This document shows positions 1 through 64,000 of a stretch of 64,000 nucleotides of DNA, piece by piece. Numbering within the stretch: position 1 is the first letter of the stretch; the number at the start of each line of letters is the position of its first letter. The stretch is taken from NCBI RefSeq assembly GCF_003003795.1, contig NZ_PVWK01000083.1, positions 62,001 to 126,000 on the forward strand, given 5' to 3'. The position numbers were made by a program, and so were the translations under genes. Below the pieces are notes generated by a model, which did not search any database, was not told where the DNA came from, and saw only the letters and a program-made list of their open reading frames with translations. The DNA comes from Stenomitos frigidus ULC18 (GTDB taxonomy: Bacteria > Cyanobacteriota > Cyanobacteriia > Leptolyngbyales > Leptolyngbyaceae).

Positions 1-536
1 TAGGGCAACAAACTGTAGCTCATGCCAACGAGCACAGCGGGACTGCGATTGAGAATGTCGAACGAGGGCAGTCCCACCCCATTCAGCAGTGAGTTAATGA
101 CACCTGTTGGCCGCAGAATGGTGATCCAGGCATAGGAGCGCAGGAGTGAGGATGTCCACAGCGGCAAGACAAAGCCAACAAGGAGTAGATTTTGCCAGCG
201 TTTTGGCACCATGACTGCAATCCAGTACGCGACAGGAAACCCCAGCAGCAAACAAATGATTGTCGTACCCAGCGCAAAAAACAGCGATCGCCCCAGCACC
301 TGCAGGTAAATTGGCTGAAAAATCAACGCGTAATTGTCTAATCCCGAAGGGTTGACGACCTGTCCGGGTCGGATTCCAGGCACTAGACTGAGTTCCAGAA
401 TGAGCAGGGTCGGAATCACTAACAGCAAACCCAGCCAGATGCCTGTTGGTCCCAGCAGCAGCAGTGGTTCCGCCCATTTTGGCAGTGCGCGATCGGGAGG
501 AGCGTTGGATGCAGTAGAGGACGATGCTGGGGACAT
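1..536 (-). CDS. potB: Spermidine/putrescine ABC transporter permease, PotB-like (3' end cut by window)
   Basis: This is the inner-membrane permease of a polyamine ABC importer. Reading the minus strand from the ATG at 536 gives an open frame to the window edge, about 178 residues. It starts with a polar leader, then a first membrane segment near residues 25-48 (LLLLGPTGIWLGLLLVIPT). Further hydrophobic segments follow, and the stretch LPLWTSSLLRSYAWITIL has the character of the first transmembrane-domain region of PotB/PotH proteins. The C-terminal part, including the EAA loop that contacts the ATPase, lies outside the window. It is the third gene of the minus-strand run potA-potD-potB, and a potC gene probably follows beyond position 1. 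About 130 bp of TTTTGAG repeats separates it from potD. Confidence 0.85.
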   Translation of the reverse strand, partial: MSPASSSTASNAPPDRALPKWAEPLLLLGPTGIWLGLLLVIPTLLILELSLVPGIRPGQVVNPSGLDNYALIFQPIYLQVLGRSLFFALGTTIICLLLGFPVAYWIAVMVPKRWQNLLLVGFVLPLWTSSLLRSYAWITILRPTGVINSLLNGVGLPSFDILNRSPAVLVGMSYSLLP

Positions 537-578
537 GAGAAGTAAGGGGTGAGTTTTGAGTTTTGAGTTTTGAGTTTT

Positions 579-616
579 GAGTAGCACTTCGTGCCGCTAC
601 GCTAGAGAGTTTTGAG
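579..616. repeat. 38-bp dispersed hairpin repeat, copy 1
   Basis: This repeat lies between potD and potB inside a run of TTTTGAG direct repeats (about 551-620). It has a TAGCACTTCGTGCCGCTA core that can fold back on itself. Near-identical copies in the opposite orientation lie at 27267-27304 and 58986-59022, all flanked by AACTCAAAAC-type repeats. Confidence 0.7.
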
Positions 617-664
617 TTTGCCTCCTGTCTCCTGACTCTAACGACCAACCACTAAAAACTACTT

Positions 665-1807
665 TTAGCTGCTAGTCAACTGAGTCCAATATTTTTCATA
701 CAGTGCTGCGATCGGCTCCTTCAGAGGCATTAATCCTTCACACTTAGTGAGCAAGCTTTCTGGCGGAAACAGAATCTCGTTATCGCGCAGTGGAGCAGGC
801 AACTGATCATGAGCCGATTGATTTGGGGGTGCAAAGTTGAGCCGTTCGGTCATCTGAACAGCAACAGACGGTTGCAGAACGTAGTTGATCCAGGCATAGG
901 CCACATCGGGGTTGGGGGCACTTCTGGGAATCACCATTGTGTCGCTCCAGAGCGAGGTGCCACTGCTAGGAATCGCATACTTCAAAGCGGGATTGGCGCG
1001 CGTAACAGCCATAGCATCTGCTGAGTAGCCCATCGCCAGCAGCAAATCACCAGCAATGAGTTGATCGCGCCATGCATCGGTGGTGAACGACGCGATCGCG
1101 GGTTTCAAAAGTGTGAGTTTGTCGTATGCCTGCTTAATTTCTTGAGGATTGCTGGAATTATAGGAGTAGCCGAGCGATCGCAACGTTGCACCCATCACCT
1201 CTCGCGTATCGTTAATCAGCGTCATCCGGCGCGACAAGGTTTGCTGATGTGTCCATAAATAGCTCCAGTCGGTTGGTGCCGGGTTGAGTTTTGCACTGTT
1301 GTAGATAAGGCCTGTTGTGCCCCAGCTAATCGGCACATGATAACGATTGCCTGGGTCATAAGCTGATGACTGAAACTTAGGCAGAATGTTCTCTAAACCC
1401 TGGATACGGCTCAGGTCAAGCTGTTGCAGCAGCTTGAGTTCGATCATCTTTGCCACTGTATAGTCTGACGGATAGATGATGCTGTAAGCCGCGCCCTTGC
1501 CTGCCTGAAACGCCGCCAGCATGGTTTCATTGGAGTCGAACGTATCGGCGACAACCGTTACACCTGTCTGTGCCTTAAACCCTTCTAACAGGGCATCGTC
1601 GATATAGCTTGACCAGGTATAGATGTGTAACTCGTTCGTTGCTTGAGCCTTTGTCTCCGAAGGACGGACCTCTGCCAGCGTCCAGCCACAGCTCGAAAGA
1701 GTCAGCCCAGACAAAACCCCAGTCGCTCCTTGCAAAAACTCTCGCCGCGTCGGGTTAGCTCTGGCGGGGGATGAGGAGGAAGTAGGAGTAGGGAGAGGGT
1801 GACACAC
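665..1807 (-). CDS. potD: Spermidine/putrescine ABC transporter substrate-binding protein
   Basis: This 380-residue protein is the extracytoplasmic polyamine-binding component (solute-binding family of PotD/PotF). A twin-arginine-like leader is visible (TRREFLQG, arginines at 21-22). It is followed by a hydrophobic stretch and a possible lipobox ending at Cys40 (LTLSSC), so export by Tat and lipid anchoring are both plausible. The mature part begins with ELHIYTWSSYIDD, typical of the family, and contains the hinge-region signature NSAKLNPAPTDWSYLW. It lies 72 bp downstream of potA and upstream of potB, which supports one transcript. The first 15 residues are low in complexity and the true start could be slightly internal. 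Confidence 0.9.
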   Translation of the reverse strand: MCHPLPTPTSSSSPARANPTRREFLQGATGVLSGLTLSSCGWTLAEVRPSETKAQATNELHIYTWSSYIDDALLEGFKAQTGVTVVADTFDSNETMLAAFQAGKGAAYSIIYPSDYTVAKMIELKLLQQLDLSRIQGLENILPKFQSSAYDPGNRYHVPISWGTTGLIYNSAKLNPAPTDWSYLWTHQQTLSRRMTLINDTREVMGATLRSLGYSYNSSNPQEIKQAYDKLTLLKPAIASFTTDAWRDQLIAGDLLLAMGYSADAMAVTRANPALKYAIPSSGTSLWSDTMVIPRSAPNPDVAYAWINYVLQPSVAVQMTERLNFAPPNQSAHDQLPAPLRDNEILFPPESLLTKCEGLMPLKEPIAALYEKYWTQLTSS

Positions 1808-1879
1808 GATGGGAAGAGGGGAAGCAGAGGGTGAGTTTTGAGTTTTGAGTTCAGCCTTTAACCTTTCTAACGACTGCCC

Positions 1880-3013
1880 CTAACTCACTGTTGGAATGGC
1901 GAGACAATCGCTCGGTGCCCACTGAACATAAATGGGTGTATCGGCACTGGGGAGTTCGCCGATCGTGCTCGGCTGCATGACGGTGAGGCGATCGCCTGAA
2001 ATGAGGTCAATCACATAGTGGGCGTGGGCGCCTAAGTACATTACATGTCGAAGACGCCCTTCAAAGCAGTTGATCACATCGTTAGGGATGGTACGAGTGA
2101 CCTGGATTTTTTCTGGACGTACGCTGATGACGACTTGCCCCGAGGTTAACGGAGTCGACGTTTCAAGTGGTTTTACTTTCATCTTCAGCCCGTTGGTGGT
2201 CGTAATCCAAAGCATGGCCGGATGGGCGCCCTCGATTTTGGCGGGGAAAAGGTTGGTATCGCCAATAAAATCTGCCACAAAGGCCGTTTGTGGCTGCTCA
2301 TAAATGCGGCTAGGTGTATCAATTTGCTCGATTTTGCCGAGGTTCATCACGGCAATGCGATCGGAAAGACTGAGCGCTTCTTCCTGGTCATGCGTGACCA
2401 TGATGAAGGTCAGACCCAACTCCTGGTGCAGATTTGACAGTTCTACCTGCATCTCCTTGCGCAGCTTCAGATCTAGTGCACCTAGTGGTTCATCCAACAG
2501 AAGCACGGCGGGACGGTTGATGAGTGCGCGTGCTAGCGCAACCCGCTGCTGCTGCCCCCCAGAAAGCTGAGCCGGAAAGCGAGTTGCTAACGCGTCCATT
2601 TTGACGAGCTTCATCGCTTCTTGCACCCGATCGGCGATTTCGGCTTTACTCCGTTTCTTAATCCGCAGCCCAAAGGCGATATTTTCGCGCACAGTGAGGT
2701 GATTGAACAGAGCATAGCTTTGAAAGACGGTGTTAACTGGGCGGCGATACGGCGGCATCTGAGTCATCAATTGCCCCTGGATGAAGAGTTCGCCTGCAGA
2801 AAGAGAATCAAAGCCCGCAATCATTCGTAACGTTGTTGTCTTGCCGCAGCCGGAAGGCCCCAGAATGCTGAAAAATTCGCCCCGCTGAATACTGAGGTCA
2901 ATGCCTCGCACAGCTGTTTCGCCATTAAAAACTTTAAAGACTTTACGCAGTTCAACATCAAACCCGGTATCAGTCGCTATGGAGCGCTGGTTATGCGTGA
3001 TGGTTTGAGACAT
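1880..3013 (-). CDS. potA: Spermidine/putrescine ABC transporter ATP-binding protein
   Basis: This 377-residue ATPase energises polyamine import. The nucleotide-binding domain shows Walker A GPSGCGKTT, the Q-loop region NTVFQSYALFNHLTV, the signature LSGGQQQR, Walker B LLLDEPLGALD and the switch His in MVTHDQEEAL. After about residue 245 comes a TOBE-type regulatory domain (ISVRPEKIQV), as in PotA/CysA-type ATPases. It is the first gene of the minus-strand transporter run and its promoter should lie in the 450-bp gap shared with divergent mrdA. The family assignment is firm; polyamine as the substrate rests on the neighbouring potD and potB. Confidence 0.92.
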   Translation of the reverse strand: MSQTITHNQRSIATDTGFDVELRKVFKVFNGETAVRGIDLSIQRGEFFSILGPSGCGKTTTLRMIAGFDSLSAGELFIQGQLMTQMPPYRRPVNTVFQSYALFNHLTVRENIAFGLRIKKRSKAEIADRVQEAMKLVKMDALATRFPAQLSGGQQQRVALARALINRPAVLLLDEPLGALDLKLRKEMQVELSNLHQELGLTFIMVTHDQEEALSLSDRIAVMNLGKIEQIDTPSRIYEQPQTAFVADFIGDTNLFPAKIEGAHPAMLWITTTNGLKMKVKPLETSTPLTSGQVVISVRPEKIQVTRTIPNDVINCFEGRLRHVMYLGAHAHYVIDLISGDRLTVMQPSTIGELPSADTPIYVQWAPSDCLAIPTVS

Positions 3014-3138
3014 AGTAGCGATTCCCTATGGTTGATTCCTGTCGCAATGAACGGTAAAGCGAAGCGCGAGAAGATTTTGCGAGAAGATTTTGGCGTTGCA
3101 AAACCAGGTTCTCCCAGGTAAGCACTTAGTTCGTTGTG

Positions 3139-3174
3139 TCCATCTTCTGATAAAGTTCCATCTTCTGATAAAGT
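3139..3174. repeat. Perfect 18-bp tandem duplication in the potA-mrdA intergenic region
   Basis: The sequence TCCATCTTCTGATAAAGT occurs twice with no gap in the 450-bp region between divergent potA and mrdA (3014-3463). Its location suggests possible regulator half-sites, but a simple slippage duplication is equally possible. Nothing else definite was seen in this gap. Confidence 0.8.
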
Positions 3175-3463
3175 GACAGACTATAATCTTTGGTCTATTT
3201 TATCTACCTGCTGCGTTTTCTCATGACTTGAGCGGTCGTCCAAGGCTTAAAAAACTTCGGGCATTTTTTAATCAGGTGCTTAATGGCCTTAGTCTATGAC
3301 ATCAGCACGTTGCATACGGCAGCATACGGAGGGAATTGAAAGGGACAGTACTCTACTCTAGGTTGCCCAATTTAGCAGCCAACGGCTCACTGGCGATCGG
3401 TCAACCATCTCAAGTTTTTGACCATATCCATCTAACGATACTCTGCTTTCTCGTAATGCTTGT

Positions 3464-5281
3464 ATGACCCTAACTCAACCGTCTACGATTGCTAATCAGA
3501 CTACCCCTCGCACCGTGGGGCGGCGGTATCAGTCTGTTGCAATGATGTTGGGTGTTTCACTGGTCTTGCTGGCAGGCATGGGTAGCCGTCTTGCTTATCT
3601 GCAACTGGTGGAGGGAAATCGTAATCGCCAACTGGCTGAAAATAACCGCATTCGCCTGATCCCTAAACAACCAGAGCGAGGCAAGATCCTCGATCGCAAG
3701 GGCAAGATGCTGGCCGGTAGTCGCTTGTCGCACTCGGTCTTTCTCTGGCCCTTGGCGCGCAAAAAGACAGAATGGGCAACCACGCTGCAGCGGCTGTCGC
3801 AAATTCTCAATGTGCCAGAAACGGTCATCAAAAGTCGTCTAGAGCAGGCGGGGTACACCTCTCCTTTTTTAGTGCGGATTGCTCGTGGTGTGAGCCCGGC
3901 TCAGGTGACGGCGCTTGCAGAATATGGCGGCGAGATGGAAGGTGTACAGGTCGAGGCTGAGGCGGTGCGCTACTATCCAAACGGCGACTTAGCCGCGCAT
4001 GTGGTTGGCTATACGGGGGAAATGAACGATCGCGAACTCGAACGCCGCAAAGGGGATGGCTATCGACTGGGCGATGTCATCGGTCAAATGGGTGTTGAGG
4101 CGACGTATGAAAATCTGCTGCGAGGCGAATGGGGTGGGCAGCAAGTCGAAGTCGATGGTGCGGGGCAGGTAGTGCGGGTGTTGGGCAGGAAACCGACCCA
4201 AACCGGCAAGGACGTTCAACTAACAATCGATCTGGATCTACAGAAGGCAGCAGAGGCCGCGCTGGGCGATCGTAAGGGGGCGATTGTCGCGATCGATCCC
4301 ACTAATGGCGCAGTACTGGCAATGGTCAGCCGTCCCACCTTTGACCCTAATTTATTCTCCACCCGGATTACTGATGCCCAGTGGCAGCGTCTGCAAAGTA
4401 AAGATCACCCGTTTGTTAACCGTGCCGTCCAGGGCTTTCCTCCTGCCAGCACCTTTAAAATCGTCACAACCACGGCTGGGCTGGAAACAGGTAAATTCAG
4501 CCCAGACACCGTGCTCGGAACGTATCCATCCATTACGGTCGGCGGTATTGAATTTGGTGACTGGAACCGCGCTGGCTTTGGGCCGCTAGGCTTTGTTGGT
4601 GCCTTGCAATGGAGCAGTGACACTTTTTTCTACCAGATTGGTATGGGCATTGGCGATCGCAATTTGATTCAATGGACGCGGCGCTATGGCTTTGGTCGCA
4701 AGACAGGCATCGATTTGGGAGAAGAAGAAAGTCCCGGTCTGGTGCCCGATGATGAGTGGAAACGTAAAGAAGTCAAAGAAGGTTGGTTCTTAGGCGATAC
4801 GGTCAATATGTCGATCGGGCAGGGCTTTCTGCAAGCCACCCCACTTCAAGTTGCCGTGATGTTTGCCGTACCAGCGAATGGTGGCTATTTAGTCAAGCCA
4901 CACCTGCTGAAGGATAACGAAGCGGCACAAAACTGGAGCGAATCCCTAAATCTGAAGCCAGATACCATCCGTATCCTTCGTGAAGGGCTGCGTGCTGTTG
5001 TTGATGGCGGTACTGGTGCAGCGCTCAACGTCTCGTCGCTCCCCCCCGTTTCTGGTAAAAGCGGCACTGCAGAGGATATTGGGCGGCAATCCCATACCTG
5101 GTTTGGCGCGTTTGCCCCAGCCAACAAACCAGAAATTGTCGTCGTCGCCTTTGGGGAAAATTCTGGCGGTGGGGGCGGTTCGTTTGCAGCTCCAATGGTG
5201 CGCCAGGTGCTCGAAGCTTACTTCCATCCCCACAAAGCAGTGACCAGTCCTAGCCAGATTGAACAGGTACCGACTGATTGA
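3464..5281 (+). CDS. mrdA: Penicillin-binding protein 2 (peptidoglycan D,D-transpeptidase)
   Basis: This 605-residue protein cross-links peptidoglycan during cell elongation. It has one membrane segment near residues 27-48 (VAMMLGVSLVLLAGMGSR), then a PBP dimerisation domain beginning LIPKQPERGKILDRKG. The transpeptidase domain carries the catalytic SxxK motif (STFK, Ser329/Lys332), an SSD motif (WSSDTFFY) and a KSGT motif (Lys532-Thr535). The length is normal for PBP2. It is a single gene facing away from potA. The region after the stop is rich in GGGAGCAAAG-type repeats and shows no clear terminator. Confidence 0.92.
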   Translation: MTLTQPSTIANQTTPRTVGRRYQSVAMMLGVSLVLLAGMGSRLAYLQLVEGNRNRQLAENNRIRLIPKQPERGKILDRKGKMLAGSRLSHSVFLWPLARKKTEWATTLQRLSQILNVPETVIKSRLEQAGYTSPFLVRIARGVSPAQVTALAEYGGEMEGVQVEAEAVRYYPNGDLAAHVVGYTGEMNDRELERRKGDGYRLGDVIGQMGVEATYENLLRGEWGGQQVEVDGAGQVVRVLGRKPTQTGKDVQLTIDLDLQKAAEAALGDRKGAIVAIDPTNGAVLAMVSRPTFDPNLFSTRITDAQWQRLQSKDHPFVNRAVQGFPPASTFKIVTTTAGLETGKFSPDTVLGTYPSITVGGIEFGDWNRAGFGPLGFVGALQWSSDTFFYQIGMGIGDRNLIQWTRRYGFGRKTGIDLGEEESPGLVPDDEWKRKEVKEGWFLGDTVNMSIGQGFLQATPLQVAVMFAVPANGGYLVKPHLLKDNEAAQNWSESLNLKPDTIRILREGLRAVVDGGTGAALNVSSLPPVSGKSGTAEDIGRQSHTWFGAFAPANKPEIVVVAFGENSGGGGGSFAAPMVRQVLEAYFHPHKAVTSPSQIEQVPTD

Positions 5282-5480
5282 AGAGGGGAGCAAGGGAGCA
5301 GAGGGAGCAAAGAGAGCAAAGGAGTGAAATTCAAAGTTCTCCCCCGACTTCCCAGCTTCCCCCTGCTCCCACAGCCCTCCCCTCAAGCCATCTCACGGTT
5401 ACCGCTATCAACTAACGCGAACAAAGACTAGACTGTTAAAACAATCCTGATGTCGCAATGGGTCTGGTCTTAATTCCCGA

Positions 5481-7214
5481 ATGTCTTTGTCTGAAATTCC
5501 TTGCTTGAATCTGGCGATCGCGCCTTTACGCGCAGCGAATCATTTCGCCATCCACGTCACACAAGCCCCCTTCCCGGGGGGCTATGTTTTGCATGATTGC
5601 CTTTGGACAGAGGCGTACAACCAGCTTTGGCTGAGCTGGCAAGAAATGTTTTCCCCCAGAAGCTTACCAAACGTGCCGCAGGTATCACAGGTGGATGCAC
5701 TGCCGCCCGATCTGATCTTGCCGCTGGAGACCCTGCCACCAAGCCTTGGGCAACCTGTAAGCCAATCCGGTCGACTGATGCAAAACCTGGGCATTAGTCT
5801 TTGGCAGTGGTTATTTGATGGCCCCATTCAAGGCAGCCTTGACCATAGCCAGGGTATTGCGATGGGGCAAGCAATACCATTGCGTCTGCGCCTAGAAATT
5901 CGTGATCCCGATCTGGTGTCATTGCCCTGGGAAATTATGCAGGACGGGGCAGGGAAACAGCCGATCTCACTGCGGCAACAATTGCTGTTTAGCCGTACGA
6001 CCAGTGATGTCAACCCACTGCCAGCGTTGCGATCGGACAATATTCTCAAAATTCTGTTGGTACTGGGTCAAGATTCTGAACCAGCCACAGACGACAGCCG
6101 CAAAGGAGCGGCTCACGCGCCTCCTTCCAACGACTCGCCGACCTTACAGCTAGAACAGGAAGCCAATGTGCTTGCTCATCTTCTCACCACGTCTGGCAGT
6201 AGTGGTATTGGGGGGGGTACCGTCACGCCCTGTCAGGTCGATACGCTGGTACAACCGACGCCAGCAACCTTAATCAGCCAGCTTGAGAAACATGCGTACA
6301 ATGTGTTTTTCTACGCTGGACATGGGGTTCCAGCACCTGACGGTGGGTTACTGTTTTTACGACCAAACATGAGGCTGAATGGCACTGAGCTCGCGCAAGT
6401 GTTGACACGGTGTCAAGTTAAATTGGCCGTTTTCAACGCTTGCTGGGGTGCCCAACCCGATCATGAAACGGTGCAAGCGACACCGTTGGCCGCCTCCGAC
6501 GTGAGCCGATCGCAGGCAATACCACGCAGCAGTTTAGCCGAAGTGCTCATCCATCACGGGGTTCCGGCTGTTCTAGGCATGCGAGACTCAATTACTGATG
6601 AAGAGGCACTCAGCTTTATTCAAGCGTTTGCGAGAGCACTCTCAGGGCGAGTGCCGATCGACCAGGCTGTTGCCATTGCCCGACAGCACTTGCTAACGCT
6701 CTATCGCTTCAATCAGCAAGCATGGACGTTGCCTGTGCTCTACATGCATCCCGAATTTAACGGCGAGCTGCTACAGCCGATCGAAGGCAGCCTGACCGCT
6801 ATGCCAGGACCTATCACCCGTATCGGTCAGCCAAAGCCTGATGCCGCGCTGCGATCGCTCACCACTGCGAGAGTCTGGCACATTCAAGGTGGCTTTATGC
6901 GAGTGGGTGTTGATCGGTCTGAAAACGAACTGGTACTGCAAGGTGGCGGTGTATCCCGTAGGCATGCGGTGATTTTTTGTCGGCAGCCTCAGCCTAACGT
7001 CAACACCAAACCGGCTTATTTTTTGGAAGACTTTTCGCGCTATGGCACCTGGATGCTTGAAGCTGGTTTAGAAGCGAATGGTTGGCGCAGCGTCCACCGT
7101 CAGGAGGTGCCGTTGAAACCTGGTACTCATCTTAAGTTTGGCAGTATTCATAATGAGGCGCTGGAGTTCACCACGTCATTGGACACACCATATATTGATC
7201 AGCCTCCAGGCTAA
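5481..7214 (+). CDS. CHAT caspase-like protease domain protein with C-terminal FHA domain
   Basis: The 577-residue protein joins two signalling modules. Residues about 90-440 form a CHAT domain: an N-terminal subdomain (LRLEIRDPDLVSLPWEIMQD) is followed by the His motif YAGHG (His281) and the Cys motif FNACWG (Cys321), so both catalytic residues are present. Residues about 465-565 form an FHA phosphothreonine-binding domain (MRVGVDRSENELVL, then VSRRHAVIF). No membrane segment or signal peptide is seen. CHAT proteases act in bacterial immune and regulated-cleavage systems, and FHA domains read Ser/Thr kinase output, so phosphorylation-controlled proteolysis is a reasonable inference. Nearby genes encode an unknown acidic protein, an Mrr nuclease and another FHA protein. 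Confidence 0.85.
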   Translation: MSLSEIPCLNLAIAPLRAANHFAIHVTQAPFPGGYVLHDCLWTEAYNQLWLSWQEMFSPRSLPNVPQVSQVDALPPDLILPLETLPPSLGQPVSQSGRLMQNLGISLWQWLFDGPIQGSLDHSQGIAMGQAIPLRLRLEIRDPDLVSLPWEIMQDGAGKQPISLRQQLLFSRTTSDVNPLPALRSDNILKILLVLGQDSEPATDDSRKGAAHAPPSNDSPTLQLEQEANVLAHLLTTSGSSGIGGGTVTPCQVDTLVQPTPATLISQLEKHAYNVFFYAGHGVPAPDGGLLFLRPNMRLNGTELAQVLTRCQVKLAVFNACWGAQPDHETVQATPLAASDVSRSQAIPRSSLAEVLIHHGVPAVLGMRDSITDEEALSFIQAFARALSGRVPIDQAVAIARQHLLTLYRFNQQAWTLPVLYMHPEFNGELLQPIEGSLTAMPGPITRIGQPKPDAALRSLTTARVWHIQGGFMRVGVDRSENELVLQGGGVSRRHAVIFCRQPQPNVNTKPAYFLEDFSRYGTWMLEAGLEANGWRSVHRQEVPLKPGTHLKFGSIHNEALEFTTSLDTPYIDQPPG

Positions 7215-7413
7215 AAGCGTTTCTTCTTCAGGCTTTAACGTCCACACTTACAGGCTTACCCCTTTTTGCACCTTGGCTACTGCTCTTGTACAGAGGGATC
7301 ATTGCTTTCTCAGCTAGATGGCGTAAATTAGATGGAGTTGCGGAACTGATCCCGATCGCCCTGTAGGTAACACCAACGAGGTTATTGTTTTCAGTGCATG
7401 CAGGAGTCCCGAC

Positions 7414-8082
7414 ATGGAAAATAGATTAATGTGTTCTGACAATCAAGCAAATTCAGAGGCTAAGGTTGAGGAAGCCTTATGGGCGACACTCCTCCATGCC
7501 GAGGGTGTAGACTGCTCCTGGACGGGAGATGAACCGCTGACTGAAACCAACTTTGCAGTGGCAGAAAATGCAAGCGCTACCATTCCTTACATTTGGAATC
7601 CGGCTGCACCTGAATCCGAAACATTTTTTACAGCGTTAGAGCAAGAGTTTTCCCTGGATGACTGGAAGGTCGATGAGGTTGCGACCCGTTCCAGTGTGTT
7701 CTTTGCCCAGTTGGATCAGCTCTGGTCTGCAGCAACCCTTCAAGAAACCCTGGTACAGCGCTTCGCTTCGCGCATGCCTCAGCAGTTGCTCACCGCGATC
7801 GCCACGCGCGCCCAACAAGTTTTATCCAGTTCTGTCTCTTTAGCTGATCAGTTGGTACAGTGCGTTCAAGACGCACTCCCCAATCTTGCAGAAGAAGATC
7901 TCTACGTTCTAGCACGCCCGCTTGCTCATGCCATGCGTGGCAATGATTCTCCTGTCGAATCCACCTTAGAGCGCGTCCATTCCATTGAGTGGGATGCTCT
8001 TTCGGAAGTGGAGCAAGCTCGTTTGAGTTTGGCGATCGCTCGTTTTGCCTTAGCTGAACTAGAAACAAAGAGTGAAAAGTGA
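7414..8082 (+). CDS. Hypothetical protein, acidic and largely helical
   Basis: This 222-residue protein is not recognised. It is acidic and soluble, with no signal peptide or membrane segment. The N-terminal third is Glu/Ala-rich with Trp residues (ALWATLLHAEGVDCSW), and the rest reads as amphipathic helices (VQDALPNLAEEDLYVLARPL, EVEQARLSLAIARFALAELE). It begins about 200 bp after the CHAT-FHA gene on the same strand and ends 150 bp before the Mrr gene. It could be a partner or substrate of the CHAT protease, but nothing in the sequence proves this. Confidence 0.65.
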   Translation: MENRLMCSDNQANSEAKVEEALWATLLHAEGVDCSWTGDEPLTETNFAVAENASATIPYIWNPAAPESETFFTALEQEFSLDDWKVDEVATRSSVFFAQLDQLWSAATLQETLVQRFASRMPQQLLTAIATRAQQVLSSSVSLADQLVQCVQDALPNLAEEDLYVLARPLAHAMRGNDSPVESTLERVHSIEWDALSEVEQARLSLAIARFALAELETKSEK

Positions 8083-8234
8083 AGCAGTGTTAGCTAATTT
8101 TGTTTCTGGCTTGGGGCAGTACTGCGAGACTATCTGTAGGATCTTTGACGTTGGGAGATCGTAAAACAGTTACGTATCTTGAGTAGAGATTTATATTTAA
8201 CAAAGCTGTTGTAAATCCACTCAGAATTTTTTAC

Positions 8235-9095
8235 ATGAAGCGATCTGCTTCCTCAGTCCCAACATTCGACTCAATGATCTTGACGACGATTCAGGCTCTA
8301 CAAATTTTAGGTGGGTCTGGAACAACCGAAGAGATTTATGAAAAAGTAGTGCAGCTTCTCAACGTTCCTGATAAAGTTCTTGAGATTCTGCATGGTAGTA
8401 CATCACAAAGCGAGGTTGAATACCGACTTGCGTGGAGCCGGACTTATTTAAAGAAGTATGGGCTTTTGCAAAATTCAGCCCGTGGCGTATGGTCTTTAGT
8501 TTCAACTTCAATCAATCTCAATGATCTTGATGCCAAAGAGATTGTTAGGGCGGTTCGGGATGCTGATAAAAACAAGTCTGCCTCTTCAGGTTCATCAGAC
8601 GAGACTATCGCAGCGATCGAGACTTTAGAAGGGCTTGCGTGGCATCAACAACTTCACAAAACGTTGCTATCGCTTGATCCATTTGCGTTTGAGCGTTTGG
8701 CACAGCGATTACTTCGTGAATCTGGTTTTATTCAAGTACAGGTTACGGGAAAATCTGGCGACGGTGGAATTGATGGTGTTGGAATTGCCCGTATCAACGG
8801 CTTCTTGAGCTTTCACGTGCTCTTTCAGTGCAAGCGCTACCAGGGTTCAGTAACAGCAGGTCAAATCCGAGACTTTCGTGGGGCAATGCAAGGGCGTACT
8901 GATAAAGGGTTGTTTATAACAACTGGTACATTCACTAGAGACGCGATTAAAGAAGCCACGCGAGATGGCGCACCACCAATTGACTTGATAGACGGCGAGC
9001 AGTTAGTTGAACGCTTAAAAGAGCTAGGTCTTGGCGTCAAGATAACAATGATTGAGTCTGTTGAAGTTGATGTGGGCTGGTTTGAAAAGATTTGA
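8235..9095 (+). CDS. mrr: Mrr-type restriction endonuclease
   Basis: This 286-residue protein matches the Mrr architecture of type IV restriction enzymes that cut modified DNA. Residues about 12-95 resemble the Mrr N-terminal winged-helix domain (LTTIQALQILGGSGTTEEIY, then RTYLKKYGLLQNSARGVW). Residues about 150-270 form the PD-(D/E)xK nuclease: GDGGIDG (Asp180) followed by FQCKRY (Gln198-x-Lys200) and the family stretch GLFITTGTFTRDAIKEA. The length is close to that of E. coli Mrr. Its codon and base usage looks more AT-rich than flanking genes, which suggests horizontal acquisition. It has no adjacent methylase, as expected for a type IV enzyme. Confidence 0.88.
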   Translation: MKRSASSVPTFDSMILTTIQALQILGGSGTTEEIYEKVVQLLNVPDKVLEILHGSTSQSEVEYRLAWSRTYLKKYGLLQNSARGVWSLVSTSINLNDLDAKEIVRAVRDADKNKSASSGSSDETIAAIETLEGLAWHQQLHKTLLSLDPFAFERLAQRLLRESGFIQVQVTGKSGDGGIDGVGIARINGFLSFHVLFQCKRYQGSVTAGQIRDFRGAMQGRTDKGLFITTGTFTRDAIKEATRDGAPPIDLIDGEQLVERLKELGLGVKITMIESVEVDVGWFEKI

Positions 9096-9150
9096 GGTGT
9101 AAAACAGCCAATCTGCTAGCATTTTGCGGTAGGTCTAAAGATTGACAGTT

Positions 9151-9360
9151 TTAGGAAGCTTCTTGCTGCCTTTTACTCTCCAAGTATGCTGCGATCGCTT
9201 CAGAAACGTCGTCCTCAGCCCTATAAACCCGTGAGTTTGGGTTCTCAGCATGTCGTCTATCCAGATAGGCTTGCAAGGCTTCGTCGTCAGACCGATGCTC
9301 TAAAACATACGCTCGAAGTTGTGGAGTTGTCATCATAGCGAAGTCTGGTTTCACGCTCAT
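9151..9360 (-). CDS. DUF6887-like small protein
   Basis: This is a 69-residue protein when started at the ATG at 9360, which overlaps the stop of the upstream ORF as ATGA. A longer in-frame start at 9372 is less likely. The sequence has the DUF6887 pattern as I recall it, PDFAMMTTPQLRAYVLEHR followed by an acidic, helical middle and a charged tail. Function is unknown. The overlapping-stop arrangement with the DUF6888-like gene is the kind of coupling seen for toxin-antitoxin or two-subunit pairs; that role is only an inference. Confidence 0.7.
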   Translation of the reverse strand: MSVKPDFAMMTTPQLRAYVLEHRSDDEALQAYLDRRHAENPNSRVYRAEDDVSEAIAAYLESKRQQEAS

Positions 9361-9530
9361 ACAAACCTCCAATCTCCATTCGAATCGATCTCAATATTAA
9401 TGTCTTCTTTTGACAAAATGATCACATGCCCAGTGCGCATATCGATCGTCACCAGATCAATCGAGCAGTATTTGCTGGTTAAATCACAGCAAAGCTGAAA
9501 ACATCTCAACGCTTGTGCTGTAGTGTACAT
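9357..9530 (-). CDS. DUF6888-like small protein
   Basis: This 57-residue ORF starts at the ATG at 9530 and ends at the TGA at 9357-9359, overlapping the next gene by four bases. It reads MYTTAQALRCFQLCCDLTSK, then IDLVTIDMRTGHVIIL and ends NGDWRFV. That matches the DUF6888 pattern from memory: a Cys-containing N-terminal helix, a beta region and a terminal G-[ED]-W-R-F motif. The function is unknown. It is the first gene of a two-gene, translationally coupled unit convergent with the Mrr gene. Confidence 0.7.
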   Translation of the reverse strand: MYTTAQALRCFQLCCDLTSKYCSIDLVTIDMRTGHVIILSKEDINIEIDSNGDWRFV

Positions 9531-9665
9531 TCTATTCTCACCCTCAATGTCTGCCTAGATATAACCTCACAGGATACCCGATAGAGACAACAGGGTTAGT
9601 GGACAGTTGCGGCCTCATAACAAGACGTATGATGCTGGGTGACACTTAAAACCACCTATACAAAG

Positions 9666-11072
9666 CTACTTGTAGAAGCGAGTGGCAAAGTTTTGCGATC
9701 GCGTTGGTGATAACTCCCGTGCTTTGAGAATAGCCGCAGCGAGGAAGGCATACGACAGTAGCCCCACCAGCGCTAGAAAGACGGGACTAATACTACCGAC
9801 TGTGTTCCAGAGGGCGTGGAGTCCAGAGGCGGTGAAATAGCCGATGCCCAGGATGAGCCAGCGGCGGCGCGATCGCAGTACGCTCAGTCCAATAAAGTAA
9901 CCCAGGTAACCACTGTAGGCCATGTGCCCTGCCACCGAACCCAGGACGCGTGGAATCAGCAGTTGCAAGCTAGCGAGTTGAGCAGCACCTTCGCCGGACG
10001 ATAGCGTAGCTTTATACACTTCAGGCAAATACTGCGCTAGCGTTTCCAGTAAAGTGAAACCAACAGCAGAGGCGCTGCCTAGCAAGATGCCATCCAGAGG
10101 TTCCCAAACGCCGATGCGTTCTCGATTGGGCGATCGCAGCTGTGTACCCAGCCAATAGGCAGCAAAGACTGGAATCGCTTTCAGCAATTCTTCCATCAGC
10201 CCTGCACCAAAAAACATCTTGACTAGCAAGATTGGCAAGGCAACTGGCGCATCACCTGTGGGCAAGTCGCCCGGTAAAACTTGCCGAAACACAAAAACGA
10301 ACAGCTTGAGCACTGGGCTCAGCAGCAGCAATAACGTAAAGACAGCGGCTCCAGACAGAATCCACCAGGGTTTATGCTTACCACATAGTTCGTAGACAAA
10401 GTAGTAGGCAGCACCGGCAAGATACGCTGCCAGCAGCATATTGAACGCCAATGGATTGCCGACCGCCACAAACATCAGCACCACAAAAGCAACAGTAATG
10501 CCGCCCGGAAGCAAATATGCTTTATGGGTGAGTTGTCGGCCTGTAGAAAGAATTGGAAAAAGCTGTGTCAGACTAATAGCATCCGGTTCAGGGCGACGGC
10601 GCGGTGGACTGGTGGCTGCGAGTCGATCTGGCACAGAAGGCGGTTTACGACGAGTCACTGACGGCAGATTCACGTTCGCCGATGGTGGCGGTGGAGCAGG
10701 GATGACTCTGGATTGGCACTCAAAGATAAACTCAGGCCCGTTCTGACCCAGCGTAATGCGATCGCCGGGTTGCAAAACCCGATACTCTCGTAGTCTTTCT
10801 CCATTCAAAAGCGTACCGTTAGCGCTGCTAAGGTCACCAACTTGCCAGAAACGGGTGCCCTCTGGCGACTCAAAACCTAACACTGGTTTCACTTCTGCAT
10901 GTCGTCGCGACACAGCCCGATAGACCAATGGGTCCAAGACAACCTGACAATGTGGATCACGCCCAAGTATGACCGTCTCCGTCATCGATAGCGGATACAG
11001 GGGTTGTTCTCCAACGTTGTCACCAGAAGGTAACAGCCGCAGAAATGTTGTGTAACGATCCGTTCCCGTCAT
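9666..11072 (-). CDS. FHA domain protein fused to PrsW-type intramembrane protease
   Basis: This 468-residue protein has an N-terminal FHA domain at about residues 20-115 (VILGRDPHCQVVLDP, AVSRRHAEV, SSANGTLLNGE). A Pro/Arg-rich linker (about 120-165) leads to a multi-pass membrane domain. The membrane part carries PrsW family motifs: the Glu-Glu pair in MEELLKAIPVF, DGILLGSASAVGFTLLET, and His-containing segments VAGHMAYSGYLGYFIG and GLHALWN. PrsW proteases cleave membrane proteins such as anti-sigma factors in Bacillus. The FHA fusion suggests control by a phosphothreonine ligand. It is the second FHA protein within 5 kb. Confidence 0.88.
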   Translation of the reverse strand: MTGTDRYTTFLRLLPSGDNVGEQPLYPLSMTETVILGRDPHCQVVLDPLVYRAVSRRHAEVKPVLGFESPEGTRFWQVGDLSSANGTLLNGERLREYRVLQPGDRITLGQNGPEFIFECQSRVIPAPPPPSANVNLPSVTRRKPPSVPDRLAATSPPRRRPEPDAISLTQLFPILSTGRQLTHKAYLLPGGITVAFVVLMFVAVGNPLAFNMLLAAYLAGAAYYFVYELCGKHKPWWILSGAAVFTLLLLLSPVLKLFVFVFRQVLPGDLPTGDAPVALPILLVKMFFGAGLMEELLKAIPVFAAYWLGTQLRSPNRERIGVWEPLDGILLGSASAVGFTLLETLAQYLPEVYKATLSSGEGAAQLASLQLLIPRVLGSVAGHMAYSGYLGYFIGLSVLRSRRRWLILGIGYFTASGLHALWNTVGSISPVFLALVGLLSYAFLAAAILKARELSPTRSQNFATRFYK

Positions 11073-11183
11073 TGTCGGGGGATTCTGACCAGTTTCTAAA
11101 GGGGCTAAGTGGTTAAAAACTACCTGTAGTGATAGCTGCGTTTCCTCTTCTCTACACCCTACACTGTCTACCCTACCTTCTGT

Positions 11184-11378
11184 CTACTGGTTTGCCCGCG
11201 TATCGCGCACAGCCGCCAGGAAAAACACAACCGTGAGAGGCACACTGACTGCCAAAATAACTCCCGTCAACACATTGCCTAGCTGCGGAATACCTGATGC
11301 TAGCTCGAAGACTGAACCGACAGCAGCGATCGCGGTAATGCACGATCCACCCAGAAACACACCACTCTTTGGAGTCAC
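11184..11378 (-). CDS. Small membrane protein, hypothetical
   Basis: This 64-residue ORF begins at a GTG (11378). It contains two hydrophobic segments (GGSCITAIAAVGSVFELASG and LTGVILAVSVPLTVVFFLAA) with a short polar end. It is not recognised. It lies upstream of the FHA-PrsW gene on the same strand with a gap of about 110 bp, and downstream of peptide deformylase. It may be a small partner of the membrane protease, but the sequence gives no direct evidence. Confidence 0.55.
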   Translation of the reverse strand: MTPKSGVFLGGSCITAIAAVGSVFELASGIPQLGNVLTGVILAVSVPLTVVFFLAAVRDTRANQ

Positions 11379-11453
11379 GTTGCTTTATTCCCAAGTTTTA
11401 AGTTTTGAGCTTTAGGTTGTGAGCTGGCGGCTGGAACACCTGGCTCACAACTC

Positions 11454-12020
11454 TCAGTTTTCTACAGGCTTCACTGCATTCGCAGAAAAGCCGTGCTTGG
11501 TAAGTGCCTCGTTTAACATGAGCGCATTTTCGACCCGGTCAACGAACAACACACCATTCAGGTGATCAATCTCATGCTGGATGCAGCAAGCTAGCAGACC
11601 CGTTGCTGATAATTTTTGTGGGCGACCCTGATCATCCTTATAAGACACTTCGATCGCGGCGGGACGCTTGACATCAAGATAAACGCCTGGAATACTCAGG
11701 CAACCTTCTTGAGTCACCGCAAGCTCCCGACTCGCTTGCTTTACAACAGGATTGATCAAAATCAAGGGTGGTGTTGCGGCTTCATCGGGCTCACAATCAA
11801 TCACAATCAGCTGCTTGTTGACACCAGACTGGGGCGCTGCCAAGCCAATACCATCCGCGCTATACATGGTTTGCAGCATTTCGCGCACCAGCTGCTTTAC
11901 CTCAGCATCAACCTTCGCGATACGCTTTGCGGGCTGACGCAGCACGCGATCGCCCAACCGATAAATGGTTAGGGGTGGCTTTGCTAGCTTCTTTTTCTCA
12001 ACCAAAACCTCAGCAGTCAT
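11454..12020 (-). CDS. def: Peptide deformylase
   Basis: This enzyme removes the formyl group from nascent proteins. I chose the ATG at 12020 (188 residues) because it gives a normal length. The longer open frame to 12224 adds a non-family N-terminus. All three metal-site motifs are present: GIGLAAPQSG, EGCLSIPG and HEIDHLNG, which provide the metal-binding Cys and two His residues and the catalytic Glu. The start MTAEVLVEKKKLAKPP followed by IYRLGDRVLRQPA is typical of cyanobacterial type 1B deformylases. Confidence 0.93.
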   Translation of the reverse strand: MTAEVLVEKKKLAKPPLTIYRLGDRVLRQPAKRIAKVDAEVKQLVREMLQTMYSADGIGLAAPQSGVNKQLIVIDCEPDEAATPPLILINPVVKQASRELAVTQEGCLSIPGVYLDVKRPAAIEVSYKDDQGRPQKLSATGLLACCIQHEIDHLNGVLFVDRVENALMLNEALTKHGFSANAVKPVEN

Positions 12021-12408
12021 GAATCTATCACTCGCAGCGAACGTCTGATGTCGGAATGATTCCGCCTTATTTCTATAGTAGCCAATTCTGATGGCGGACT
12101 GGCAGTCTGCCAGCAATTGATTTTTCTTGAAGACCCCAGTTTGTGAGTAACCAGCACTCGGCAGATCGCTCAGTGTGATAGCGAGTAACCGTCTTACGGC
12201 GGTCTGCAGGCCAAGGCGGTACACATCTGGAACTTAATGAGCTATAGCCTTTTTCATTCCTGCCGCCTGCTGTATCTAACAAGCGACTAAAAACGGCGAT
12301 ACCGGTCTCAAATGCTACCGATGTATCCATAATTATTTTGCTGAGTGGCTGCTTTGTCTTACAATGCACCCATTAAAACGACTTTGATCAGGGAGAAGTA
12401 AAAAGTTT

Positions 12409-12834
12409 ATGGCACGCACTAACGGCGGTTTTTTAGCTGATTTCCAAAAGTTTGTTTTGCAGGGCAACGTGATTGATCTAGCGGTTGCCGTGGTGATCGG
12501 CGGCGCGTTTGGCAAAATTGTCGAGTCTTTCGTTGGCGATATTATTACACCTGCGCTTTTGGGCCCTGCATTGAAAGCTGCTGGCGTTGATGGGATCGAA
12601 AAGCTATCGGCTAACGGCATTAAGTACGGTGTTTTTCTCTCTACCGTCATTAATTTTCTAGTGATTGCCTTCGTCATTTTCCTGGTGATTCGCGCCTTTG
12701 AGAAGGCGAAAAAGCGGCTCTCTCGGCATGAGGCGGTCGAAGTAGCAGCACCTGACCCCACTATTGTGGCGCAAGAACGCACAGTCGCCGCGCTCGATCG
12801 CCTCTCAAGCGCATTAGAAACCCGCAGTCTATAA
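12409..12834 (+). CDS. mscL: Large-conductance mechanosensitive channel
   Basis: This 141-residue protein releases osmolytes on hypo-osmotic shock. The N-terminal helix and first membrane segment read FQKFVLQGNVIDLAVAVVIG, the MscL signature, followed by the periplasmic loop and a second membrane segment (VINFLVIAFVIFLVIRAFEK). The C-terminal tail is charged and helical. A GGGAGAAG Shine-Dalgarno-like sequence lies about 10 bp before the ATG. It converges with the fasciclin gene, whose stop lies only a base or two away, leaving no room for a separate terminator. Confidence 0.95.
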   Translation: MARTNGGFLADFQKFVLQGNVIDLAVAVVIGGAFGKIVESFVGDIITPALLGPALKAAGVDGIEKLSANGIKYGVFLSTVINFLVIAFVIFLVIRAFEKAKKRLSRHEAVEVAAPDPTIVAQERTVAALDRLSSALETRSL

Positions 12835-12835
12835 G

Positions 12836-13258
12836 TTACGAGTGACCAGCCAGGATGGCAGGTATCAAGACGCGATCGATCACATGAATCACGCCGTTGT
12901 CGGTCAAAATATCCATTTTGACGACAGTAGCATCGTTTACCTTGATACTGCCATTGCTATGGTTGATCGCCAAAATTGATCCCTCTTCTGTAGGGGCTTC
13001 TTCAATCTGGGCTAAGTCGTCCGATCGCGCATCGCCAGACAAGATGTGATACATGACAATGCGTTTGAGCTTGGCGTGATCTTGCAAAAGTTCGTCTAAC
13101 GTCCCCTCTGGCAGCGTTGCGAACGCTTCATCTGTAGGAGCGAGTACAGTCATGGGGCCTTCGCTCTCCAGAAAAGCCGTTAGCCCTGCCGCATCAATGG
13201 CGGTGAGTAACGTTTTAAAATTACCTGCACTAGCGGCTGTTTTAACTAAATTTGCCAT
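12836..13258 (-). CDS. Fasciclin (FAS1) domain protein
   Basis: The start at 13258 gives a 140-residue protein made of one FAS1 domain with no leader. The longer frame to 13321 adds 21 unlikely residues. The H1 box (MTVLAPTDEAFATLPEGTLD) and H2-like box (GVIHVIDRVLIP) with the YH motif (MYHILSGD) are clear. Single-domain cytoplasmic or periplasmic FAS1 proteins are common in cyanobacteria and are thought to mediate adhesion or protein interaction. The precise role here is unknown. Confidence 0.9.
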   Translation of the reverse strand: MANLVKTAASAGNFKTLLTAIDAAGLTAFLESEGPMTVLAPTDEAFATLPEGTLDELLQDHAKLKRIVMYHILSGDARSDDLAQIEEAPTEEGSILAINHSNGSIKVNDATVVKMDILTDNGVIHVIDRVLIPAILAGHS

Positions 13259-13342
13259 CGATTTGCTCAGCTCTCGTAGTCTTACCTGTCTATCAGTAAG
13301 GGCTGAATGGCTGCAATGCATCCCTCAAAGGAGAGACCCGCA

Positions 13343-14332
13343 CTAACGGTTGCTGCGCGACTCACGATCGCCCAGTTGCCGCAGAAAAAATTCTTCTAAC
13401 GAGGGGCGCGCTAGATTGACGGTAATGATTTGGGCACCCATCAGATTCAGGCTGGAGAGAAAATCGTACGGATCGCCCTTGAGTTGTCCCTGCCAGTAAC
13501 CGTCCCGAAAGTCTAGATTCAGCATGCGTTTTTTGATGACATCCAAGCTACCGCCACGACCTTTGATGGTGTAAGTTTCGGCAACGCCCAGAAGCTCGTG
13601 CAAGGAACCGCTACAGATCAAATCGCCTTCAGCGAGAATGGCAATGCGATCGCAAACGATTTCCACATCAGACAGCACATGACTGTTGAAGAAAATCGTC
13701 TTGCCCTGCGCTTTGAGCGAGAGAATAATCTCGCGAATCTGGTAGCGTCCCATCGGGTCTAGCCCTGACATCGGTTCGTCGAGAAAGACTAGCTCTGGAT
13801 CGTTGATCAAGGCTTGCGCCAAGCCAACGCGCTGCAGCATCCCTTTAGAGTATTGACGTAGCTGCTTTTTGCGAGCCGCTGACTGTGCCAAACCAACGAG
13901 ATCGAGAAGTTGGGGAATGCGCTGTCGCTGCACCGATCGCGGGATCTGGAACAGTCCTGCAGTGAATTCAAGGATTTCCCAGCCAGTGAGGTAGTCGTAG
14001 AAATAAGGGTTCTCAGGTAGATAGCCAATCCGTTGCTTGACCGCGCGATCGCCCAGCGGCGCTCCCAGCAACAGCCCTCGACCAGCCGATGGACGGACAA
14101 TGCCCAACAACGTTTTGAGGAGAGTCGTTTTGCCAGCACCGTTGGGCCCTAGCAGCCCAAAGGTTTCTCCTTGCAACACTTTGAGGGTGCAGCCTTTGAG
14201 AGAGACCACTTTCTGATTGAGCCAAAAACCAGCCCGGTAGGTTTTCCTCAGCTCATAGGTTTCCACCACGGGTGGGTGGTCAACCGGGGAGAGAGCGCTG
14301 GTAGAGTCAATGACAGTAGGCATGTAATTCAA
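13343..14332 (-). CDS. ABC transporter ATP-binding protein (ABC-2/CcmA-like)
   Basis: This 329-residue ATPase shows Walker A LGPNGAGKTTLLK, a signature of the type YSKGMLQRVGLAQAL as in ABC-2 exporters, Walker B LVFLDEPMSGLDP and the switch FFNSHVLSDVE. The C-terminal 90 residues form an extra domain ending ARPSLEEFFLRQL, common in drug, lipid or gliding-type exporters. A second ATG nine bases downstream (14323) is an alternative start. No permease is adjacent, so the partner and the substrate are unknown. Confidence 0.88.
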   Translation of the reverse strand: MNYMPTVIDSTSALSPVDHPPVVETYELRKTYRAGFWLNQKVVSLKGCTLKVLQGETFGLLGPNGAGKTTLLKTLLGIVRPSAGRGLLLGAPLGDRAVKQRIGYLPENPYFYDYLTGWEILEFTAGLFQIPRSVQRQRIPQLLDLVGLAQSAARKKQLRQYSKGMLQRVGLAQALINDPELVFLDEPMSGLDPMGRYQIREIILSLKAQGKTIFFNSHVLSDVEIVCDRIAILAEGDLICSGSLHELLGVAETYTIKGRGGSLDVIKKRMLNLDFRDGYWQGQLKGDPYDFLSSLNLMGAQIITVNLARPSLEEFFLRQLGDRESRSNR

Positions 14333-14711
14333 AAGTCTGACAAATTTGCTAATTGGCGGGTCTGAAAGCGCGATGAGGGCGGACTATGAAAACCAACTGT
14401 ACATGAGATTATGAACTCTAGCAGGTGGTTGTATGGCTTTGTGCACATACAGCCAAAGACGATTTTCAATCATCTTTAATCCCAGCTTTACGGCGATCGA
14501 TTCTCTATTTTGCCGATCATTTGATCCGTTCGGCGGAATCCCCCAAGATTCTGCCGAAACGCTTAAACTTTGTTTATACGTTCTTAGGCTTGGAGCCTTG
14601 CTTAAGTACAGTGGGCTTAGCTGCAAGACTTTTCTAGCTGTGATTAGGTTTCCCGCTTGACGCGCTAATTACAACAGACAATGAACGAACCGATAACGCA
14701 GAGGAGAACCG
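14333..14711. other. Intergenic region without a supported gene
   Basis: This 380-bp gap lies between the ABC ATPase start and a small membrane protein gene. Open frames of 70-80 codons overlap each other on both strands and have no family features. I see no tRNA, clear hairpin terminator or repeat array. It should hold the divergent promoters. Confidence 0.5.
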
Positions 14712-14879
14712 ATGGACCGTTCGAAAATTGTGGCGATCGTGACTGGAGCAATCGCAGTAGTGCTCAGTCTTGCTTACTTGGTGGTTGTACAACTGCTGGA
14801 TATGCGCGGTGAGATGGTGCCCGCACCAATTGGTTGGATACCGCTCATGAATGCGATCGTTCAGGTTCTCGTTCACTAA
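14712..14879 (+). CDS. Small single-pass membrane protein, conserved type
   Basis: This 55-residue ORF (ATG at 14712, TAA at 14877) has a GAGGAG ribosome-binding site at 14701-14706. It has one membrane segment (IVAIVTGAIAVVLSLAYLVV) near residues 6-26 and a short tail QLLDMRGEMVPAPIGW. I recall similar tiny proteins in other cyanobacteria but know no function. It sits about 55 bp upstream of the frameshifted phosphatase-family gene and may share its transcript. Confidence 0.75.
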   Translation: MDRSKIVAIVTGAIAVVLSLAYLVVVQLLDMRGEMVPAPIGWIPLMNAIVQVLVH

Positions 14880-14933
14880 TTTACACTGGGTTGCTATTGC
14901 TTTGGCTAAAGGTTCTCCGCGATCGTCCCTGCG

Positions 14934-15877
14934 TTGGCTCTTTACAGCAGGCTTGTTACTGGCTGCATAGCCACACTGCTCTCCCTGACAGGCTATGTGG
15001 GAGCGCTGCACTGGTATTTAGATTTAACGACACACTTCAAACGACAGTATCTGCTCGTGGGTGTCTTTACGTTGGCGGCTGGCTGGTTGTGGGGCGATCG
15101 ACGTTGGCGTCACGGGTTGCTCAGTGTGAGCCTGCTCTGCATAGCGCTCAATCTCGTTGAAATTGTGCCGTGGTATGTTCCCCAGCCAGCAAGTGCCTCG
15201 TCACCAGCAGTGCCATTGCGCCTGCTGCACTCGAATATGCTGGTGAGAAATCGGCATTACGACAGCGTCATTGCTCTGGTGAGAGACGTGAAGCCGGACA
15301 TCGCCATTTTTCAGGAAGTGAATGCTGGGTGGCTAACGGCGTTAGAGGCCATCCGCGATCAACTTCCCTATTCCTATGCTGAACCTAATGCTGTTGGCTT
15401 TGGCAATGTCATTTACAGCGCGTTACCGCTTGAGCAGCCGTCAGTAAAGTTTTTGGGGCAGACGAAAGTTTCAAGTATTGTGACACGGGTCAAGAAAGGG
15501 GAAAAAACGGTGACACTGCTGACAACCCATCCACCCCCACCGATCCGACCAGCACTGTTTCAGTCGCGCAATCAACTGCTGGCTGGGATCGCACCGTATG
15601 TACGATCGCAAACGAGCCCAGTGATACTTGTCGGCGATTTCAACGTTAGTCTTTGGTCGCCTTACTACAAGCGCTTGGAGGCTGACAGTGGCTTGCGAAA
15701 CAGTCGTGCTGGCTTCGGCATTTTGCCTAGCTGGTCGCCCCGTCTTGGCTACCGTGGCTGGCGATTCCCATTGACCACTGCCTGCTGAGCCCAGAGCTCG
15801 TGACGCTGAAGACACAGATAGAACGCTATGTTGGGTCTGATCACCGGCCACTGCTGGTAGAGTTGGCAATTCCGTAA
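14934..15877 (+). pseudogene. Endonuclease/exonuclease/phosphatase family protein, interrupted by a frameshift
   Basis: The first frame (TTG start at 14934) runs to a stop at 15788. It encodes three hydrophobic N-terminal segments and then an EEP nuclease/phosphatase domain (LRLLHSNMLVRNRHYDSVIA, PDIAIFQEVN, GDFNVSLWSPYY). The last conserved part, IPIDHCLLSPELVTLK to VGSDHRPLLVELAIP, is encoded in another frame and stops at 15877. Adding one C to the CCCC run at 15738-15741 joins the two parts naturally as SWSPPSWLPWLAIPIDH. The catalytic SDH motif is therefore lost in the sequence as given. This is either a real mutation or an assembly error at a short homopolymer. The start is also uncertain because no ATG precedes the domain. 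Confidence 0.8.
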
Positions 15878-16052
15878 GCCTGTATCTTTCTCCAACTTGT
15901 GTGTGTTTTCCAACTTGGTCAGGTGAAAATTTCCCCCTGCGATGTTCCACCTGGGTAGCGGTTTGGGCACGTTGAGATCAGCCTGATTGGATTGATCGAA
16001 ACTAGCCGCTCCAGTCATTGCGCTACTTGCCAAGAGAACTTTAGGAGAAAAC

Positions 16053-16523
16053 ATGTCTAAACGTAAATTACCTCGCGGTGGTGGTACCCAGGTTGCTTTA
16101 AGTCCAGAATTGGCGATCGCCGCGATCGGGCTTTTCTCTGTTTATGCTGATGGTGAAGCTACTGGCGACATGGAAGCCGAAGCGCTCGGCGAAATGCTAT
16201 CGGCGATCGACCTGTACGAAGATTACTCGGAAGAAGACTTTGCCGCGCTGGGCACCGAGGTTGGGAATCTGATCAACGAAGAAGGAATTGAGGCTGTCGT
16301 AGCGCAGGCGATCGCCACTGCCAGAGACGAAGGCATTCAAGAAGCAGCGTTTGCGGTTGCTGCATACGTCGTTGCGGCCGATGGAGAAGTGCCTGAAGAC
16401 GAACAGGAGTATATCAACAGCTTGTTTCAGGCGTTGGGCATTTCGGAAAATCGGGCAAACGCAATCATTGACGAGCTGTTTTCGGAAGAGGACGAAGAAA
16501 ACGAAGAAGACGAAGAGGAATAA
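16053..16523 (+). CDS. TerB-like (tellurite resistance/DjlA-type) helical domain protein
   Basis: This 156-residue acidic protein contains a TerB-type domain at about residues 15-145. It has two similar halves, each with a conserved acidic turn: LFSVYADGEATGDMEAEAL and AAYVVAADGEVPEDEQEYI. The tail is almost pure Glu/Asp (from about residue 145). TerB-like domains bind divalent metals through these acidic residues. A hairpin terminator follows the stop. The physiological role in cyanobacteria is not established. Confidence 0.82.
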   Translation: MSKRKLPRGGGTQVALSPELAIAAIGLFSVYADGEATGDMEAEALGEMLSAIDLYEDYSEEDFAALGTEVGNLINEEGIEAVVAQAIATARDEGIQEAAFAVAAYVVAADGEVPEDEQEYINSLFQALGISENRANAIIDELFSEEDEENEEDEEE

Positions 16524-16556
16524 GCGTCGCTGAAGTTTCTGCTGGGTATAGGATTA

Positions 16557-16593
16557 GCCCCCTGTTGCTTTATCTCGGCTTCAGGGGTTTTTT
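16557..16593 (+). terminator. Rho-independent terminator after the TerB-like gene
   Basis: The arms CCCCTG (16559-16564) and CAGGGG (16582-16587) pair around a 17-base loop and are followed by six T residues. It lies about 35 bp after the stop codon on the plus strand. Confidence 0.75.
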
Positions 16594-16632
16594 AGTGCGA
16601 TCGTGCGATGAAATTGAATCCCAAAAGTGTCC

Positions 16633-18243
16633 TCACGAGCGATTCCACTCCTCTAAATCGGCATCAAGTTTGGCTTTGAGTTCCAGGGGCAGCTGGACTT
16701 CGGGCAAAAGCGGTTGATCGTCTGTGTCAGAAGGTTCGCGATCGAGATTCAGCGGTTTCACCACGCGAGTAATCGCTTCCTGGACAAAGGCGCGGACAAA
16801 CTCATCCTTGCGGTTCAGCTGAAATTGTCGCTGCACCACTTCAGTCATGCCACCATCGCCCCAATCCTGGTCATGACGAAAGTATTCGATAAAGCTTTTG
16901 CCAGCAATGCGGGTCAGGTAGGCTGCGCTGACGCCTTGGATGGCACGGCCCACTAGAAGACCGCCCAAACTAAATTCCAGAGCCGTTGCCACTAGCGTCA
17001 ATACGCCTTTGACAATGCCCAAACTCGCCAGCGTTTTGCCCAGCGACAGCGCCAGTTCTCGCCCTCGCTCCAGGTTGATCTCGCAGCCGTAGAGTCGGCC
17101 AATTTCGACGACCATTTGAGCGTTGATGGCCGCTGTTGCTAACAGATCCACCACAGGTAGAGGCGTAACAGCAATGACCCCAGCGCTAATCCACTGGAAG
17201 CGATCGACAATTTTTTCTGCCTGCCGTCGTCGTTGGGCGTCAATCAAGTAACGGGCTTTCTCACCCAAACGCTGGGACTGCAGCAAGATGTTATCGGCAA
17301 TCAGATCCTCGCCTTCAGCGCGCAGCACAGCCACCATCCGGCGAATCAGGGGCATGATATTAGGATCAGGCTGAACGGTTTCGCCCTCCAGAACGATCGC
17401 AGCCGGGTTCGCGGCCGTCGCAATCACATCGGCTGGAGCCACCAGACCACGCACACGTCCTCGTAACTGCGCCAGGATCACATCGCGATCGCTGTCCGGG
17501 TAAAGGTCAGCTTTGTTGAGGATGATGAGCGATCGCTTGCCAATTTCTGCCAGCGTTTGTAGCGGGTCGTATTCCGACTGGCGCAGATCGTTGTCCAACA
17601 CAAACAACAGCAGATCGGCTTCAGTGGCTAATTGTCGTGCCAGTTGCTCTCGTTCCGTCCCAGCCACACCTGCTTCGAGAATGCCCGGCGTATCGATGAT
17701 GAGAATCTTACGATTTAGACCTTTCAGCTTGAGAGCATAAGTTTCGCCAACTTCGGTCGTGCCCATCGCGGCACCAACCTTGCCTGCCATGCGCCCAATT
17801 AACGCATTCACCAGCGATGTTTTGCCTGCTGACCCTGTGCCGAAAACGACAATTTGCAGGTTGCCCCGTGAAAGGGTTTGCTCAATCTCGCGCGATCGCA
17901 TCAACAACTCTTGCCGCGCCACCTCATCTTGGATCTGGCTCACCTGCTGACGCACTGCTTTTAGTGTTTCTTCAGCCGCTTCTGTTTTGGCAGCGGGCAC
18001 CTGGGGGCTGCGGCGAGCCTGCTTACGGCGCTGTTGAGTGCGAGGCACCACAAACAAATAGTAGATCAAGGCTCCAACAAGAACTGCCAGCAACGCCACG
18101 ATCAGCACCAGCAATGCCTGAGATAGCAGCGGGTACGCATAAAGCTGCCAGGAAAGCCGAGTGAGAGAATCAATCAGCCAGATTATTAGCCCCAAAATCA
18201 GAGCTAGACCAGCGAGCAGAATAAGAAGGCGCGACGGCGGCAT
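16633..18243 (-). CDS. Membrane-associated GTPase with DUF697 domain
   Basis: This 536-residue protein begins with two membrane segments (about residues 4-27 and 38-67). A GTPase domain follows: P-loop FGTGSAGKTSLVNAL, G3 IIDTPGILEAG and G4 ILNKADLY. The C-terminal half is a DUF697-type region (VDLLATAAINAQMVVEIGRL) with hydrophobic helices. Such Era/YcjF-like GTPases are conserved in cyanobacteria and may act in membrane or envelope homeostasis. The exact role is unknown. The gene converges with the TerB-like gene. Confidence 0.87.
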   Translation of the reverse strand: MPPSRLLILLAGLALILGLIIWLIDSLTRLSWQLYAYPLLSQALLVLIVALLAVLVGALIYYLFVVPRTQQRRKQARRSPQVPAAKTEAAEETLKAVRQQVSQIQDEVARQELLMRSREIEQTLSRGNLQIVVFGTGSAGKTSLVNALIGRMAGKVGAAMGTTEVGETYALKLKGLNRKILIIDTPGILEAGVAGTEREQLARQLATEADLLLFVLDNDLRQSEYDPLQTLAEIGKRSLIILNKADLYPDSDRDVILAQLRGRVRGLVAPADVIATAANPAAIVLEGETVQPDPNIMPLIRRMVAVLRAEGEDLIADNILLQSQRLGEKARYLIDAQRRRQAEKIVDRFQWISAGVIAVTPLPVVDLLATAAINAQMVVEIGRLYGCEINLERGRELALSLGKTLASLGIVKGVLTLVATALEFSLGGLLVGRAIQGVSAAYLTRIAGKSFIEYFRHDQDWGDGGMTEVVQRQFQLNRKDEFVRAFVQEAITRVVKPLNLDREPSDTDDQPLLPEVQLPLELKAKLDADLEEWNRS

Positions 18244-18436
18244 GAAGACATCTGTGATTTACCTGCCTTTCATTCTAGTTCCCTACTTTTTTTTGGATGC
18301 GCACGGCCTTGTCCGAAAAGATTGTTAAGCTTGCTGCGATCGACACCTTAGAAAGCTACTGTAACCAGAGATGCCAGACGGCTCACAGCTCTGGCAACAC
18401 GAGTTGTTGTGTACAAACGTTGAAAAAAGGAATCTT

Positions 18437-18958
18437 ATGGGACTTTTCGATGCAGTCTTGAGTGCTGTCAGCAACCCTGGTCAGCAGGCAAGCCCAGGTC
18501 AGCTTGGCGCCATCCTGAGTACCGTTCAGCAACTCAGCAGCAATCATGGCATTGATGCAGGCACGACACAGACGCTGGTGTCGGTGGTTGGTGGCTACGT
18601 GCAATCGGCCTTACAGCAGCAGCAGTCTGCCGCTGGCACCGAACAGGTGCAATCAACGGTGAACCAATACAGCGGCACAGGAGCCAACCCCCAAGCAGTC
18701 GAAGCGGTACTTGGTCCAGCGATGCAGCAGCAAGTCGTACAGGATCTGATTCAACGGACAGGGCTTGACCCACAGACGGTTGAATCGCTCCTGCCAACGC
18801 TGGTGCCACTGGCGCTAAATTTCCTCCAAAGTGGTCAACATACTGGAAACCCGCAAGCCGGTAATCCAGTGTTGACTGCGTTTCTAGATGGCAACCACGA
18901 TGGCAGTCTTGATCTAGGCGACGCGCTGAATATGGCAGGTCAATTCTTTGGTCGTTAG
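18437..18958 (+). CDS. DUF937/YidB-like protein with an EF-hand-like loop
   Basis: The ATG at 18437 (173 residues) is preferred because an AAAAAAGGAAT ribosome-binding site precedes it and MGLFDAVLSAVSNPG is the family start. The protein is Gln-rich and has DUF937 features (LIQRTGLDPQTVESLLPTLV). Near the C-terminus the segment DGNHDGSLDLGDAL reads like a calcium-binding loop. The biological role is not known. Confidence 0.8.
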   Translation: MGLFDAVLSAVSNPGQQASPGQLGAILSTVQQLSSNHGIDAGTTQTLVSVVGGYVQSALQQQQSAAGTEQVQSTVNQYSGTGANPQAVEAVLGPAMQQQVVQDLIQRTGLDPQTVESLLPTLVPLALNFLQSGQHTGNPQAGNPVLTAFLDGNHDGSLDLGDALNMAGQFFGR

Positions 18959-19106
18959 AGCAAAGCGGTCAGCAGTCAGTGTTCAGCGGTCAGCTTTACA
19001 TTCAAGTATCGTGGATTTACGTACTGCTGCTTTTCCGTTCTGATAGTAAATGCTTTATCTTCTGAAAATTGCTTCTACTTCCAGGCTGATAGCTGACCGC
19101 TGATCG
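18959..19106. repeat. Inverted STRR-type repeats between convergent genes
   Basis: The gap between the DUF937 gene and metF starts with AGCGGTCAGCAGTCAG-type heptamers and ends with the complementary GCTGATAGCTGACCGCTGA. The whole segment could therefore fold into a long imperfect hairpin between the two convergent genes. Confidence 0.6.
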
Positions 19107-20039
19107 CTACTTTTTCAACGGTGCAATACCGGCTCGATCGAGAATCTGCGGAATCAAATCTTCGCGCTTGACTGCCATCATATGCACGCCCTGACACAGT
19201 TGGCGGGCTTGCTGCACCTGCTCGGCTGCGATCGCCACCCCTTCTTGCAGTGGATCAGAGGTGCGTGCCAGTCGATCGATGAGATGGTCAGGGATCTGCA
19301 CACCAGGTACACAGCGGTTGATAAACTGTGCATTTTTCGCCGACTTCAGCAAGAAAATGCCAGCCAGGATGGGCTTATTGCAGCCAACAGCAAGCTGTGT
19401 CATGAACTTTTCAAGGCGATCGAAGTCCGAAATCAACTGGCTTTGAAAAAACTGCGCACCGGCTGCCAGCTTACGCTCAAAGCGACTTTGTAGACCAGAC
19501 CAACTCCCACATTGAGGATCGATCGCAGCGCCTACAAAGAGTTCCGTTGCGCCATCGGTGAGTGGTTTGTCGTTAAGGTCAAACCCGGCATTGAGCTTGT
19601 GGATCAGTTTCAGTAGACGCACCGATTCCAGCTCAAACACCGCTTTTGCCTGAGGGTGGTCGCCCGCTTTGATCGGATCGCCCGTGAGTGCCAACACATT
19701 ACGAATGCCTAGTGCCTGTGCGCCCATCAGGTCTGCTTGCAAGCCAATGGCATTGCGATCGCGACAGGCGACCTGCCAAATCGGCTCAATGCCCTCTCGC
19801 AACAGAAGCGCCGATGCCGCCAGAGAAGACATCCGCAGCACTGCCCGACTACCATCCGTAATATTGACGCTATGCACCCGTCCCTTGAGCAACCGTGCCA
19901 TCTCAATCATGTGAGCGGGATTGCCCCCTTTCGGTGGCATCACTTCCGCAGTAATGAGGAAGTCGCCCTGTTGAGCGGCAGCGCGGAAGGTGGATGTCGG
20001 AGGTCGAGTGTCGGGTGCGCAGGGGACGGTATCAGACAT
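19107..20039 (-). CDS. metF: Methylenetetrahydrofolate reductase family protein
   Basis: The start at 20039 gives 310 residues beginning MSDTVPCAPDTRPPTSTFR; the longer frame adds nine residues. The MetF-type TIM barrel shows TAEVMPPKGGNPAHMIEMA, VNITDGSRAVLRMS, a PIWQVACRDRN strand and NVLALTGDP, as in flavin-dependent 5,10-methylenetetrahydrofolate reductases. The enzyme supplies methyl-THF for methionine synthesis. The Glu near the N-terminus (AEVMPPKG) corresponds to the catalytic region. It is downstream of trpS on the same strand, separated by about 80 bp. Confidence 0.88.
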   Translation of the reverse strand: MSDTVPCAPDTRPPTSTFRAAAQQGDFLITAEVMPPKGGNPAHMIEMARLLKGRVHSVNITDGSRAVLRMSSLAASALLLREGIEPIWQVACRDRNAIGLQADLMGAQALGIRNVLALTGDPIKAGDHPQAKAVFELESVRLLKLIHKLNAGFDLNDKPLTDGATELFVGAAIDPQCGSWSGLQSRFERKLAAGAQFFQSQLISDFDRLEKFMTQLAVGCNKPILAGIFLLKSAKNAQFINRCVPGVQIPDHLIDRLARTSDPLQEGVAIAAEQVQQARQLCQGVHMMAVKREDLIPQILDRAGIAPLKK

Positions 20040-20121
20040 GTGAAACAGACAGAGAATAAGACGCATGAGACGTTGCGCCCATACAAATTAGTATAGGTGT
20101 CTCCGAGGGACTCTATCCTTC

Positions 20122-21135
20122 CTACACGAGGACACGTGAGTAGCCAAGGGCATCTTTGACACGCAACAGCGTTGCATTCGCGATCGCCCCAGCTTTTTCG
20201 CGTCCATCGCGCAAGACCAGATCCAGGTAGCCTGTTTCAGCCATGATCTCCTGGTACTTCGCCTGAATCGGTTTCAGATGGGCGATTGTCGTTTCCGTCA
20301 GCAAAGGTTTGAACTGTCCCCAACCCATCTCGCGACACTCGGCTGCAACGGCTTCTTTGGTTTGACCAGAGAGCAGCATATACAAGGTTAGTAGGTTGTT
20401 GCACTCTGGGCGATCGGGGTCATCAAACACCAGACCTCGGGTGGGGTCAGTTTTGCAGCGCTTGATTTTGTTCTGAATCACATCCGGTGAATCGAGTAAG
20501 TTAATGCGGCTCAGTTCCGACGGATCGGACTTGGACATTTTCTTGGTGCCATCCGTCAAGCTCATCACCCGCGCGCCTTCCGCTCGAATCAGCGGGTCAG
20601 GCTTTTTGAGGACGGGGCGATCGGGCTTGGCAAACTTGTGATTAAACGTATCCACCAAGTCGCGAGTCAATTCTAAGTGCTGCTTCTGGTCTTCACCCAC
20701 AGGTACTTTGTCCGCGTCGTAGAGCAGAATATCGGCTGCCATGAGCACGGGATAGTCCAGCAGCCCCACGCTGACATTTTCGCCCTGCTTCACGGCTTTC
20801 TCCTTGTACTGAGTCATGTCCGTCAGCCAGTTGAGGGGCGTGATGCAGTTAAGCAACCAGGCAAGTTCGCTGTGCGCCGAAATGTGAGACTGCACAAAGA
20901 TGGTCGAGTCGTTGAGGTCGATGCCACAGGCAAGATAGAGTGCGGCAATCGTATAGGTATCCTGCGTCAGCGTTGCCGGATTGTGGGGCACTGTAATGGC
21001 GTGCAGATCTACCACACAGAAAAAATTGTCGTACTGATGCTGCCCTTCGACCCAGTTACGAATGGCACCCAGATAATTGCCCAGATGAAGATTGCCGGTC
21101 GGTTGAACCCCAGAAAGAACCCGTTGCTTCGCCAT
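20122..21135 (-). CDS. trpS: Tryptophanyl-tRNA synthetase
   Basis: This 337-residue class I synthetase charges tRNA-Trp. The N-terminus MAKQRVLSGVQPTGNLHLGN carries the HIGH-like motif (TGNLHLGNY), and the KMSKS loop is intact (GTKKMSKSDPS). The segments DLHAITVPHN and DYPVLMAADILLYDAD are typical of TrpS. The length is normal. It is divergent from a 99-residue unknown gene. Confidence 0.96.
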   Translation of the reverse strand: MAKQRVLSGVQPTGNLHLGNYLGAIRNWVEGQHQYDNFFCVVDLHAITVPHNPATLTQDTYTIAALYLACGIDLNDSTIFVQSHISAHSELAWLLNCITPLNWLTDMTQYKEKAVKQGENVSVGLLDYPVLMAADILLYDADKVPVGEDQKQHLELTRDLVDTFNHKFAKPDRPVLKKPDPLIRAEGARVMSLTDGTKKMSKSDPSELSRINLLDSPDVIQNKIKRCKTDPTRGLVFDDPDRPECNNLLTLYMLLSGQTKEAVAAECREMGWGQFKPLLTETTIAHLKPIQAKYQEIMAETGYLDLVLRDGREKAGAIANATLLRVKDALGYSRVLV

Positions 21136-21291
21136 TTTTTACAGAATGATCATCAAAAAGAGAATCTACCCACAAGGAGACGTGCTGCTGTGGGGCTGAT
21201 TGTACCGTAGTTAGAGTTACAGTAAAGGAATGTAAACGCCTGAACGCGTCTTCCTTAACGTTTTAGGTAAAACGACAGTACGTCTTTAATT

Positions 21292-21591
21292 ATGACCCAC
21301 TCTCTGACACCAAATCAGATTGCGCAATTGCAGGACTGCTTCTCACTGGCGCAAAATCCTATGCAGCAGGACGCTGCTCGTCAAGCGATGACACAACTCT
21401 TGGGAGCCTTGGAACTTAATGCCACTCCAGCAGAAGTCATCGACGCACTCTGGAACGAACTTTTGACGGCGCGACGTTCTACCGCCTTTTGGGAGCAGAT
21501 TAGTGATGCCGAAAAGCAAATGGGCGATCGCCTCACGCAAGACAACATCCGTTTACAGCAAAACTACCTGCGTCTGATGCAAGAGCAATAG
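21292..21591 (+). CDS. Hypothetical protein, cyanobacterial conserved type
   Basis: This 99-residue soluble, helical protein is not recognised beyond a cyanobacterial look. It is Gln- and Leu-rich, with no cysteine cluster or membrane segment (TPAEVIDALWNELLTARRST is a typical stretch). It is a lone gene divergent from trpS, and GCTGACGG-type repeats follow it. Confidence 0.65.
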   Translation: MTHSLTPNQIAQLQDCFSLAQNPMQQDAARQAMTQLLGALELNATPAEVIDALWNELLTARRSTAFWEQISDAEKQMGDRLTQDNIRLQQNYLRLMQEQ

Positions 21592-21672
21592 GTAGGGAGG
21601 TGGCGATCAGCGATCAGCTTTTGGGGTGAGCATTGATCGCTGACGGCTGACAGTTGATCGCTAAGACTGCTT

Positions 21673-21966
21673 TTAACACGACGCTACCAATGGAGGCACA
21701 GACCTAACTAGCAGCGTAATGTTTTGTCGTCCAACGACCTGAACCACTTCACCAACGGCAAGCGTGACGTTTTGCTCACACTGAGCCGGCCACCAGGAAC
21801 CTTGAAAATGAACGCGTCCTCGTGTGCGAGGCGCGATCGTATCCGATACAATTGCACGTCCCCGATAGCTGGGATCAGAGTTGCGTAAGAAGTTGGTTGT
21901 AACGCGCTCTATATGCTCATCAAACACGAACGAATTAAAAGCCTTGATCGGATTAAACGTCATCAT
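21673..21966 (-). CDS. NfeD-like OB-fold protein
   Basis: This 97-residue protein has the beta-rich pattern of the soluble NfeD C-terminal domain (YRGRAIVSDTIAPRTRGRVH, FQGSWWPAQCE, LAVGEVVQVVGRQNITLLV). It lacks membrane segments. Free-standing NfeD domains are common next to membrane proteases or stomatins, but no such partner is adjacent here. It is located 64 bp downstream of the LuxR-type regulator on the same strand. Confidence 0.75.
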   Translation of the reverse strand: MMTFNPIKAFNSFVFDEHIERVTTNFLRNSDPSYRGRAIVSDTIAPRTRGRVHFQGSWWPAQCEQNVTLAVGEVVQVVGRQNITLLVRSVPPLVASC

Positions 21967-22029
21967 TGTAGTTTCTCCTTTGGCTAAAGTTTGCTGTGCT
22001 TGGGCTTACGTTATCTAGCAATGAGCCGT

Positions 22030-22617
22030 TTACGCTCCAGCTTTATCCTCCAAATCGATCACCATCCGCTGTTTGAGGCGAATATCTTTGAGGTGGGTCT
22101 TGACTGTATTGACAGTAATGTAGAGCTCGATCGCAATCTGCTGATAGGTCAAGCCAGCCCGACGCAATAGCCATACTTCTGTTTGGCGCTGAGACAGGTC
22201 GTAGAGGAGAGCTTCAGCGAGTGCCCGGTTTTGCGACGCTTGCCAGCGATTTTCTAGCAACACTGCCAGGTAAGGATGTTGGGGCTCGTCAAGCGTGAGC
22301 CATCGCACCCGAATGCGATAAACATTCGATCGATCAATAGCAATCTCCGACTCCATCACAACAGGCTGATTGGCATAAATGTCGCGGCTTTCGATGAGTG
22401 CCTTACAGGCTTGCCAGATGGCTTCAGGGACGCGAGGAACGGCGGTTTTGCCCTGATTTAGCTGTTGACAGATGCGGTACGCATAATAGTTGTGATAGAT
22501 CCACTCGCCGCGATCGGAGAGAATCAAAATGCCGTCAGTCAGACCTTCAAGAACACCCTGCAGCAGGAGGTCATTGGCTTGAGCGAAAGGTTGCGGTTGT
22601 TCCAGTTGATTCAGCAT
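22030..22617 (-). CDS. LuxR-family transcriptional regulator with PAS-like N-terminus
   Basis: This 195-residue protein has an N-terminal PAS-like part (ILSDRGEWIYHNYYAYRICQ). The C-terminal helix-turn-helix of the LuxR/GerE type (LSQRQTEVWLLRRAGLTYQQ, then TVNTVKTHLKDI) is clear. It lacks a receiver domain, so it is probably controlled by a small ligand or protein contact. It is divergent from the response regulator at 23.0 kb, with a 370-bp shared upstream region. Confidence 0.85.
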   Translation of the reverse strand: MLNQLEQPQPFAQANDLLLQGVLEGLTDGILILSDRGEWIYHNYYAYRICQQLNQGKTAVPRVPEAIWQACKALIESRDIYANQPVVMESEIAIDRSNVYRIRVRWLTLDEPQHPYLAVLLENRWQASQNRALAEALLYDLSQRQTEVWLLRRAGLTYQQIAIELYITVNTVKTHLKDIRLKQRMVIDLEDKAGA

Positions 22618-22990
22618 AGTTCTCAGGGGCTAGAGAATAGTAGAAAGCTTGTTCAAGCTGGTAACTGGGTAAATAGTGCTGCCTCAGCGACCAGAACCGT
22701 TCCAAGAATTAAATGCACCTGTAAATTTGGGATTATGTAGGAACAGGGCATTGTCGTGTTCCTACTGAAAGACTCACCCAAACATCACTCTCAAGCTTGA
22801 CAAGCAACCGTATTTGTTCCGGATTCATTGAAGTTTGGGTGAATTACTTGAAATTGTATAAAAATGCTTACAGCGTTACACTATCCCTCTCTGCAAAGTT
22901 CATTGCCGACAGTAGCTGGTAAGCATTGCAGTTTTGTGCAACCAAATTCGTGCCGACGACTTGCCTTCGTATGTAGTTTTCGGCAAGTAT

Positions 22991-23086
22991 GGAGGTATAT
23001 TTATGCAATTGCCCTGTCCGTTTCATGCTGCCGACAATGGGTCAGAACATTCCAGAATCAACCAAACTCAGCATTCTAGTCGTTGA
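22991..23086 (+). promoter_or_regulatory. Shine-Dalgarno and 27-residue leader ORF overlapping the response regulator start
   Basis: A perfect GGAGG (22991-22995) sits seven bases before an ATG at 23003. That ATG opens a 28-codon ORF ending at TGA 23084-23086, in a different frame from the response regulator. The regulator's likely start (23037, or 23025) lies inside this leader and has no good ribosome-binding site of its own. Translational coupling through the leader is therefore possible. Confidence 0.45.
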
Positions 23087-23723
23087 TGATCATGAGATTG
23101 TTCTGGGTGGAACCATTGATTTGCTCAAGCAGCAATATCCACAGGCAGACATTTTGACCGCTCAGACAGTCGCCAGCGCGTTGAGTCAGGTAAAGCTACA
23201 GACGCCTGACTTAGTTGTGCTTGACCTTTCTCTGCCCGAAACGAGCGGCAGCAGTGCGCAGGCTGAGTCGGGTGTGCAGCTGCTTAAAACGTTGATGCAA
23301 AATTACCCAACGCTCAATTTGACCGTCCAAAGTACGCATGTCAGAGCCCTGGTACGCATCAGACCCGAAATCGATCGCCACAAAGCAGGGTTTACCGTCG
23401 CTGATAAAAGCCTCTCTAGCAAAGACATGCTAACGCGTGTAGACTGGGCGCTGAAAGGCATTACCCACACGAAAGACATCCGACGAGGACGCACGCTAGA
23501 GGTGAAGCCAGATTGGATTACTGTCCTCAAGCTAGCGTTTCATGAAGGTCTGCAAGATCGATCGATCGCTAAACGGATGCAAGTCTCTGAACGCACCGTG
23601 CGTCACTACTGGACGAAGATTCAGGACGTGCTGGAAGTCTACCCCGATGAAGACAAGCAAGACGGCAAAAACATCCGCATTCAAACCGAGATTCGTGCCA
23701 GAGAAGAAGGGCTGATTGATTGA
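23037..23723 (+). CDS. NarL/LuxR-type response regulator
   Basis: I place the start at the ATG at 23037 (228 residues); ATGs at 23025 and 22989 are in frame alternatives. The receiver domain begins LSILVVDDHEIVLGG, and the phospho-acceptor Asp lies in LVVLDLSLPETSGS. The C-terminal helix-turn-helix reads LQDRSIAKRMQVSERTVRHY. The tail after it is longer than usual and charged. The next gene downstream encodes a CHASE2 histidine kinase on the same strand, so the two form a likely two-component pair. Confidence 0.88.
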   Translation: MGQNIPESTKLSILVVDDHEIVLGGTIDLLKQQYPQADILTAQTVASALSQVKLQTPDLVVLDLSLPETSGSSAQAESGVQLLKTLMQNYPTLNLTVQSTHVRALVRIRPEIDRHKAGFTVADKSLSSKDMLTRVDWALKGITHTKDIRRGRTLEVKPDWITVLKLAFHEGLQDRSIAKRMQVSERTVRHYWTKIQDVLEVYPDEDKQDGKNIRIQTEIRAREEGLID

Positions 23724-23812
23724 TGAGGTTTTTAGTTGTTAGTTTTTAGTAGTTGGTTGCAGAAGAGCAAGCAACTAATCACTAATTACTTTCCAAACCG
23801 GAGTAAGAGACG

Positions 23813-25699
23813 GTGCAACGCAAGATCTGGAGCAGCCTGAAAGAAACCGTTTCACTCTGGCGCTGGGCACTGCCAGGGATGGTCGTCATTGGGTTAGTGA
23901 TGGCAGCGCGGTTCACAGGTTCCCTGCAACGGCTAGAATTACTGGCGCTGGATTCCTTCTTGCAGTTGCGTCCTGCTGAAGCAAAAGACGATCGCATTGT
24001 TCTAGTCAGCATTGACGAAGCGGATATGCGGAAAACGGGCTATCCCATCCGCGATCGTGATCTGCTTGATCTGCTAAACACTTTGCAGACCTACAAACCA
24101 GCCGTCATTGGCCTGCATATTCTCCAAAATCAAATTGCCGAAACCAACAAGACTGCCCTGTTCGCGGCCTTGAAACAACCCGAAAGGCTGATTGTGGCGG
24201 AAAAAATATTACCCGCTTCCGATCAGATTCCCCCACCAGGAGGGTTTTCTGCCGCGCAGGTTGGTCTTATCGACATCGTTCCAGATGGTGATAACCATCT
24301 GCGACGCTTACTTCTCGGCGTGTACAATCCCATCGACACTAGCAAATATCGCTTCTCTCTCACCATCCGGCTGGTAGAAACCTATCTAGTCTCTCAAAAC
24401 CAATCGTTTGCTCTCAAAAACGGTACTCGTGACCCTGAAGCGATGCGCTTTGGTGCCACTGAACTGCCTCGCCTGCTGCCAAATTCAGGAGCTTACATTG
24501 GTGCGGATACTAATGGCCCGCAAATGTTGCTCAATTTTCGGAGTGGTCACAGACCCTTTCGAGTACTTTCTTTGAGTGACATTAAAACGGGCAGATTTAA
24601 TCCAATTTGGTTGCGCGATCGCATTGTGATTGTCGGCATCACCGACCCCAAAATTCGACCCATCATTCCAACAGCAGCAAATGACAGCACCAATTCCCTT
24701 GATCTTCAAGCGCATGCTGTGAGTCAGATTATTAGTGCTGTACTGGATGGGCGATCGCTCTTCAATACCTGGGACGATGGTTGGGAATACCTATGGATCA
24801 TGGGTTGGGGCTTAACTGCAATCGTTTTGGGTCGGAGCACACACACTCCTAGAAACAAACTGATTGGTATTGGCATGGCCCAAGTCGGCTTAATTGGTAT
24901 CAGCTATTGGCTACTGGCTGGTGGGTGGTGGATTCCAGTGATACCGGCTTCATTGGTTTGGCTCTTGAATGGCATTGGTTGTGCCGCCTTCTACAAGTAC
25001 GACTGGGTTTTACGCTCCAGGCTAAAAGAAAACCAGCGTGTTATTGAAGAACGTCAAGGCATGATCGAACAAACCTTTGACGTGATTCATAACGGCCCAT
25101 TACAAACGTTGGCGAGCCTTTTAAGACAAATTCGAGATGGCAAACTGTCACAGGAGCAACTGCTCTTGGCACTTGAGAACCTCAACCGTGAGATTCGGGG
25201 CATTGGTGAGCACCTCAAGCAAGAAACGCTGAGTCAAGAAGACAGTCTTTACCTAAGAGACGGGCTTAAGGTAGACCTCAAGCTTCCAATGCATGAGCTG
25301 TTTTTTGAGGTTTATAGCAACACGCTGGAGCGATCGGATTTCCCCCGATTTGAGACCCTTAAAATTGCCTGCTATTTTGAACCCATTGAGCAACGGTTCC
25401 TAAGCGTTGAACACAAACGCAGCCTCTGCCGCTTTCTGGAAGAGGCCCTTTGCAATGTCGGGAAACATGCTGAGGGGTCAACGCACCTCAATGTCACGGG
25501 CACTCAAGCTAAGGATTGGTACTCGTTAGAGGTTAAGGATAATGGTATCGGCATACGTTCGTCCGCTGACGGAGAAGGGACAAAACACGCCCGTAACCTT
25601 GCTGCACGCTTAGGTGGTCGATTCCAACGAGAACCGTCATCCCCTAAGGGCACGCTCTGCAAACTCACTTTTCCTCTGATCAAACCTTGGTTTCGGTAA
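23813..25699 (+). CDS. CHASE2-domain sensor histidine kinase
   Basis: This 628-residue kinase starts at a GTG preceded by GGAGTAAGAG. A membrane segment near residues 18-35 is followed by a periplasmic CHASE2 sensor domain (to about 320, including RIVLVSIDEADMRKTGYPI). A set of membrane helices lies at about 325-400. The kinase core has a phospho-acceptor His in DVIHNGPLQTLASLL and an ATPase domain with an N box (EALCNVGKHAEG) and G1 box (VKDNGIGI). The organisation resembles NarX/DesK-type HisKA_3 kinases. Its partner is most likely the response regulator just upstream. Confidence 0.9.
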   Translation: MQRKIWSSLKETVSLWRWALPGMVVIGLVMAARFTGSLQRLELLALDSFLQLRPAEAKDDRIVLVSIDEADMRKTGYPIRDRDLLDLLNTLQTYKPAVIGLHILQNQIAETNKTALFAALKQPERLIVAEKILPASDQIPPPGGFSAAQVGLIDIVPDGDNHLRRLLLGVYNPIDTSKYRFSLTIRLVETYLVSQNQSFALKNGTRDPEAMRFGATELPRLLPNSGAYIGADTNGPQMLLNFRSGHRPFRVLSLSDIKTGRFNPIWLRDRIVIVGITDPKIRPIIPTAANDSTNSLDLQAHAVSQIISAVLDGRSLFNTWDDGWEYLWIMGWGLTAIVLGRSTHTPRNKLIGIGMAQVGLIGISYWLLAGGWWIPVIPASLVWLLNGIGCAAFYKYDWVLRSRLKENQRVIEERQGMIEQTFDVIHNGPLQTLASLLRQIRDGKLSQEQLLLALENLNREIRGIGEHLKQETLSQEDSLYLRDGLKVDLKLPMHELFFEVYSNTLERSDFPRFETLKIACYFEPIEQRFLSVEHKRSLCRFLEEALCNVGKHAEGSTHLNVTGTQAKDWYSLEVKDNGIGIRSSADGEGTKHARNLAARLGGRFQREPSSPKGTLCKLTFPLIKPWFR

Positions 25700-26209
25700 A
25701 GGGAATGTCGCAGATTGTGTCTATCAAGTTGGCACTTTTATGCAAGCCCTTGAAAAAGGATCTCGCCTAGACTCTAACTATGCGGGGTGATCTAACCGCA
25801 ACCGCTTCTTGTTTCCTGGATCGTCTACAGAGACTTATAAACGTCTCTGTCTCCTACTGATCAAAGGGGGAGACATCTACCAAGACTTATCCGGATAAGG
25901 CTTTTTACATAAGAGTTACATGGATTAGGCACACTAGCTCTAGGTCACTCTCGCACTAAGGGGCTGTCAAGAAATAACGTCATGGTTTTAAGCTTTCAGC
26001 CGTCAGCCGTCACCTGTCAGTTTTTCTCTAATTGCTGAACGCTGAACGCTGATAGCTCAGCCAAAATGTGCCGTTATTTTTTGACAGGTCCTAAGAATCA
26101 GGGCGATCGTCCCTGAAAGGCATTTTTCAACTGTCGTGTTGAGAAGGCACAAATCAGACTGTGCACTCTACCTCAAATAGCTCACTGTATGTAACCCACC
26201 TTTAGAACC
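25700..26209. other. Intergenic region holding a MITE-like element
   Basis: This 510-bp gap follows the CHASE2 kinase. It contains the MITE-like element at 25959-26092 and no supported gene. AGAGACTTATAAACGTCTCT-type local inverted sequence near 25829-25848 may form a hairpin, but it has no T tract. Confidence 0.6.
25959..26092. mobile_element. MITE-like element, copy 1
   Basis: This 134-bp element has terminal inverted repeats of about 20 bp: GGGCTGTCAAGAAATAACG at the left, and CGTTATTTTTTGACAGGTC at the right. The pentamer CTAAG is present at both outer edges, like a target-site duplication. The interior contains CAGCCGTCAG-type and GCTGAACGCTGA repeats and no ORF. A related copy is at 47780-47888. 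Confidence 0.7.
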
Positions 26210-26407
26210 ATGACAAAGCAACGTATCTTTTCCACCCTAGCTCGACGAAGTCACGTTCTGAGCGCTGGGTTGGCTGTCACTGCGATGATTCTGTCGCAGT
26301 ACAATCCGCCTCCGCCAAAAACGCCTCCGGGTCGGCAGACATCGTTTACAACCAGTGCGCAGGACATTGCGAAGGTGCCGCAACTACACGTCTTGTTTGA
26401 GAGTTGA
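26210..26407 (+). CDS. Small putative secreted protein
   Basis: This 65-residue ORF begins MTKQRIFSTLARRSHVLSAG with a hydrophobic stretch (VLSAGLAVTAMILS). That is followed by a Pro-rich segment (YNPPPPKTPPGRQTS), consistent with a signal peptide or single anchor. It is not recognised. A strong terminator hairpin lies 22 bp after the stop, which supports a transcribed unit ending here. Without comparison the reading frame is only moderately supported. Confidence 0.5.
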   Translation: MTKQRIFSTLARRSHVLSAGLAVTAMILSQYNPPPPKTPPGRQTSFTTSAQDIAKVPQLHVLFES

Positions 26408-26428
26408 ACAACGATAACCCTTAAGGGA

Positions 26429-26464
26429 AAAACGCATTGCGCCTTGTCGTGATGCGTTTTTTTA
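26429..26464 (+). terminator. Rho-independent terminator
   Basis: The arms AAAACGCAT (26429-26437) and ATGCGTTTT (26452-26460) pair perfectly around a 14-base loop. More T residues follow on the plus strand. The A run before the stem could allow it to serve the minus-strand TPR gene as well. Confidence 0.8.
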
Positions 26465-26536
26465 TAGAAGCGAGATTCTGACTGCAAAGAGTTTAGAAAC
26501 TGGGTTACTTTTGAAAGTACGCGTTTTGTGTAGATG

Positions 26537-27211
26537 TTAACGCAGACTTTGAAGCACGGTTTTCGATCGCACAATCTGATCCTGACTAAAACCCGCTTCA
26601 TCCAAATAGTTGAGAAAAGCAGCATCGTTATACCGTGGATCAACGCTGAGCGCTTGACGGTATGCCTGATGCGCTAAAGCGGTTTCCCCGTTTCCCCAAT
26701 GCGCGATCGCTAACGCTACAAAGGGGTGTGGATTGTTTGGCTCTAGCTTGGCGGCAGTTTTAGCAGTAGCGATCGCCCAGTTATATTGCTTGATCCGCTC
26801 AAAGGCAAGACTGAGATTATAGGAGGGAATTTCGTTGTCAGGTTGTAGCATCGCTGCCCAACTGTGAGCCGCGATCGCAGCCGTCAGTCTCCCCTCCACA
26901 AGATAGACAATGCCCAGCGCATTGAGGGTTTGAACATTAAAGGGATTCAGTTGCAAGGCTTGAAGGAGCGTGTCGGCAGCAGCGTCGTTCTGTCTAGCTT
27001 TGTGCTGTGTCCAACCCAGTAAGATTTTTCCAGAAAGATTAGTGGGTTCAAGGGCAACCGCTTGCTGAAGAGCCGCGATCGCCTCCGGGTAACGCTCTTG
27101 TTCGCGATAGCTCAAGCCTTGCTGTCGATACGTTTCCGCCGATGTTGCTAACGCAGGTATATCTGATAGCAGAGCACCCAGAATTACCCCTAAAAACAAC
27201 AATCCCTTCAT
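26537..27211 (-). CDS. TPR protein with signal peptide
   Basis: This 224-residue protein has a signal peptide (MKGLLFLGVILGALLSDIPA, cleavage near ALATSA) and is then built of tetratricopeptide repeats. Examples are YREQERYPEAIAALQQAVAL, LGWTQHKARQNDAAADTLLQ and LGIVYLVEGRLTAAIAA. It should be a periplasmic or thylakoid-lumen scaffold. The partner is unknown. The upstream region (27212-27332) carries CTCTCAGC repeats and the second 38-bp hairpin repeat. Confidence 0.85.
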   Translation of the reverse strand: MKGLLFLGVILGALLSDIPALATSAETYRQQGLSYREQERYPEAIAALQQAVALEPTNLSGKILLGWTQHKARQNDAAADTLLQALQLNPFNVQTLNALGIVYLVEGRLTAAIAAHSWAAMLQPDNEIPSYNLSLAFERIKQYNWAIATAKTAAKLEPNNPHPFVALAIAHWGNGETALAHQAYRQALSVDPRYNDAAFLNYLDEAGFSQDQIVRSKTVLQSLR

Positions 27212-27266
27212 CCCTCATCCCTCAGCTTTTAGCGGTCAGCTCTCAGCTCTCAGCCATCAAAATTAA

Positions 27267-27304
27267 CTCAAAACTCTCTAGCGTAGCGGCGCAAAGCGCT
27301 ACTC
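27267..27304. repeat. 38-bp dispersed hairpin repeat, copy 2
   Basis: It reads CTCAAAACTCTCTAGCGTAG then CGGCGCAAAGCGCTACTC, the reverse complement of copy 1 with a few substitutions. It sits between the TPR gene and mutM. Confidence 0.75.
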
Positions 27305-27332
27305 AAAACTCAAAACTTTCATCCTTCATCTT

Positions 27333-28313
27333 TTAGCCTTTCTTCAGCTTCTGGCACGTTGGACAAAAGTGTGCCGATCGCCCTGCCATTCTAAGGCGTT
27401 CGATCGCGCTTGTACAATTGCGGCAACTATCACCATCACGTCCATACACCCAGGCAGACCCGCCATAGTTACCATTCACGCCCGCTACACTACGGAATGT
27501 CCGAAACGTGGTGCCCTTTGCCTCAATGCTGGCTTGGAGTACCTGGACGATATTCGATCGCAGTCGTTTGATTTGGGGCTGGCTGAGATGAATGCAGAGT
27601 GTTTGGGGATGAATGCCGCTCAGAAAGAGTGCCTCATCGGCATAGATGTTGCCAATGCCAGCGACGATCGTCTGGTCCAGTAGCGCATTTTTGATGGGGC
27701 GACGACGCTGGAGTTGTTGAGTCAGGTAGGCAACCGAAAACTCCTCTGCAAACGGTTCTGGGCCGAGCTGCTGCAAGCCTGTGATAATTTGCTCCGGCGC
27801 ATTCTCTGGAGGCACCCACCACATCTGCCCAAACGTGCGCTGATCCACAAAGCGCAATTCTTTACCATCGCCAAAGAATAGCCGCACTCTCGTATGTTTT
27901 TCCAGTGGTTCGGTTTGGTCTACCCACAACAGTTGACCTGTCATGCGGAGGTGCACGCCGAGCCAGCTAGAAGTGTGAGGTGTGAGGTGTGAGGTGTGAG
28001 GTTTAAGAGAGTAAGTGGCGTAGGGAGAGGCGGCGATCGGGCGATCAGGAAATGTAAGAACGTTAGTTTCCCCGTTGCTAACCGCTGACTGCTGATAGCT
28101 GATAGCTGATTTTTCCAACTCCGCCAACAAATACTTGCCGCGTCGATGCCATTGGACGATCGCGCTTCCCTGCAAGCCCGTCAAAAAATCTGGCACTGAA
28201 AAAGGGTGGGCGATGGTGCGGTCAAGCAACACATCTCCACCCTCAATTGTTTGATGCAGGGTTACGTCATTTAAACCCCGCCGAACAGTTTCAACTTCGG
28301 GCAATTCAGGCAC
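27333..28313 (-). CDS. mutM: Formamidopyrimidine-DNA glycosylase with an STRR-derived insert
   Basis: This base-excision repair enzyme removes oxidised purines. The catalytic Pro2-Glu3 are present (MPELPEVETVRRGL), as are GIGNIYADEALF and a C-terminal zinc finger with CRNC and CPTC pairs. At 326 residues it is about 50 longer than usual. The excess is a segment near residues 68-118 (KSAISYQQSAVSNGE to LTPHTSSW), encoded by GCTGATAG and GTGTGAG repeats. The insert falls before LGVHLRMTGQLLW, in a surface loop of the N-terminal domain. The frame is kept, so the enzyme may still work. Confidence 0.92.
   Translation of the reverse strand: MPELPEVETVRRGLNDVTLHQTIEGGDVLLDRTIAHPFSVPDFLTGLQGSAIVQWHRRGKYLLAELEKSAISYQQSAVSNGETNVLTFPDRPIAASPYATYSLKPHTSHLTPHTSSWLGVHLRMTGQLLWVDQTEPLEKHTRVRLFFGDGKELRFVDQRTFGQMWWVPPENAPEQIITGLQQLGPEPFAEEFSVAYLTQQLQRRRPIKNALLDQTIVAGIGNIYADEALFLSGIHPQTLCIHLSQPQIKRLRSNIVQVLQASIEAKGTTFRTFRSVAGVNGNYGGSAWVYGRDGDSCRNCTSAIERLRMAGRSAHFCPTCQKLKKG
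27971..28005. repeat. STRR heptanucleotide array inside mutM
   Basis: The heptamer GTGTGAG is repeated about four times in tandem within the mutM coding sequence and encodes TPHTSHLTPHTS-like residues. GCTGATAGCTGATAGCTGA repeats lie nearby at about 28087-28110, also within the gene. Confidence 0.8.
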
Positions 28314-28385
28314 AGGATGCTGTAAATCCTAGACAATGGACTCCAGTTTAGCGTCCCTTGTCCCTTGTCTGAAGCCCAAGCCAAT

Positions 28386-28760
28386 CTATCTTGCTTCAGT
28401 ACCCTGATTAGCATCACCTTCAACGCCACCGCTACCGCCAGGAGCATCTGCTGTCTGGGCAGGAGTTGCGCCTCCAGCCACTTCTGCAGCGCCACCTGTT
28501 TTGCGGATGCCAGCTTCAATCGGTGTTTGCTTCCCGCCGGATGCTGCTTTGCCGCCTGCTTTCTTCGAAGGTGGTGCCACTTCAACCACTTCACTGGCAG
28601 CAAAGTTGTTGGTGTTGACACCAGCGTAGTTAACTTTATCGAAGCGAACAATGACGGAGTATTTGATACCGCTCTGATCGATCGACGCAACTGTCCCATA
28701 GTCTTGGAACCAGTAAGACTCTTTGCGAAGAATTTTGACTTTAGAACCGCGCTGAACCAT
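28386..28760 (-). CDS. psaE: Photosystem I reaction centre subunit IV with C-terminal extension
   Basis: PsaE is a peripheral stromal-side subunit of photosystem I that helps ferredoxin docking and cyclic electron flow. The SH3-like core is clear ([58 protein letters not shown]) over residues 1-66. The remaining 58 residues are a Gly/Ala/Pro-rich tail ([15 protein letters not shown] to [11 protein letters not shown]) not present in the usual 65-75-residue protein. It is a single gene between mutM and cruG. The tail resembles the flexible extensions seen in some cyanobacterial PSI subunits. Confidence 0.93.
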
Positions 28761-28941
28761 GAGTGTTATTCCCTCTTATTGTTAAGCTTCAACTCATACA
28801 GCTTTATTGCCCTTAACTTTACTACGAACACAAGACACATTCAGCGCGGGTGTCAGAGGTTGAAACAATCTGAAATATTTCGAGTAGCCATTAGTGGTCA
28901 GCGGTCAGCGGTTAGCCCGTATAGAGTTTCCGCGCTGCCAC

Positions 28942-28980
28942 TCCCTACTCCCTACTCCCTACTCCCCACTCCTCACCCCA
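28942..28980. repeat. STRR heptanucleotide array (CTCCCTA)
   Basis: CTCCCTA occurs in tandem about three times and then degenerates to CTCCCCACTCCTCACCCC just beyond the end of cruG. GGTCAGCGGTCAGC repeats precede it at about 28895-28915. Confidence 0.8.
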
Positions 28981-30146
28981 TAATTCCTGCCTCTCCACTG
29001 TTTAGGTGTTTGGATTGAAGACAAGAAAATCCTGAGTACCGCGATCGGGTCTGCAAGGGGAGAGAGCCAGAAAAGCCAGGCAGAGTTTGACTGAGTACGA
29101 TCGCAGGATGGGGCGATCGCAAAGTTGAGTCCGATGCGGATTAGCACCAGTAACAGGTTTAGGCTAAAAGCAGCGAGAGTGGTTAGGGTAGCAGTGCCGC
29201 CAAGGACATGGCTCAATAGCAGTAGCACGATCGGGATTGGTAACCCCTGTACTGCCAACAACAGCAGCCAATCGCCCCAAATTTGACTGGGGGAAGCGGC
29301 ATCCTTGAGGTCGAGCGATCGCCCCCATTCGCGCCATGTTTCGGCAGCCCCTTCATACATCCGCACCTTCAGCACGTTGGCGCCATCCAAAAAGGCAACT
29401 CTGCCACCTTGCGCCGCGATCGCCCGCACCAGGGTGACATCATCACAGAACGATCGGCGCGCCACTGTGTAACCGCCTATCTGAACTAGCTGCGATCGGC
29501 GGCAAAAAAAGCACTGCCCGTTTGCCATCACCCGCTCTGGCCGATTTTCGGTTTCGCCTGCTGGCCCAAAGCGATAAACCAGAGTCATCAAAAGAGCTGG
29601 ATGGAGCAGCAATTCGCCTGGATATTTAAGCAGGAATTGTGGTGCGAGTGAAATCAAGTCATAGCCTTCGTCCAAGGCCGTCGCCAGCAGACTCGCAACC
29701 AATCCGGGTTGTGGCTGAGTATCGGCGTCGATGCCCAACACCCAATCACTTTTCTCAGCACTGGACAAAAACCCGTGATGCAGTGCCCACGGACGACCGA
29801 CCCAATCACTGGGTAACGGGTCATCATTCATAAGGCGGAAGCGTGGGTCGGCTTGCTGGGCTGCTTTGACTAAAGCGGGAGTGCTGTCGCTGGAATGACT
29901 ATCCACAACCAGAATTTCTCGCACTTCATAGCTTTGACGGCTAAGCCCAACAAGACAGGGCGTCAGGCGCTCTGCCTCGTTCAACGTCGGAACCACAATA
30001 CTCACCGTACCCAACTGCTCAGGGGTGGGGGCTTTGGGAAGCAGTGGCGGATAGCGGCCAGGGCCACGCAATAAACGGGAAAGCAGAATCGCGATTGCTG
30101 GCAGTTGCGCCAGAAGTAGCCCTAACAACAAGGCGTCTCTACTCAC
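28959..30146 (-). CDS. cruG: Carotenoid 2'-O-glycosyltransferase, CruG-like
   Basis: This 395-residue protein is a family 2 glycosyltransferase with an N-terminal anchor and C-terminal membrane helices. Motifs include VSIVVPTLNEAERLTPCLVG, ILVVDSHSSDSTPALV, the DxD-type GIDADTQPQPG and ARRSFCDDVTLVRAI. CruG attaches the sugar to myxol. The neighbouring cruF ends at 30143, so the start of this gene overlaps its stop as ATGA, showing translational coupling. The assignment rests on this pairing as well as on the GT2 fold. Confidence 0.85.
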   Translation of the reverse strand: MSRDALLLGLLLAQLPAIAILLSRLLRGPGRYPPLLPKAPTPEQLGTVSIVVPTLNEAERLTPCLVGLSRQSYEVREILVVDSHSSDSTPALVKAAQQADPRFRLMNDDPLPSDWVGRPWALHHGFLSSAEKSDWVLGIDADTQPQPGLVASLLATALDEGYDLISLAPQFLLKYPGELLLHPALLMTLVYRFGPAGETENRPERVMANGQCFFCRRSQLVQIGGYTVARRSFCDDVTLVRAIAAQGGRVAFLDGANVLKVRMYEGAAETWREWGRSLDLKDAASPSQIWGDWLLLLAVQGLPIPIVLLLLSHVLGGTATLTTLAAFSLNLLLVLIRIGLNFAIAPSCDRTQSNSAWLFWLSPLADPIAVLRIFLSSIQTPKQWRGRNYGVRSGE

Positions 30147-31117
30147 GAGGATGATTTTGATACAACCGCCACAGGTACATTGGGGACGGAACCCTTTAAG
30201 GCGGTTGCCTTTTCGGTTTCGCTGCGGGGCTGAGCGGCATCGTTGGTGCTCGTGCCCGCATCCGACCCGTCACCAGGCTTGGCAAGCCACCACAGACCCA
30301 TTGCTGGCAGCACGCCCAAAATGGCACCGATCACGGTAGGAATCCAAAACCGCGCATCTAACTGGTTCACCGTGATGATGGCGCCAAAGGCAAAATTGAC
30401 CAAATAAATAATGAGCGGCACCGTTAGCTGCGATCGAGAAAGGGTGATCGTCGTGTTTCGCCAGCAAAATGCCGCTACCGACATAAACAGAGCACCTGTT
30501 CCCAGCCAACCAGACAGATTGCGATAGGGCATCCCAAAGAACTGCCCTGGATCGCGGAATTCCCAAAAAGGATAGGCTGTCTGACTCATAGCAGGATCAA
30601 GCACAAAGTCCCAGGCAGTCAGGAGCAAGGCACCCACTGCGATCGCGCCTATTGTCTTGACCCAACCTTTCATACCGATCGCCTCTAGCCCCACCCATGC
30701 CAAAAGGAAAGTCGATAACCCCACGTAAAACCAGGAGAGGGGAATCGTAAAAGGCACTAATCCAGCAATTTTGTAGCCCAGACCGTTCAAGTAGCCGTAA
30801 TGCCCAAACGGGAAGCCTGTGCTGGTTCCTAGTAATTCGCTGCTGAGGGAGAGCCCGATCGCGGGCAACATAAATAGCAGCCAGGCACGCCATCCCAGCG
30901 TGCGATACGCATAAAGAGCGACGGTCGCCGCCCCCAACAAAATGTAGACAACCCCACCACCCGCCATACTCCATCCAAAGAGAGCTTGACCAAACGCAGG
31001 TAGCGTGCCGATAAATTCAGGATTTGGTAAGACTAATAGCAAACCTGCTAGCCCAAAGACCAACGATAGAATATGACCTGTCAGACAAAAACGCTCGATT
31101 ACAACCAGCTGTCTCAT
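30143..31117 (-). CDS. cruF: Carotenoid 1'-hydroxylase, CruF-like
   Basis: This 324-residue multi-pass membrane protein belongs to the carotenoid biosynthesis (CruF) family, which hydrates the psi end of gamma-carotene. The hallmark SSELLGTSTGFPFGHYGYL is present near residues 92-110, followed by PFTIPLSWFYVGLSTFLLAW and AWDFVLDPAMS. It is the first gene of a two-gene unit with cruG. Together they would make myxol glycosides of the thylakoid or cell membrane. The C-terminal 40 residues are polar and look non-conserved. Confidence 0.9.
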   Translation of the reverse strand: MRQLVVIERFCLTGHILSLVFGLAGLLLVLPNPEFIGTLPAFGQALFGWSMAGGGVVYILLGAATVALYAYRTLGWRAWLLFMLPAIGLSLSSELLGTSTGFPFGHYGYLNGLGYKIAGLVPFTIPLSWFYVGLSTFLLAWVGLEAIGMKGWVKTIGAIAVGALLLTAWDFVLDPAMSQTAYPFWEFRDPGQFFGMPYRNLSGWLGTGALFMSVAAFCWRNTTITLSRSQLTVPLIIYLVNFAFGAIITVNQLDARFWIPTVIGAILGVLPAMGLWWLAKPGDGSDAGTSTNDAAQPRSETEKATALKGSVPNVPVAVVSKSSS

Positions 31118-31443
31118 GGAGACTCCTCAAAACACAGGGCACTGAAAAACCGCTAGCTATAAGTTTACAAATGTTTATGAAAATAGTGCAGGTCGCGATC
31201 GTTTTTAGCTGGAATTGGTAGAGAAAAAGCAGAGAGAACCAATTCAGCAAGGCAAGCGATTAGAGAAGGCGGCATAATCAGCTTCGCTAACCCACCCCCA
31301 TAATCCAACAAATTTACCGTATTGGTCAGATAAAAGAGACGAAGAGCCGCAACAGATGTTTTGCAGCCAGCACTTCGCAATACACGTCAATCAGATGTGA
31401 TATCCTAGACTAGAAGTAAGCCAGCAGGAGCTGGTTGCTTTTG
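31118..31443. other. Intergenic region upstream of cruF and the tRNA
   Basis: This 326-bp gap separates cruF from tRNA-Pro. It must hold the promoters of both. A small CCAGCAGGAGCTGG inverted repeat lies at 31421-31434 directly before the tRNA. No protein gene is supported. Confidence 0.5.
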
Positions 31444-31517
31444 CGGGATGTGGCGCAGCTTGGTAGCGCACTTCGTTCGGGACGAAGGGGCCGTGGGTTC
31501 GAATCCCGCCATCCCGA
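31444..31517 (+). tRNA. tRNA-Pro (anticodon CGG)
   Basis: The acceptor arms CGGGATG (31444-31450) and CATCCCG (31510-31516) pair fully, with discriminator A at 31517. The D arm GCGCAGCTTGGTAGCGC, the anticodon stem CTTCG/CGAAG around TTCGGGA, and the T arm GTGGGTTCGAATCCCGC are all standard. The anticodon reads CGG for Pro codon CCG. The CCA end is not encoded. Confidence 0.95.
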
Positions 31518-31535
31518 TTATTTTAGCGTCTACTG

Positions 31536-32747
31536 TTAGTCAGAACTGGAAGCCAGCGCGCTGGGCTGATAGCAGATGCCTGCTTGCTTGAAGCGTCGTA
31601 GGGCTTCTCCCAGACGATCGCAGTCAGCAATCAAGCTAATGCGAACATAGCCTTCACCACCACTGCCAAAAGCGTTACCGGGCGTAACCACCACACCGGT
31701 TTCTTGCAAAACAGAGAGCGCAAAATCTGTAGAACCGATGCCAGGAGGACATTCAACCCAGAGATACATCGTGGCACTGGGTTTGGGCACCGTCCAACCT
31801 AGTTCGGCAAGCCCTTGAATCAAAAAATCACGACGGGTGCGATAGCGAGCCTGTACTTCGTGTAAGTAGACATCGGGAAGTTGCAGTGCCGTTTCAGCAG
31901 CGGTTTGCAGAGCCGCAAAAATGCCGTAGTCCAGGTTTGTCTTCAGCGTGCGTAAGCCCTGCACAATGTGGCGATTACCAACCACAAAACCGACCCGCCA
32001 ACCTGCCATATTGTAGGTCTTGGAGAGGGTATGAAACTCTACCCCAATCTCCTTGGCACCAGGAATTTCGAGCAAGCTGGTGGGCTGGTAACCGTCGAAG
32101 GCAAGCTCAGCGTAACAAAGGTCGTGCACTAGCAGAATTTCGTAGTGACGGGCAAAGGCGACAATTTCTTCAAAAAACTCGCGAGGGGCAGTTGCAGCGG
32201 TGGGATTGCTAGGGTAGTTGAAATACAGGATTTTTGCCTGCTGGGCGATCGCTTCAGGAATGGCTGTTACATCAATCAGCCAGCCGTTTTCTGGTTTAAG
32301 TATCAAGCTATGAATGGTTGCTCCCGCAATCAGCGGCCCCCGGAAGTGTGCCGGGTAGGCAGGGCTGGGTACCAACACCACATCGCCAGGATTCACATAG
32401 GCCAGTGCGAGATGTGTCAATCCTTCTTTAGACCCCAACAGCGGCAGTGCTTCGCCTTCGGGGTCTAGCTTGACGTTGTAGCGGCGGTAATACCAGTCCG
32501 TAATCGTACGCCGGAAGCTTGCGGTTCCTTCAAACGGTGGATAGCCGTGATTAGCCGGATCTTGTAAGGCCGCGATCGCCGCTTCCACCACTGGGGTTGG
32601 GGTTGGTCCATCCGGGTTACCCATTCCCAGATCAATCAGATCCAATCCTTGCTCCCTGGCACGTACTTTGAGTTCATCCAAACGAGCAAAGACGTAAGGA
32701 GGCAGCGATCGCAGACGATCGGCAGGCTTAAGCCAATCTAAGGTCAT
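31536..32747 (-). CDS. Class I/II PLP-dependent aminotransferase
   Basis: This 403-residue enzyme is close to aspartate or LL-diaminopimelate aminotransferases. It has the PLP-binding Lys in TLSKTYNMAGWRVGF, the substrate-binding NYPSNPTAATAP and LVHDLCYAELAFDGY, and the N-terminal LGMGNPDGPTPTPVVEA. The start overlaps the stop of the upstream dehydrogenase as ATGA, so the two are translated as one unit. The substrate is not certain from sequence alone. It begins only about 20 bp beyond the tRNA, on the opposite strand. Confidence 0.88.
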   Translation of the reverse strand: MTLDWLKPADRLRSLPPYVFARLDELKVRAREQGLDLIDLGMGNPDGPTPTPVVEAAIAALQDPANHGYPPFEGTASFRRTITDWYYRRYNVKLDPEGEALPLLGSKEGLTHLALAYVNPGDVVLVPSPAYPAHFRGPLIAGATIHSLILKPENGWLIDVTAIPEAIAQQAKILYFNYPSNPTAATAPREFFEEIVAFARHYEILLVHDLCYAELAFDGYQPTSLLEIPGAKEIGVEFHTLSKTYNMAGWRVGFVVGNRHIVQGLRTLKTNLDYGIFAALQTAAETALQLPDVYLHEVQARYRTRRDFLIQGLAELGWTVPKPSATMYLWVECPPGIGSTDFALSVLQETGVVVTPGNAFGSGGEGYVRISLIADCDRLGEALRRFKQAGICYQPSALASSSD

Positions 32748-33976
32748 GCCGTCACCTCATTGGTAGAGTGAGGGGCGAGGGGTGAGGGGTGAGGGGTATG
32801 GCTTATGCCCTCTTCGCGGTGTGGGTGAGAGGCTGGTTGTTCACTCCTCTCTCCTCTCTCCTCTCTCCTGACCTCTTTTGCTGTTGTTGACACCATTGCT
32901 GCCATCAGTTGCGCTGTTTCTACTGCAAAGGGGAGACGGTGAATATCGGAAGACTCAGCACACGCGATGGCTGCCGCTTGCTGTAAGTCAGCGATCGACA
33001 CAGTTGTAAGGCCCAGATCATCAAGGCTTTGAGGCAAGCCAATCTCGCCGTAAAACTTCAAGAGCTGCTGGCGGGAAGTCGCAGCTAACTGGTTACCTTG
33101 CACAATTTCTTCTAACCGCAGCTGCACCAAAATACCATAAGCGACTTTCTCGCCGTGCAAAGTATCGTGGCTAGCAAGCAGATTGGTCAAGCCATTGTGA
33201 ACCGCGTGAGCAGCAACGGTACGGCATTGGGCACCACCCAAGCCACCAATCACGCCAGCAAGTAGCACGGTAGCATCCACCACTTCTTGCCAGGTTTGGC
33301 CACCCGGTTCCTCAAGGGCAAGCGCCGCCTTCTGAAACAAAATATCACGCAACACTCGCGCCTGCTGCACCGCTGCAATGATCAGGGTTTGCTGCGAATG
33401 ACCACTGCTGACCGAGGCTTCATACCACTTGGCGATCGCGTCACCAATGCCCGCAACCAATGTCCGCCGGGGGGCCGTTTGCACCAGGTCATAATCCAGT
33501 ACGAGCAAATCAGGGCAGCGCACAAGCGCCACATCATACTGAAACGCGCCTTGGTCAGAATAGACATTGGAAAGCGCTGTCCAGGCGGCACAGGTTGCGG
33601 CTGAAGTCGGGATCGTGACGATGGGTAGCTGCTGGTAGTAAGCCAACAGTTTGGCGGTATCCAGCGCTTTACCACCGCCAATGCCGATGACAACATCGGC
33701 ACAATGCTGCTTAGCCGCCTTGATCAGGGTGGCTAGCGTCGTCTCGCTGCAATCAGGGCTATAGGACATCCAGGCAGTCTGGAGGGCTTCGCGCTCTAGG
33801 GCTGGCTGCAACTGCGGTTGCATGGTTGCCAGGGTATGGTTACCGCCAATCACGAGCGGCCGCTGCCCCAACTGCACGATCGCGCCACCCACCTGAGCCA
33901 ACAACCCGTGACCGCGTAATACCTGTGCTGGAGCGATCGTAAGCGGGGGTTGAAACGCAATGTTTGAATGAGACAT
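32744..33976 (-). CDS. Iron-containing alcohol dehydrogenase family (glycerol dehydrogenase-like)
   Basis: This 410-residue protein has the dinucleotide-binding GIGGGKALDTAKLLA and the following TIPTSAATCAAWTALSNVYS of the glycerol-1-phosphate/glycerol dehydrogenase group, and His residues for the metal (VAAHAVHNGL, LASHDTLHGEKVAYG). The catalytic domain ends near residue 365 (STTAKEVRREE). The last 45 residues are low complexity (SHPHREEGISHTPHPSPLA) and come from CTCCTCT and GTGAGGG heptamer repeats. It is the first gene of a coupled pair with the aminotransferase. The natural substrate is unknown. Confidence 0.85.
   Translation of the reverse strand: MSHSNIAFQPPLTIAPAQVLRGHGLLAQVGGAIVQLGQRPLVIGGNHTLATMQPQLQPALEREALQTAWMSYSPDCSETTLATLIKAAKQHCADVVIGIGGGKALDTAKLLAYYQQLPIVTIPTSAATCAAWTALSNVYSDQGAFQYDVALVRCPDLLVLDYDLVQTAPRRTLVAGIGDAIAKWYEASVSSGHSQQTLIIAAVQQARVLRDILFQKAALALEEPGGQTWQEVVDATVLLAGVIGGLGGAQCRTVAAHAVHNGLTNLLASHDTLHGEKVAYGILVQLRLEEIVQGNQLAATSRQQLLKFYGEIGLPQSLDDLGLTTVSIADLQQAAAIACAESSDIHRLPFAVETAQLMAAMVSTTAKEVRREERGERSEQPASHPHREEGISHTPHPSPLAPHSTNEVTA
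32768..32875. repeat. STRR heptanucleotide tracts in the 3' end of the dehydrogenase gene
   Basis: GGTGAGG-type heptamers (32768-32800) and CTCCTCT-type heptamers (about 32845-32872) lie within the last 45 codons of the dehydrogenase gene. Confidence 0.75.
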
Positions 33977-34084
33977 AGCAGAAACGGAGTGGAACGCTAG
34001 ACGGGAGAGATGGGAGCAGTGCGGGTGCTAAAGCTGAAGCATGGCATCAGTCTAAAGCAACCATCCAGAGCCTATAAGCGACGC

Positions 34085-34630
34085 TCAGTCTGCCGGCTTC
34101 GGGGCTGATGGTTTCGTCGGCAAAAGCGCTAGCTGCTCACGATCAATTTCGACGATCCCAGCCTGATCCGTCGGGGAGGCAAGCGACGGCTTCACCTGAC
34201 CCACGTACACGGGTTGAGAGACCCCTTCCTTGGGATGGAGAATGGCTCTGGCGCGAATCGTCATTGTGGCTTCGCCCTGCGACAACCGCCCTGTGGAGTA
34301 AAGATCAATCGCTGCCTGTTGCAGCGTCGCATCAAGTGCGGTTTCGGTAATGGTCGGTGGCACCACAATCACCACCTGGGAAGCGCCAGAGTCAAAGACA
34401 CGGACGTACTTAACGGCACCAGGAATCTGCGGGCGATCGTGCAACCCTAACCCCAGCGCAAACAGACCACCCGTCAGCACACCCATGAAGCCGGTGATGC
34501 CAACCAGGCGAAACCGAATGCCCCACTTCAGCAGCCAGCCCAGAACCATCAGAGCCGCGCAGAAGAGGGTGAAATACCCTGACCAGATGGCGATCGTAAC
34601 CAGTGGAAAACCAAACAACATGCGATTCAC
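34085..34630 (-). CDS. Ycf51-like (DUF2518) membrane protein
   Basis: This 181-residue protein starts with two membrane segments (about 9-35 and 40-62) and continues as a soluble domain (KYVRVFDSGASQVVIVVPPT). That matches the Ycf51/DUF2518 family conserved in cyanobacteria and some plastids. Function is unknown. The second Met (residue 4) is an alternative start. The TPR gene upstream ends 18 bp before it on the same strand, so they are probably co-transcribed. Confidence 0.8.
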   Translation of the reverse strand: MNRMLFGFPLVTIAIWSGYFTLFCAALMVLGWLLKWGIRFRLVGITGFMGVLTGGLFALGLGLHDRPQIPGAVKYVRVFDSGASQVVIVVPPTITETALDATLQQAAIDLYSTGRLSQGEATMTIRARAILHPKEGVSQPVYVGQVKPSLASPTDQAGIVEIDREQLALLPTKPSAPKPAD

Positions 34631-34648
34631 GAGAAAAGAGCGACGAAC

Positions 34649-35071
34649 TTAAGCCTCAGACAACCAGACTTTGACACGCTCCAAACTTTGCCAGCCCGGT
34701 TTGCGTACAAAACCATCCTCAATATTCTGCGCAACTTCGTCACGCAATTCAGGTACCGCCATGACAAGTTGCTGCACGATTTCGATATGCTGCCGCACAC
34801 CTTTTTTAGAGGTCTCTAGCATCGCCAACACCAAGTTGACCCGTGCTTGGGGATCTTGAGGATTCAGCTTGACGGCCTTTTGTGCAGCTTCGTAAGCCTG
34901 GTTGGGCTTTTCAAGCAGTAGGTACAGCCACGCCAGACAAGTCCAGGCAGAGCTACTCTTACGGGAGCGATTGCATACCTCTTGAAACACCGGAATCAGC
35001 GTTTCAGGGGCTTCGCCTGCCTTATAGCGCTCAATGCCTTCGTCAAAGAGTGAGTCAACAGTTTGAGTCAT
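34649..35071 (-). CDS. TPR domain protein
   Basis: This 140-residue soluble protein consists of about two to three tetratricopeptide-like repeats (WTCLAWLYLLLEKPNQAYEA, AQKAVKLNPQDPQARVNLVL). It ends with a basic, aromatic tail (FVRKPGWQSLERVKVWLSEA). There is no signal peptide. It lies directly upstream of the Ycf51-like gene. The partner is unknown. Confidence 0.82.
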   Translation of the reverse strand: MTQTVDSLFDEGIERYKAGEAPETLIPVFQEVCNRSRKSSSAWTCLAWLYLLLEKPNQAYEAAQKAVKLNPQDPQARVNLVLAMLETSKKGVRQHIEIVQQLVMAVPELRDEVAQNIEDGFVRKPGWQSLERVKVWLSEA

Positions 35072-35160
35072 AGGTCAGAAACTAAAATTGTTAGTTGTTG
35101 GTTGTTAGCAGTTCACACTAAAAACTAACAACTAACGCTTAACAACGATGAAGCTAAGAG

Positions 35161-35517
35161 CTAAGCCGAGAACGATTTGCCACAGCCGCAGGTTTGGTCA
35201 GCGTTGGGGTTAGTGAACTGGAAGCCGCCACCAATCAACGCATCGCTATAGTCCAGTACTAAACCATACAGGTAAAGTAAGCTCTTAGGATCGCACACAA
35301 CTTTGAAGCCGTCGTAGTCATAGACTTCATCCGTTGGCTGAATATTGCTGGCGTCTTCAAAGTTCATGGTGTAAGACATGCCAGAGCAGCCACCGCCCTT
35401 GACACCTACGCGCAAACACAAATCCTGCCCCTGTTTTTCCCGAAGCAGCAGAACGTGCTTCAGAGCAGCATCTGTCATGAGAATACCTTGCCGTTGCGAT
35501 TGCGCTGTTTGCGTCAT
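35161..35517 (-). CDS. Iron-sulfur cluster assembly A-type protein
   Basis: This 118-residue protein belongs to the IscA/SufA/ErpA family of Fe-S carriers. The three conserved cysteines are in GGGCSGMSY and CGCGKSFS, and the family stretch [12 protein letters not shown] is intact. The first ten residues ([10 protein letters not shown]) are variable. It is a stand-alone gene here with no suf or isc neighbours. Confidence 0.93.
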
Positions 35518-35842
35518 TGCTTAAAAAGCTCCTTGCCAGTATTCAGTCTCAACCGTGCGTACCTATTCATCCATACTATCAGGGATAAATCACACCTGGG
35601 TAGGCACGTGGGAGCATAGTTGACTGGCTAGGACTGTAAATTTCTTCTACCCTGGAGGCTTAGCGCGTTTTGCCTTGATCTTTGAGCCTGAACGGCTGGT
35701 ACTCGTAGGTAGTGCAACAGGAGGAACCAGATTAATGTTTAAGATAAGTATCTGCTCCCGATCGGTTAGGTTCGTTTTAAATAATCTTTGTCGATTTTGG
35801 TCGATCGTCCTTTTTTAGCGTTAACTGGCTCCTGAAAGTTTT
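35518..35842. other. Intergenic region
   Basis: This 325-bp gap lies between the divergent A-type Fe-S gene and the 545-residue unknown gene. It shows no repeat array, hairpin with T tract or small ORF that I can support. Both promoters should be here. Confidence 0.5.
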
Positions 35843-37480
35843 ATGACTGCGCTCAACCTCTCGACCCGTCGTCGCCTCAAGCAACTACCGCAAATTGCCA
35901 GTGTTTGGGAAGGCGATCGCCGTCCGCTGGTTTCTGGCCTTCCACCCACGACTGACTGGACTGATGCGGGCACCGAGCCACAGCCCAACGGTGAGTGCAT
36001 TCTCTGGGTTGATGGTTCGCAAGGCATGGTGCGGGCAATGGATGTCGTGACGCCGGATACGGGACCAGAGGCAGTGGTGCGAACCTTGCTGCGGGCGATG
36101 GAGCATCCTCACAACCCCAACAGTCCAGCGCGTCCGCAAAAAATTGTTGTCAGCGATCGCGAACTCCTGTTTTTTCTGCGCGGTGTTTTACAAGATCTTG
36201 ACATTGTCTTGGACTACGTACCCTCATTACCGCTCATTGACGAGATTTTTCGAGGCTTCCAGGAGGCCGTGAGCAGCCGCCCGCCACAACTACCGCCACA
36301 ACATGCGGAAGATTTACCAGACAAGGCGATCGACATCTGGCACGATGCACCCTGGGATGTGTTTGCTGATCATCAAATATTGGCGATCGAGATCAACCGA
36401 TGGGACTTAACCACCCTTTATGCCTCGGTCATGGGTATGTTAGGCATGGAGTTTGGCGTACTGTTCTACCGTTCGCTTGAGTCGCTTAAACGCTTTCGGC
36501 AGCGCGTCTTAGCAAACGAGTCGCTAGAAGCAATGGAAGAGGCCTTTTTAGGTCAGGATTGCTTATTCGTCACGTTTGAGAGCGATCGTGATGACGATAG
36601 CAATGATGTCGATCTCTCTACATTGCCGATCGACGCGATCGAACCTGTCTTTGGCAATCTGCATCCGCTGGAAGGACTACGCTCTTTCTTGTACGACGAA
36701 GAAGCGGCTGCCCTGCTCGTCTCGCTAGAGGCACTCCATCGCTTCTTGCGCCAACATCACTCCAAGTTTGAAGCGGATGCGTTTCCAGGCATTAGCAGTC
36801 GCTACCGTATTCCGTTGCCAGACAGCGAGACAAACCAGACGACGCAAGTTTCTATCAAAGTCTCAACCATGCCCGATCTCGCCACCGAACTGTTGGCGAT
36901 GGCAGACGCTGAGGAAACAGACGATGTCGACTTTCCGATCGTGCGGGATGATTTAGTGCCAGCCAACTCGTTTTTGAGCCTGGGTGTGGTGCCGTGGGAA
37001 ATGCTGGATGTGCTGCGATCGGGCACAGCAGAGCATTATCCACTACCAAACGTAAAGGTTGCAGGTGACGGTTTCCCAGTCGTCATGATCCAAACCTCGC
37101 GGCCTAAAGCAAAGACCCTGATTGAAGCGCTTAAAGCAGCCGGTGGACTGCAAGCTATTTGCTTCAACCCCGGTGCCGACCCACTGGGGAGCGCACGGTA
37201 TGACCTGGGGCTATTTCAAACCGGCAATGGCGATCTGCATCTCTTTGGCGAATTTGGCGACGACGACCCGGCCCACATTGCAGCACGCAAAAAGTGGGAT
37301 CAGCGTTGCAAAAAGACCGAGGGCTGTTGCGGTTTGATTATTGCTAAAGGACTGACAGGAGCCAGTCGCGGCGATCCTCAATTCAAAGACATGGTGGCGC
37401 TCTTTGAAGCCCGGTCACTAACTTCAAAAGAGCTTGCCCTGGGAACGCTCCAGCTACACTTAGCGGCAGATTGGCTGTAG
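35843..37480 (+). CDS. Hypothetical protein, DUF6930-like
   Basis: This 545-residue soluble protein is of a type I associate with cyanobacterial DUF6930 proteins, from memory only. It opens with a basic stretch, then ECILWVDGSQGMVRAMDVVT and PQKIVVSDRELLFFLRGVLQ in the first 130 residues. The middle is acidic (ESDRDDDSNDVDLSTLP). The C-terminal part includes Cys residues (KKTEGCCGLIIAKGLTG). No enzyme motif or membrane segment is seen. It stands alone and has no operon context. Confidence 0.7.
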   Translation: MTALNLSTRRRLKQLPQIASVWEGDRRPLVSGLPPTTDWTDAGTEPQPNGECILWVDGSQGMVRAMDVVTPDTGPEAVVRTLLRAMEHPHNPNSPARPQKIVVSDRELLFFLRGVLQDLDIVLDYVPSLPLIDEIFRGFQEAVSSRPPQLPPQHAEDLPDKAIDIWHDAPWDVFADHQILAIEINRWDLTTLYASVMGMLGMEFGVLFYRSLESLKRFRQRVLANESLEAMEEAFLGQDCLFVTFESDRDDDSNDVDLSTLPIDAIEPVFGNLHPLEGLRSFLYDEEAAALLVSLEALHRFLRQHHSKFEADAFPGISSRYRIPLPDSETNQTTQVSIKVSTMPDLATELLAMADAEETDDVDFPIVRDDLVPANSFLSLGVVPWEMLDVLRSGTAEHYPLPNVKVAGDGFPVVMIQTSRPKAKTLIEALKAAGGLQAICFNPGADPLGSARYDLGLFQTGNGDLHLFGEFGDDDPAHIAARKKWDQRCKKTEGCCGLIIAKGLTGASRGDPQFKDMVALFEARSLTSKELALGTLQLHLAADWL

Positions 37481-37542
37481 GAGACTATTGAGAATAGCGA
37501 TCGGCGATCAGCTTTTCACTGCCTCCTGCTTCCCGATCGCCA

Positions 37543-38475
37543 CTACTGTCCCACATTACCCAGCCGATTTTGGGCTCTATTGCGCTCTTTACTGATTTGC
37601 TTGATCAGCCCTGGGGGCAATTGGTTTTGTTTCGCTAGTGCTTTATCAAAATAGGCTAAGCTACCGCGATTATCGCCCTTGCGAACCAGAATTTGCGCCT
37701 TTAGATAGAGCACATCTGGGTTATTGGGCGTTGCTTGAAGGGCGCTGTCAACGGCTGCGAGAGCTTTAGCGGGCTGGTTCAAGTCTCGATAACCCAGTGC
37801 CATTCCTCGATAGGCGAGATAGCGTGGATTAGCGTACTGCTCTAGACGGTTGATTGCTTCAGCAGGGCTGGAAAACGGTAGGTTTAAGGAAACGAATAAA
37901 TCAATGTAGCCCCGCAACAGATTTAACTCTGGATCACTAGGGTCTACTTTTTCGGCAGCATCCATGTATTTAAAGGCTTGCTGAATTTCGCCCAGTGCTT
38001 GAGGCGTACCCTTGACCGTGCCATCTTTGCTAAAGATATAGGCCCCTTCCAAAAAATGTCCCACTGCCTGGTAAAGGTTACCTCGTAGGGGATCTTTAGC
38101 CACTAGCGCTGCCGCAGTTTGCCGGGTCTGATCGGCGTAGGTGTTGAACTGGTCTAGCAGCGCTGCTTTCTTTGTATCCTCTCGTTCCCCATCCCACGCG
38201 ATGTAGGTTAAGGATGCTCGGAGGGCTTGAGTGAGTGGATCGCTAGCCTCAGCCTGCTGAGCATACTTAGCAGCGGTAATGTAGTCTCCTTGTTGAAAGA
38301 GGGCTTTGAACGCAGCTTCTGTTCGATCGCCAATGGGTTTGGCGTTCGTTGTCCGAAACGGATCTTTTGCGAGCACAGGACTCGCCCATAGGCTTAGAGA
38401 AACCAGCGCAGCACTGGTAAGGCGCAGCAAACGATTGGGAGCAGTTTGCGCAAACGCATTCAACGTATCGGGCAT
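37543..38475 (-). CDS. Exported TPR protein
   Basis: This 310-residue protein has a signal peptide ending near LWASPVLAKD and TPR-like helices after it (ALFQQGDYITAAKYAQQAEA, GMALGYRDLNQPAKALAAVD, LYLKAQILVRKGDNRGSLAY). The form resembles the Sll0314-type secreted proteins of cyanobacteria, from memory. It probably acts in the periplasm or lumen. No function is established. Confidence 0.82.
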   Translation of the reverse strand: MPDTLNAFAQTAPNRLLRLTSAALVSLSLWASPVLAKDPFRTTNAKPIGDRTEAAFKALFQQGDYITAAKYAQQAEASDPLTQALRASLTYIAWDGEREDTKKAALLDQFNTYADQTRQTAAALVAKDPLRGNLYQAVGHFLEGAYIFSKDGTVKGTPQALGEIQQAFKYMDAAEKVDPSDPELNLLRGYIDLFVSLNLPFSSPAEAINRLEQYANPRYLAYRGMALGYRDLNQPAKALAAVDSALQATPNNPDVLYLKAQILVRKGDNRGSLAYFDKALAKQNQLPPGLIKQISKERNRAQNRLGNVGQ

Positions 38476-38806
38476 AATATTCCGGTTGATCGAGTTTGAG
38501 ACAGCTTGATCGAGTTTGAGACATCAATACTAACTTGGAACTAAGTTCGTTAGAGTGATAGTGAAAACCTCTGCTCCGAAGAATTTTCCTCTGGTCTGAG
38601 CTAGTCATTGCGGGACAATCACCCTCGAAGACTCACATCCTAGCGATCGACGCTTCATTATCCTGGCAGACGTACATAAGCCTGATCGATTAAATACCGT
38701 GACGCAGTGGCTGGGAGCAAGTTCCGATAGCACTGTGATGCTGACAGACTTGTGATGCTGATAGACTGCGATCGGTTGTCTCTTCTTTCTTCACTATCCG
38801 AATGGT
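38476..38806. other. Intergenic region between divergent genes
   Basis: This 330-bp gap is divergent between the exported TPR gene and the ABC ATPase. A direct repeat, TTGATCGAGTTTGAGACA, occurs near 38487-38505 and again near 38507-38525. TGATGCTGATAGACT repeats occur at about 38738-38768. No gene is supported. Confidence 0.55.
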
Positions 38807-39481
38807 ATGCTCCAACTCAAAAACCTGACTTACCATCCCACTGCCAGTCATACCGCCATTCTCAAAGCCATCAACCTTCAGATTGCGCCCCAGCAGATGG
38901 GCTTAGTCATTGGCCCCAGTGGTTCTGGTAAAAGTACGTTACTAGAAATCCTGGCAGGGCTGGCAGAAAAAACGAGCGGCGGTATTTTTTGGCGCGATCA
39001 AGAGCTGATTCCACTACAGCTACAACAACTCAGTGGCCTGGTGTTTCAGTTTCCAGAGCGACACTTTTGTGGCAGCAGTATTTTGGAAGAGTTGCGTTTA
39101 GGTCATCCAGAATTAACGAGCGATCGCATTGAGCAAGCCCTCACCGAAGTCGGACTCACCCACCTACCCCTGCAAACCTCGCCCGATTCACTAAGCGGCG
39201 GTCAGCAACGTCGTCTTGCTTTTGCAGTGCAGCTCATTCGCCAACCGAATCTACTCTTGCTGGATGAACCCACTGCTGGCTTAGACTGGTCGATGCGGCA
39301 GCAGCTGATTGGGTTGCTGGCAAAGCTCAAAGCTCACTGGAGTCTGCTCGTCGTCTCTCACGACGCTGGAGAGTTGATAGACATTGCCGATCAATGCTGG
39401 ACTCTGAGCCACGGTGATCTCACGGCGGTGAGTCCGGCCGAGTTGAAAGCCCGCACAGCAAATCCGTCTGTGGTGCGTTAG
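38807..39481 (+). CDS. ABC transporter ATP-binding protein (CbiO/ECF-like)
   Basis: This 224-residue ATPase has Walker A GPSGSGKSTLLEILAG, the Q-loop region SGLVFQFPERHFCG typical of energy-coupling-factor ATPases, the signature LSGGQQRRLAFA, Walker B LLLLDEPTAGLD and the switch VVSHDAGEL. A plastid relative is ABCI11/NAP14. No permease is next to it, so its transporter partner is elsewhere. It lies 27 bp upstream of rsmG on the same strand. Confidence 0.9.
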   Translation: MLQLKNLTYHPTASHTAILKAINLQIAPQQMGLVIGPSGSGKSTLLEILAGLAEKTSGGIFWRDQELIPLQLQQLSGLVFQFPERHFCGSSILEELRLGHPELTSDRIEQALTEVGLTHLPLQTSPDSLSGGQQRRLAFAVQLIRQPNLLLLDEPTAGLDWSMRQQLIGLLAKLKAHWSLLVVSHDAGELIDIADQCWTLSHGDLTAVSPAELKARTANPSVVR

Positions 39482-39508
39482 TCTGTGACGCATTAAAGGG
39501 ATGATGGG

Positions 39509-40588
39509 ATGGAGACGAAGGAGCTAACGGTGGAAGAAACGGAACAAGGGACAACGAGCACGGTGCAGGCAGGTGGAGACGTCGCGATTGCAGGCGCATG
39601 TGTCGGCACAGAAAACGCTACGGGCTCTCTCGCCACCGAGCAACCAGCAGACCTCATAGCTACGCCCCAAACCTTGCCGACGCTAGAAGGGCTTTGGCAG
39701 CTAACGCTGGATTGGCAGCCTAACGCACTACAGCAAGCGCAATTCCAGCAGCTTTACACCTTGATTCTGGCAGGCAATCATCAGTTCAATCTCACCCGCA
39801 TTACAGAGCCAACGGAGTTTTGGGAGAAACATCTGTGGGATTCGTTGGTGGGATTGAAGGCGTTTTTACAAGCGGTCAGCGGTCAGGAAGCGGTCAGCAG
39901 TCAGCAGTCAGCAGTCAGCAGTCAGGAGGCAGAGGTCAGCGGTCAGCAGTTAGCGAGCAGCCAGCAGCAGTCAGGAGTCAACGGTCAGCACACCGCAGAG
40001 CGGAAGCAGGCTACAGCGGTCAGCGGTCAGCTGGAAGCAGAGGGTAGAGCGGATGCTGACCTACCGCCAATTTCAAAAGCGCCCTTCAAGGCGATCGACA
40101 TTGGCACAGGTGCAGGTTTTCCGGGTCTTCCTGTCGCGATCGTGCAACCAACGTGGGCAGTCACCTTGCTGGATTCAACGCGCAAGAAAATGACGTTTCT
40201 AGACCATGTGCTTGCCACCATGGGGTTGACCAATGCCATGACGTTAGCGGAACGGGTCGAGCAGGTCGGGCGGCAGAAGCACCAGCGTCAAGCATATGAT
40301 TTGGCATTTATCAGAGCGGTGGCAACAGCCACTGTGTGTGCGGAGTACGCGCTACCGTTATTGAACATCGGTGGTCGTGCGGTGCTCTATCGGGGACAAT
40401 GGACAACCGACGAAATGACTGCTTTGGAAGGGGCTGCTGCGCAACTGGGAGGCGCGATCGAGACCGTTGAGTCTTTTATAACGCCATTAACCCACAGCGT
40501 GCGCCACTGCATCATTTTGAAAAAAGTTGCCCCGACACCGACAGCCTTTCCACGTGCGGTCGGTGTACCAACGCAGAACCCGCTTTGA
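39509..40588 (+). CDS. rsmG: 16S rRNA (guanine527-N7)-methyltransferase with STRR-encoded insert
   Basis: RsmG/GidB methylates G527 of 16S rRNA. The SAM-binding motif DIGTGAGFPGLPVAIVQP and the following LLDSTRKKMTFLDHV and AFIRAVATATVCAEYALPLL are intact. The protein is 359 residues, over 100 more than usual. One excess part is the N-terminal Thr/Glu-rich leader (residues 1-57). The other is an insert of about 60 residues (near 128-190) rich in Gln, Ser and Val (VSSQQSAVSSQEAEVSGQQ), encoded by AGCAGTC heptamers. It lies between the substrate-recognition helix and the SAM fold. The methyltransferase core looks complete. Confidence 0.93.
   Translation: METKELTVEETEQGTTSTVQAGGDVAIAGACVGTENATGSLATEQPADLIATPQTLPTLEGLWQLTLDWQPNALQQAQFQQLYTLILAGNHQFNLTRITEPTEFWEKHLWDSLVGLKAFLQAVSGQEAVSSQQSAVSSQEAEVSGQQLASSQQQSGVNGQHTAERKQATAVSGQLEAEGRADADLPPISKAPFKAIDIGTGAGFPGLPVAIVQPTWAVTLLDSTRKKMTFLDHVLATMGLTNAMTLAERVEQVGRQKHQRQAYDLAFIRAVATATVCAEYALPLLNIGGRAVLYRGQWTTDEMTALEGAAAQLGGAIETVESFITPLTHSVRHCIILKKVAPTPTAFPRAVGVPTQNPL
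39876..40035. repeat. STRR heptanucleotide array inside rsmG
   Basis: About 20 heptamers of the AGCAGTC/AGCGGTC type run through this part of rsmG, at first perfect (AGCAGTC repeated four times near 39893-39920) and then degenerate. Three heptamers make 21 bp, so the frame is preserved. Confidence 0.85.
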
Positions 40589-40615
40589 GTGTGCTCCGCC
40601 TTCTAGGGTGCCTCA

Positions 40616-41359
40616 CTACTGGGTACTGAGTTTTTTCCGCCTGCGCTGTTGATTCTCGACCCAAACTTTGCCCGCCCTCACTAAATCTGCAAACTGCGTC
40701 AGGATGGGCGTGCGATCGACCCAACCGGGTGTCAGGTCACTGCGAGAACTGCGCTGCCATCCCAAACTGGGAGACGCCAGTAGCGTAACAACATCAGGAT
40801 TGCGCTCGCGGAAAAATGAATAAGCGCCGTCAATATACATCGGCCCACCATCGGGATGACCTGCCGGACGATGTTCCGCTGCTTCAAGAAACGCAATCAG
40901 GCGATCGAAGATCCTAGCGTTAACGGCGTAAAAATGAGTCATCAGCACCCGCCCAGAATAGGGTTGAAGAGAGGCCTGTGATGATACGTCAGCGAGAGCC
41001 TCGATGTGACCAAAGTAGACGAAGTCCCAAGCGGCTTGCTGAAGCTGCTCGACCAATACGCGCTGCACGGCAACGAACCGATCGTCAATGCTTACGTCAT
41101 CTTCCAGGATTAAAACATTGGCTAGCCCCTCTGCCCGTGCTTGCTTAAGAATCGCCAAATGACTCAAAAAGCAACCATAAACACCGATCCCAGGAAAACC
41201 CGCCGCTGTATCTGGTCGAATGGCTGGGAAAATTTCAATTTTAGACGGTGTTAGTGGTAGCCCAGCCGACTCCATTTCTTGCAACAATATCTGACGTCGA
41301 TCGCGTCTGGACGGTAAGTTAATCGCGTAAATACGATCAACATAGTCTTTTATTTGCAT
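40616..41359 (-). CDS. Glycosyltransferase family 25 protein
   Basis: This 247-residue protein matches GT25 (LPS/outer-core or protein glycosyltransferases): it starts YVDRIYAINLPSRRDRRQ, continues IGVYGCFLSHLAILKQA and has the acidic motif VLILEDDVSID. The C-terminal part contains PDGGPMYIDGAYSFFRE. No membrane anchor is visible. It converges with rsmG; its acceptor is unknown. Confidence 0.88.
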   Translation of the reverse strand: MQIKDYVDRIYAINLPSRRDRRQILLQEMESAGLPLTPSKIEIFPAIRPDTAAGFPGIGVYGCFLSHLAILKQARAEGLANVLILEDDVSIDDRFVAVQRVLVEQLQQAAWDFVYFGHIEALADVSSQASLQPYSGRVLMTHFYAVNARIFDRLIAFLEAAEHRPAGHPDGGPMYIDGAYSFFRERNPDVVTLLASPSLGWQRSSRSDLTPGWVDRTPILTQFADLVRAGKVWVENQQRRRKKLSTQ

Positions 41360-41916
41360 CTCTAGAAATCCTTAACTTGCATCGATAAGCTGCAGTGAGG
41401 CAAATTCAACACCTAGCCCTTTGGAGCCAAGAGTGACTGGCTGAATCTAAAGAGAAAACCTCTCAGCCCAAAACAAAATTGCTGTTGCGTGGAGAACCTG
41501 AGTTCAATCCACTACAAATCCCCCCCAAAACACCTCCAAACAATCGATTTTGCTGCCTTAATAGCCAACAAAAGATCGTCAGAAAGCAAGACAGCTTTAA
41601 AACCATCAATTGACTTTCAGACTACTGAAGGAGACGATTGGAATTGAGGAGGATCTCGGGGGGATTTCAGGGGATATCAACGAAAACTTTGACGTGACGA
41701 GATTCGGCAACGATCACCAGCGACGGCTACCTGGTTCGCAACCTTGCGAATGCCTCAAGATGACTACAGCGACACTTAAGCCACCTTTTGCCCCTATGAC
41801 TTTACTACAGACCGAGCGAGAAGCTGGGTAGGGAGGAACACAATCATTTGCTCGCTGTGAAACTCAACCGCGTTTTTGCAGCAGCCAGTGTGACGTTGAT
41901 GCTTGGCAACGGCCTC
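41360..41916. other. Intergenic region without a clear gene
   Basis: This 557-bp gap separates the GT25 gene start from the RNA helicase stop. A 73-codon frame at 41610-41831 and a 95-codon frame that overlaps the helicase show no family features. I see no tRNA-like fold. An untranslated RNA cannot be excluded. Confidence 0.5.
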
Positions 41917-43275
41917 TTAATGCCGTCCGCTAGGGCGACGGGAAACGGGGGATCGCGCACCACGTTCGCCTTCAGAATGTCGTGCTGTGCGTGGTTGTGG
42001 GGCTGTTTGGGGCGATCGAGAAGGGGCGCGATCGGGGCGCTTCCCACGCGATGCTTGTCCCCGCTGCCCATTTTGGATCGGTTCTGGCTTTGCATGTGGG
42101 TTGGGCTCAAAGCCAGGAACGATTTCTCTTGGTAAGGGCTGTTTAATCAGCCGTTCAATATCTGCCAACAGCTTGAGTTCATCAACACAGACCAGCGATG
42201 CTGCTTCCCCTACCGAACCCGCACGCCCTGTGCGACCAATACGATGGACATAATCTTCTGATACATTCGGCAACTCAAAGTTGACTACATAGGGTAAATC
42301 GCTAATATCAATGCCTCGCGCCGCAATATCCGTGGCTACCAACACCTGCAAGCTGCCATCTTTGAACTTGGCGAGTGCACGAGTACGCGCTGCCTGACTC
42401 TTGTTGCCATGAATCGCCAGCGAGGGGATGCTATCTTCGGTCAATTGCTTAACTAACCGATCGGCACCATGTTTTGTCCGCGTGAAAACCAGTACCTGAA
42501 ACCAGTTGTGCTGCTGAATCAGGTGTGCCAGTAGCTGACGCTTCTTGTCACGGTCTACGGGATAGACCTTCTGAGACACTGTGTCGGCTGTTAGGTGGCG
42601 ACGTGCTGCCTCAATCATCGTTGGGCGATCGAGCAAGCTTGCGGCAAACGCCTTAATGTCGCTGGAGAAGGTTGCGGAGAACAGTAGATTTTGCCGTTGG
42701 CTGGGCAGCAGCGCTAGAATCCGGCGAATATCGCGGATAAAGCCCATATCCAACATGCGATCGGCTTCATCCAACACCAGGATTTCGACGCGCGATAAAT
42801 CGACTGTTCCTTGCTGCACGTGATCGAGCAAGCGTCCTGGTGTCGCCACCAGAATATCAACGCCACTTTTCAGCCGTTGAATCTGAGGGCTCATACCAAC
42901 GCCACCAAAAATGGTCATTGAAGTGAGTTTTAGGTACTTGCCATACTCACGCACACTTTCTTCCACTTGTGCAGCTAATTCACGCGTTGGGGTGAGAATC
43001 AAGGCTCTAATCGGCGCGCGTTTTCGGGGCTGACTGATTTTGTTAGAGGGGCGTTGGTCAGAAGGGCGATCGTGGCTCACTTCAGACAGGCGATGCAGAA
43101 TGGGAAGAGTGAAACCAGCGGTCTTGCCAGTACCAGTTTGAGCACCTGCTAGCAGATCACCACCCGATAGCACAGCGGGAATTGCCTGTAGTTGAATCGG
43201 CGTGGGCTCAGTGTAGCCCCGCTCAGTGACAGCACGAACAATGGCATCGGAAAGACCGAGAGTGGAAAACGACAT
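41917..43275 (-). CDS. DEAD-box RNA helicase
   Basis: This 452-residue RhlE-type helicase unwinds RNA in an ATP-dependent manner. All core motifs are seen: Q motif [13 protein letters not shown], motif I AQTGTGKT, motif Ib TPGR, motif II DEAD, motif III SAT, and motif [12 protein letters not shown]. The C-terminal tail is basic and low in complexity ([16 protein letters not shown]), as in RNA-binding tails. Cyanobacterial relatives include CrhR, a cold- and redox-responsive helicase. I cannot tell which subfamily this is. Confidence 0.92.
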
Positions 43276-43437
43276 AAAGCTCCAGTAGTAGCATCAGCCC
43301 CCGCCAATAGCAGCGTCAGTCTTAGGCGGACGAATCAATGTTGACGGGCTGAAAAGGCAGTAACGCTAAGACTGGACGCGAATGCCACAGCTTTGCATTC
43401 TAACAGAGTGCGACCATTTGTGCGGTTTGGCGATTGT

Positions 43438-44160
43438 CTAGTAAGGAGTTGTGCCCTGATAGCTGGTGCCATCTGGCATAATGGCCCAATCTAATCTGGC
43501 GTTTGACAAATTGGCACCCCGTAAATCGGCGTTTTCCATGTTGGCATAGCGGAGGTCAGCCCCACTCAAATCGGCGTTTTTCAGGTTGGCATGGATGAGG
43601 ATAGCACCATAGAGACTGGCACCCTGCATGGAGGCATGTTCAAGACTAGCGTTTCTGAGATTTGCATCCCGCAGTTCAGTCTGCTTTAAAATCGCGTCCT
43701 TCAAGTTTGCTTGCGAAAAGCTGGTATTTAATAATTGAGCTTGGCTAAGGTCAGCCCCGCTCAAGTTAGCTTTGCCCAAATCAGCCCCCTGTAAATTGGC
43801 CGCTTTCAAACTAGCCGCATTTAATTGTGCTCCTTTCAATGTCGCGTTAATGAGTTTGGTTTGGCTCAGGTTCGATCGCGTGAGATTGGTCTGGCTCAAG
43901 TTGGCTCGGCTCAAATCAACGCCATGCAAATCAATGCCGCTCAAATTGCATTGCACACACTTCTTGGTTCGTAAAAGCTGTTCTGGTGTGATGGACGCCC
44001 CGCTCAGGTTCGCCTGGACTGAGCGATCGTTTGTGTTGGCAGGCTGTTGTTCAGGTACATTAGCTGTAACGGCTGGCTCTAACGTTTGCTTGAGTTTCAC
44101 TACGCTAACCAAACAAGTTGTGAGCAGTGCGACGACGATGAGAAGCGTTCTGAAGTTCAT
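43438..44160 (-). CDS. Pentapeptide-repeat protein with N-terminal anchor
   Basis: The start at 44160 (240 residues, MNFRTLLIVVALLTTCLVSV) gives a signal anchor; a start nine codons upstream is possible. From about residue 75 the protein is A(D/N)LxX repeats (CNLSGIDLHGVDLSRANLSQ and onward), forming a right-handed quadrilateral beta helix up to the end (ANLSNARLDWAIMPDGT). The double Cys before the repeats (KKCVQCNLSG) is common in this cyanobacterial subgroup. Function is unknown. Confidence 0.87.
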   Translation of the reverse strand: MNFRTLLIVVALLTTCLVSVVKLKQTLEPAVTANVPEQQPANTNDRSVQANLSGASITPEQLLRTKKCVQCNLSGIDLHGVDLSRANLSQTNLTRSNLSQTKLINATLKGAQLNAASLKAANLQGADLGKANLSGADLSQAQLLNTSFSQANLKDAILKQTELRDANLRNASLEHASMQGASLYGAILIHANLKNADLSGADLRYANMENADLRGANLSNARLDWAIMPDGTSYQGTTPY

Positions 44161-44520
44161 GAATTTAATCAACGCAATGTAAAGCAACGCCTCTGCGTAA
44201 TCACAGCGCGTTCCTTGTACTCTTCGCGTTGAGCGGTCTTAACCGGGATAAGGCGCTTAAAGTTTCGGTAAATCAGCAGTCGTATAACTGCCGAGGCGCT
44301 GCGAAACAAGTTAAGACGTGTATGGAGACACGATATTTCTGGTTGTTTTCATCGTTGTTGAGAGACCTTCAACCAGTTAGTAGTGTTCCAAATAGGTCGT
44401 ATTTACCCGTAGAGACTTTACCTACAGCGCCTCTATTAGCACGAGTCAGCTAGCACGAGTCAGCCACATGGTTAGAACACTACTGACAAGAGCTACATCT
44501 GCTTAAAGTCTCATTCCTGA
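44161..44520. other. Intergenic region with a 14-bp tandem duplication
   Basis: The gap between the divergent pentapeptide gene and a membrane-anchored unknown gene holds the perfect tandem TAGCACGAGTCAGC at 44437-44450 and 44451-44464. No other element was recognised. Confidence 0.6.
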
Positions 44521-45507
44521 ATGCGCCAGCCAAGCTTTGGTTCAATGGCTCAATCTTTAGGTTGCACTACCGCTCTCCAACTTTGTCTATCAACTCTTTT
44601 GCCACTTGGAGCGGTACATATGAATAGTTCTGTCTTTGAAAAAGTTTTGTTGCCGGCCATGCTCACATCCTGTACCGTTTTTTCGGTGCTGATGGTGGGG
44701 TTTATTCCACGCCGACCAGAACCCATTACGATCGAGCCATCTGATCGCATTGAAGCGTCTGAAGATATCAATCATCGTGATTCAGTCATTCGACACATAG
44801 GCATGTCGATCGTGCTGAGCGTTGGTGCTGGCATTACAACAGCAGAAATGATTCGTAAGTGGGGACGCTTGCGGGATGGCACTTCAGGGTCGCAAGTGTT
44901 TAGCGCTCAGGCAATGCTGCAAGCGGTTGCCATGCCAGATCTGGCTCTACCCGTCGATGGGTTTGCAGCCTCACTCAGCAGCATGACTGGGAATGGTATC
45001 TTGTCAGACGAGCGGACAGAATCTTACAAACAAACCGCTGTCTTAGCTCCCGATCGAGTCGGTGCTGCGTCGCAACCAGAGCTACCGCGGTTTCTCTTCC
45101 AACGCCCGTTGGCACTGCCGACTGAAACCGTGAACTGGTTTCTACCCACTCAAACTGACGAGACTCTGTTAGGCAGTGCTTTAGGCAGTGTACCCGCAAA
45201 AGGGTTGAAGGTCATGGACTGGCAGCCCACGGAGCAAATCATTTTGGCATCGCGTGAGCAGTACGAAACCTGCCGCGTTTATCTGGCTGATGCGCCAGAA
45301 CGCCTGTTAGCTATTCTCTTTCAGGGAGAATACTATCGGTTCGTCAAGGTCTCGTTCGATCGCGAACAGGCTCTTAGCCTCGCAGCAACGATCGAACAGA
45401 GAGGTGAAATAGCCGTTATGACAAACACCGATGATCGCTATGGCGTGTGGGTTTTGGCACCAAGTGCTTACCCGGAGACGATCGCGGCTGTGGGCGCTGA
45501 CGCTTGA
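44521..45507 (+). CDS. Hypothetical protein with N-terminal membrane segment
   Basis: This 328-residue protein is not recognised. A second in-frame ATG at 44620 has a GGAG ribosome-binding site at 44609-44612 and would give 295 residues starting MNSSVFEKVLLPAMLTSC, so I consider it the more likely start. A membrane segment (LLPAMLTSCTVFSVLMVGFI) is followed by a Pro/Glu stretch, and a second hydrophobic segment (IGMSIVLSVGAGITTAEMI) lies at about 90-110. The C-terminal 90 residues look globular (RVYLADAPERLLAILFQGEY). It converges with the Hsp70-like gene. Confidence 0.65.
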   Translation: MRQPSFGSMAQSLGCTTALQLCLSTLLPLGAVHMNSSVFEKVLLPAMLTSCTVFSVLMVGFIPRRPEPITIEPSDRIEASEDINHRDSVIRHIGMSIVLSVGAGITTAEMIRKWGRLRDGTSGSQVFSAQAMLQAVAMPDLALPVDGFAASLSSMTGNGILSDERTESYKQTAVLAPDRVGAASQPELPRFLFQRPLALPTETVNWFLPTQTDETLLGSALGSVPAKGLKVMDWQPTEQIILASREQYETCRVYLADAPERLLAILFQGEYYRFVKVSFDREQALSLAATIEQRGEIAVMTNTDDRYGVWVLAPSAYPETIAAVGADA

Positions 45508-45532
45508 TGCGATCGAGAACCAGCACAGACCA

Positions 45533-47122
45533 CTAGCGCAGCGTTGCGATCGCGTCCCCATCGACCAGCAAGGTATGCGTCAACAAATCTCGTACCGTAG
45601 CGGTGAGTACACGCTGGTCATTAACCTCAAATTGGACGGTGATGCGATCAACACCCACTTGTCCAGGTGGATTGAGTCGAGCCACACAGACTGCTTCCTG
45701 CTGGCGTTCTAGAGAGTGGTAGGTTTCCCGCTGGCGCAGTGGAGCACTGGTCATTCGACCTTGGGCATCGTAGGTCATCTCTGACTGAGCGATCGTGGCC
45801 ACTTCGCCAATGTCAAGCCGAATCTCTGACTGTCCGTCGGTAGCCACTTGCAGCGTCAATAACTCTGCCCGCCGACAAGGGTAGCGACTCCCCTGCTTGA
45901 AAAGTGGAAAGTACGTATGGGTGCCAGCATACGGTTCCCAAAGCCGAATAGCATAGCTGTGGCGAAGATAATCATCAACACTTGCCAGCTGACTCACAGC
46001 AAGGGCACCATGCGAGACGGCCTCGAACGGCTTATCGAGCCGCACGCGCTGCCGCCCAAAGTAAGACAGCACCAGTTGCTGCACGGCAGGAATCAGGCAA
46101 CTGCCACCAACGAGTAGAACTTGATCGATGTCTGCTTTACTAATCCCCTTGCCGATCGCCACTGCTAACAAGTCATCCAATGTCTGCCGCAGTTGTTCTA
46201 AAAGCTGGTGGATTTCCAGAATGGACTCGAAGCGATCGCGATCAAGTACCATTTCATAGGCCATAAACGTCTCTTCATCCAGCCAGCTTTCCTTTGCCAC
46301 TTCGACGCCAGAGAGCCGAATCTTTAGTCGCTCAGCCAGGGCAAGCAGATTTTGCCAACCGACTGCGCCCACGGCCTCTCGCGACGAGCCAATTTGGTGG
46401 AGGTAGTCTTCCACAAGCCAAACATCGATGTCTTCTCCGCCAATATACGCATCAGACTTTGCCAGCACTTCAGCTCGTTGCACCGAAGCCTCATCCTCTA
46501 CATCAGTTACTGTGGCAACGGTTCGTACCAGGCTCAAGTCAAGCGTTCCACCACCAAAGTCAATCACCAGCACCAGCGAACCCGGTTGTTGAACGGCATA
46601 ACCCAATGCTGCAGCCGTTGCTTCATCTACCAGTTGCACAGCCGCTAAATCTAGACGCGTTGCAATCTGCCGAAACCAGCCAAGATAGCTCTCAAACGCC
46701 CCGATCGGCACGGTGAACACTACCTGCGTGGGCTGAATGTGTTGCTGAAGCAGCTGGTGCCAAAGAGCCTGCAAAAATTGCTCTGAGACAGACTCCGCAG
46801 TATAAGTATGCCCATCAATCTTGCGGGCTGGCGGCTGGAAGGCAGCGACTAAATCACGTTTGAACGCTTTGAAGAGACGATCGGGCTGAGTCAGTCCTAG
46901 CCGCTGCGATCGCACCTGCTCACCCAACATTAAATGTTCCGGGGTTTGCACAAACACCAGCGTCGGCACAACTGGAATTTCCTGTACGTCCCCTGTTTTT
47001 TTGGTCAGCTTAAACACCCGCGAAAGACCTGGAAACCTCAGTGTCTTCGGTGTCTGCGTATCCGGCTCCAAAATGCTGACGACCGTGTTGCTGGTACCAA
47101 AGTCAATGGCGATTACGGTCAT
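45533..47122 (-). CDS. Hsp70 family protein (truncated DnaK type)
   Basis: This 529-residue protein has an actin-like ATPase domain: phosphate-1 motif IAIDFGTSNTVVSILEPD, phosphate-2 VLVIDFGGGTLDLSLV, and adenosine motif VLLVGGSCLIPAVQQLVL. After about residue 385 a shortened beta domain follows, and there is no long helical lid or EEVD-type tail. It resembles the atypical Hsp70 proteins of cyanobacteria rather than true DnaK. The GrpE-like gene lies upstream on the same strand, about 90 bp away, suggesting a dedicated chaperone pair. Confidence 0.88.
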   Translation of the reverse strand: MTVIAIDFGTSNTVVSILEPDTQTPKTLRFPGLSRVFKLTKKTGDVQEIPVVPTLVFVQTPEHLMLGEQVRSQRLGLTQPDRLFKAFKRDLVAAFQPPARKIDGHTYTAESVSEQFLQALWHQLLQQHIQPTQVVFTVPIGAFESYLGWFRQIATRLDLAAVQLVDEATAAALGYAVQQPGSLVLVIDFGGGTLDLSLVRTVATVTDVEDEASVQRAEVLAKSDAYIGGEDIDVWLVEDYLHQIGSSREAVGAVGWQNLLALAERLKIRLSGVEVAKESWLDEETFMAYEMVLDRDRFESILEIHQLLEQLRQTLDDLLAVAIGKGISKADIDQVLLVGGSCLIPAVQQLVLSYFGRQRVRLDKPFEAVSHGALAVSQLASVDDYLRHSYAIRLWEPYAGTHTYFPLFKQGSRYPCRRAELLTLQVATDGQSEIRLDIGEVATIAQSEMTYDAQGRMTSAPLRQRETYHSLERQQEAVCVARLNPPGQVGVDRITVQFEVNDQRVLTATVRDLLTHTLLVDGDAIATLR

Positions 47123-47209
47123 GGAAGCTTGTTGGTGGGTAGAGGGAGGCAGTGGTTAGTGGTTAATAGCTGGTAGCTGGTAATCAACTCAAAACTCAAA
47201 ACTTCCCCC

Positions 47210-47779
47210 TCACGCCTCACGCCTCACCCCTCCCGGCAGCGTCCGGCTTACTTTTGCGGGTGAGAGAATACGATCGCCCTGGCAGTAGCCAACAAAACGA
47301 ATATAGACAGCTTCTCCAGTGGCAATATCGTCTGTATCAGGCTGGTGTTGTTGGGCGTTGAACGGAACCTGTTCCCAGACAGTGCCGATCGGAGTAATTT
47401 GCCAGGTTTCAAGCAAGTTCTCTAACGGGGTAAAGAGCGCCACCAGGTTGCGGGCGGGCAGATTGGGCGTTGCTTGTGCCATTTTGCATGCGCTGGGATA
47501 GTTGGTGAGCAATGGTTGCAGTTGGGCAAAGCTATCGTTCTGGAAGTCTTCGTACAGTTGCGCTTTTTGCTGCTGGAGTTCACTGCGTAGCTGTAAGCAT
47601 TGCTGCTGCAACTCTGCAATTTTCGCACCAGCGTTAGAGTCAGCGGCGGTGGCTGCGATCGGCGTTTGTATGTGAACTGTCGTAGGCGTTCTAGGATTGC
47701 TTCTGACGAGACTAAGGAAACAAAGGCATATCAGCGTCAATACGCAACCGAACCAAAAGAGGTTGGGATCATCCGTCAT
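47210..47779 (-). CDS. Membrane-anchored GrpE-like protein
   Basis: This 189-residue protein starts with a membrane segment (LFWFGCVLTLICLCFLSLV) and a linker. A coiled coil follows (GAKIAELQQQCLQLRSELQQ to QQKAQLYEDFQND). The C-terminal 75 residues resemble the beta domain of GrpE nucleotide exchange factors (ITPIGTVWEQVPFNAQQHQP, then VGYCQGDRILSPAKVSRTL). It is not the housekeeping GrpE. A MITE-like element begins at its start codon, which may place its promoter in or beyond the element. The Hsp70-like gene is next downstream. Assignment is by pattern only. Confidence 0.65.
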   Translation of the reverse strand: MTDDPNLFWFGCVLTLICLCFLSLVRSNPRTPTTVHIQTPIAATAADSNAGAKIAELQQQCLQLRSELQQQKAQLYEDFQNDSFAQLQPLLTNYPSACKMAQATPNLPARNLVALFTPLENLLETWQITPIGTVWEQVPFNAQQHQPDTDDIATGEAVYIRFVGYCQGDRILSPAKVSRTLPGGVRREA

Positions 47780-47888
47780 AAAAACTGTAAAGAAATAATG
47801 TCATGGACTGTAGCCATCAGCGGTCAGCCATCAGAGCAAAGCTGATCGCTGATCCAAAAAGTACGCAGTTATTTTTTCACAAGTCCAT
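47780..47888. mobile_element. MITE-like element, copy 2
   Basis: Its ends, ACTGTAAAGAAATAATG on the left and CAGTTATTTTTTCACAAGT on the right, are imperfect inverted repeats of the same family as the element at 25959-26092. The inside also holds GCGGTCAGCCATCAG repeats. It lies immediately upstream of the GrpE-like start codon. Confidence 0.6.
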
Positions 47889-47892
47889 AGCC

Positions 47893-48123
47893 TTAGCTCA
47901 CTGACTCCGAATCTCTTTGTTGTAGCGACTGGAGTATATCTACAGTCGAGGTTTCATCACCCTCAAAATAGGCAGGCAAAAACTCCTGTGATGCCACCGT
48001 ACCAAGAGCTTGTTCGATCGCCACTGTTGCTTCTGTACAGCTTATTCCAGTGGCATTGAGGACGGTTTCGGCAATGGTGCCATCTTTGGCAAGGCGATAC
48101 TCAATGCGCTGATATTCAGCCAT
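47893..48123 (-). CDS. DUF2997 family protein
   Basis: The ATG at 48123 gives 76 residues starting MAEYQRIEYRLAKDGTIAET, which is the usual start of DUF2997 proteins; the longer frame adds an unlikely leader. The pattern VLNATGISCTEATVAIEQAL is typical. These small proteins are common in cyanobacteria and plastids next to DUF1257 genes, but none is adjacent here. Function is unknown. Confidence 0.85.
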   Translation of the reverse strand: MAEYQRIEYRLAKDGTIAETVLNATGISCTEATVAIEQALGTVASQEFLPAYFEGDETSTVDILQSLQQRDSESVS

Positions 48124-48337
48124 AACATGATCCTTCGGTAAGCAGACAGACGCTGAATCGCGTGCTCCTCTCATTCTGGGCTACCGCTTGGCGAGATGGC
48201 AACACAAACGATCAATCGCATCACCGCGCCTATCAATCGCTGAAGGAAAAATACCCCCAACGGGTACCATCAAAAATTTGTCACCTCGATTAAGCTAGCT
48301 CCGTAGCCAAACTAGGTTTCTTTCTAGAGGAAAACTT

Positions 48338-49906
48338 ATGCCATCACCACAACACGGCTTTAGTGTTCGTAACGGAGACAACACGCCTCAAGGCGCATTT
48401 TCAGAGACTGGCAAATTCGGCAGGATGTTTCCGGAGCTTCCAGCTTTTACGCCGTCGATCGAAAGTCTGACAGCGCTAGGGAATGCGATGACAGATGATC
48501 GAACCGACCCGACTGATCCAGCCAGAGATCATCCAGATGGCGATAATCGCAACGTGCCAGCGGGCTTTACGTATCTGGGGCAGTTTGTTGATCATGACCT
48601 GACCTTTGACCCCACTTCTTTAAAAGAAAAGCGGGTTGATCCTCAGGCCGTCGTCAACTTCCGCACCCCCGCCCTCGATCTGGATAGCGTCTATGGCGCT
48701 GGCCCCGATGATCAACCGTACCTGTTTCAGCTTGGTGACAAAGATAAGTTCCTCATTGGCAAGAATGACGCTAGTCCTGATGCGAATGGCCCACTCAATG
48801 TCAAGGGCCGACACGATGTGCCTCGTGGTCCCAACCGGATTGCCTTGTTGGGTGATCCTCGTAACGACGAGAACTTGCTTGTAGCGCAGACCCACCTTGC
48901 GATTCTGAAGTTCCATAACAAGATTGTGGATGGACTTAAAAAACCGGCTGGAACACCTGGAGCAATCCCACGGAAAGCCGAAATCGGCAAGACCATCTTT
49001 GAGGAAGCCAGACAGTTAGTAGTTTGGCACTATCAATGGATTGTGGTGTTTGATTTCCTCGATCGCATTCTTGACCCCAATCAGGTCAATGCAGTGCTGA
49101 ACGAAGGTCGCAAGTTTTATAAGTTCGATACGTTTCCGTTTATCCCGGTGGAGTTCTCGGTGGCAGCGTATCGCTTGGGTCACACCATGATCCGTAGTTC
49201 CTACGACTACAACCGTGTCTTTACCTTTAAGGACATTTCTCCCAATAGCTTTGCCCCCGCAACACTAGGTCTGCTGTTCAACTTTACAGGCAAATCCAGA
49301 AGAATGCCTCCAGATGGTCCCGGTCTGGACAATCGCTTGCCCACCAACTGGATTATTGATTGGAGACGCTTCTTTGAGATTGACCCAGCGATTAAAGTGA
49401 ACCATGCCCGCAAACTTGACCCCTTTCTAGTGAACCCGCTGAAAAACTTACCCAATGTTCCAGCACCCAGTTCACTGGCTGTAAGAAACCTACTTCGAGG
49501 TCGCAGTCTGGGGCTGCCATCGGGTCAAAGCGTGGCGCGTTTCACAAACCTCAAACCCTTGAGTCCAAGTGAGATTGCGTCTGGGCCTGATGGTGCCGTT
49601 GCGAAGCGGTTTGGCTTTGATAAGGAAACACCACTCTGGTACTACATCCTTAAAGAAGCGGAAGTGCAGCAAAAGGGCTTGCGCCTGGGTGAGGTTGGTA
49701 GCCGCATCATAGCGGAAGTGTTTTTGGGTCTCTTCGAGGGCGATAGTGAATCCTTCTTTGTGCGCAATCGCCAATGGAAGCCAACCCTTCCTTCCCAAGT
49801 GCCAGGAAAGTTTACGATGGCTGACTTAATTCGATTTACGGAAGAAATTAGTCCGATCGATGGGCTCGCAGCCCCGGCCCCTGAGAACGAAAATGCCGAA
49901 GATTAA
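48338..49906 (+). CDS. Animal-type heme peroxidase (peroxinectin-like)
   Basis: This 522-residue protein is an An_peroxidase member. The distal His lies in the conserved FTYLGQFVDHDLTFDPTS, and the substrate region includes DLDSVYGAGPDDQPYL. The proximal His is in AAYRLGHTMIRSSYDYNRVF. The N-terminus has no signal peptide, so it is cytoplasmic or exported without one. The ribosome-binding site AGAGGAAAA precedes the ATG. Cyanobacterial heme peroxidases of this kind are known; the substrate here is unknown. Confidence 0.92.
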   Translation: MPSPQHGFSVRNGDNTPQGAFSETGKFGRMFPELPAFTPSIESLTALGNAMTDDRTDPTDPARDHPDGDNRNVPAGFTYLGQFVDHDLTFDPTSLKEKRVDPQAVVNFRTPALDLDSVYGAGPDDQPYLFQLGDKDKFLIGKNDASPDANGPLNVKGRHDVPRGPNRIALLGDPRNDENLLVAQTHLAILKFHNKIVDGLKKPAGTPGAIPRKAEIGKTIFEEARQLVVWHYQWIVVFDFLDRILDPNQVNAVLNEGRKFYKFDTFPFIPVEFSVAAYRLGHTMIRSSYDYNRVFTFKDISPNSFAPATLGLLFNFTGKSRRMPPDGPGLDNRLPTNWIIDWRRFFEIDPAIKVNHARKLDPFLVNPLKNLPNVPAPSSLAVRNLLRGRSLGLPSGQSVARFTNLKPLSPSEIASGPDGAVAKRFGFDKETPLWYYILKEAEVQQKGLRLGEVGSRIIAEVFLGLFEGDSESFFVRNRQWKPTLPSQVPGKFTMADLIRFTEEISPIDGLAAPAPENENAED

Positions 49907-49964
49907 TGCCGCGATCGCGACTCAATCACGGGGTTAAATGCTCACCGGTCTAAATAAGCCACCT

Positions 49965-49993
49965 AAACGGACTGAACATTGTTCAGTCCGTTT
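49965..49993. terminator. Perfect 13-bp inverted repeat, likely terminator
   Basis: AAACGGACTGAAC and GTTCAGTCCGTTT pair perfectly around an ATT loop, about 60 bp after the peroxidase stop. The T run after it is short (TTTCAC), so termination may be weak or the hairpin may stabilise the mRNA end. Confidence 0.6.
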
Positions 49994-50100
49994 CACTGTG
50001 CTAAAAACCTTTAACAATTTAATTTCAATACACATTTTTGTACCTTTGGAAAGATCTATGACCGATCACTAGCCATTCTCGAAACTTTTCGTTATATTGG

Positions 50101-50118
50101 TTTACATAGTTTAACGAA
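50101..50118 (+). promoter_or_regulatory. HLR1-like element upstream of the hli gene
   Basis: The octamers TTTACATA and TTAACGAA lie ten bases apart, 90 bp before the Hli start. They resemble the RpaB-binding HLR1 direct repeat (G/T)TTACA(T/A)(T/A), the second with two mismatches. RpaB control of hli genes is established in other cyanobacteria; its use here is inferred. Confidence 0.35.
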
Positions 50119-50209
50119 GCTTCATCAGTGGGTTACTCAACTTCCCTTTGATAGCGCTAGTTCGTTGATTCGTAACCTTTGTCAATTTGAAGTAACTGGA
50201 ACAATAATC

Positions 50210-50392
50210 ATGACTAACGCAACAAAAGTGACCACTCCTATCGTCGAAACCGATCGCAATGCATGGAAGTTTGGCTTCACTCCCCAAGCCGAGCTCTGGA
50301 ACGGTCGCCTCGCTATGATTGGCTTCTCAGCTGCACTACTAATCGAACTGTATTCCGGCCAAGGCGTTCTACATTTCTGGGGTTTACTGTAG
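50210..50392 (+). CDS. hli: High-light-inducible protein (Hli/Scp)
   Basis: The ATG at 50210 gives a 60-residue protein starting [20 protein letters not shown]; a longer frame is not typical. The single membrane helix carries the chlorophyll-binding Hli motif [20 protein letters not shown]. The protein binds chlorophyll and carotenoids and protects photosystem assembly under high light. A likely terminator follows at 50464-50513. Confidence 0.93.
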
Positions 50393-50463
50393 GTCTACCT
50401 CTCAAAGCGCTCACTAGTCTCCAGGCTTCCAAAATGATGTGAGTCGTTTGTAATCTCCCTTCT

Positions 50464-50513
50464 ATAGCTGCTGTTCTCACCCGATTCAAACGGCTGAGCA
50501 GCAGCTATTTTTG
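50464..50513 (+). terminator. Rho-independent terminator after hli
   Basis: ATAGCTGCTG (50464-50473) pairs with CAGCAGCTAT (50499-50508), followed by a run of T residues on the plus strand about 70 bp after the hli stop. Confidence 0.8.
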
Positions 50514-50623
50514 TTACTGCACTGATCTTTCAGGCACGCTCCGTGAGCAAGTGCCAAGTGCTTAGAGGAGCCAGCAGCTCACTACATCCGCTAGCATCAC
50601 CGCAGCGGATGGCGCCACAGGCC

Positions 50624-51139
50624 TTATGCTTCCGACGTATCGACATAGCCCTGAATATTCTCAGGTTCAAACTGCCTCAAAATAGTTGTTGCTTGGCGTG
50701 TTAACGCCTCTGAACCTTTCACTACAAGTAAATATTTGCCAGCATTGAGCCGATTGCGGTAGGGAAGGGCATCGCCGCTACCTGTGACCAAACCAACGCC
50801 ACCGCCTACGAAGATGCTTCCCAACGCACCCGAAGCGGCACCTAACAGCCCGCCGATGATATGGCTACCAATCTCTCCAGCCCAGGCGAACGTATCTAGA
50901 TCGGTGATCAGATTGAACACATAGCCAGCAGCGAAGCCAAACGGTACCAACCAAACAGCCATGAGCTTGACCTGTTTACTTGCCTGCTGGTTGGGATCGA
51001 GCAACCCATACTCGTCTGCGCTTTTGTAGCCTTTACCGAGAATGGCAATTTTAGCCATCGGTAAGCCCTGGCTTTCTAGCTCTGAGTAAGCAGCTTCAGC
51101 CTGAATGCGATCGCTCAAGACAGCAACAAGGTAATTCAT
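50624..51139 (-). CDS. Hypothetical membrane-associated protein, cyanobacterial type
   Basis: The start at 51139 gives 171 residues starting MNYLVAVLSDRIQAEAAYSE; a start five codons upstream is possible. The first 40 residues read like a small alpha/beta domain (ELESQGLPMAKIAILGKG). Glycine-rich hydrophobic stretches in the middle (LVPFGFAAGYVFNLITDL, then IIGGLLGAASGALGSIFVGG) form likely membrane helices. The end returns to a beta-like motif (GKYLLVVKGSEALTRQA). I recall similar cyanobacterial proteins but no function. Confidence 0.75.
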   Translation of the reverse strand: MNYLVAVLSDRIQAEAAYSELESQGLPMAKIAILGKGYKSADEYGLLDPNQQASKQVKLMAVWLVPFGFAAGYVFNLITDLDTFAWAGEIGSHIIGGLLGAASGALGSIFVGGGVGLVTGSGDALPYRNRLNAGKYLLVVKGSEALTRQATTILRQFEPENIQGYVDTSEA

Positions 51140-51365
51140 GGGAGTAACCGGCACCTAATAGGGAGAGATTAAAAAATCAAGCGATTTCGGCAAAGCGAGA
51201 CTCAAAATGGCGTACTCTAGATTCTCTGTTGCATTAGCCATCTTCATCTTAAGTGAGTAAGGAAATCTTTACTTCTTCCTTGACTGGCCTTTTGGTGTGA
51301 CGGCCGAATCCGAACCTTAACCCTGTTGTTCTAGAGCGCTCTGCGTTTAACCCTGACTGGTTCTT

Positions 51366-52946
51366 ATGCCTAAAGTTCTTGTTTCTGATCCGATCGACCA
51401 GGTGGGGATCGATATCCTCTCTCAGGTGGCTCAAGTTGATGTGAAAACAGACTTGTCACCTGACGACCTGATCCACATCATTCCTGACTACGATGCTTTG
51501 ATGATTCGCTCTGGTACTCGCGTCACTCAAGCGGTCATTGCAGCCGGCAATCAATTGAAAATTATTGGTCGAGCGGGCGTTGGCGTTGACAACGTGGATG
51601 TGCTGGCAGCTACCCGCAAAGGCATTGTGGTGGTGAACTCACCAGAAGGCAACACGATCGCGGCGGCTGAGCATACGCTAGCCATGATGATGGCGATGTC
51701 ACGCTACATTCCCGCAGCGAACCAAGCGGTCAAAAGTAACAAGTGGGATCGCAAGCATTTCACTGGCGTTGAAGTCTACAAAAAGACGTTGGGGATTGTT
51801 GGGCTGGGCAAGATTGGTGCTCACGTTGCCACGGTTGCCCGCGCGATGGGTATGAAGCTGTTGGCCTACGATCCCTTCATCTCCCATGAACGAGCAGAGC
51901 AGCTGGGTTGCCGGATTGTCGAGATGGATGTGCTGCTGCAACAGGCAGACTACATTACGCTGCACATCCCCAAGACCGCAGAAACCACTCATCTGATTAA
52001 TGCAGCCGCGATCGCGCGCATGAAGCCCACTGCACGCATCATCAACTGCGCTCGTGGTGGCATTATCGATGAAGCGGCGCTAGCAGAAGCGCTGAAAGAA
52101 GGCAAAATTGCTGGGGCAGCATTGGATGTCTACGAACAGGAGCCGTTAGGCGAATCGCCTTTGCGATCGCTCGGCAAGGAAATGGTCATGACGCCTCATC
52201 TGGGAGCCTCGACCGAAGAGGCACAGGTCAATGTGGCGATCGACGTGGCAGAGCAGATTCGGGATGTGCTGTTGGGCTTACCCGCGCGATCGGCCGTCAA
52301 CATTCCCGGTTTACGCCCCGATTTGCTAGAGCAACTGCGTCCCTATTTGCAACTGGCGGAAACGCTGGGCAATCTGGTCGCTCAGCTAGCAGGTGGACGG
52401 GTTGAGTCGCTGACTGTGCGGCTACAGGGTGAATTAGCGACCAATCAAAGCCAGCCGATCGTGGTTGCAGCGCTCAAAGGTCTGCTGTCTCACGCCCTGC
52501 AAGAACGAGTTAACTACGTTAACGCCAGCCTGGAAGCAAAGGAGCGTGGTATTCGCGTCATTGAAACCCGCGACGCATCGATTAAAGACTATTCAGGCTC
52601 GCTGCATCTTTCTGCCAAAGGCTCGCTAGGCGAACATTCTGTGACTGGAGCGCTGCTGGGCGATTCGGAGATTCGCATTACCAGCGTGGATGAGTTTCCG
52701 GTTAACGTGCCACCAAACCGCTATATGCTGTTTACGCTGCACCGCGATATGCCAGGCATCATCGGCAAAATTGGCTCTTTGTTAGGCAGTTTCAACGTCA
52801 ACATTGCCAGTATGCAGGTCGGGCGCAAGATTGTGCGCGGTGATGCGGTGATGGTACTAAGCATTGACGATCCCCTACCAGAACGGATTCTGGAGGAGAT
52901 TTTGAAGGTGCCAGGTATTCGCGATGCCTATACGGTAACGTTGTAG
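51366..52946 (+). CDS. serA: D-3-phosphoglycerate dehydrogenase
   Basis: This 526-residue enzyme makes 3-phosphohydroxypyruvate for serine. It has the NAD-binding motif [20 protein letters not shown], the catalytic Arg region [14 protein letters not shown], a Glu in the EQEPL segment and a catalytic His in [13 protein letters not shown]. An intervening domain follows, then a C-terminal ACT domain ([20 protein letters not shown], about 450-526) for allosteric control. The length fits the long SerA form of cyanobacteria. It lies about 110 bp upstream of prmA on the same strand, with GCTGATCG-type repeats between them. Confidence 0.95.
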
Positions 52947-53055
52947 CTAGTAGCTGTCAGCGATCGGCTGTCAGTCCCCTGTATCTATGGCATGGGTGAC
53001 AAGATGAAGATGTCAAGACAAGCTGATGGCTAATCGCTGAACGCTGAACGCTTTT

Positions 53056-53946
53056 ATGGCTAATAGCTGGTGGGAAATTCAGATTCTTTGTGACTCGGCG
53101 CTAGAGGAAACAATCTTTTGGCGGCTGGAGGTGTTTGGCTGTCGCGGGATGTCTAGCGAAGTCAAAGGCTACTCCTCTCTGGTGGGTGCCTATTTGCCAC
53201 AGGAGCAGGCGCATGTGCTGGATCTGGCAGCATTGGCGTTGGCTCTACGCCAGGACGCTCTGTGCGTGGGGATGCCAATTCCAGCCGTACAGTGGGATTT
53301 GATTGATGAAGAAGATTGGTCAATCACCTGGAAAGAACACTGGCAACCACAGGAAATTGGCGATCGCTTCCTGATTAATCCTGCCTGGTTACCCATCCCA
53401 GAGCACACCGATCGCATCGTACTTCAGCTTGAACCAGGCGTTGCCTTTGGTACGGGTGATCATGCCACGACGCAGCTTTGCCTGGAATCGCTCGAAATGC
53501 GGTTGGGTAACAATGAGGCTGATTTAATCATTGCTGATGTCGGTTGTGGATCGGGCATTCTCTCGATCGGTGCCATTCTGCTGGGTGCCAAAAAAGCGTA
53601 CGCGGTGGACATCGATCCATTGGCGGTGAAGGCAGCACGTGAGAGCCGTGACCTTAACGGCATTGCGGCAGAACGGCTGACCGTAGAACAAGGCAGCGTC
53701 GATCGTGTTGCCGAACTCATTGATGCGCCGGTGGATGGCATTGTCTGCAATATTCTTGCAGAGGTGATTATTGACCTGATCCCACAGATGACCGCGATCG
53801 CCAAACCAGAAACCTGGGGCGTGTTCAGCGGCATTCTGCTTGATCAAGCAAAACCCGTCGCCGATACCCTCGAAGAAAATGGCTGGGTGGTCGCTGCCCT
53901 GTGGAAACGGCAAGACTGGTGTTGCATGAACGTGCGGCGAACCTAG
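53056..53946 (+). CDS. prmA: Ribosomal protein L11 methyltransferase
   Basis: PrmA trimethylates ribosomal protein L11. The 296-residue protein has an N-terminal substrate-recognition domain ([20 protein letters not shown]) and a SAM domain. SAM motifs are seen in [54 protein letters not shown] and [16 protein letters not shown]. It is downstream of serA and converges with the SLH gene. Confidence 0.94.
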
Positions 53947-53982
53947 AAGGCGATCGCCCATTTCGTCAGTTGAATAGACCAG

Positions 53983-54011
53983 CAAAAACCCAACATCAAT
54001 CGATGTTGGGT
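53983..54011 (-). terminator. Rho-independent terminator of the SLH protein gene
   Basis: ACCCAACATC (53988-53997) and GATGTTGGGT (54002-54011) pair perfectly around a four-base loop. Read on the minus strand, the stem is followed by a T tract (complement of the AAAAA at 53984-53988). It lies between the convergent prmA and SLH genes. Confidence 0.8.
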
Positions 54012-54056
54012 CATACATTCAATCCAATTGAAAGAGCCAGAGCGCACGACTGCCAA

Positions 54057-55346
54057 TTATGGATTGGCGTAAAAATCGTTGCTGACTGTCAACCGCAGGT
54101 CGGCTGATGGGTCAATCAAAATGACGTTTTGGGGTGTTTGCGATTGGGGGGTAGCTTGTCCACCCGTAGCACCAGCCAGAATCGTACCCAGATCAATCTT
54201 TTGTCCCAAAATAGTTGCCAGTACAGCGCTTGTTGCCGCAGAGGTCGCCGCATCTTTGAGCGAACCGGGGCTGGTGTTTTGGGTCACAGGTTGTCCGCTA
54301 ACCACCTGCGATCGTGCACTGAAAGGATACGACTGACTGCCGATCGTCACCCGTTGGGCAATAAATTGTGTGCCCAGAACCTGACCGTTGCTGGTTACTG
54401 GAATCAGTTGGCCAACAATCTCGCTGTCTCTGGGAACAACGACTTGACCTTGAGGATTCTTGAGGTCATCAACCACCCGTAGCGTCAGGTTATTGATGGT
54501 TTCGCCGGGAGTCACCACAATTTTTTGCGAACCGAGGTAGCGAATGCTAAACGATGTTCCTTGAGGCACCAGATAACGGGGATTCAGAGCTGTTTGGTTG
54601 TTCGTCGGTGTCGGATTGCTGCCTGTGGTTGGCGTACTGCCGTTGAGTCGAGCAATGTAGTTGTTGGCGCCTTCACTGGCGGCGATCGGTGCAAGCTTGC
54701 CTTGATTCACCAGCGTTTGATAAATATAAGCCGCAACATCCGCACGAGTCGCCGTTTCATTGGGGTTGAGAAAGCTGACGTTGGGGTAATTGACCACCAC
54801 ATTCCGCTCTGCCGCTGCCGCAACGCCACTTTTCGCATAGGCAGGGATTTCGCCGCCGTCTCTAAATGTCGCCAGAGTGGTATCGGCAGCGCGGGCGGGC
54901 GCGAAGTTCAAGCCACTGGAAAGGGCGACCAAGACCTGCACTTTCGGAATTTGCTGTTCTGGTTTGAAGGCACCATCAGGATAGCCGCTCATGAAGCCCG
55001 TTTCGTACGCTTTGCCGATCGCGGTTGCTGCCCAGTACGAGTTAGGAACATCCCCAAAGCCACGCGAAACGCGCACTGCACTGTTACTGAACGCATTTTT
55101 GACGATCGCCGCAAACTGAGCACGGGTCACGGGTGCATCGGGCTTGAACGTGCCATCGGGAAAGCCTGCAATAATTTGTCTGTCAGCCAACGTATCGATG
55201 AAGGGACGCGCCCAGTGAGAGCGGGTATCGGAAAAGTTGGCGGCACTTGCGGGCGCGGAAACCACAAACGGCGCAATGGCGCTGGAGGTGACACCTAATG
55301 CCAGCAGCACTGCACCGGTTGAAGACCAAGGACGAACATGAGACAT
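54057..55346 (-). CDS. S-layer homology (SLH) domain protein
   Basis: I use the start at 55346 (429 residues, MSHVRPWSSTGAVLLALGVT), which gives a proper signal peptide ending near ASA; the track-length start at 55406 adds 20 residues. Three SLH repeats follow (DTRSHWARPFIDTLADRQII, DVPNSYWAATAIGKAYETGF, and AYAKSGVAAAAERNVVVNYP). The C-terminal 200 residues form a Ser/Thr/Asn-rich region with conserved beta strands (GTSFSIRYLGSQKIVVTPGE). The SLH domains would bind cell-wall polysaccharide. The role of the C-terminal domain is unknown. Confidence 0.87.
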   Translation of the reverse strand: MSHVRPWSSTGAVLLALGVTSSAIAPFVVSAPASAANFSDTRSHWARPFIDTLADRQIIAGFPDGTFKPDAPVTRAQFAAIVKNAFSNSAVRVSRGFGDVPNSYWAATAIGKAYETGFMSGYPDGAFKPEQQIPKVQVLVALSSGLNFAPARAADTTLATFRDGGEIPAYAKSGVAAAAERNVVVNYPNVSFLNPNETATRADVAAYIYQTLVNQGKLAPIAASEGANNYIARLNGSTPTTGSNPTPTNNQTALNPRYLVPQGTSFSIRYLGSQKIVVTPGETINNLTLRVVDDLKNPQGQVVVPRDSEIVGQLIPVTSNGQVLGTQFIAQRVTIGSQSYPFSARSQVVSGQPVTQNTSPGSLKDAATSAATSAVLATILGQKIDLGTILAGATGGQATPQSQTPQNVILIDPSADLRLTVSNDFYANP

Positions 55347-55802
55347 AAAAAAACTCCGTAAACGCTGAAGCGATACTGACGAATGACACGTATTGAGCGA
55401 TAGCAAAAAATCGGTTCTCCCTTGAGCGGTTGTCTAACGCTCAACGAGAATGGGTGATGCAACCGTGGCGTGTGTGTAACCTGATGACTCGGTTGCGATG
55501 GCAACGCCATTAAGCAATTAGGTATATTGACCGCAAAACGGTGACTTTGTTCCCAGAACGTTTGATTCATCTAGACTGAACCTGCCCTAAGATTCCCAAT
55601 AAAAGGCAAAAAGCGATATGACACCAGTGATTGCTTGGGGGAGTCATGGGGTTGGGAGGTGGGGGGTAGGGTATCGGGTGTTGTGAATGCGAAGGCAAAC
55701 GGCTGTAGGTTCTCGCGATCGCATTCTCAATGTTCTCAATGTAGACGGTTGCACTACTATCTTTTCGTGGCGCGTTCTGAAGGCAAGCAGTCGTGCCCAG
55801 AA
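55347..55802. other. Intergenic region before the first 21-bp array
   Basis: This 450-bp region lies between the SLH gene start and the first 21-bp array. It has no supported gene. A degenerate unit may already begin at 55782, whose last bases match the array consensus. Confidence 0.5.
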
Positions 55803-56201
55803 CTCGGAACGCCGAGCCTGGAACTCGACACTTGCACCTTTGACCTCGAAATATCGAGCTTAAACCTCGGAACGCCGAGCTTGGAACTCGACGGTTGCAG
55901 TTCAACACTCGAAACGCCGAGCCTGGAAGTCGATGGTTGCAGTTTAGAACTCGGAACATCGAGCTTAAATCTCGGAACGCCGAGTCTGGAACTCGATACG
56001 TGCGGTTAAGAACTCGACGCATCTTGACTCAAGCAAAAAAATTGGTGTTTAAAGTGCGATCGTTCTCCCTCGAAACAGAACGGTTCCCACTGAAAATAGG
56101 AACTATCTCGTTCAAAACAAAAATAGCCTCACTTGAAACAGAACGGTTCTTGTTTAAAGCGAGAACAGTCTCACTCAGAATAGAATCATTGCGACTTGAA
56201 A
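55803..56201 (+). repeat. 21-bp minisatellite array 1 (19 units)
   Basis: Cutting the sequence every 21 bases from 55803 aligns all units with no gaps. The first eleven units start CTCG or GTCG and most follow CTCGGAACGCCGAGC plus TTGGAA; the later eight are diverged (CAGAACGGTTC plus CACTTGAAA types). The plus-strand reading is a heptad S-L-E-L-x-x-x (LGTPSLELDGCS and so on), but stops occur in units 10 and 11, so no single protein spans it. Many units contain CTCG and CGAG half-sites able to form small hairpins. It ends 80 bp before the NACHT gene. Confidence 0.9.
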
Positions 56202-56281
56202 GGGCAAAGGATGCTTAAATCGTCTCCCATCAACAAAAAATAACGGTTAGTCTGGTGTTATGCCGTTGCTGTTAGCCGCTT

Positions 56282-58432
56282 ATGACTGGATTTGAGCCAC
56301 TCCTCCTGGAAGCCGCCAAGGGTTTAGCAGGACTGGTGCTGAAAACCGCCTGGGAGATGGGCAACAAACCCATTGATGAGCCGATCAAGCAGCTAATCTT
56401 TAATGCCTCGCATCGATACATTGAGAACTACGAGAAGCGGCACGGCAACCTGAAGATTGTCTGCGTGCGGATGGATGCTCCAGTTCGGCTGGATGAGGTT
56501 TACACGGCAGTTCAGCTTTTGGAACGCGCCGATGTTCGCTACTTTGAGTCGGCTGAGACGCTGCAAGACCTGTTTCGCCAGAGTGGGCGCGGGTTTGAGT
56601 TCAAAAATGCGGTACGTCAGGATGGCATTGCCGTTGCCAATCAGCATCAGTATTTGATGGTGCTGGGTGGTCCTGGTGTGGGGAAATCAACGTTCCTCCG
56701 CAAAGTGGGACTGGAGGCACTGAAACGGAAAAACGGCGCGTTTCAGCATGATTGTGTGCCCGTGTTTTTGAAATTGCAGGACTTTAAATCGAAGGAGATT
56801 GCGATCGTCGATCTCATTGTCAAAGAATTTGAGACCTGCGGCTTCCCAGAACCCAAGAAATTCACCGATGCAGCACTGGAGAAAGGTAAGCTCCTGATTC
56901 TGCTGGATGGTCTGGATGAAGTGCCGACGGAGAATTTGGATCACGCCATTGCTGAAATTGGGAATCTGGTCGATCGCTACAGCAAAAACCGCTTCATTGC
57001 CTCCTGTCGCATTGCTGCTTACAAAGGCGGTTTCCAGCGCTTCAAAGATGTGGCGATGGCTGCCTTCGACGATGCCCAAATCGAAGAATTCATCCGTCAC
57101 TGGTTTCGCGCCGAGCCAGAAATCGCCACCCAATGCTGGGATTTGCTGAAGCAGTCCGAGTACGCTGCTGCTAAGGAATTGACGCAAACGCCGCTATTGC
57201 TGACTCTGCTTTGCGTTGTCTACGACGAATCGCAAGACTTCCCCAAAAATCGTGCGGCACTCCACGGCGAAGCTCTGGATGTGCTCCTCAAAAAGTGGTC
57301 AGCCGAGAAACGCCTGAAACGCGACCCTATTTACAAAGAACTCAGCCCCGAATTGGAACAATTGCTGCTGGCAGATCTTGCCCACACCACGTTTTTAGGC
57401 GATGAACTCTTCTTTTCCAAGACGTCTGCCATCTTTCACATCCGCGCGTTTCTGATGGACAACCTCAACGCACCCAAACATCTGGATGGCGAAGCGGTAC
57501 TGAATGCCATTGAAGTGCAGCAGGGTATTTTAGTCGAACGAGCGAGGGATATTTACTCCTTCTCTCATCTGACCTTGCAAGAATATCTGGTGGCAAAATA
57601 CATCAGCGAAGACTACCGTAGGATTGAGAAATTGGTGACAGCCCATCTCACTGATGAACGCTGGCGCGAAGTTTTCTTACTCGTTGCCGGGTTAATGGGT
57701 CGTGCCGATGATCTTCTAGAGCAGATGCAAACCCACGCCGCCATCCTCATTAACACAGATAACCTCACCACCTTAATTGCTTGGGCTGACCAAGCAACCA
57801 CTGACTCAGAAAGCGCCTTTAAGCCTGTTGTCAGACGGGTAGCCGCGATTTTTCTAGCCCGTTCTCTGTTTCACTTCCTTGCTTGTGCCCTTGCCATAGC
57901 CGTTTCTCCCACCCGTTCTCTTGCCCCCTCTCCCTCCCTTGCCCTTGCTCGGTCGCTCGCCTTTTCTCTCGATCTCGCTTTTTCCTTCAAATTGGACTTC
58001 GACTTTGCCCTCGATCTTGAACGTCTCTTCGACATCGACCTTGCCCTCGACCGACTCTTCTCCGTTGCCCTCTCTGTTATCACCCAATGGGAACACATGG
58101 GAATTCTTAAAAGCGCGAATTTTTCGGTCTTAATTGCTAGTTTCAGAGTTTCCAAAGCGCAGATCTCTCATAACAATCAGAAGCCCGAAGCTGATCAAGA
58201 ATTTGCCAGATGTGTTTATCAAACCGGACTGGAAGCGCTCCATCTCCAATCAGAGTGGATTGATTTGTCTGAGGAAGAAGAGAAGGCGTTAGAAAATTAC
58301 TTGTATGCCAATGAACTCATGGTGCGGTGTAAGGAAGCGGCGGTGAGGGTGTCGCGGGAGACGTGGGAGGCGATCGAAGCCAGAATGTTAACGGTTCAGA
58401 CCTCCGAGGTCTCTAAGACCTCGGAGGTCTAG
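56282..58432 (+). CDS. NACHT-domain NTPase (NLR-like)
   Basis: This 716-residue protein is a STAND-type NTPase. Residues 1-125 form an N-terminal helical effector or adaptor region. Walker A is GGPGVGKST (Lys135) and Walker B is LLILLDGLDE (Asp209 to Glu213), with the NACHT follow-up FIASCRIAAYKGGF and FSHLTLQEYLVAKYISE. Residues about 525-600 are a low-complexity Leu/Asp/Arg/Ser segment (SLAFSLDLAFSFKLDFDFAL). The C-terminal 100 residues are helical and acidic. Bacterial NACHT proteins can act in anti-phage defence, and this one fits that class, but no effector domain can be named. The last codons overlap an inverted repeat (58398-58430). Confidence 0.88.
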   Translation: MTGFEPLLLEAAKGLAGLVLKTAWEMGNKPIDEPIKQLIFNASHRYIENYEKRHGNLKIVCVRMDAPVRLDEVYTAVQLLERADVRYFESAETLQDLFRQSGRGFEFKNAVRQDGIAVANQHQYLMVLGGPGVGKSTFLRKVGLEALKRKNGAFQHDCVPVFLKLQDFKSKEIAIVDLIVKEFETCGFPEPKKFTDAALEKGKLLILLDGLDEVPTENLDHAIAEIGNLVDRYSKNRFIASCRIAAYKGGFQRFKDVAMAAFDDAQIEEFIRHWFRAEPEIATQCWDLLKQSEYAAAKELTQTPLLLTLLCVVYDESQDFPKNRAALHGEALDVLLKKWSAEKRLKRDPIYKELSPELEQLLLADLAHTTFLGDELFFSKTSAIFHIRAFLMDNLNAPKHLDGEAVLNAIEVQQGILVERARDIYSFSHLTLQEYLVAKYISEDYRRIEKLVTAHLTDERWREVFLLVAGLMGRADDLLEQMQTHAAILINTDNLTTLIAWADQATTDSESAFKPVVRRVAAIFLARSLFHFLACALAIAVSPTRSLAPSPSLALARSLAFSLDLAFSFKLDFDFALDLERLFDIDLALDRLFSVALSVITQWEHMGILKSANFSVLIASFRVSKAQISHNNQKPEADQEFARCVYQTGLEALHLQSEWIDLSEEEEKALENYLYANELMVRCKEAAVRVSRETWEAIEARMLTVQTSEVSKTSEV
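58398..58430. repeat. Inverted repeat overlapping the NACHT stop codon
   Basis: AGACCTCCGAGGTCT (58398-58412) and AGACCTCGGAGGTCT (58416-58430) are perfect reverse complements around CTA, and each arm is itself nearly palindromic. The last base is the first base of the TAG stop, so the repeat encodes the terminal residues QTSEVSKTSEV. It lies between convergent genes and may work as a hairpin terminator. Confidence 0.75.
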
Positions 58433-58445
58433 TGCTGGCCGAACG

Positions 58446-58901
58446 TTATTCGATCGGAAACACATCCTTAAACAACCGTCGAATGGTTTCTCTCGCCGCG
58501 CTGAAGCCACCATCGAAGTAGATGCCACCAATCACCGCTTCCAGGCTTTCGGCAAGCACATAGGGTTGGTCGTAGGCACGCTGCTGCTTTTCGCCAATGC
58601 CCAGTTTCAGCACATAGCCAATGCCTAACGCCAAGCTAATTCTGGCGAGATTTTCTTCACGTTCCAGCTCAATTTTTCTTACTGTGATATCCTGCCGCGT
58701 CGCAGAGCCTGACCGAATCAGCAGTTCTGTCAGCACGGTCTTGAGGACAGCATCACCCAGCGTGCGATAAATTTCCTGGTCGTCGCACTCCTGGTTTTTT
58801 TGACGTTGCTCTAACGCATATGCTTTGCGAGTCAGTGCTCGTGTCAGAATGCGTTTATCGAAAAAGAAATAACCCAGTTGTTCTTCAAGTGCGGTAGACA
58901 T
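58446..58901 (-). CDS. RNase III-domain protein without dsRNA-binding domain
   Basis: This 151-residue protein consists only of an RNase III catalytic domain. The signature region reads EIYRTLGDAVLKTVLTELLI, and the second acidic motif is LAESLEAVIGGIYFDGG. The dsRNA-binding domain is absent, so it is a Mini-III-like or accessory RNase III form of which cyanobacteria have several. Roles in rRNA and intron RNA processing are known for relatives. It converges with the NACHT gene with only 13 bp between the stops. Confidence 0.82.
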   Translation of the reverse strand: MSTALEEQLGYFFFDKRILTRALTRKAYALEQRQKNQECDDQEIYRTLGDAVLKTVLTELLIRSGSATRQDITVRKIELEREENLARISLALGIGYVLKLGIGEKQQRAYDQPYVLAESLEAVIGGIYFDGGFSAARETIRRLFKDVFPIE

Positions 58902-58985
58902 GTTGGTTGAAGGGATAAAGGCTGAAGGATAAAGGATAAAAGTTTAGTTAGTGGTCAGCGATTAGTAGTCAGGGGGCAAAATTAA

Positions 58986-59022
58986 CTCAAAACTCTCTAG
59001 CGCGGCAGCACGCATGCTACTC
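58986..59022. repeat. 38-bp dispersed hairpin repeat, copy 3 (37 bp)
   Basis: CTCAAAACTCTCTAGCGCGG then CAGCACGCATGCTACTC matches copies 1 and 2 with one base missing. It lies in the promoter region between the RNase III-like gene and the creatininase-like gene, within AAGGATAAAGG-type repeats. Confidence 0.7.
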
Positions 59023-59107
59023 AAAACTCTCTTTCCGCTATTCTCATCCTTTAGCCTTCATACCTTATCCTTTATCCTTCAGCCTTTATCCTTTAGCCTT
59101 TCCCCCC

Positions 59108-59920
59108 ATGCTTCACGGCTTCATTCCGCCCGATCGCTTCTTTGCGTACCTGACCTGGACAGACATTCAGGCTATGCCAGACAAAGACAATGTGGTGATT
59201 CTTCAACCTGTGGGGGCGATCGAGCAGCATGGGCCCCATTTGCCGTTGGTGGTGGATGCGGCGATCGGGCAAGCGGTCATTGGCAAGGCACTGCAACAGC
59301 TACCTGCTAGTGTGCCCGCTTATGCGCTGCCCTCACTGTACTATGGCAAGTCAAACGAACACTGGCATTTTCCAGGCACCATAACGCTAAGCGCCCAAAC
59401 CTTAATCGCCACGCTGATGGAAGTGGGCGACAGCCTTTATCGATCGGGCTTCCGCAAGCTGGCGTTTGTCAATGCCCACGGTGGACAACCTCAAATCATT
59501 GAAATTGTGGCGAGAGATCTCCGTCAACGTTACGACGATTTCATTGTCTTGCCGCTGTTTACCTGGCGAGTGCCAAACATTGCGAGTGAGCTACTGACGG
59601 AAAAGGAACAGACGCTAGGCATTCATGCAGGCGATGCGGAAACCAGTCTGCTGCTGTCGATCTTGCCCGATCAGGTGAAGATGGATCGAGCCGTCGCGTC
59701 CTATCCCCAAGGTTTGCCAGATGACAGCCTGCTGAGTATGGAAGGAAACCTGCCGTTTGCCTGGATGACGCGAGATCTCAGCCCCAACGGGGTACTGGGC
59801 GATCCAACCACCGCTACAAAGGAGAAGGGCGATCGTATTTTGGCATCGCTGGCTGACGGCTGGGTGCAGACCATTAAAGATATCCATCGCTTCCAACAAC
59901 CGCAGGCATGGAAGACGTGA
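59108..59920 (+). CDS. Creatininase family protein
   Basis: This 270-residue protein belongs to the creatininase/FAPy-deformylase (ArfB-like) amidohydrolase family. Metal ligands are visible in GAIEQHGPHLPLVVDAAIG and FVNAHGGQPQIIEIVARDL, and a further region HAGDAETSLLLSILPDQVK carries a conserved Glu/His. The start at 59108 (ATGCTTCACGG) is well supported by the family. The true substrate (creatinine, formamide or another amide) cannot be told. A GAAACCGGGTTTC palindrome follows its stop. Confidence 0.85.
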   Translation: MLHGFIPPDRFFAYLTWTDIQAMPDKDNVVILQPVGAIEQHGPHLPLVVDAAIGQAVIGKALQQLPASVPAYALPSLYYGKSNEHWHFPGTITLSAQTLIATLMEVGDSLYRSGFRKLAFVNAHGGQPQIIEIVARDLRQRYDDFIVLPLFTWRVPNIASELLTEKEQTLGIHAGDAETSLLLSILPDQVKMDRAVASYPQGLPDDSLLSMEGNLPFAWMTRDLSPNGVLGDPTTATKEKGDRILASLADGWVQTIKDIHRFQQPQAWKT

Positions 59921-59925
59921 GACCA

Positions 59926-59940
59926 AGAAACCGGGTTTCT
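59926..59940. repeat. AGAAACCGGGTTTCT palindrome
   Basis: This 15-bp near-perfect palindrome lies between the convergent creatininase-like and TIGR02652-like genes. The same motif occurs at 62135-62149 and, shortened, at 62187-62200. Confidence 0.8.
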
Positions 59941-59949
59941 GCACCAAAA

Positions 59950-60462
59950 TTATTCAAACAGCCGGAAATAGGGATACTGGACGGGCGCACCGGGTTCTTT
60001 ATCCAGATCAAAGTTGATGACGTCCCAGCAAGGATCATCTTTCGGATCAGGGCTAAATTCGACAGGCAGACCGTAAAGACGGGGACGTTGCGTATCAGAC
60101 TGTCCACGCCAAGGAGTGCTGCGCTCCAGATAGGTGCTCACCAGGTCTTGATAGCGGCGGGCGATAATCACGCGCGTGGCTCGATAGCCCTGCGTATAGA
60201 GACGATCGAGGGCTTCGTGAATCTCAAACCGGATGCCATCAGGATGGGTATGTTGGCGATACCATTCATTTTCCCACCGTCGCCAGTGCCGTCCAGACTG
60301 AAGATGCACCAGTTCGCCGGTCTTAGGATCTGACTCAAAGGCACCATGTCGCTGGCACAGATAGGTATCAGTGAGCGTCAAAGCCGGAATGGTTTGGCGG
60401 CAGTGAGGGCACTGAATCTCCGGCCCAAAGATTGGGTATTGCAAGCCAAGGTTAGTCATCAA
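59950..60462 (-). CDS. TIGR02652-like cyanobacterial protein
   Basis: This 170-residue protein has an N-terminal zinc-ribbon-like pair (CPHCRQTIPALTLTDTYLC) and a conserved aromatic middle (WRRWENEWYRQHTHPDGIRF). The type is a conserved cyanobacterial family of unknown function (TIGR02652, from memory). A start at the second Met is equally possible. It converges with the creatininase-like gene. Confidence 0.8.
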   Translation of the reverse strand: MMTNLGLQYPIFGPEIQCPHCRQTIPALTLTDTYLCQRHGAFESDPKTGELVHLQSGRHWRRWENEWYRQHTHPDGIRFEIHEALDRLYTQGYRATRVIIARRYQDLVSTYLERSTPWRGQSDTQRPRLYGLPVEFSPDPKDDPCWDVINFDLDKEPGAPVQYPYFRLFE

Positions 60463-60636
60463 GGGCGGATATGCCTGTTCGTATCGTCACTGCCAGTGGC
60501 TTTATTATACTCTTTAGGCAATTACCTCCCCTATAGGCAATGCCACATCATTTATTTGGTGCTGCTGCGCTGGGGGAGAAAGCGGAGGCAAAGTGCAAGG
60601 AAGTGTTGAGCTTCCTGCGTTGCAGCAAGGCTATTA

Positions 60637-60744
60637 GGACTTACGCATTTGCCCCCAACCCCCAATTCTGGGGGCTTTAAGAGGCTCGGCCCCCCAGAAT
60701 TGGGGGCTAAGAGGGCCAAATCTGACAGCTTTTGCGTCAGTCCT
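60637..60744. mobile_element. Small MITE-like element with long hairpin core
   Basis: The ends AGGACTTACGCA and TGCGTCAGTCCT are imperfect inverted repeats. The core has perfect 16-bp arms CCCCCAATTCTGGGGG (60660-60675) and CCCCCAGAATTGGGGG (60692-60707). No ORF is present. The same CCCCCAATTCTGGGGG motif is known to me from other cyanobacterial intergenic regions. It lies just upstream of the gamma-carbonic anhydrase gene. Confidence 0.65.
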
Positions 60745-60775
60745 GACCATTCATTCTTTATAGTCATCACTCACC

Positions 60776-61321
60776 GTGACCAACCAACCGCAGCAGCACC
60801 CGCCTTTTTGGGCACCACCCGATCGTTCGCAAGCCGCCTTTGTTGCAGCCAACGCCACCGTGATCGGACGAGTGACGATCGCCACTGGAGCCAGCATCTG
60901 GTACGGAGCCGTTGTGCGCGGTGATGTGGAGCAGATCATCATTGGCGAGTGTACCAATATCCAGGATGGCGCGATCTTACATGGCGATCCAGGCAAGCCA
61001 ACCGTTTTAGAGGATTACGTCACGGTAGGGCATCGTGCGGTGATTCATAGCGCCCACGTGGAGCGCGGTTGCCTGATTGGGATCGGTGCCATTGTGTTGG
61101 ATGGCGTACGGGTTGGTGCAGGCAGCATTGTGGGTGCAGGAGCCGTCGTGACGAAAGATGTGCCCGCGCGATCGCTTGTCGTTGGCATTCCTGGAAAAAT
61201 CGTACGGCAGCTTACAGACGATGAAGCTGCAGACCTGATTGACCATGCCAAACGTTACGAAACGTTAGCGCTGGTTCATGCGGGCAAAGGCACTGATTTG
61301 GGATTTACGCCTGAGGGCTAG
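60776..61321 (+). CDS. Gamma-carbonic anhydrase family protein
   Basis: This 181-residue left-handed beta-helix protein starts at a GTG. Hexapeptide repeats run through VIGRVTIATGASIWYGAVVR and IGIGAIVLDGVRVGAGSIVG. The metal-ligand histidines lie in AILHGDPGKPTVLEDYVTVG and HRAVIHSAHVERG, so the fold and zinc site are those of CcmM/CamH-type proteins. Whether it is an active carbonic anhydrase is unknown. A MITE-like element sits in its upstream region. Confidence 0.88.
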   Translation: MTNQPQQHPPFWAPPDRSQAAFVAANATVIGRVTIATGASIWYGAVVRGDVEQIIIGECTNIQDGAILHGDPGKPTVLEDYVTVGHRAVIHSAHVERGCLIGIGAIVLDGVRVGAGSIVGAGAVVTKDVPARSLVVGIPGKIVRQLTDDEAADLIDHAKRYETLALVHAGKGTDLGFTPEG

Positions 61322-61394
61322 GAAAACTTGACCATTTGAGTTAAAAATAGAATATGAGAATCATTCAAAAATCTTTAAATGAGAGGCTCCGGAC

Positions 61395-61514
61395 ATGGAC
61401 ATTGATCTACGCATAGCTGTCGTTCTACTTCCTCTTGCTGCTGCTGCTGGTTGGGCCTTCTTCAACATTGGTCAGGCCGCGATTAAGCAATTCCAGGGTT
61501 TCAACTCCAAATAG
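61395..61514 (+). CDS. psbY: Photosystem II protein PsbY
   Basis: This 39-residue ORF (ATG 61395, TAG 61512) is one membrane helix: MDIDLRIAVVLLPLAAAAGW then AFFNIGQAAIKQFQGF. The W-x-F-N-I-G motif is that of PsbY, a small peripheral subunit of photosystem II near cytochrome b559. The AGAGGCT upstream is a possible ribosome-binding site. A strong terminator follows. Confidence 0.88.
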   Translation: MDIDLRIAVVLLPLAAAAGWAFFNIGQAAIKQFQGFNSK

Positions 61515-61547
61515 CCTCAAGCCTCACGGCTGCAAGGTTTGACTGAG

Positions 61548-61584
61548 AGCGATCGCCTTCTTTAAAAGGCGATCGCTTTTGTTT
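61548..61584 (+). terminator. Rho-independent terminator after psbY
   Basis: AGCGATCGCCTT (61548-61559) pairs with AAGGCGATCGCT (61566-61577) around a six-base loop and is followed by TTTGTTT. Both arms use the HIP1 octamer. Confidence 0.85.
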
Positions 61585-61747
61585 AGGGAAGGAATCATTG
61601 AAACGAGGTAAAGGCGTCCTTCATCAGGTTTCTAGTCCCTTTCGTGGACGTTGCGCAGTGAGACCGTGCGTTTCAATCACGTGCAGGATGGCAATGGAGC
61701 GGCGAGAATTTGGACACCAAACATCTTACGATCGAAGGCTCGCGCGT

Positions 61748-62062
61748 GAGGCTCCGAACCTCGCTGACGAGCCTTTGGAACCCAACAATGAGTCTTTGAA
61801 CCTCGCTGACGAGTCTTTAGGACTCGATAATGGGTGTTGAAGGCTCACTGACGAGTGTTGGAGACTCGCTAATGAGTCTTTAGGACTCACTGACGAGTAT
61901 TGGAGAGTCAACGACGAGTGTTTGGCACTCAATCACGAGTATTAGAGACTGGCTGACGAGGATCAGAAACTCATTCACGAGTATCAGAGACTCATTCACG
62001 AGTATCAGAGACTCGCTGACGAGTGTTGAAGACTCATTCACGAGTATCAGAGACTCATTCGC
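61748..62062 (+). repeat. 21-bp minisatellite array 2 (15 units)
   Basis: From 61748 the sequence divides into 15 consecutive 21-bp units without gaps, each beginning GAG (one GGG). Common forms are GAGTATCAGAGACTC plus ATTCAC and GAGTCTTTAGGACTC plus GCTGAC. The plus-strand frame gives heptads E-S-L-x-L-x-D (ESLNLADESLGLDN). The unit is related to array 1 (both have T-T-G-R-A-A/C-C-T-C at the same phase). GACTC and GAGT half-sites in each unit allow small hairpins. A degenerate unit follows to 62080. Confidence 0.9.
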
Positions 62063-62134
62063 GAGTGTCTGAGGTGCGTGCGTGCGGTGTGCAGGTGCGG
62101 CGAGGAGGGTTTGCAGGTGGCTGGCGAGGAGGAG

Positions 62135-62200
62135 AGAAACCGGGTTTCTAAGCCTGGTCTGGAGGCTCAACGGCATTGCTTCGTAGAGAAACCCGGTTCT
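62135..62200. repeat. Pair of GAAACC/GGTTTC palindromes
   Basis: AGAAACCGGGTTTCT (62135-62149) and AGAAACCCGGTTCT (62187-62200) bracket a 37-bp spacer. They lie between array 2 and the 3' end of the TPR gene. The two palindromes could pair with each other or singly. Confidence 0.75.
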
Positions 62201-62262
62201 GACCCCACTAATGCTACAGGCTACCGAGAGAGGAACCGCCATAGTTTTTGGAGCCGATTTTC

Positions 62263-64000
62263 TTAGTTGCTGTTCTCAGATGCAAGTTTCGATCGCAACC
62301 CTTCAAGGTTTTCACGCCGACTAAGCGTTTTAGGGTGGTTCTCACCCAGTAGCCGATTACCCATTTCCAGCGCCTGTACATATAGCGGTTCGGCTTCGCT
62401 GTAGCGTCCCTGTGACTCATAGAGATATGCCAGGTTGTTAAGGCGTGTTGCCACTTTGGGATGGTCTTCTCCCAGCAGCCGTTTGTCCATTTCCAGCGCC
62501 TGCAGGCAAAGCGGTTCGGCTTCGCTGTAGCGTCCCTGTGACTCATAGAGATATGCCAGGTTGTTGAGACTGGTTGCCACATCGGGATGGTCTTCTCCCA
62601 GCAGCCGTTTACTCATCTCCAGCGCCTGCAGGCAAAGCGGTTCGGCTTCGCTGTAGCGTCCCTGCGATGCGTAGAGATTTGCCAGGTTGTTAAGGCGTGT
62701 TGCCACTTTGGGATGGTCTTCTCCCAGCAGCCGTTTGTCCATTTCCAGCGCTTGCAGGTAGAGCGGTTCAGCTTCGCTGTAGCGTCCCTGCGATTCGTAG
62801 AGGGATGCCAGGTTGTTAAGGCGTGTTGCCACATCGGGATGGTCGTCACCCAGCAGCCATTTGCTCATTTCCAGCGCCTGCACGTACAGCGGTTCGGCTT
62901 CGCTATAGCGTCCCTGCGAGTCGTAGAGAGATGCCAGGTTGTTGAGGTCGGTTGCCACAGCAGGATGGTCTTCTCCCAGCAAACGTTTGTTCATTTCCAG
63001 CGCTTGCAGGTACAGCGGTTCGGCTTCGCTATAGCGTCCCTGCGATTCGTAGAGTAATGCCAGGTTGTTGAGACTGATTGCCACATCGGGGTGGTCTTCA
63101 CCCAGCAGTCGTTTCCTCATGTCTAACGTTCGTAAGTAGAGCGCTTCGGCTTTGCTGTAGTTGCCCTGATCCTTGTAGAGTAGACCGAGCCAACCCAGGC
63201 TATCTGCCAGGTCTATCTCCTGTCCCAGTTCGGTTTGTAAGTCTGCGGCTTTTTGGAAGTAGCCGATCGCTTCTCCCATCTCCTGCTGATAGTCGATCGC
63301 CTCTCCTCGTTGCAGCCTGCCTGCATAGATTTGTCCCATCTGGCTATACAGGTTTGCCAGCAGGGGGTCTTTAGGCTGGTTTGCCTCCGTTTGGGCAATC
63401 AGCGCTTTCAGATCTTCCAGGGGCAGCAGGTGATCGTCGTCTGCCGATAAGTTCAAGTCGTCGAGGACGGGACGGATTGCCTCAATCTGGCTGCTTCGCA
63501 CCGCACCCGATTTCCGCGAGGTGAAGCGAAACACGCCTTTGCGCCAGCTCCAGAAGTCGGGGGCATGGCGTGCCAACTGTCCCAAAAGCTGGTGCGTCAC
63601 CCAGAGGACGATGGGGAAGTGAAAGTCGCGCAATGCCTCCCGCGTCCACTGGAGGTAGCCGAAGAAAATCTCTTGCTCGGAGCGTTCCTCGCCCAGCTTG
63701 AGGAAGAAAAGCTGCTCGGTTCCGGTGATGGTGACAACCGCTCTACCGCCATTGCGGAGATACTCGTCGTCCTGGACTTTCGCTCGGATGGTCTGGGTGA
63801 GGCTGGGTTCGACACGCTGAATCGGTAAGCGATAGTTGCGGATGTCAGGGGCGAGTTCGGCTTCGTAGCGGCTGATGATGTCGTCCCGCAGGCGGCTGTC
63901 ATCGCAGACGGCAAGCAGCAGGCTCAAGGTGCCTTCGCCAGCTTCAATGCTGACGATCAACTCGTCGTAAGCCTCTTCGTTTTGCTCGTCGGGGTCTACC
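62263..64000 (-). CDS. Kinesin-light-chain-type TPR protein (5' end cut by window)
   Basis: The frame is open to the right edge, so the start is outside the window; the apparent TTG start at 63960 is internal (…EAYDELIVSIEAGEGTL). The N-terminal ~190 residues seen form an alpha/beta module with LLLAVCDDSRLRDDIISRYE, AVVTITGTEQLFFLKL and FPIVLWVTHQLLGQLARHAP, of a kind recurrent in cyanobacterial STAND-like proteins. From about 63190 down to 62320 come seven 42-residue TPRs (SLNNLALLYESQGRYSEAEP). No Walker motif is visible in the part present. Function is unknown; signalling or defence scaffold is inferred. Confidence 0.85.
   Translation of the reverse strand, partial: VDPDEQNEEAYDELIVSIEAGEGTLSLLLAVCDDSRLRDDIISRYEAELAPDIRNYRLPIQRVEPSLTQTIRAKVQDDEYLRNGGRAVVTITGTEQLFFLKLGEERSEQEIFFGYLQWTREALRDFHFPIVLWVTHQLLGQLARHAPDFWSWRKGVFRFTSRKSGAVRSSQIEAIRPVLDDLNLSADDDHLLPLEDLKALIAQTEANQPKDPLLANLYSQMGQIYAGRLQRGEAIDYQQEMGEAIGYFQKAADLQTELGQEIDLADSLGWLGLLYKDQGNYSKAEALYLRTLDMRKRLLGEDHPDVAISLNNLALLYESQGRYSEAEPLYLQALEMNKRLLGEDHPAVATDLNNLASLYDSQGRYSEAEPLYVQALEMSKWLLGDDHPDVATRLNNLASLYESQGRYSEAEPLYLQALEMDKRLLGEDHPKVATRLNNLANLYASQGRYSEAEPLCLQALEMSKRLLGEDHPDVATSLNNLAYLYESQGRYSEAEPLCLQALEMDKRLLGEDHPKVATRLNNLAYLYESQGRYSEAEPLYVQALEMGNRLLGENHPKTLSRRENLEGLRSKLASENSN
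62317..63190. repeat. 126-bp tandem repeats encoding the TPR units
   Basis: The landmark TAGCGTCCCTG recurs every 126 bp (62401, 62527, 62653, 62779, 62905, 63031) with a diverged seventh unit near 63157. The DNA units are almost identical, so they have been homogenised or recently expanded. Confidence 0.9.

Follow-up and report, generated by a model that had tools for sequence, protein, structure and literature searches.

Heptanucleotide repeat arrays within the reading frames of rsmG and other housekeeping genes of Stenomitos frigidus ULC18

The rsmG gene and its insert

The window, the whole stretch of 64,000 nucleotides of the Stenomitos frigidus ULC18 genome that was analyzed (contig NZ_PVWK01000083.1, positions 62,001 to 126,000), contains on its plus strand (39509 to 40588) an open reading frame (ORF) of 359 amino acids that was assigned to the 16S rRNA (guanine527-N7)-methyltransferase family, RsmG, from profile matches. 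The translation scored 151 bits against Pfam GidB (PF02527; cutoff, 27) and 143 bits against TIGR00138 (cutoff, 99.5). Both profiles aligned in two stretches, with both halves of the protein matching the family, and in the alignment the SAM motif DIGTGAGFPG (residues 197 to 206) and the invariant RsmG columns were intact. A variable linker of 83 amino acids (residues 114 to 196; 39848 to 40096) separates the KHLWDS helix from the DIGTGAGFPG strand and contains a degenerate array of GTCAGCR heptamers and their relics at approximately 39875 to 40039, recognized with TRF and by identity at a lag of 7. The TRF core (39889 to 39990) comprises 14.6 copies with 77% matches (score, 102), and the array includes four consecutive perfect units. 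Lag-7 matches were found at 103 of 153 positions (67%) of 39876 to 40035 versus 28% in shuffled sequence; over 20,000 shuffles the mean was 42 matches and none exceeded 66. The array had the top lag-7 score among the 160-base pieces of the window, taken in 5-base steps. The AGCAGTC-type repeats that the initial annotation placed within rsmG are confirmed as a degenerate AGCAGTC/GTCAGCR array in an intact reading frame. The insert had also been said to encode 55 to 60 Gln, Ser, and Val residues, which is too many; its 160 bases make 52 complete codons, 28 of which specify these amino acids (12 Gln, 11 Ser, and 5 Val).

RsmG/GidB proteins of known structure (PDB 3g88, 1xdz, 1jsx, and 7cfe) share both fold halves, the SAM motif, and the invariant columns, but their halves are connected with almost no linker, whereas the Stenomitos protein has approximately 70 additional residues separating the helix from the first core strand. 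In the comparison with 3g88, for example, the two matched pieces are nearly contiguous in the chain of the solved structure (residues 74 and 76), whereas the query jumps from residue 117 to residue 187, with the array DNA within the skipped part. An AlphaFold2 model built from a 34-sequence alignment had block-mean pLDDT values of 45 to 67 for residues 121 to 190, compared with 85 to 93 for residues 61 to 120 and 87 to 98 from residue 191 on. Because the region of low pLDDT is flanked by confident parts, the model suggests that the insert is probably a disordered loop joining two intact parts of the enzyme.

The same linker was surveyed at 131 loci, of which 125 could be parsed between the anchors, giving 114 unique linkers. 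The linker is 14 to 20 amino acids long in many cyanobacteria and 42 to 64 amino acids long in six same-genus genomes. Periodicity was scored against codon shuffles in the 63 linkers that reached 75 nt, and a clear period of 7 (z of at least 4.9) was found in seven: the linker in the window, four from the same genus (L032, L033, L034, and L035), and two others (L117 and L029). Arrays were also recognizable by eye in the RsmG linker of Tolypothrix campylonemoides (L052; lag-7 z, 3.2). The units vary among these linkers and include GTCAGCR, AGTCAGA, AGGCAGA, AAAACTC, AAAATTC, CACACCC, and CTCCCTC. Neither L031, a record of Tildeniella nuda and the closest relative, nor L036 had a clear array in the RsmG linker. 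The nearest RsmG relatives belong to records of Tildeniella, Stenomitos, Leptolyngbya, and Lyngbya, consistent with the cyanobacterial hosts of STRR (tandem heptanucleotide) arrays. A comparison of rsmG in relatives had been proposed at the outset, with a conserved insert of the same sequence in distant cyanobacteria named as the contrary case; no such insert occurred among the 114 unique linkers. The suggestion that a heptanucleotide STRR has spread into rsmG without breaking it therefore appears to hold at the level of the reading frame, given the open frame across the insert, the family match of both halves, and the other heptamers, or none, in relatives.

Heptamer arrays elsewhere in the window and in other genomes

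The initial annotation further stated that these repeats also occupy many of the intergenic gaps of the window. Fourteen GTCAGC-type matches with no more than two mismatches were found, nine in rsmG and two inside mutM. Only the three at 18967, 21639, and 28896 are found elsewhere, and to that extent the statement stands; most of the matches are intragenic, however, and the other arrays have other units. The remaining heptamer arrays use TGAGTTT, GTGTGAG, ACTCCCT, GTGAGGG, and CTCCTCT, and three of them are intragenic too. A mutM/fpg-type ORF of 326 amino acids (27333 to 28313, minus strand) carries two heptamer-derived inserts within one Pfam domain: a C-rich heptamer array (27969 to 28007, minus strand; peptide LKPHTSHLTPHTS) and a short GTCAGC-type relic (28077 to 28111, minus strand; peptide SYQQSAVSN). 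An Fe-ADH-type dehydrogenase ORF (32744 to 33976, minus strand) has two arrays near its C terminus, of GTGAGGG and CTCCTCT units, at its 3' end (32768 to 32872, minus strand). A GTCAGC pair followed by an ACTCCCT array (28896 to 28976, plus strand) is located between genes and overlaps the ORF 28959 to 30146 (minus strand) at its 3' end, and a minus-strand ORF truncated by the window edge has an AAAACTC-type array (548 to 584, minus strand) at its 5' end. Rfam searches across the window found only one tRNA and no family at the rsmG insert.

Long degenerate arrays with periods of 21, 42, 63, and 105, which are multiples of 7, were observed at 55799 to 56019, within a doubtful minus-strand ORF (55567 to 56022), and at 61756 to 62073, outside the listed ORFs. 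A 126-bp tandem repeat (62345 to 63160; 6.5 copies, 86% matches) sits in an ORF of 565 amino acids (62263 to 63960, minus strand) that possibly encodes a repeat protein.

The sample of the same genome comprised 41 stretches (817,243 bp): the window, 22 stretches selected for GTCAGC hits, and 18 further ones. It contained 98 arrays with a period of 7 and 0 to 2 arrays with each of the periods 4, 5, 8, 10, 11, 13, 16, 17, 19, and 20. The sequence AGTCAGCAGTCAGC occurs at 42 exact places in the genome (overlapping ones counted) versus 1 for the reversed control. As in STRRs, then, a 7-nt unit is repeated in tandem and one unit is dispersed at many genomic places; 24 of 33 intragenic arrays in this genome share their unit with other arrays sampled. 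Arrays were found in 31 ORFs of at least 150 amino acids, a few of which, for example 28365 to 29015 in the window, are probably not genes. An RsmI-type ORF (L152:8474-9448) was excluded from the hosts because it starts with arrays and its true start may follow them. Pfam was searched with 20 of the 30 array-bearing ORFs besides RsmG, and all 20 matched known families, among them MutS, MutS2, ClpC, DnaX, PutA, PheT, PyrD, TrpE, MutM, ABC ATPases, AnmK, and an ArsA-type ATPase. In several hosts a single Pfam domain (ABC_tran, DHO_dh, Fapy_DNA_glyco, AnmK, or B3_4) is split by the insert.

In the 419 kb not selected for GTCAGC hits, which includes the window, 6 of 26 clusters were strictly intragenic (4 of them in the 355 kb of the 18 other stretches) and 10 more had coding DNA on one side. 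Scaled to 7 Mb, this small-sample figure gives an estimate of approximately 80 to 100 in-frame inserts per genome. Arrays were found at 7.0 and 9.4 per 100 kb in stretches of the Stenomitos genome not selected for hits. In relatives, for which 14 to 100 kb per genome was sampled, there were 36.7 arrays per 100 kb in G010, 22 in G001, 19 in G004, 12.5 in G057, 6 to 10 in G002, G003, G005, and G006, and 2.5 in G027 and G030. The 14- to 100-kb samples of G011, G016, G019, G033, G039, G047, G051, and G055 contained no arrays. Beyond the genus, strictly intragenic clusters were present in G010, G027, and G057. The rsmG gene is not special: many other housekeeping genes, both here and in related genomes, contain in-frame heptamer arrays.

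A minus-strand ORF of 1,505 amino acids (L140:9455-13969) consists of two TPR/glycosyltransferase-like units linked by heptamer arrays, and the ORF that follows it encodes a third unit of this kind and also starts with heptamers (families assigned by eye). The array linkers at this locus may fuse neighboring genes.

Shared loops and species-specific units

Eleven loops were aligned in eight genes (RsmG, PyrD, ClpC, MutM, MutS, MutS2, AnmK, and TrpE) from six or seven same-genus genomes, giving 73 gene-by-genome segments; the comparison was confined to the genus, and G004 was omitted for the ClpC, MutM, and AnmK loops because its matches were paralogue-like or split. Heptamer-type segments or peptides were present in most of the 73 segments, with a unit that varied by species. 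In relatives at the family or class level, the PyrD, ClpC, MutM, and MutS loops are mostly short. The 6-mer similarity between inserts in different genes of one genome was 0.160 versus 0.099 for unrelated pairs. When genome labels were permuted within sites, the mean was 0.108 and the maximum was 0.135, with none of 2,000 permutations reaching 0.160. Adjacent coding DNA, analyzed as a control, had no such species dialect at k = 6 (279 of 2,000 permutations) or k = 7 (922 of 2,000), though a slight effect was seen at k = 5 (33 of 2,000). The signal came from G000, G001, G005, and G006, with little or none in G002, G003, and G004. Similarity at the same site across genomes (0.181) was as high as that within a genome; thus, common descent or constraint at the site also has a part in shaping them. 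From these comparisons of sequence, we infer that occupation of the loop sites predates the divergence of the species and that the units were replaced later within each genome.

Neighboring arrays also tend to follow an order. Counted in one orientation, GTCAGCR units preceded AAAACTC units 9 times versus 0 for the reverse, GTCAGCR preceded C-rich units 7 times versus 0, and AAAACTC preceded C-rich units 5 times versus 1. The typical layout has GTCAGCR or purine-rich units at the 5' end, AAAACTC in the middle, and pyrimidine-rich units at the 3' end, which might point to one composite element or copying process that acts on many proteins at once. All 63 segments of at least 75 nt (of the 73) had a purine-to-pyrimidine polarity. 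However, this polarity is weakened as evidence because the loops of relatives outside the genus, most of them without arrays, lean likewise (29 of 41 for PyrD, ClpC, MutM, and MutS and 68 of 100 for RsmG, ties omitted), as do 61 of 88 noncoding clusters. The polarity may therefore partly reflect loop context and carries no weight in the interpretation given here.

The persistence of the loops could be taken to mean that disordered inserts are useful, for example in binding, crowding, or regulation, and were favored rather than merely tolerated. Same-genus genes keep a long segment at most of the compared loops, and this includes G003, whose segments, although mostly degenerate, were retained even though its 14-kb sample has one array. 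However, the sequence of the inserts is not conserved between species and instead tracks the heptamers of its own genome, and identical units occur elsewhere, as for the 24 of 33 intragenic arrays mentioned above. We consider selection for the linkers unlikely, though the least improbable of the alternatives to an invasion by tolerated repeats.

Reading frame and alternative explanations

The reading frame was evaluated with a hexamer coding model applied to 150 nt on either side of each cluster, leaving the array itself unused. Among 134 clusters (77 from the Stenomitos genome and 57 from relatives), 46 with one-sided coding were set aside and 56 had coding DNA on both sides on one strand. 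If frame were left to chance, approximately one-third of clusters would be expected to be in frame; 40 of the 56 were in the same frame and open. The 16 exceptions were inspected by eye, with no family search: 14 were gene junctions, where one gene ends and another starts, and 2 were ambiguous (L203 and L140:9542-9823, the latter between two tandem TPR-type ORFs, where it could mark a broken gene instead of a junction). All 59 counted intragenic arrays were stop-free on the sense strand, which is a condition for being called open, and 29 of the 59 would contain stops if reversed. In G010 the mutS gene is divided into two ORFs (L278), with the frame open through the heptamer insert and disrupted a few codons beyond it, close to the Walker A motif. 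A break caused by the gene's own repeat was rejected, because the frame is lost just past the insert and not within it; the loss is possibly a sequencing error or a broken mutS.

The arithmetic of a 7-nt unit accounts for the irrelevance of the entry frame. Because 7 leaves a remainder of 1 on division by 3, a one-base shift in an array is equivalent to a one-unit shift. Whichever of the three frames of a strand is read, the product is therefore one and the same seven-residue cycle. For example, GTCAGCA encodes a VSSQQSA cycle, and its opposite strand contains TGA. An array that is stop-free in one frame is thus stop-free in all three, so that only orientation and total length modulo 3 count. 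Stops and orientation were discussed earlier by MacGregor for the TAACTGA repeat, in the accessible part of that paper (PMC4679880).

A unit length that is not a multiple of 3 also means that gain or loss of one unit shifts the frame, and the arrays could therefore be contingency (phase-variation) loci at which slippage by one heptamer switches RsmG and the other enzymes between ON and OFF states within a population. The four perfect consecutive units of the rsmG array are in keeping with this. However, all 40 resolved intragenic clusters across genomes (with the 2 ambiguous ones aside) were in the ON state and the OFF frame was not seen, the degeneracy of the rsmG array (77% matches) hinders slippage, and the hosts are housekeeping enzymes with inserts mostly in midprotein. 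It is very unlikely that the arrays serve as such switches.

It is less likely still that the insert is removed at the RNA level or bypassed by the ribosome to yield a protein that lacks it. The location of the inserts within conserved enzymes is the sole point in its favor. Removal or bypass would require neither a length in multiples of three nor the absence of stops, yet both were found in all 40 resolved intragenic clusters; moreover, the intragenic arrays do not fold and no Rfam family is present. Folding was evaluated for 127 of the 134 clusters (classified segments of 80 to 400 nt), and the mean z was +0.36 in 39 intragenic clusters, −0.71 in 88 others, and −0.26 in 60 random pieces. 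A hairpin model for the intragenic arrays was rejected, with folding z values near zero. Outside genes there were strong folders with z near −5 (L171:15599-15644, L159:5800-5833, L160:8128-8176, and L174:16662-16823), and in several strong-folding clusters GTCAGC-type units are followed by GCTGAT-type units. These strongly folding nongenic clusters are possible terminators or stem-loops. Assembly or sequencing artifacts or decaying pseudogenes can practically be dismissed, because, although repeats are difficult to assemble and many relatives are represented by MAGs, a like pattern with other units occurs in same-genus and distant genomes, including the isolates Leptolyngbya sp. FACHB-321 and T. 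campylonemoides VB511288, and the host ORFs match their families well.

Origin of the inserts and related repeats

The rsmG insert is very probably an STRR array within the linker that is read through to give a loop without fixed structure, and it is one of an estimated 80 to 100 or so inserts of this kind in the genome; the loop would be flexible and disordered. A repeat that is normally intergenic appears, from the sequences compared here, to have become part of many proteins. In the proposed course of events, a cyanobacterial STRR array would enter the rsmG linker; a stop-free unit would enter a gene in whichever frame, with orientation and length modulo 3 deciding the outcome, and selection would retain only stop-free, in-frame inserts in surface loops. 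The loops would be translated and tolerated. The sites may already have been occupied in the ancestor of the genus, with units later replaced genome-wide by copying between arrays, through mobility or conversion, beyond what local slippage alone would produce. It is possible, and we propose only tentatively, that the heptamers form a spreading system suited to coding DNA, with a period coprime to 3 and stop-free units that enter any frame, in which dozens of loops are rewritten together into a species dialect, a concerted evolution of protein loops by a DNA repeat.

STRRs are regarded chiefly as repeats of intergenic regions or RNA loops, and genes would be expected to be cleared of long simple repeats with a unit length not divisible by three. 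Vioque in 1997 reportedly described STRR sequences within the RNase P RNA gene, and Elhai in 2008 is said to have treated small repeated elements, with Mazel in 1990 named alongside. In the P6b loop of the tRNA-Leu intron, heptanucleotides pair into a hairpin, according to the available text (PMC3488679). The arrays of the RNase P RNA gene and P6b, as far as the accessible sources describe them, are like those in rsmG in being degenerate tandem heptanucleotides, variable in copy number and tolerated in a variable loop of a functional gene, but their hosts are RNAs, with a hairpin in P6b, whereas the hosts here are proteins and the intragenic arrays are unfolded. In Nostoc sp. PCC 7120, 89 GGGGA(C/T)T repeats, 68% of them intergenic, are reported in the available portion of the paper (PMC4692102); they are similarly dispersed genome-wide with a large minority within genes, but that text emphasizes under-representation in coding DNA and G-quadruplexes, in contrast to the frames, protein positions, and unit replacement considered here. 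TAACTGA repeats of Beggiatoaceae, cyanobacteria, and Bacteroidetes are alike in that orientation sets their stop content and that tolerance in coding sequence is discussed, but in the accessible part of that study most of those in the principal genome examined precede start codons, and they are proposed regulators, whereas the genome-wide set of in-frame enzyme inserts belongs to the present genome (PMC4679880). Rickettsia palindromic elements are also in frame in many unrelated metabolic and housekeeping genes, typically in unstructured segments. However, in the portions of the sources available they are palindromic, approximately 150 bp long, and encode a conserved peptide, whereas the inserts described here are short tandem heptamers with a peptide that varies by species (PMC10969869 and PMC2996958). 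The present inserts thus share with the Rickettsia elements the in-frame position in many unrelated protein genes but neither the hairpin nor the conserved peptide. STRRs, STRRs in the loops of RNA genes, intragenic heptamers of Nostoc (PMC4692102), and in-frame repeats of Rickettsia (PMC10969869 and PMC2996958) are already known, as described in the accessible parts of these papers. The literature searched, which covered few subscription papers, yielded no description of STRRs in frame across the enzymes of cyanobacteria or of their entry into many enzymes with species-specific turnover.

Many housekeeping-type enzymes carry in-frame heptamers that are rewritten at the same loops in sister species. 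They provide a natural series for studying the invasion of coding sequence by repeats, the tolerance of enzymes for a disordered insert, and the homogenization of repeats across a genome. They also call for caution in annotation, as cycles such as VSSQQSA, KTQNSKL, and HTPHPTP are repeat-derived peptides and not domains.

A second dispersed sequence accompanies some of the heptamers. The partly palindromic element GGCGCAAAGCGCTA lies directly 5' of AAAACTC heptamers at 27288 to 27311 in the window and at 56 other places; with no more than two mismatches it was found at 57 places in the genome versus 0 for the reversed control. It was present in all seven same-genus genomes, and some copies are in frame inside ORF arrays, for example in the rsmG gene of G006 and at L140 and L156.
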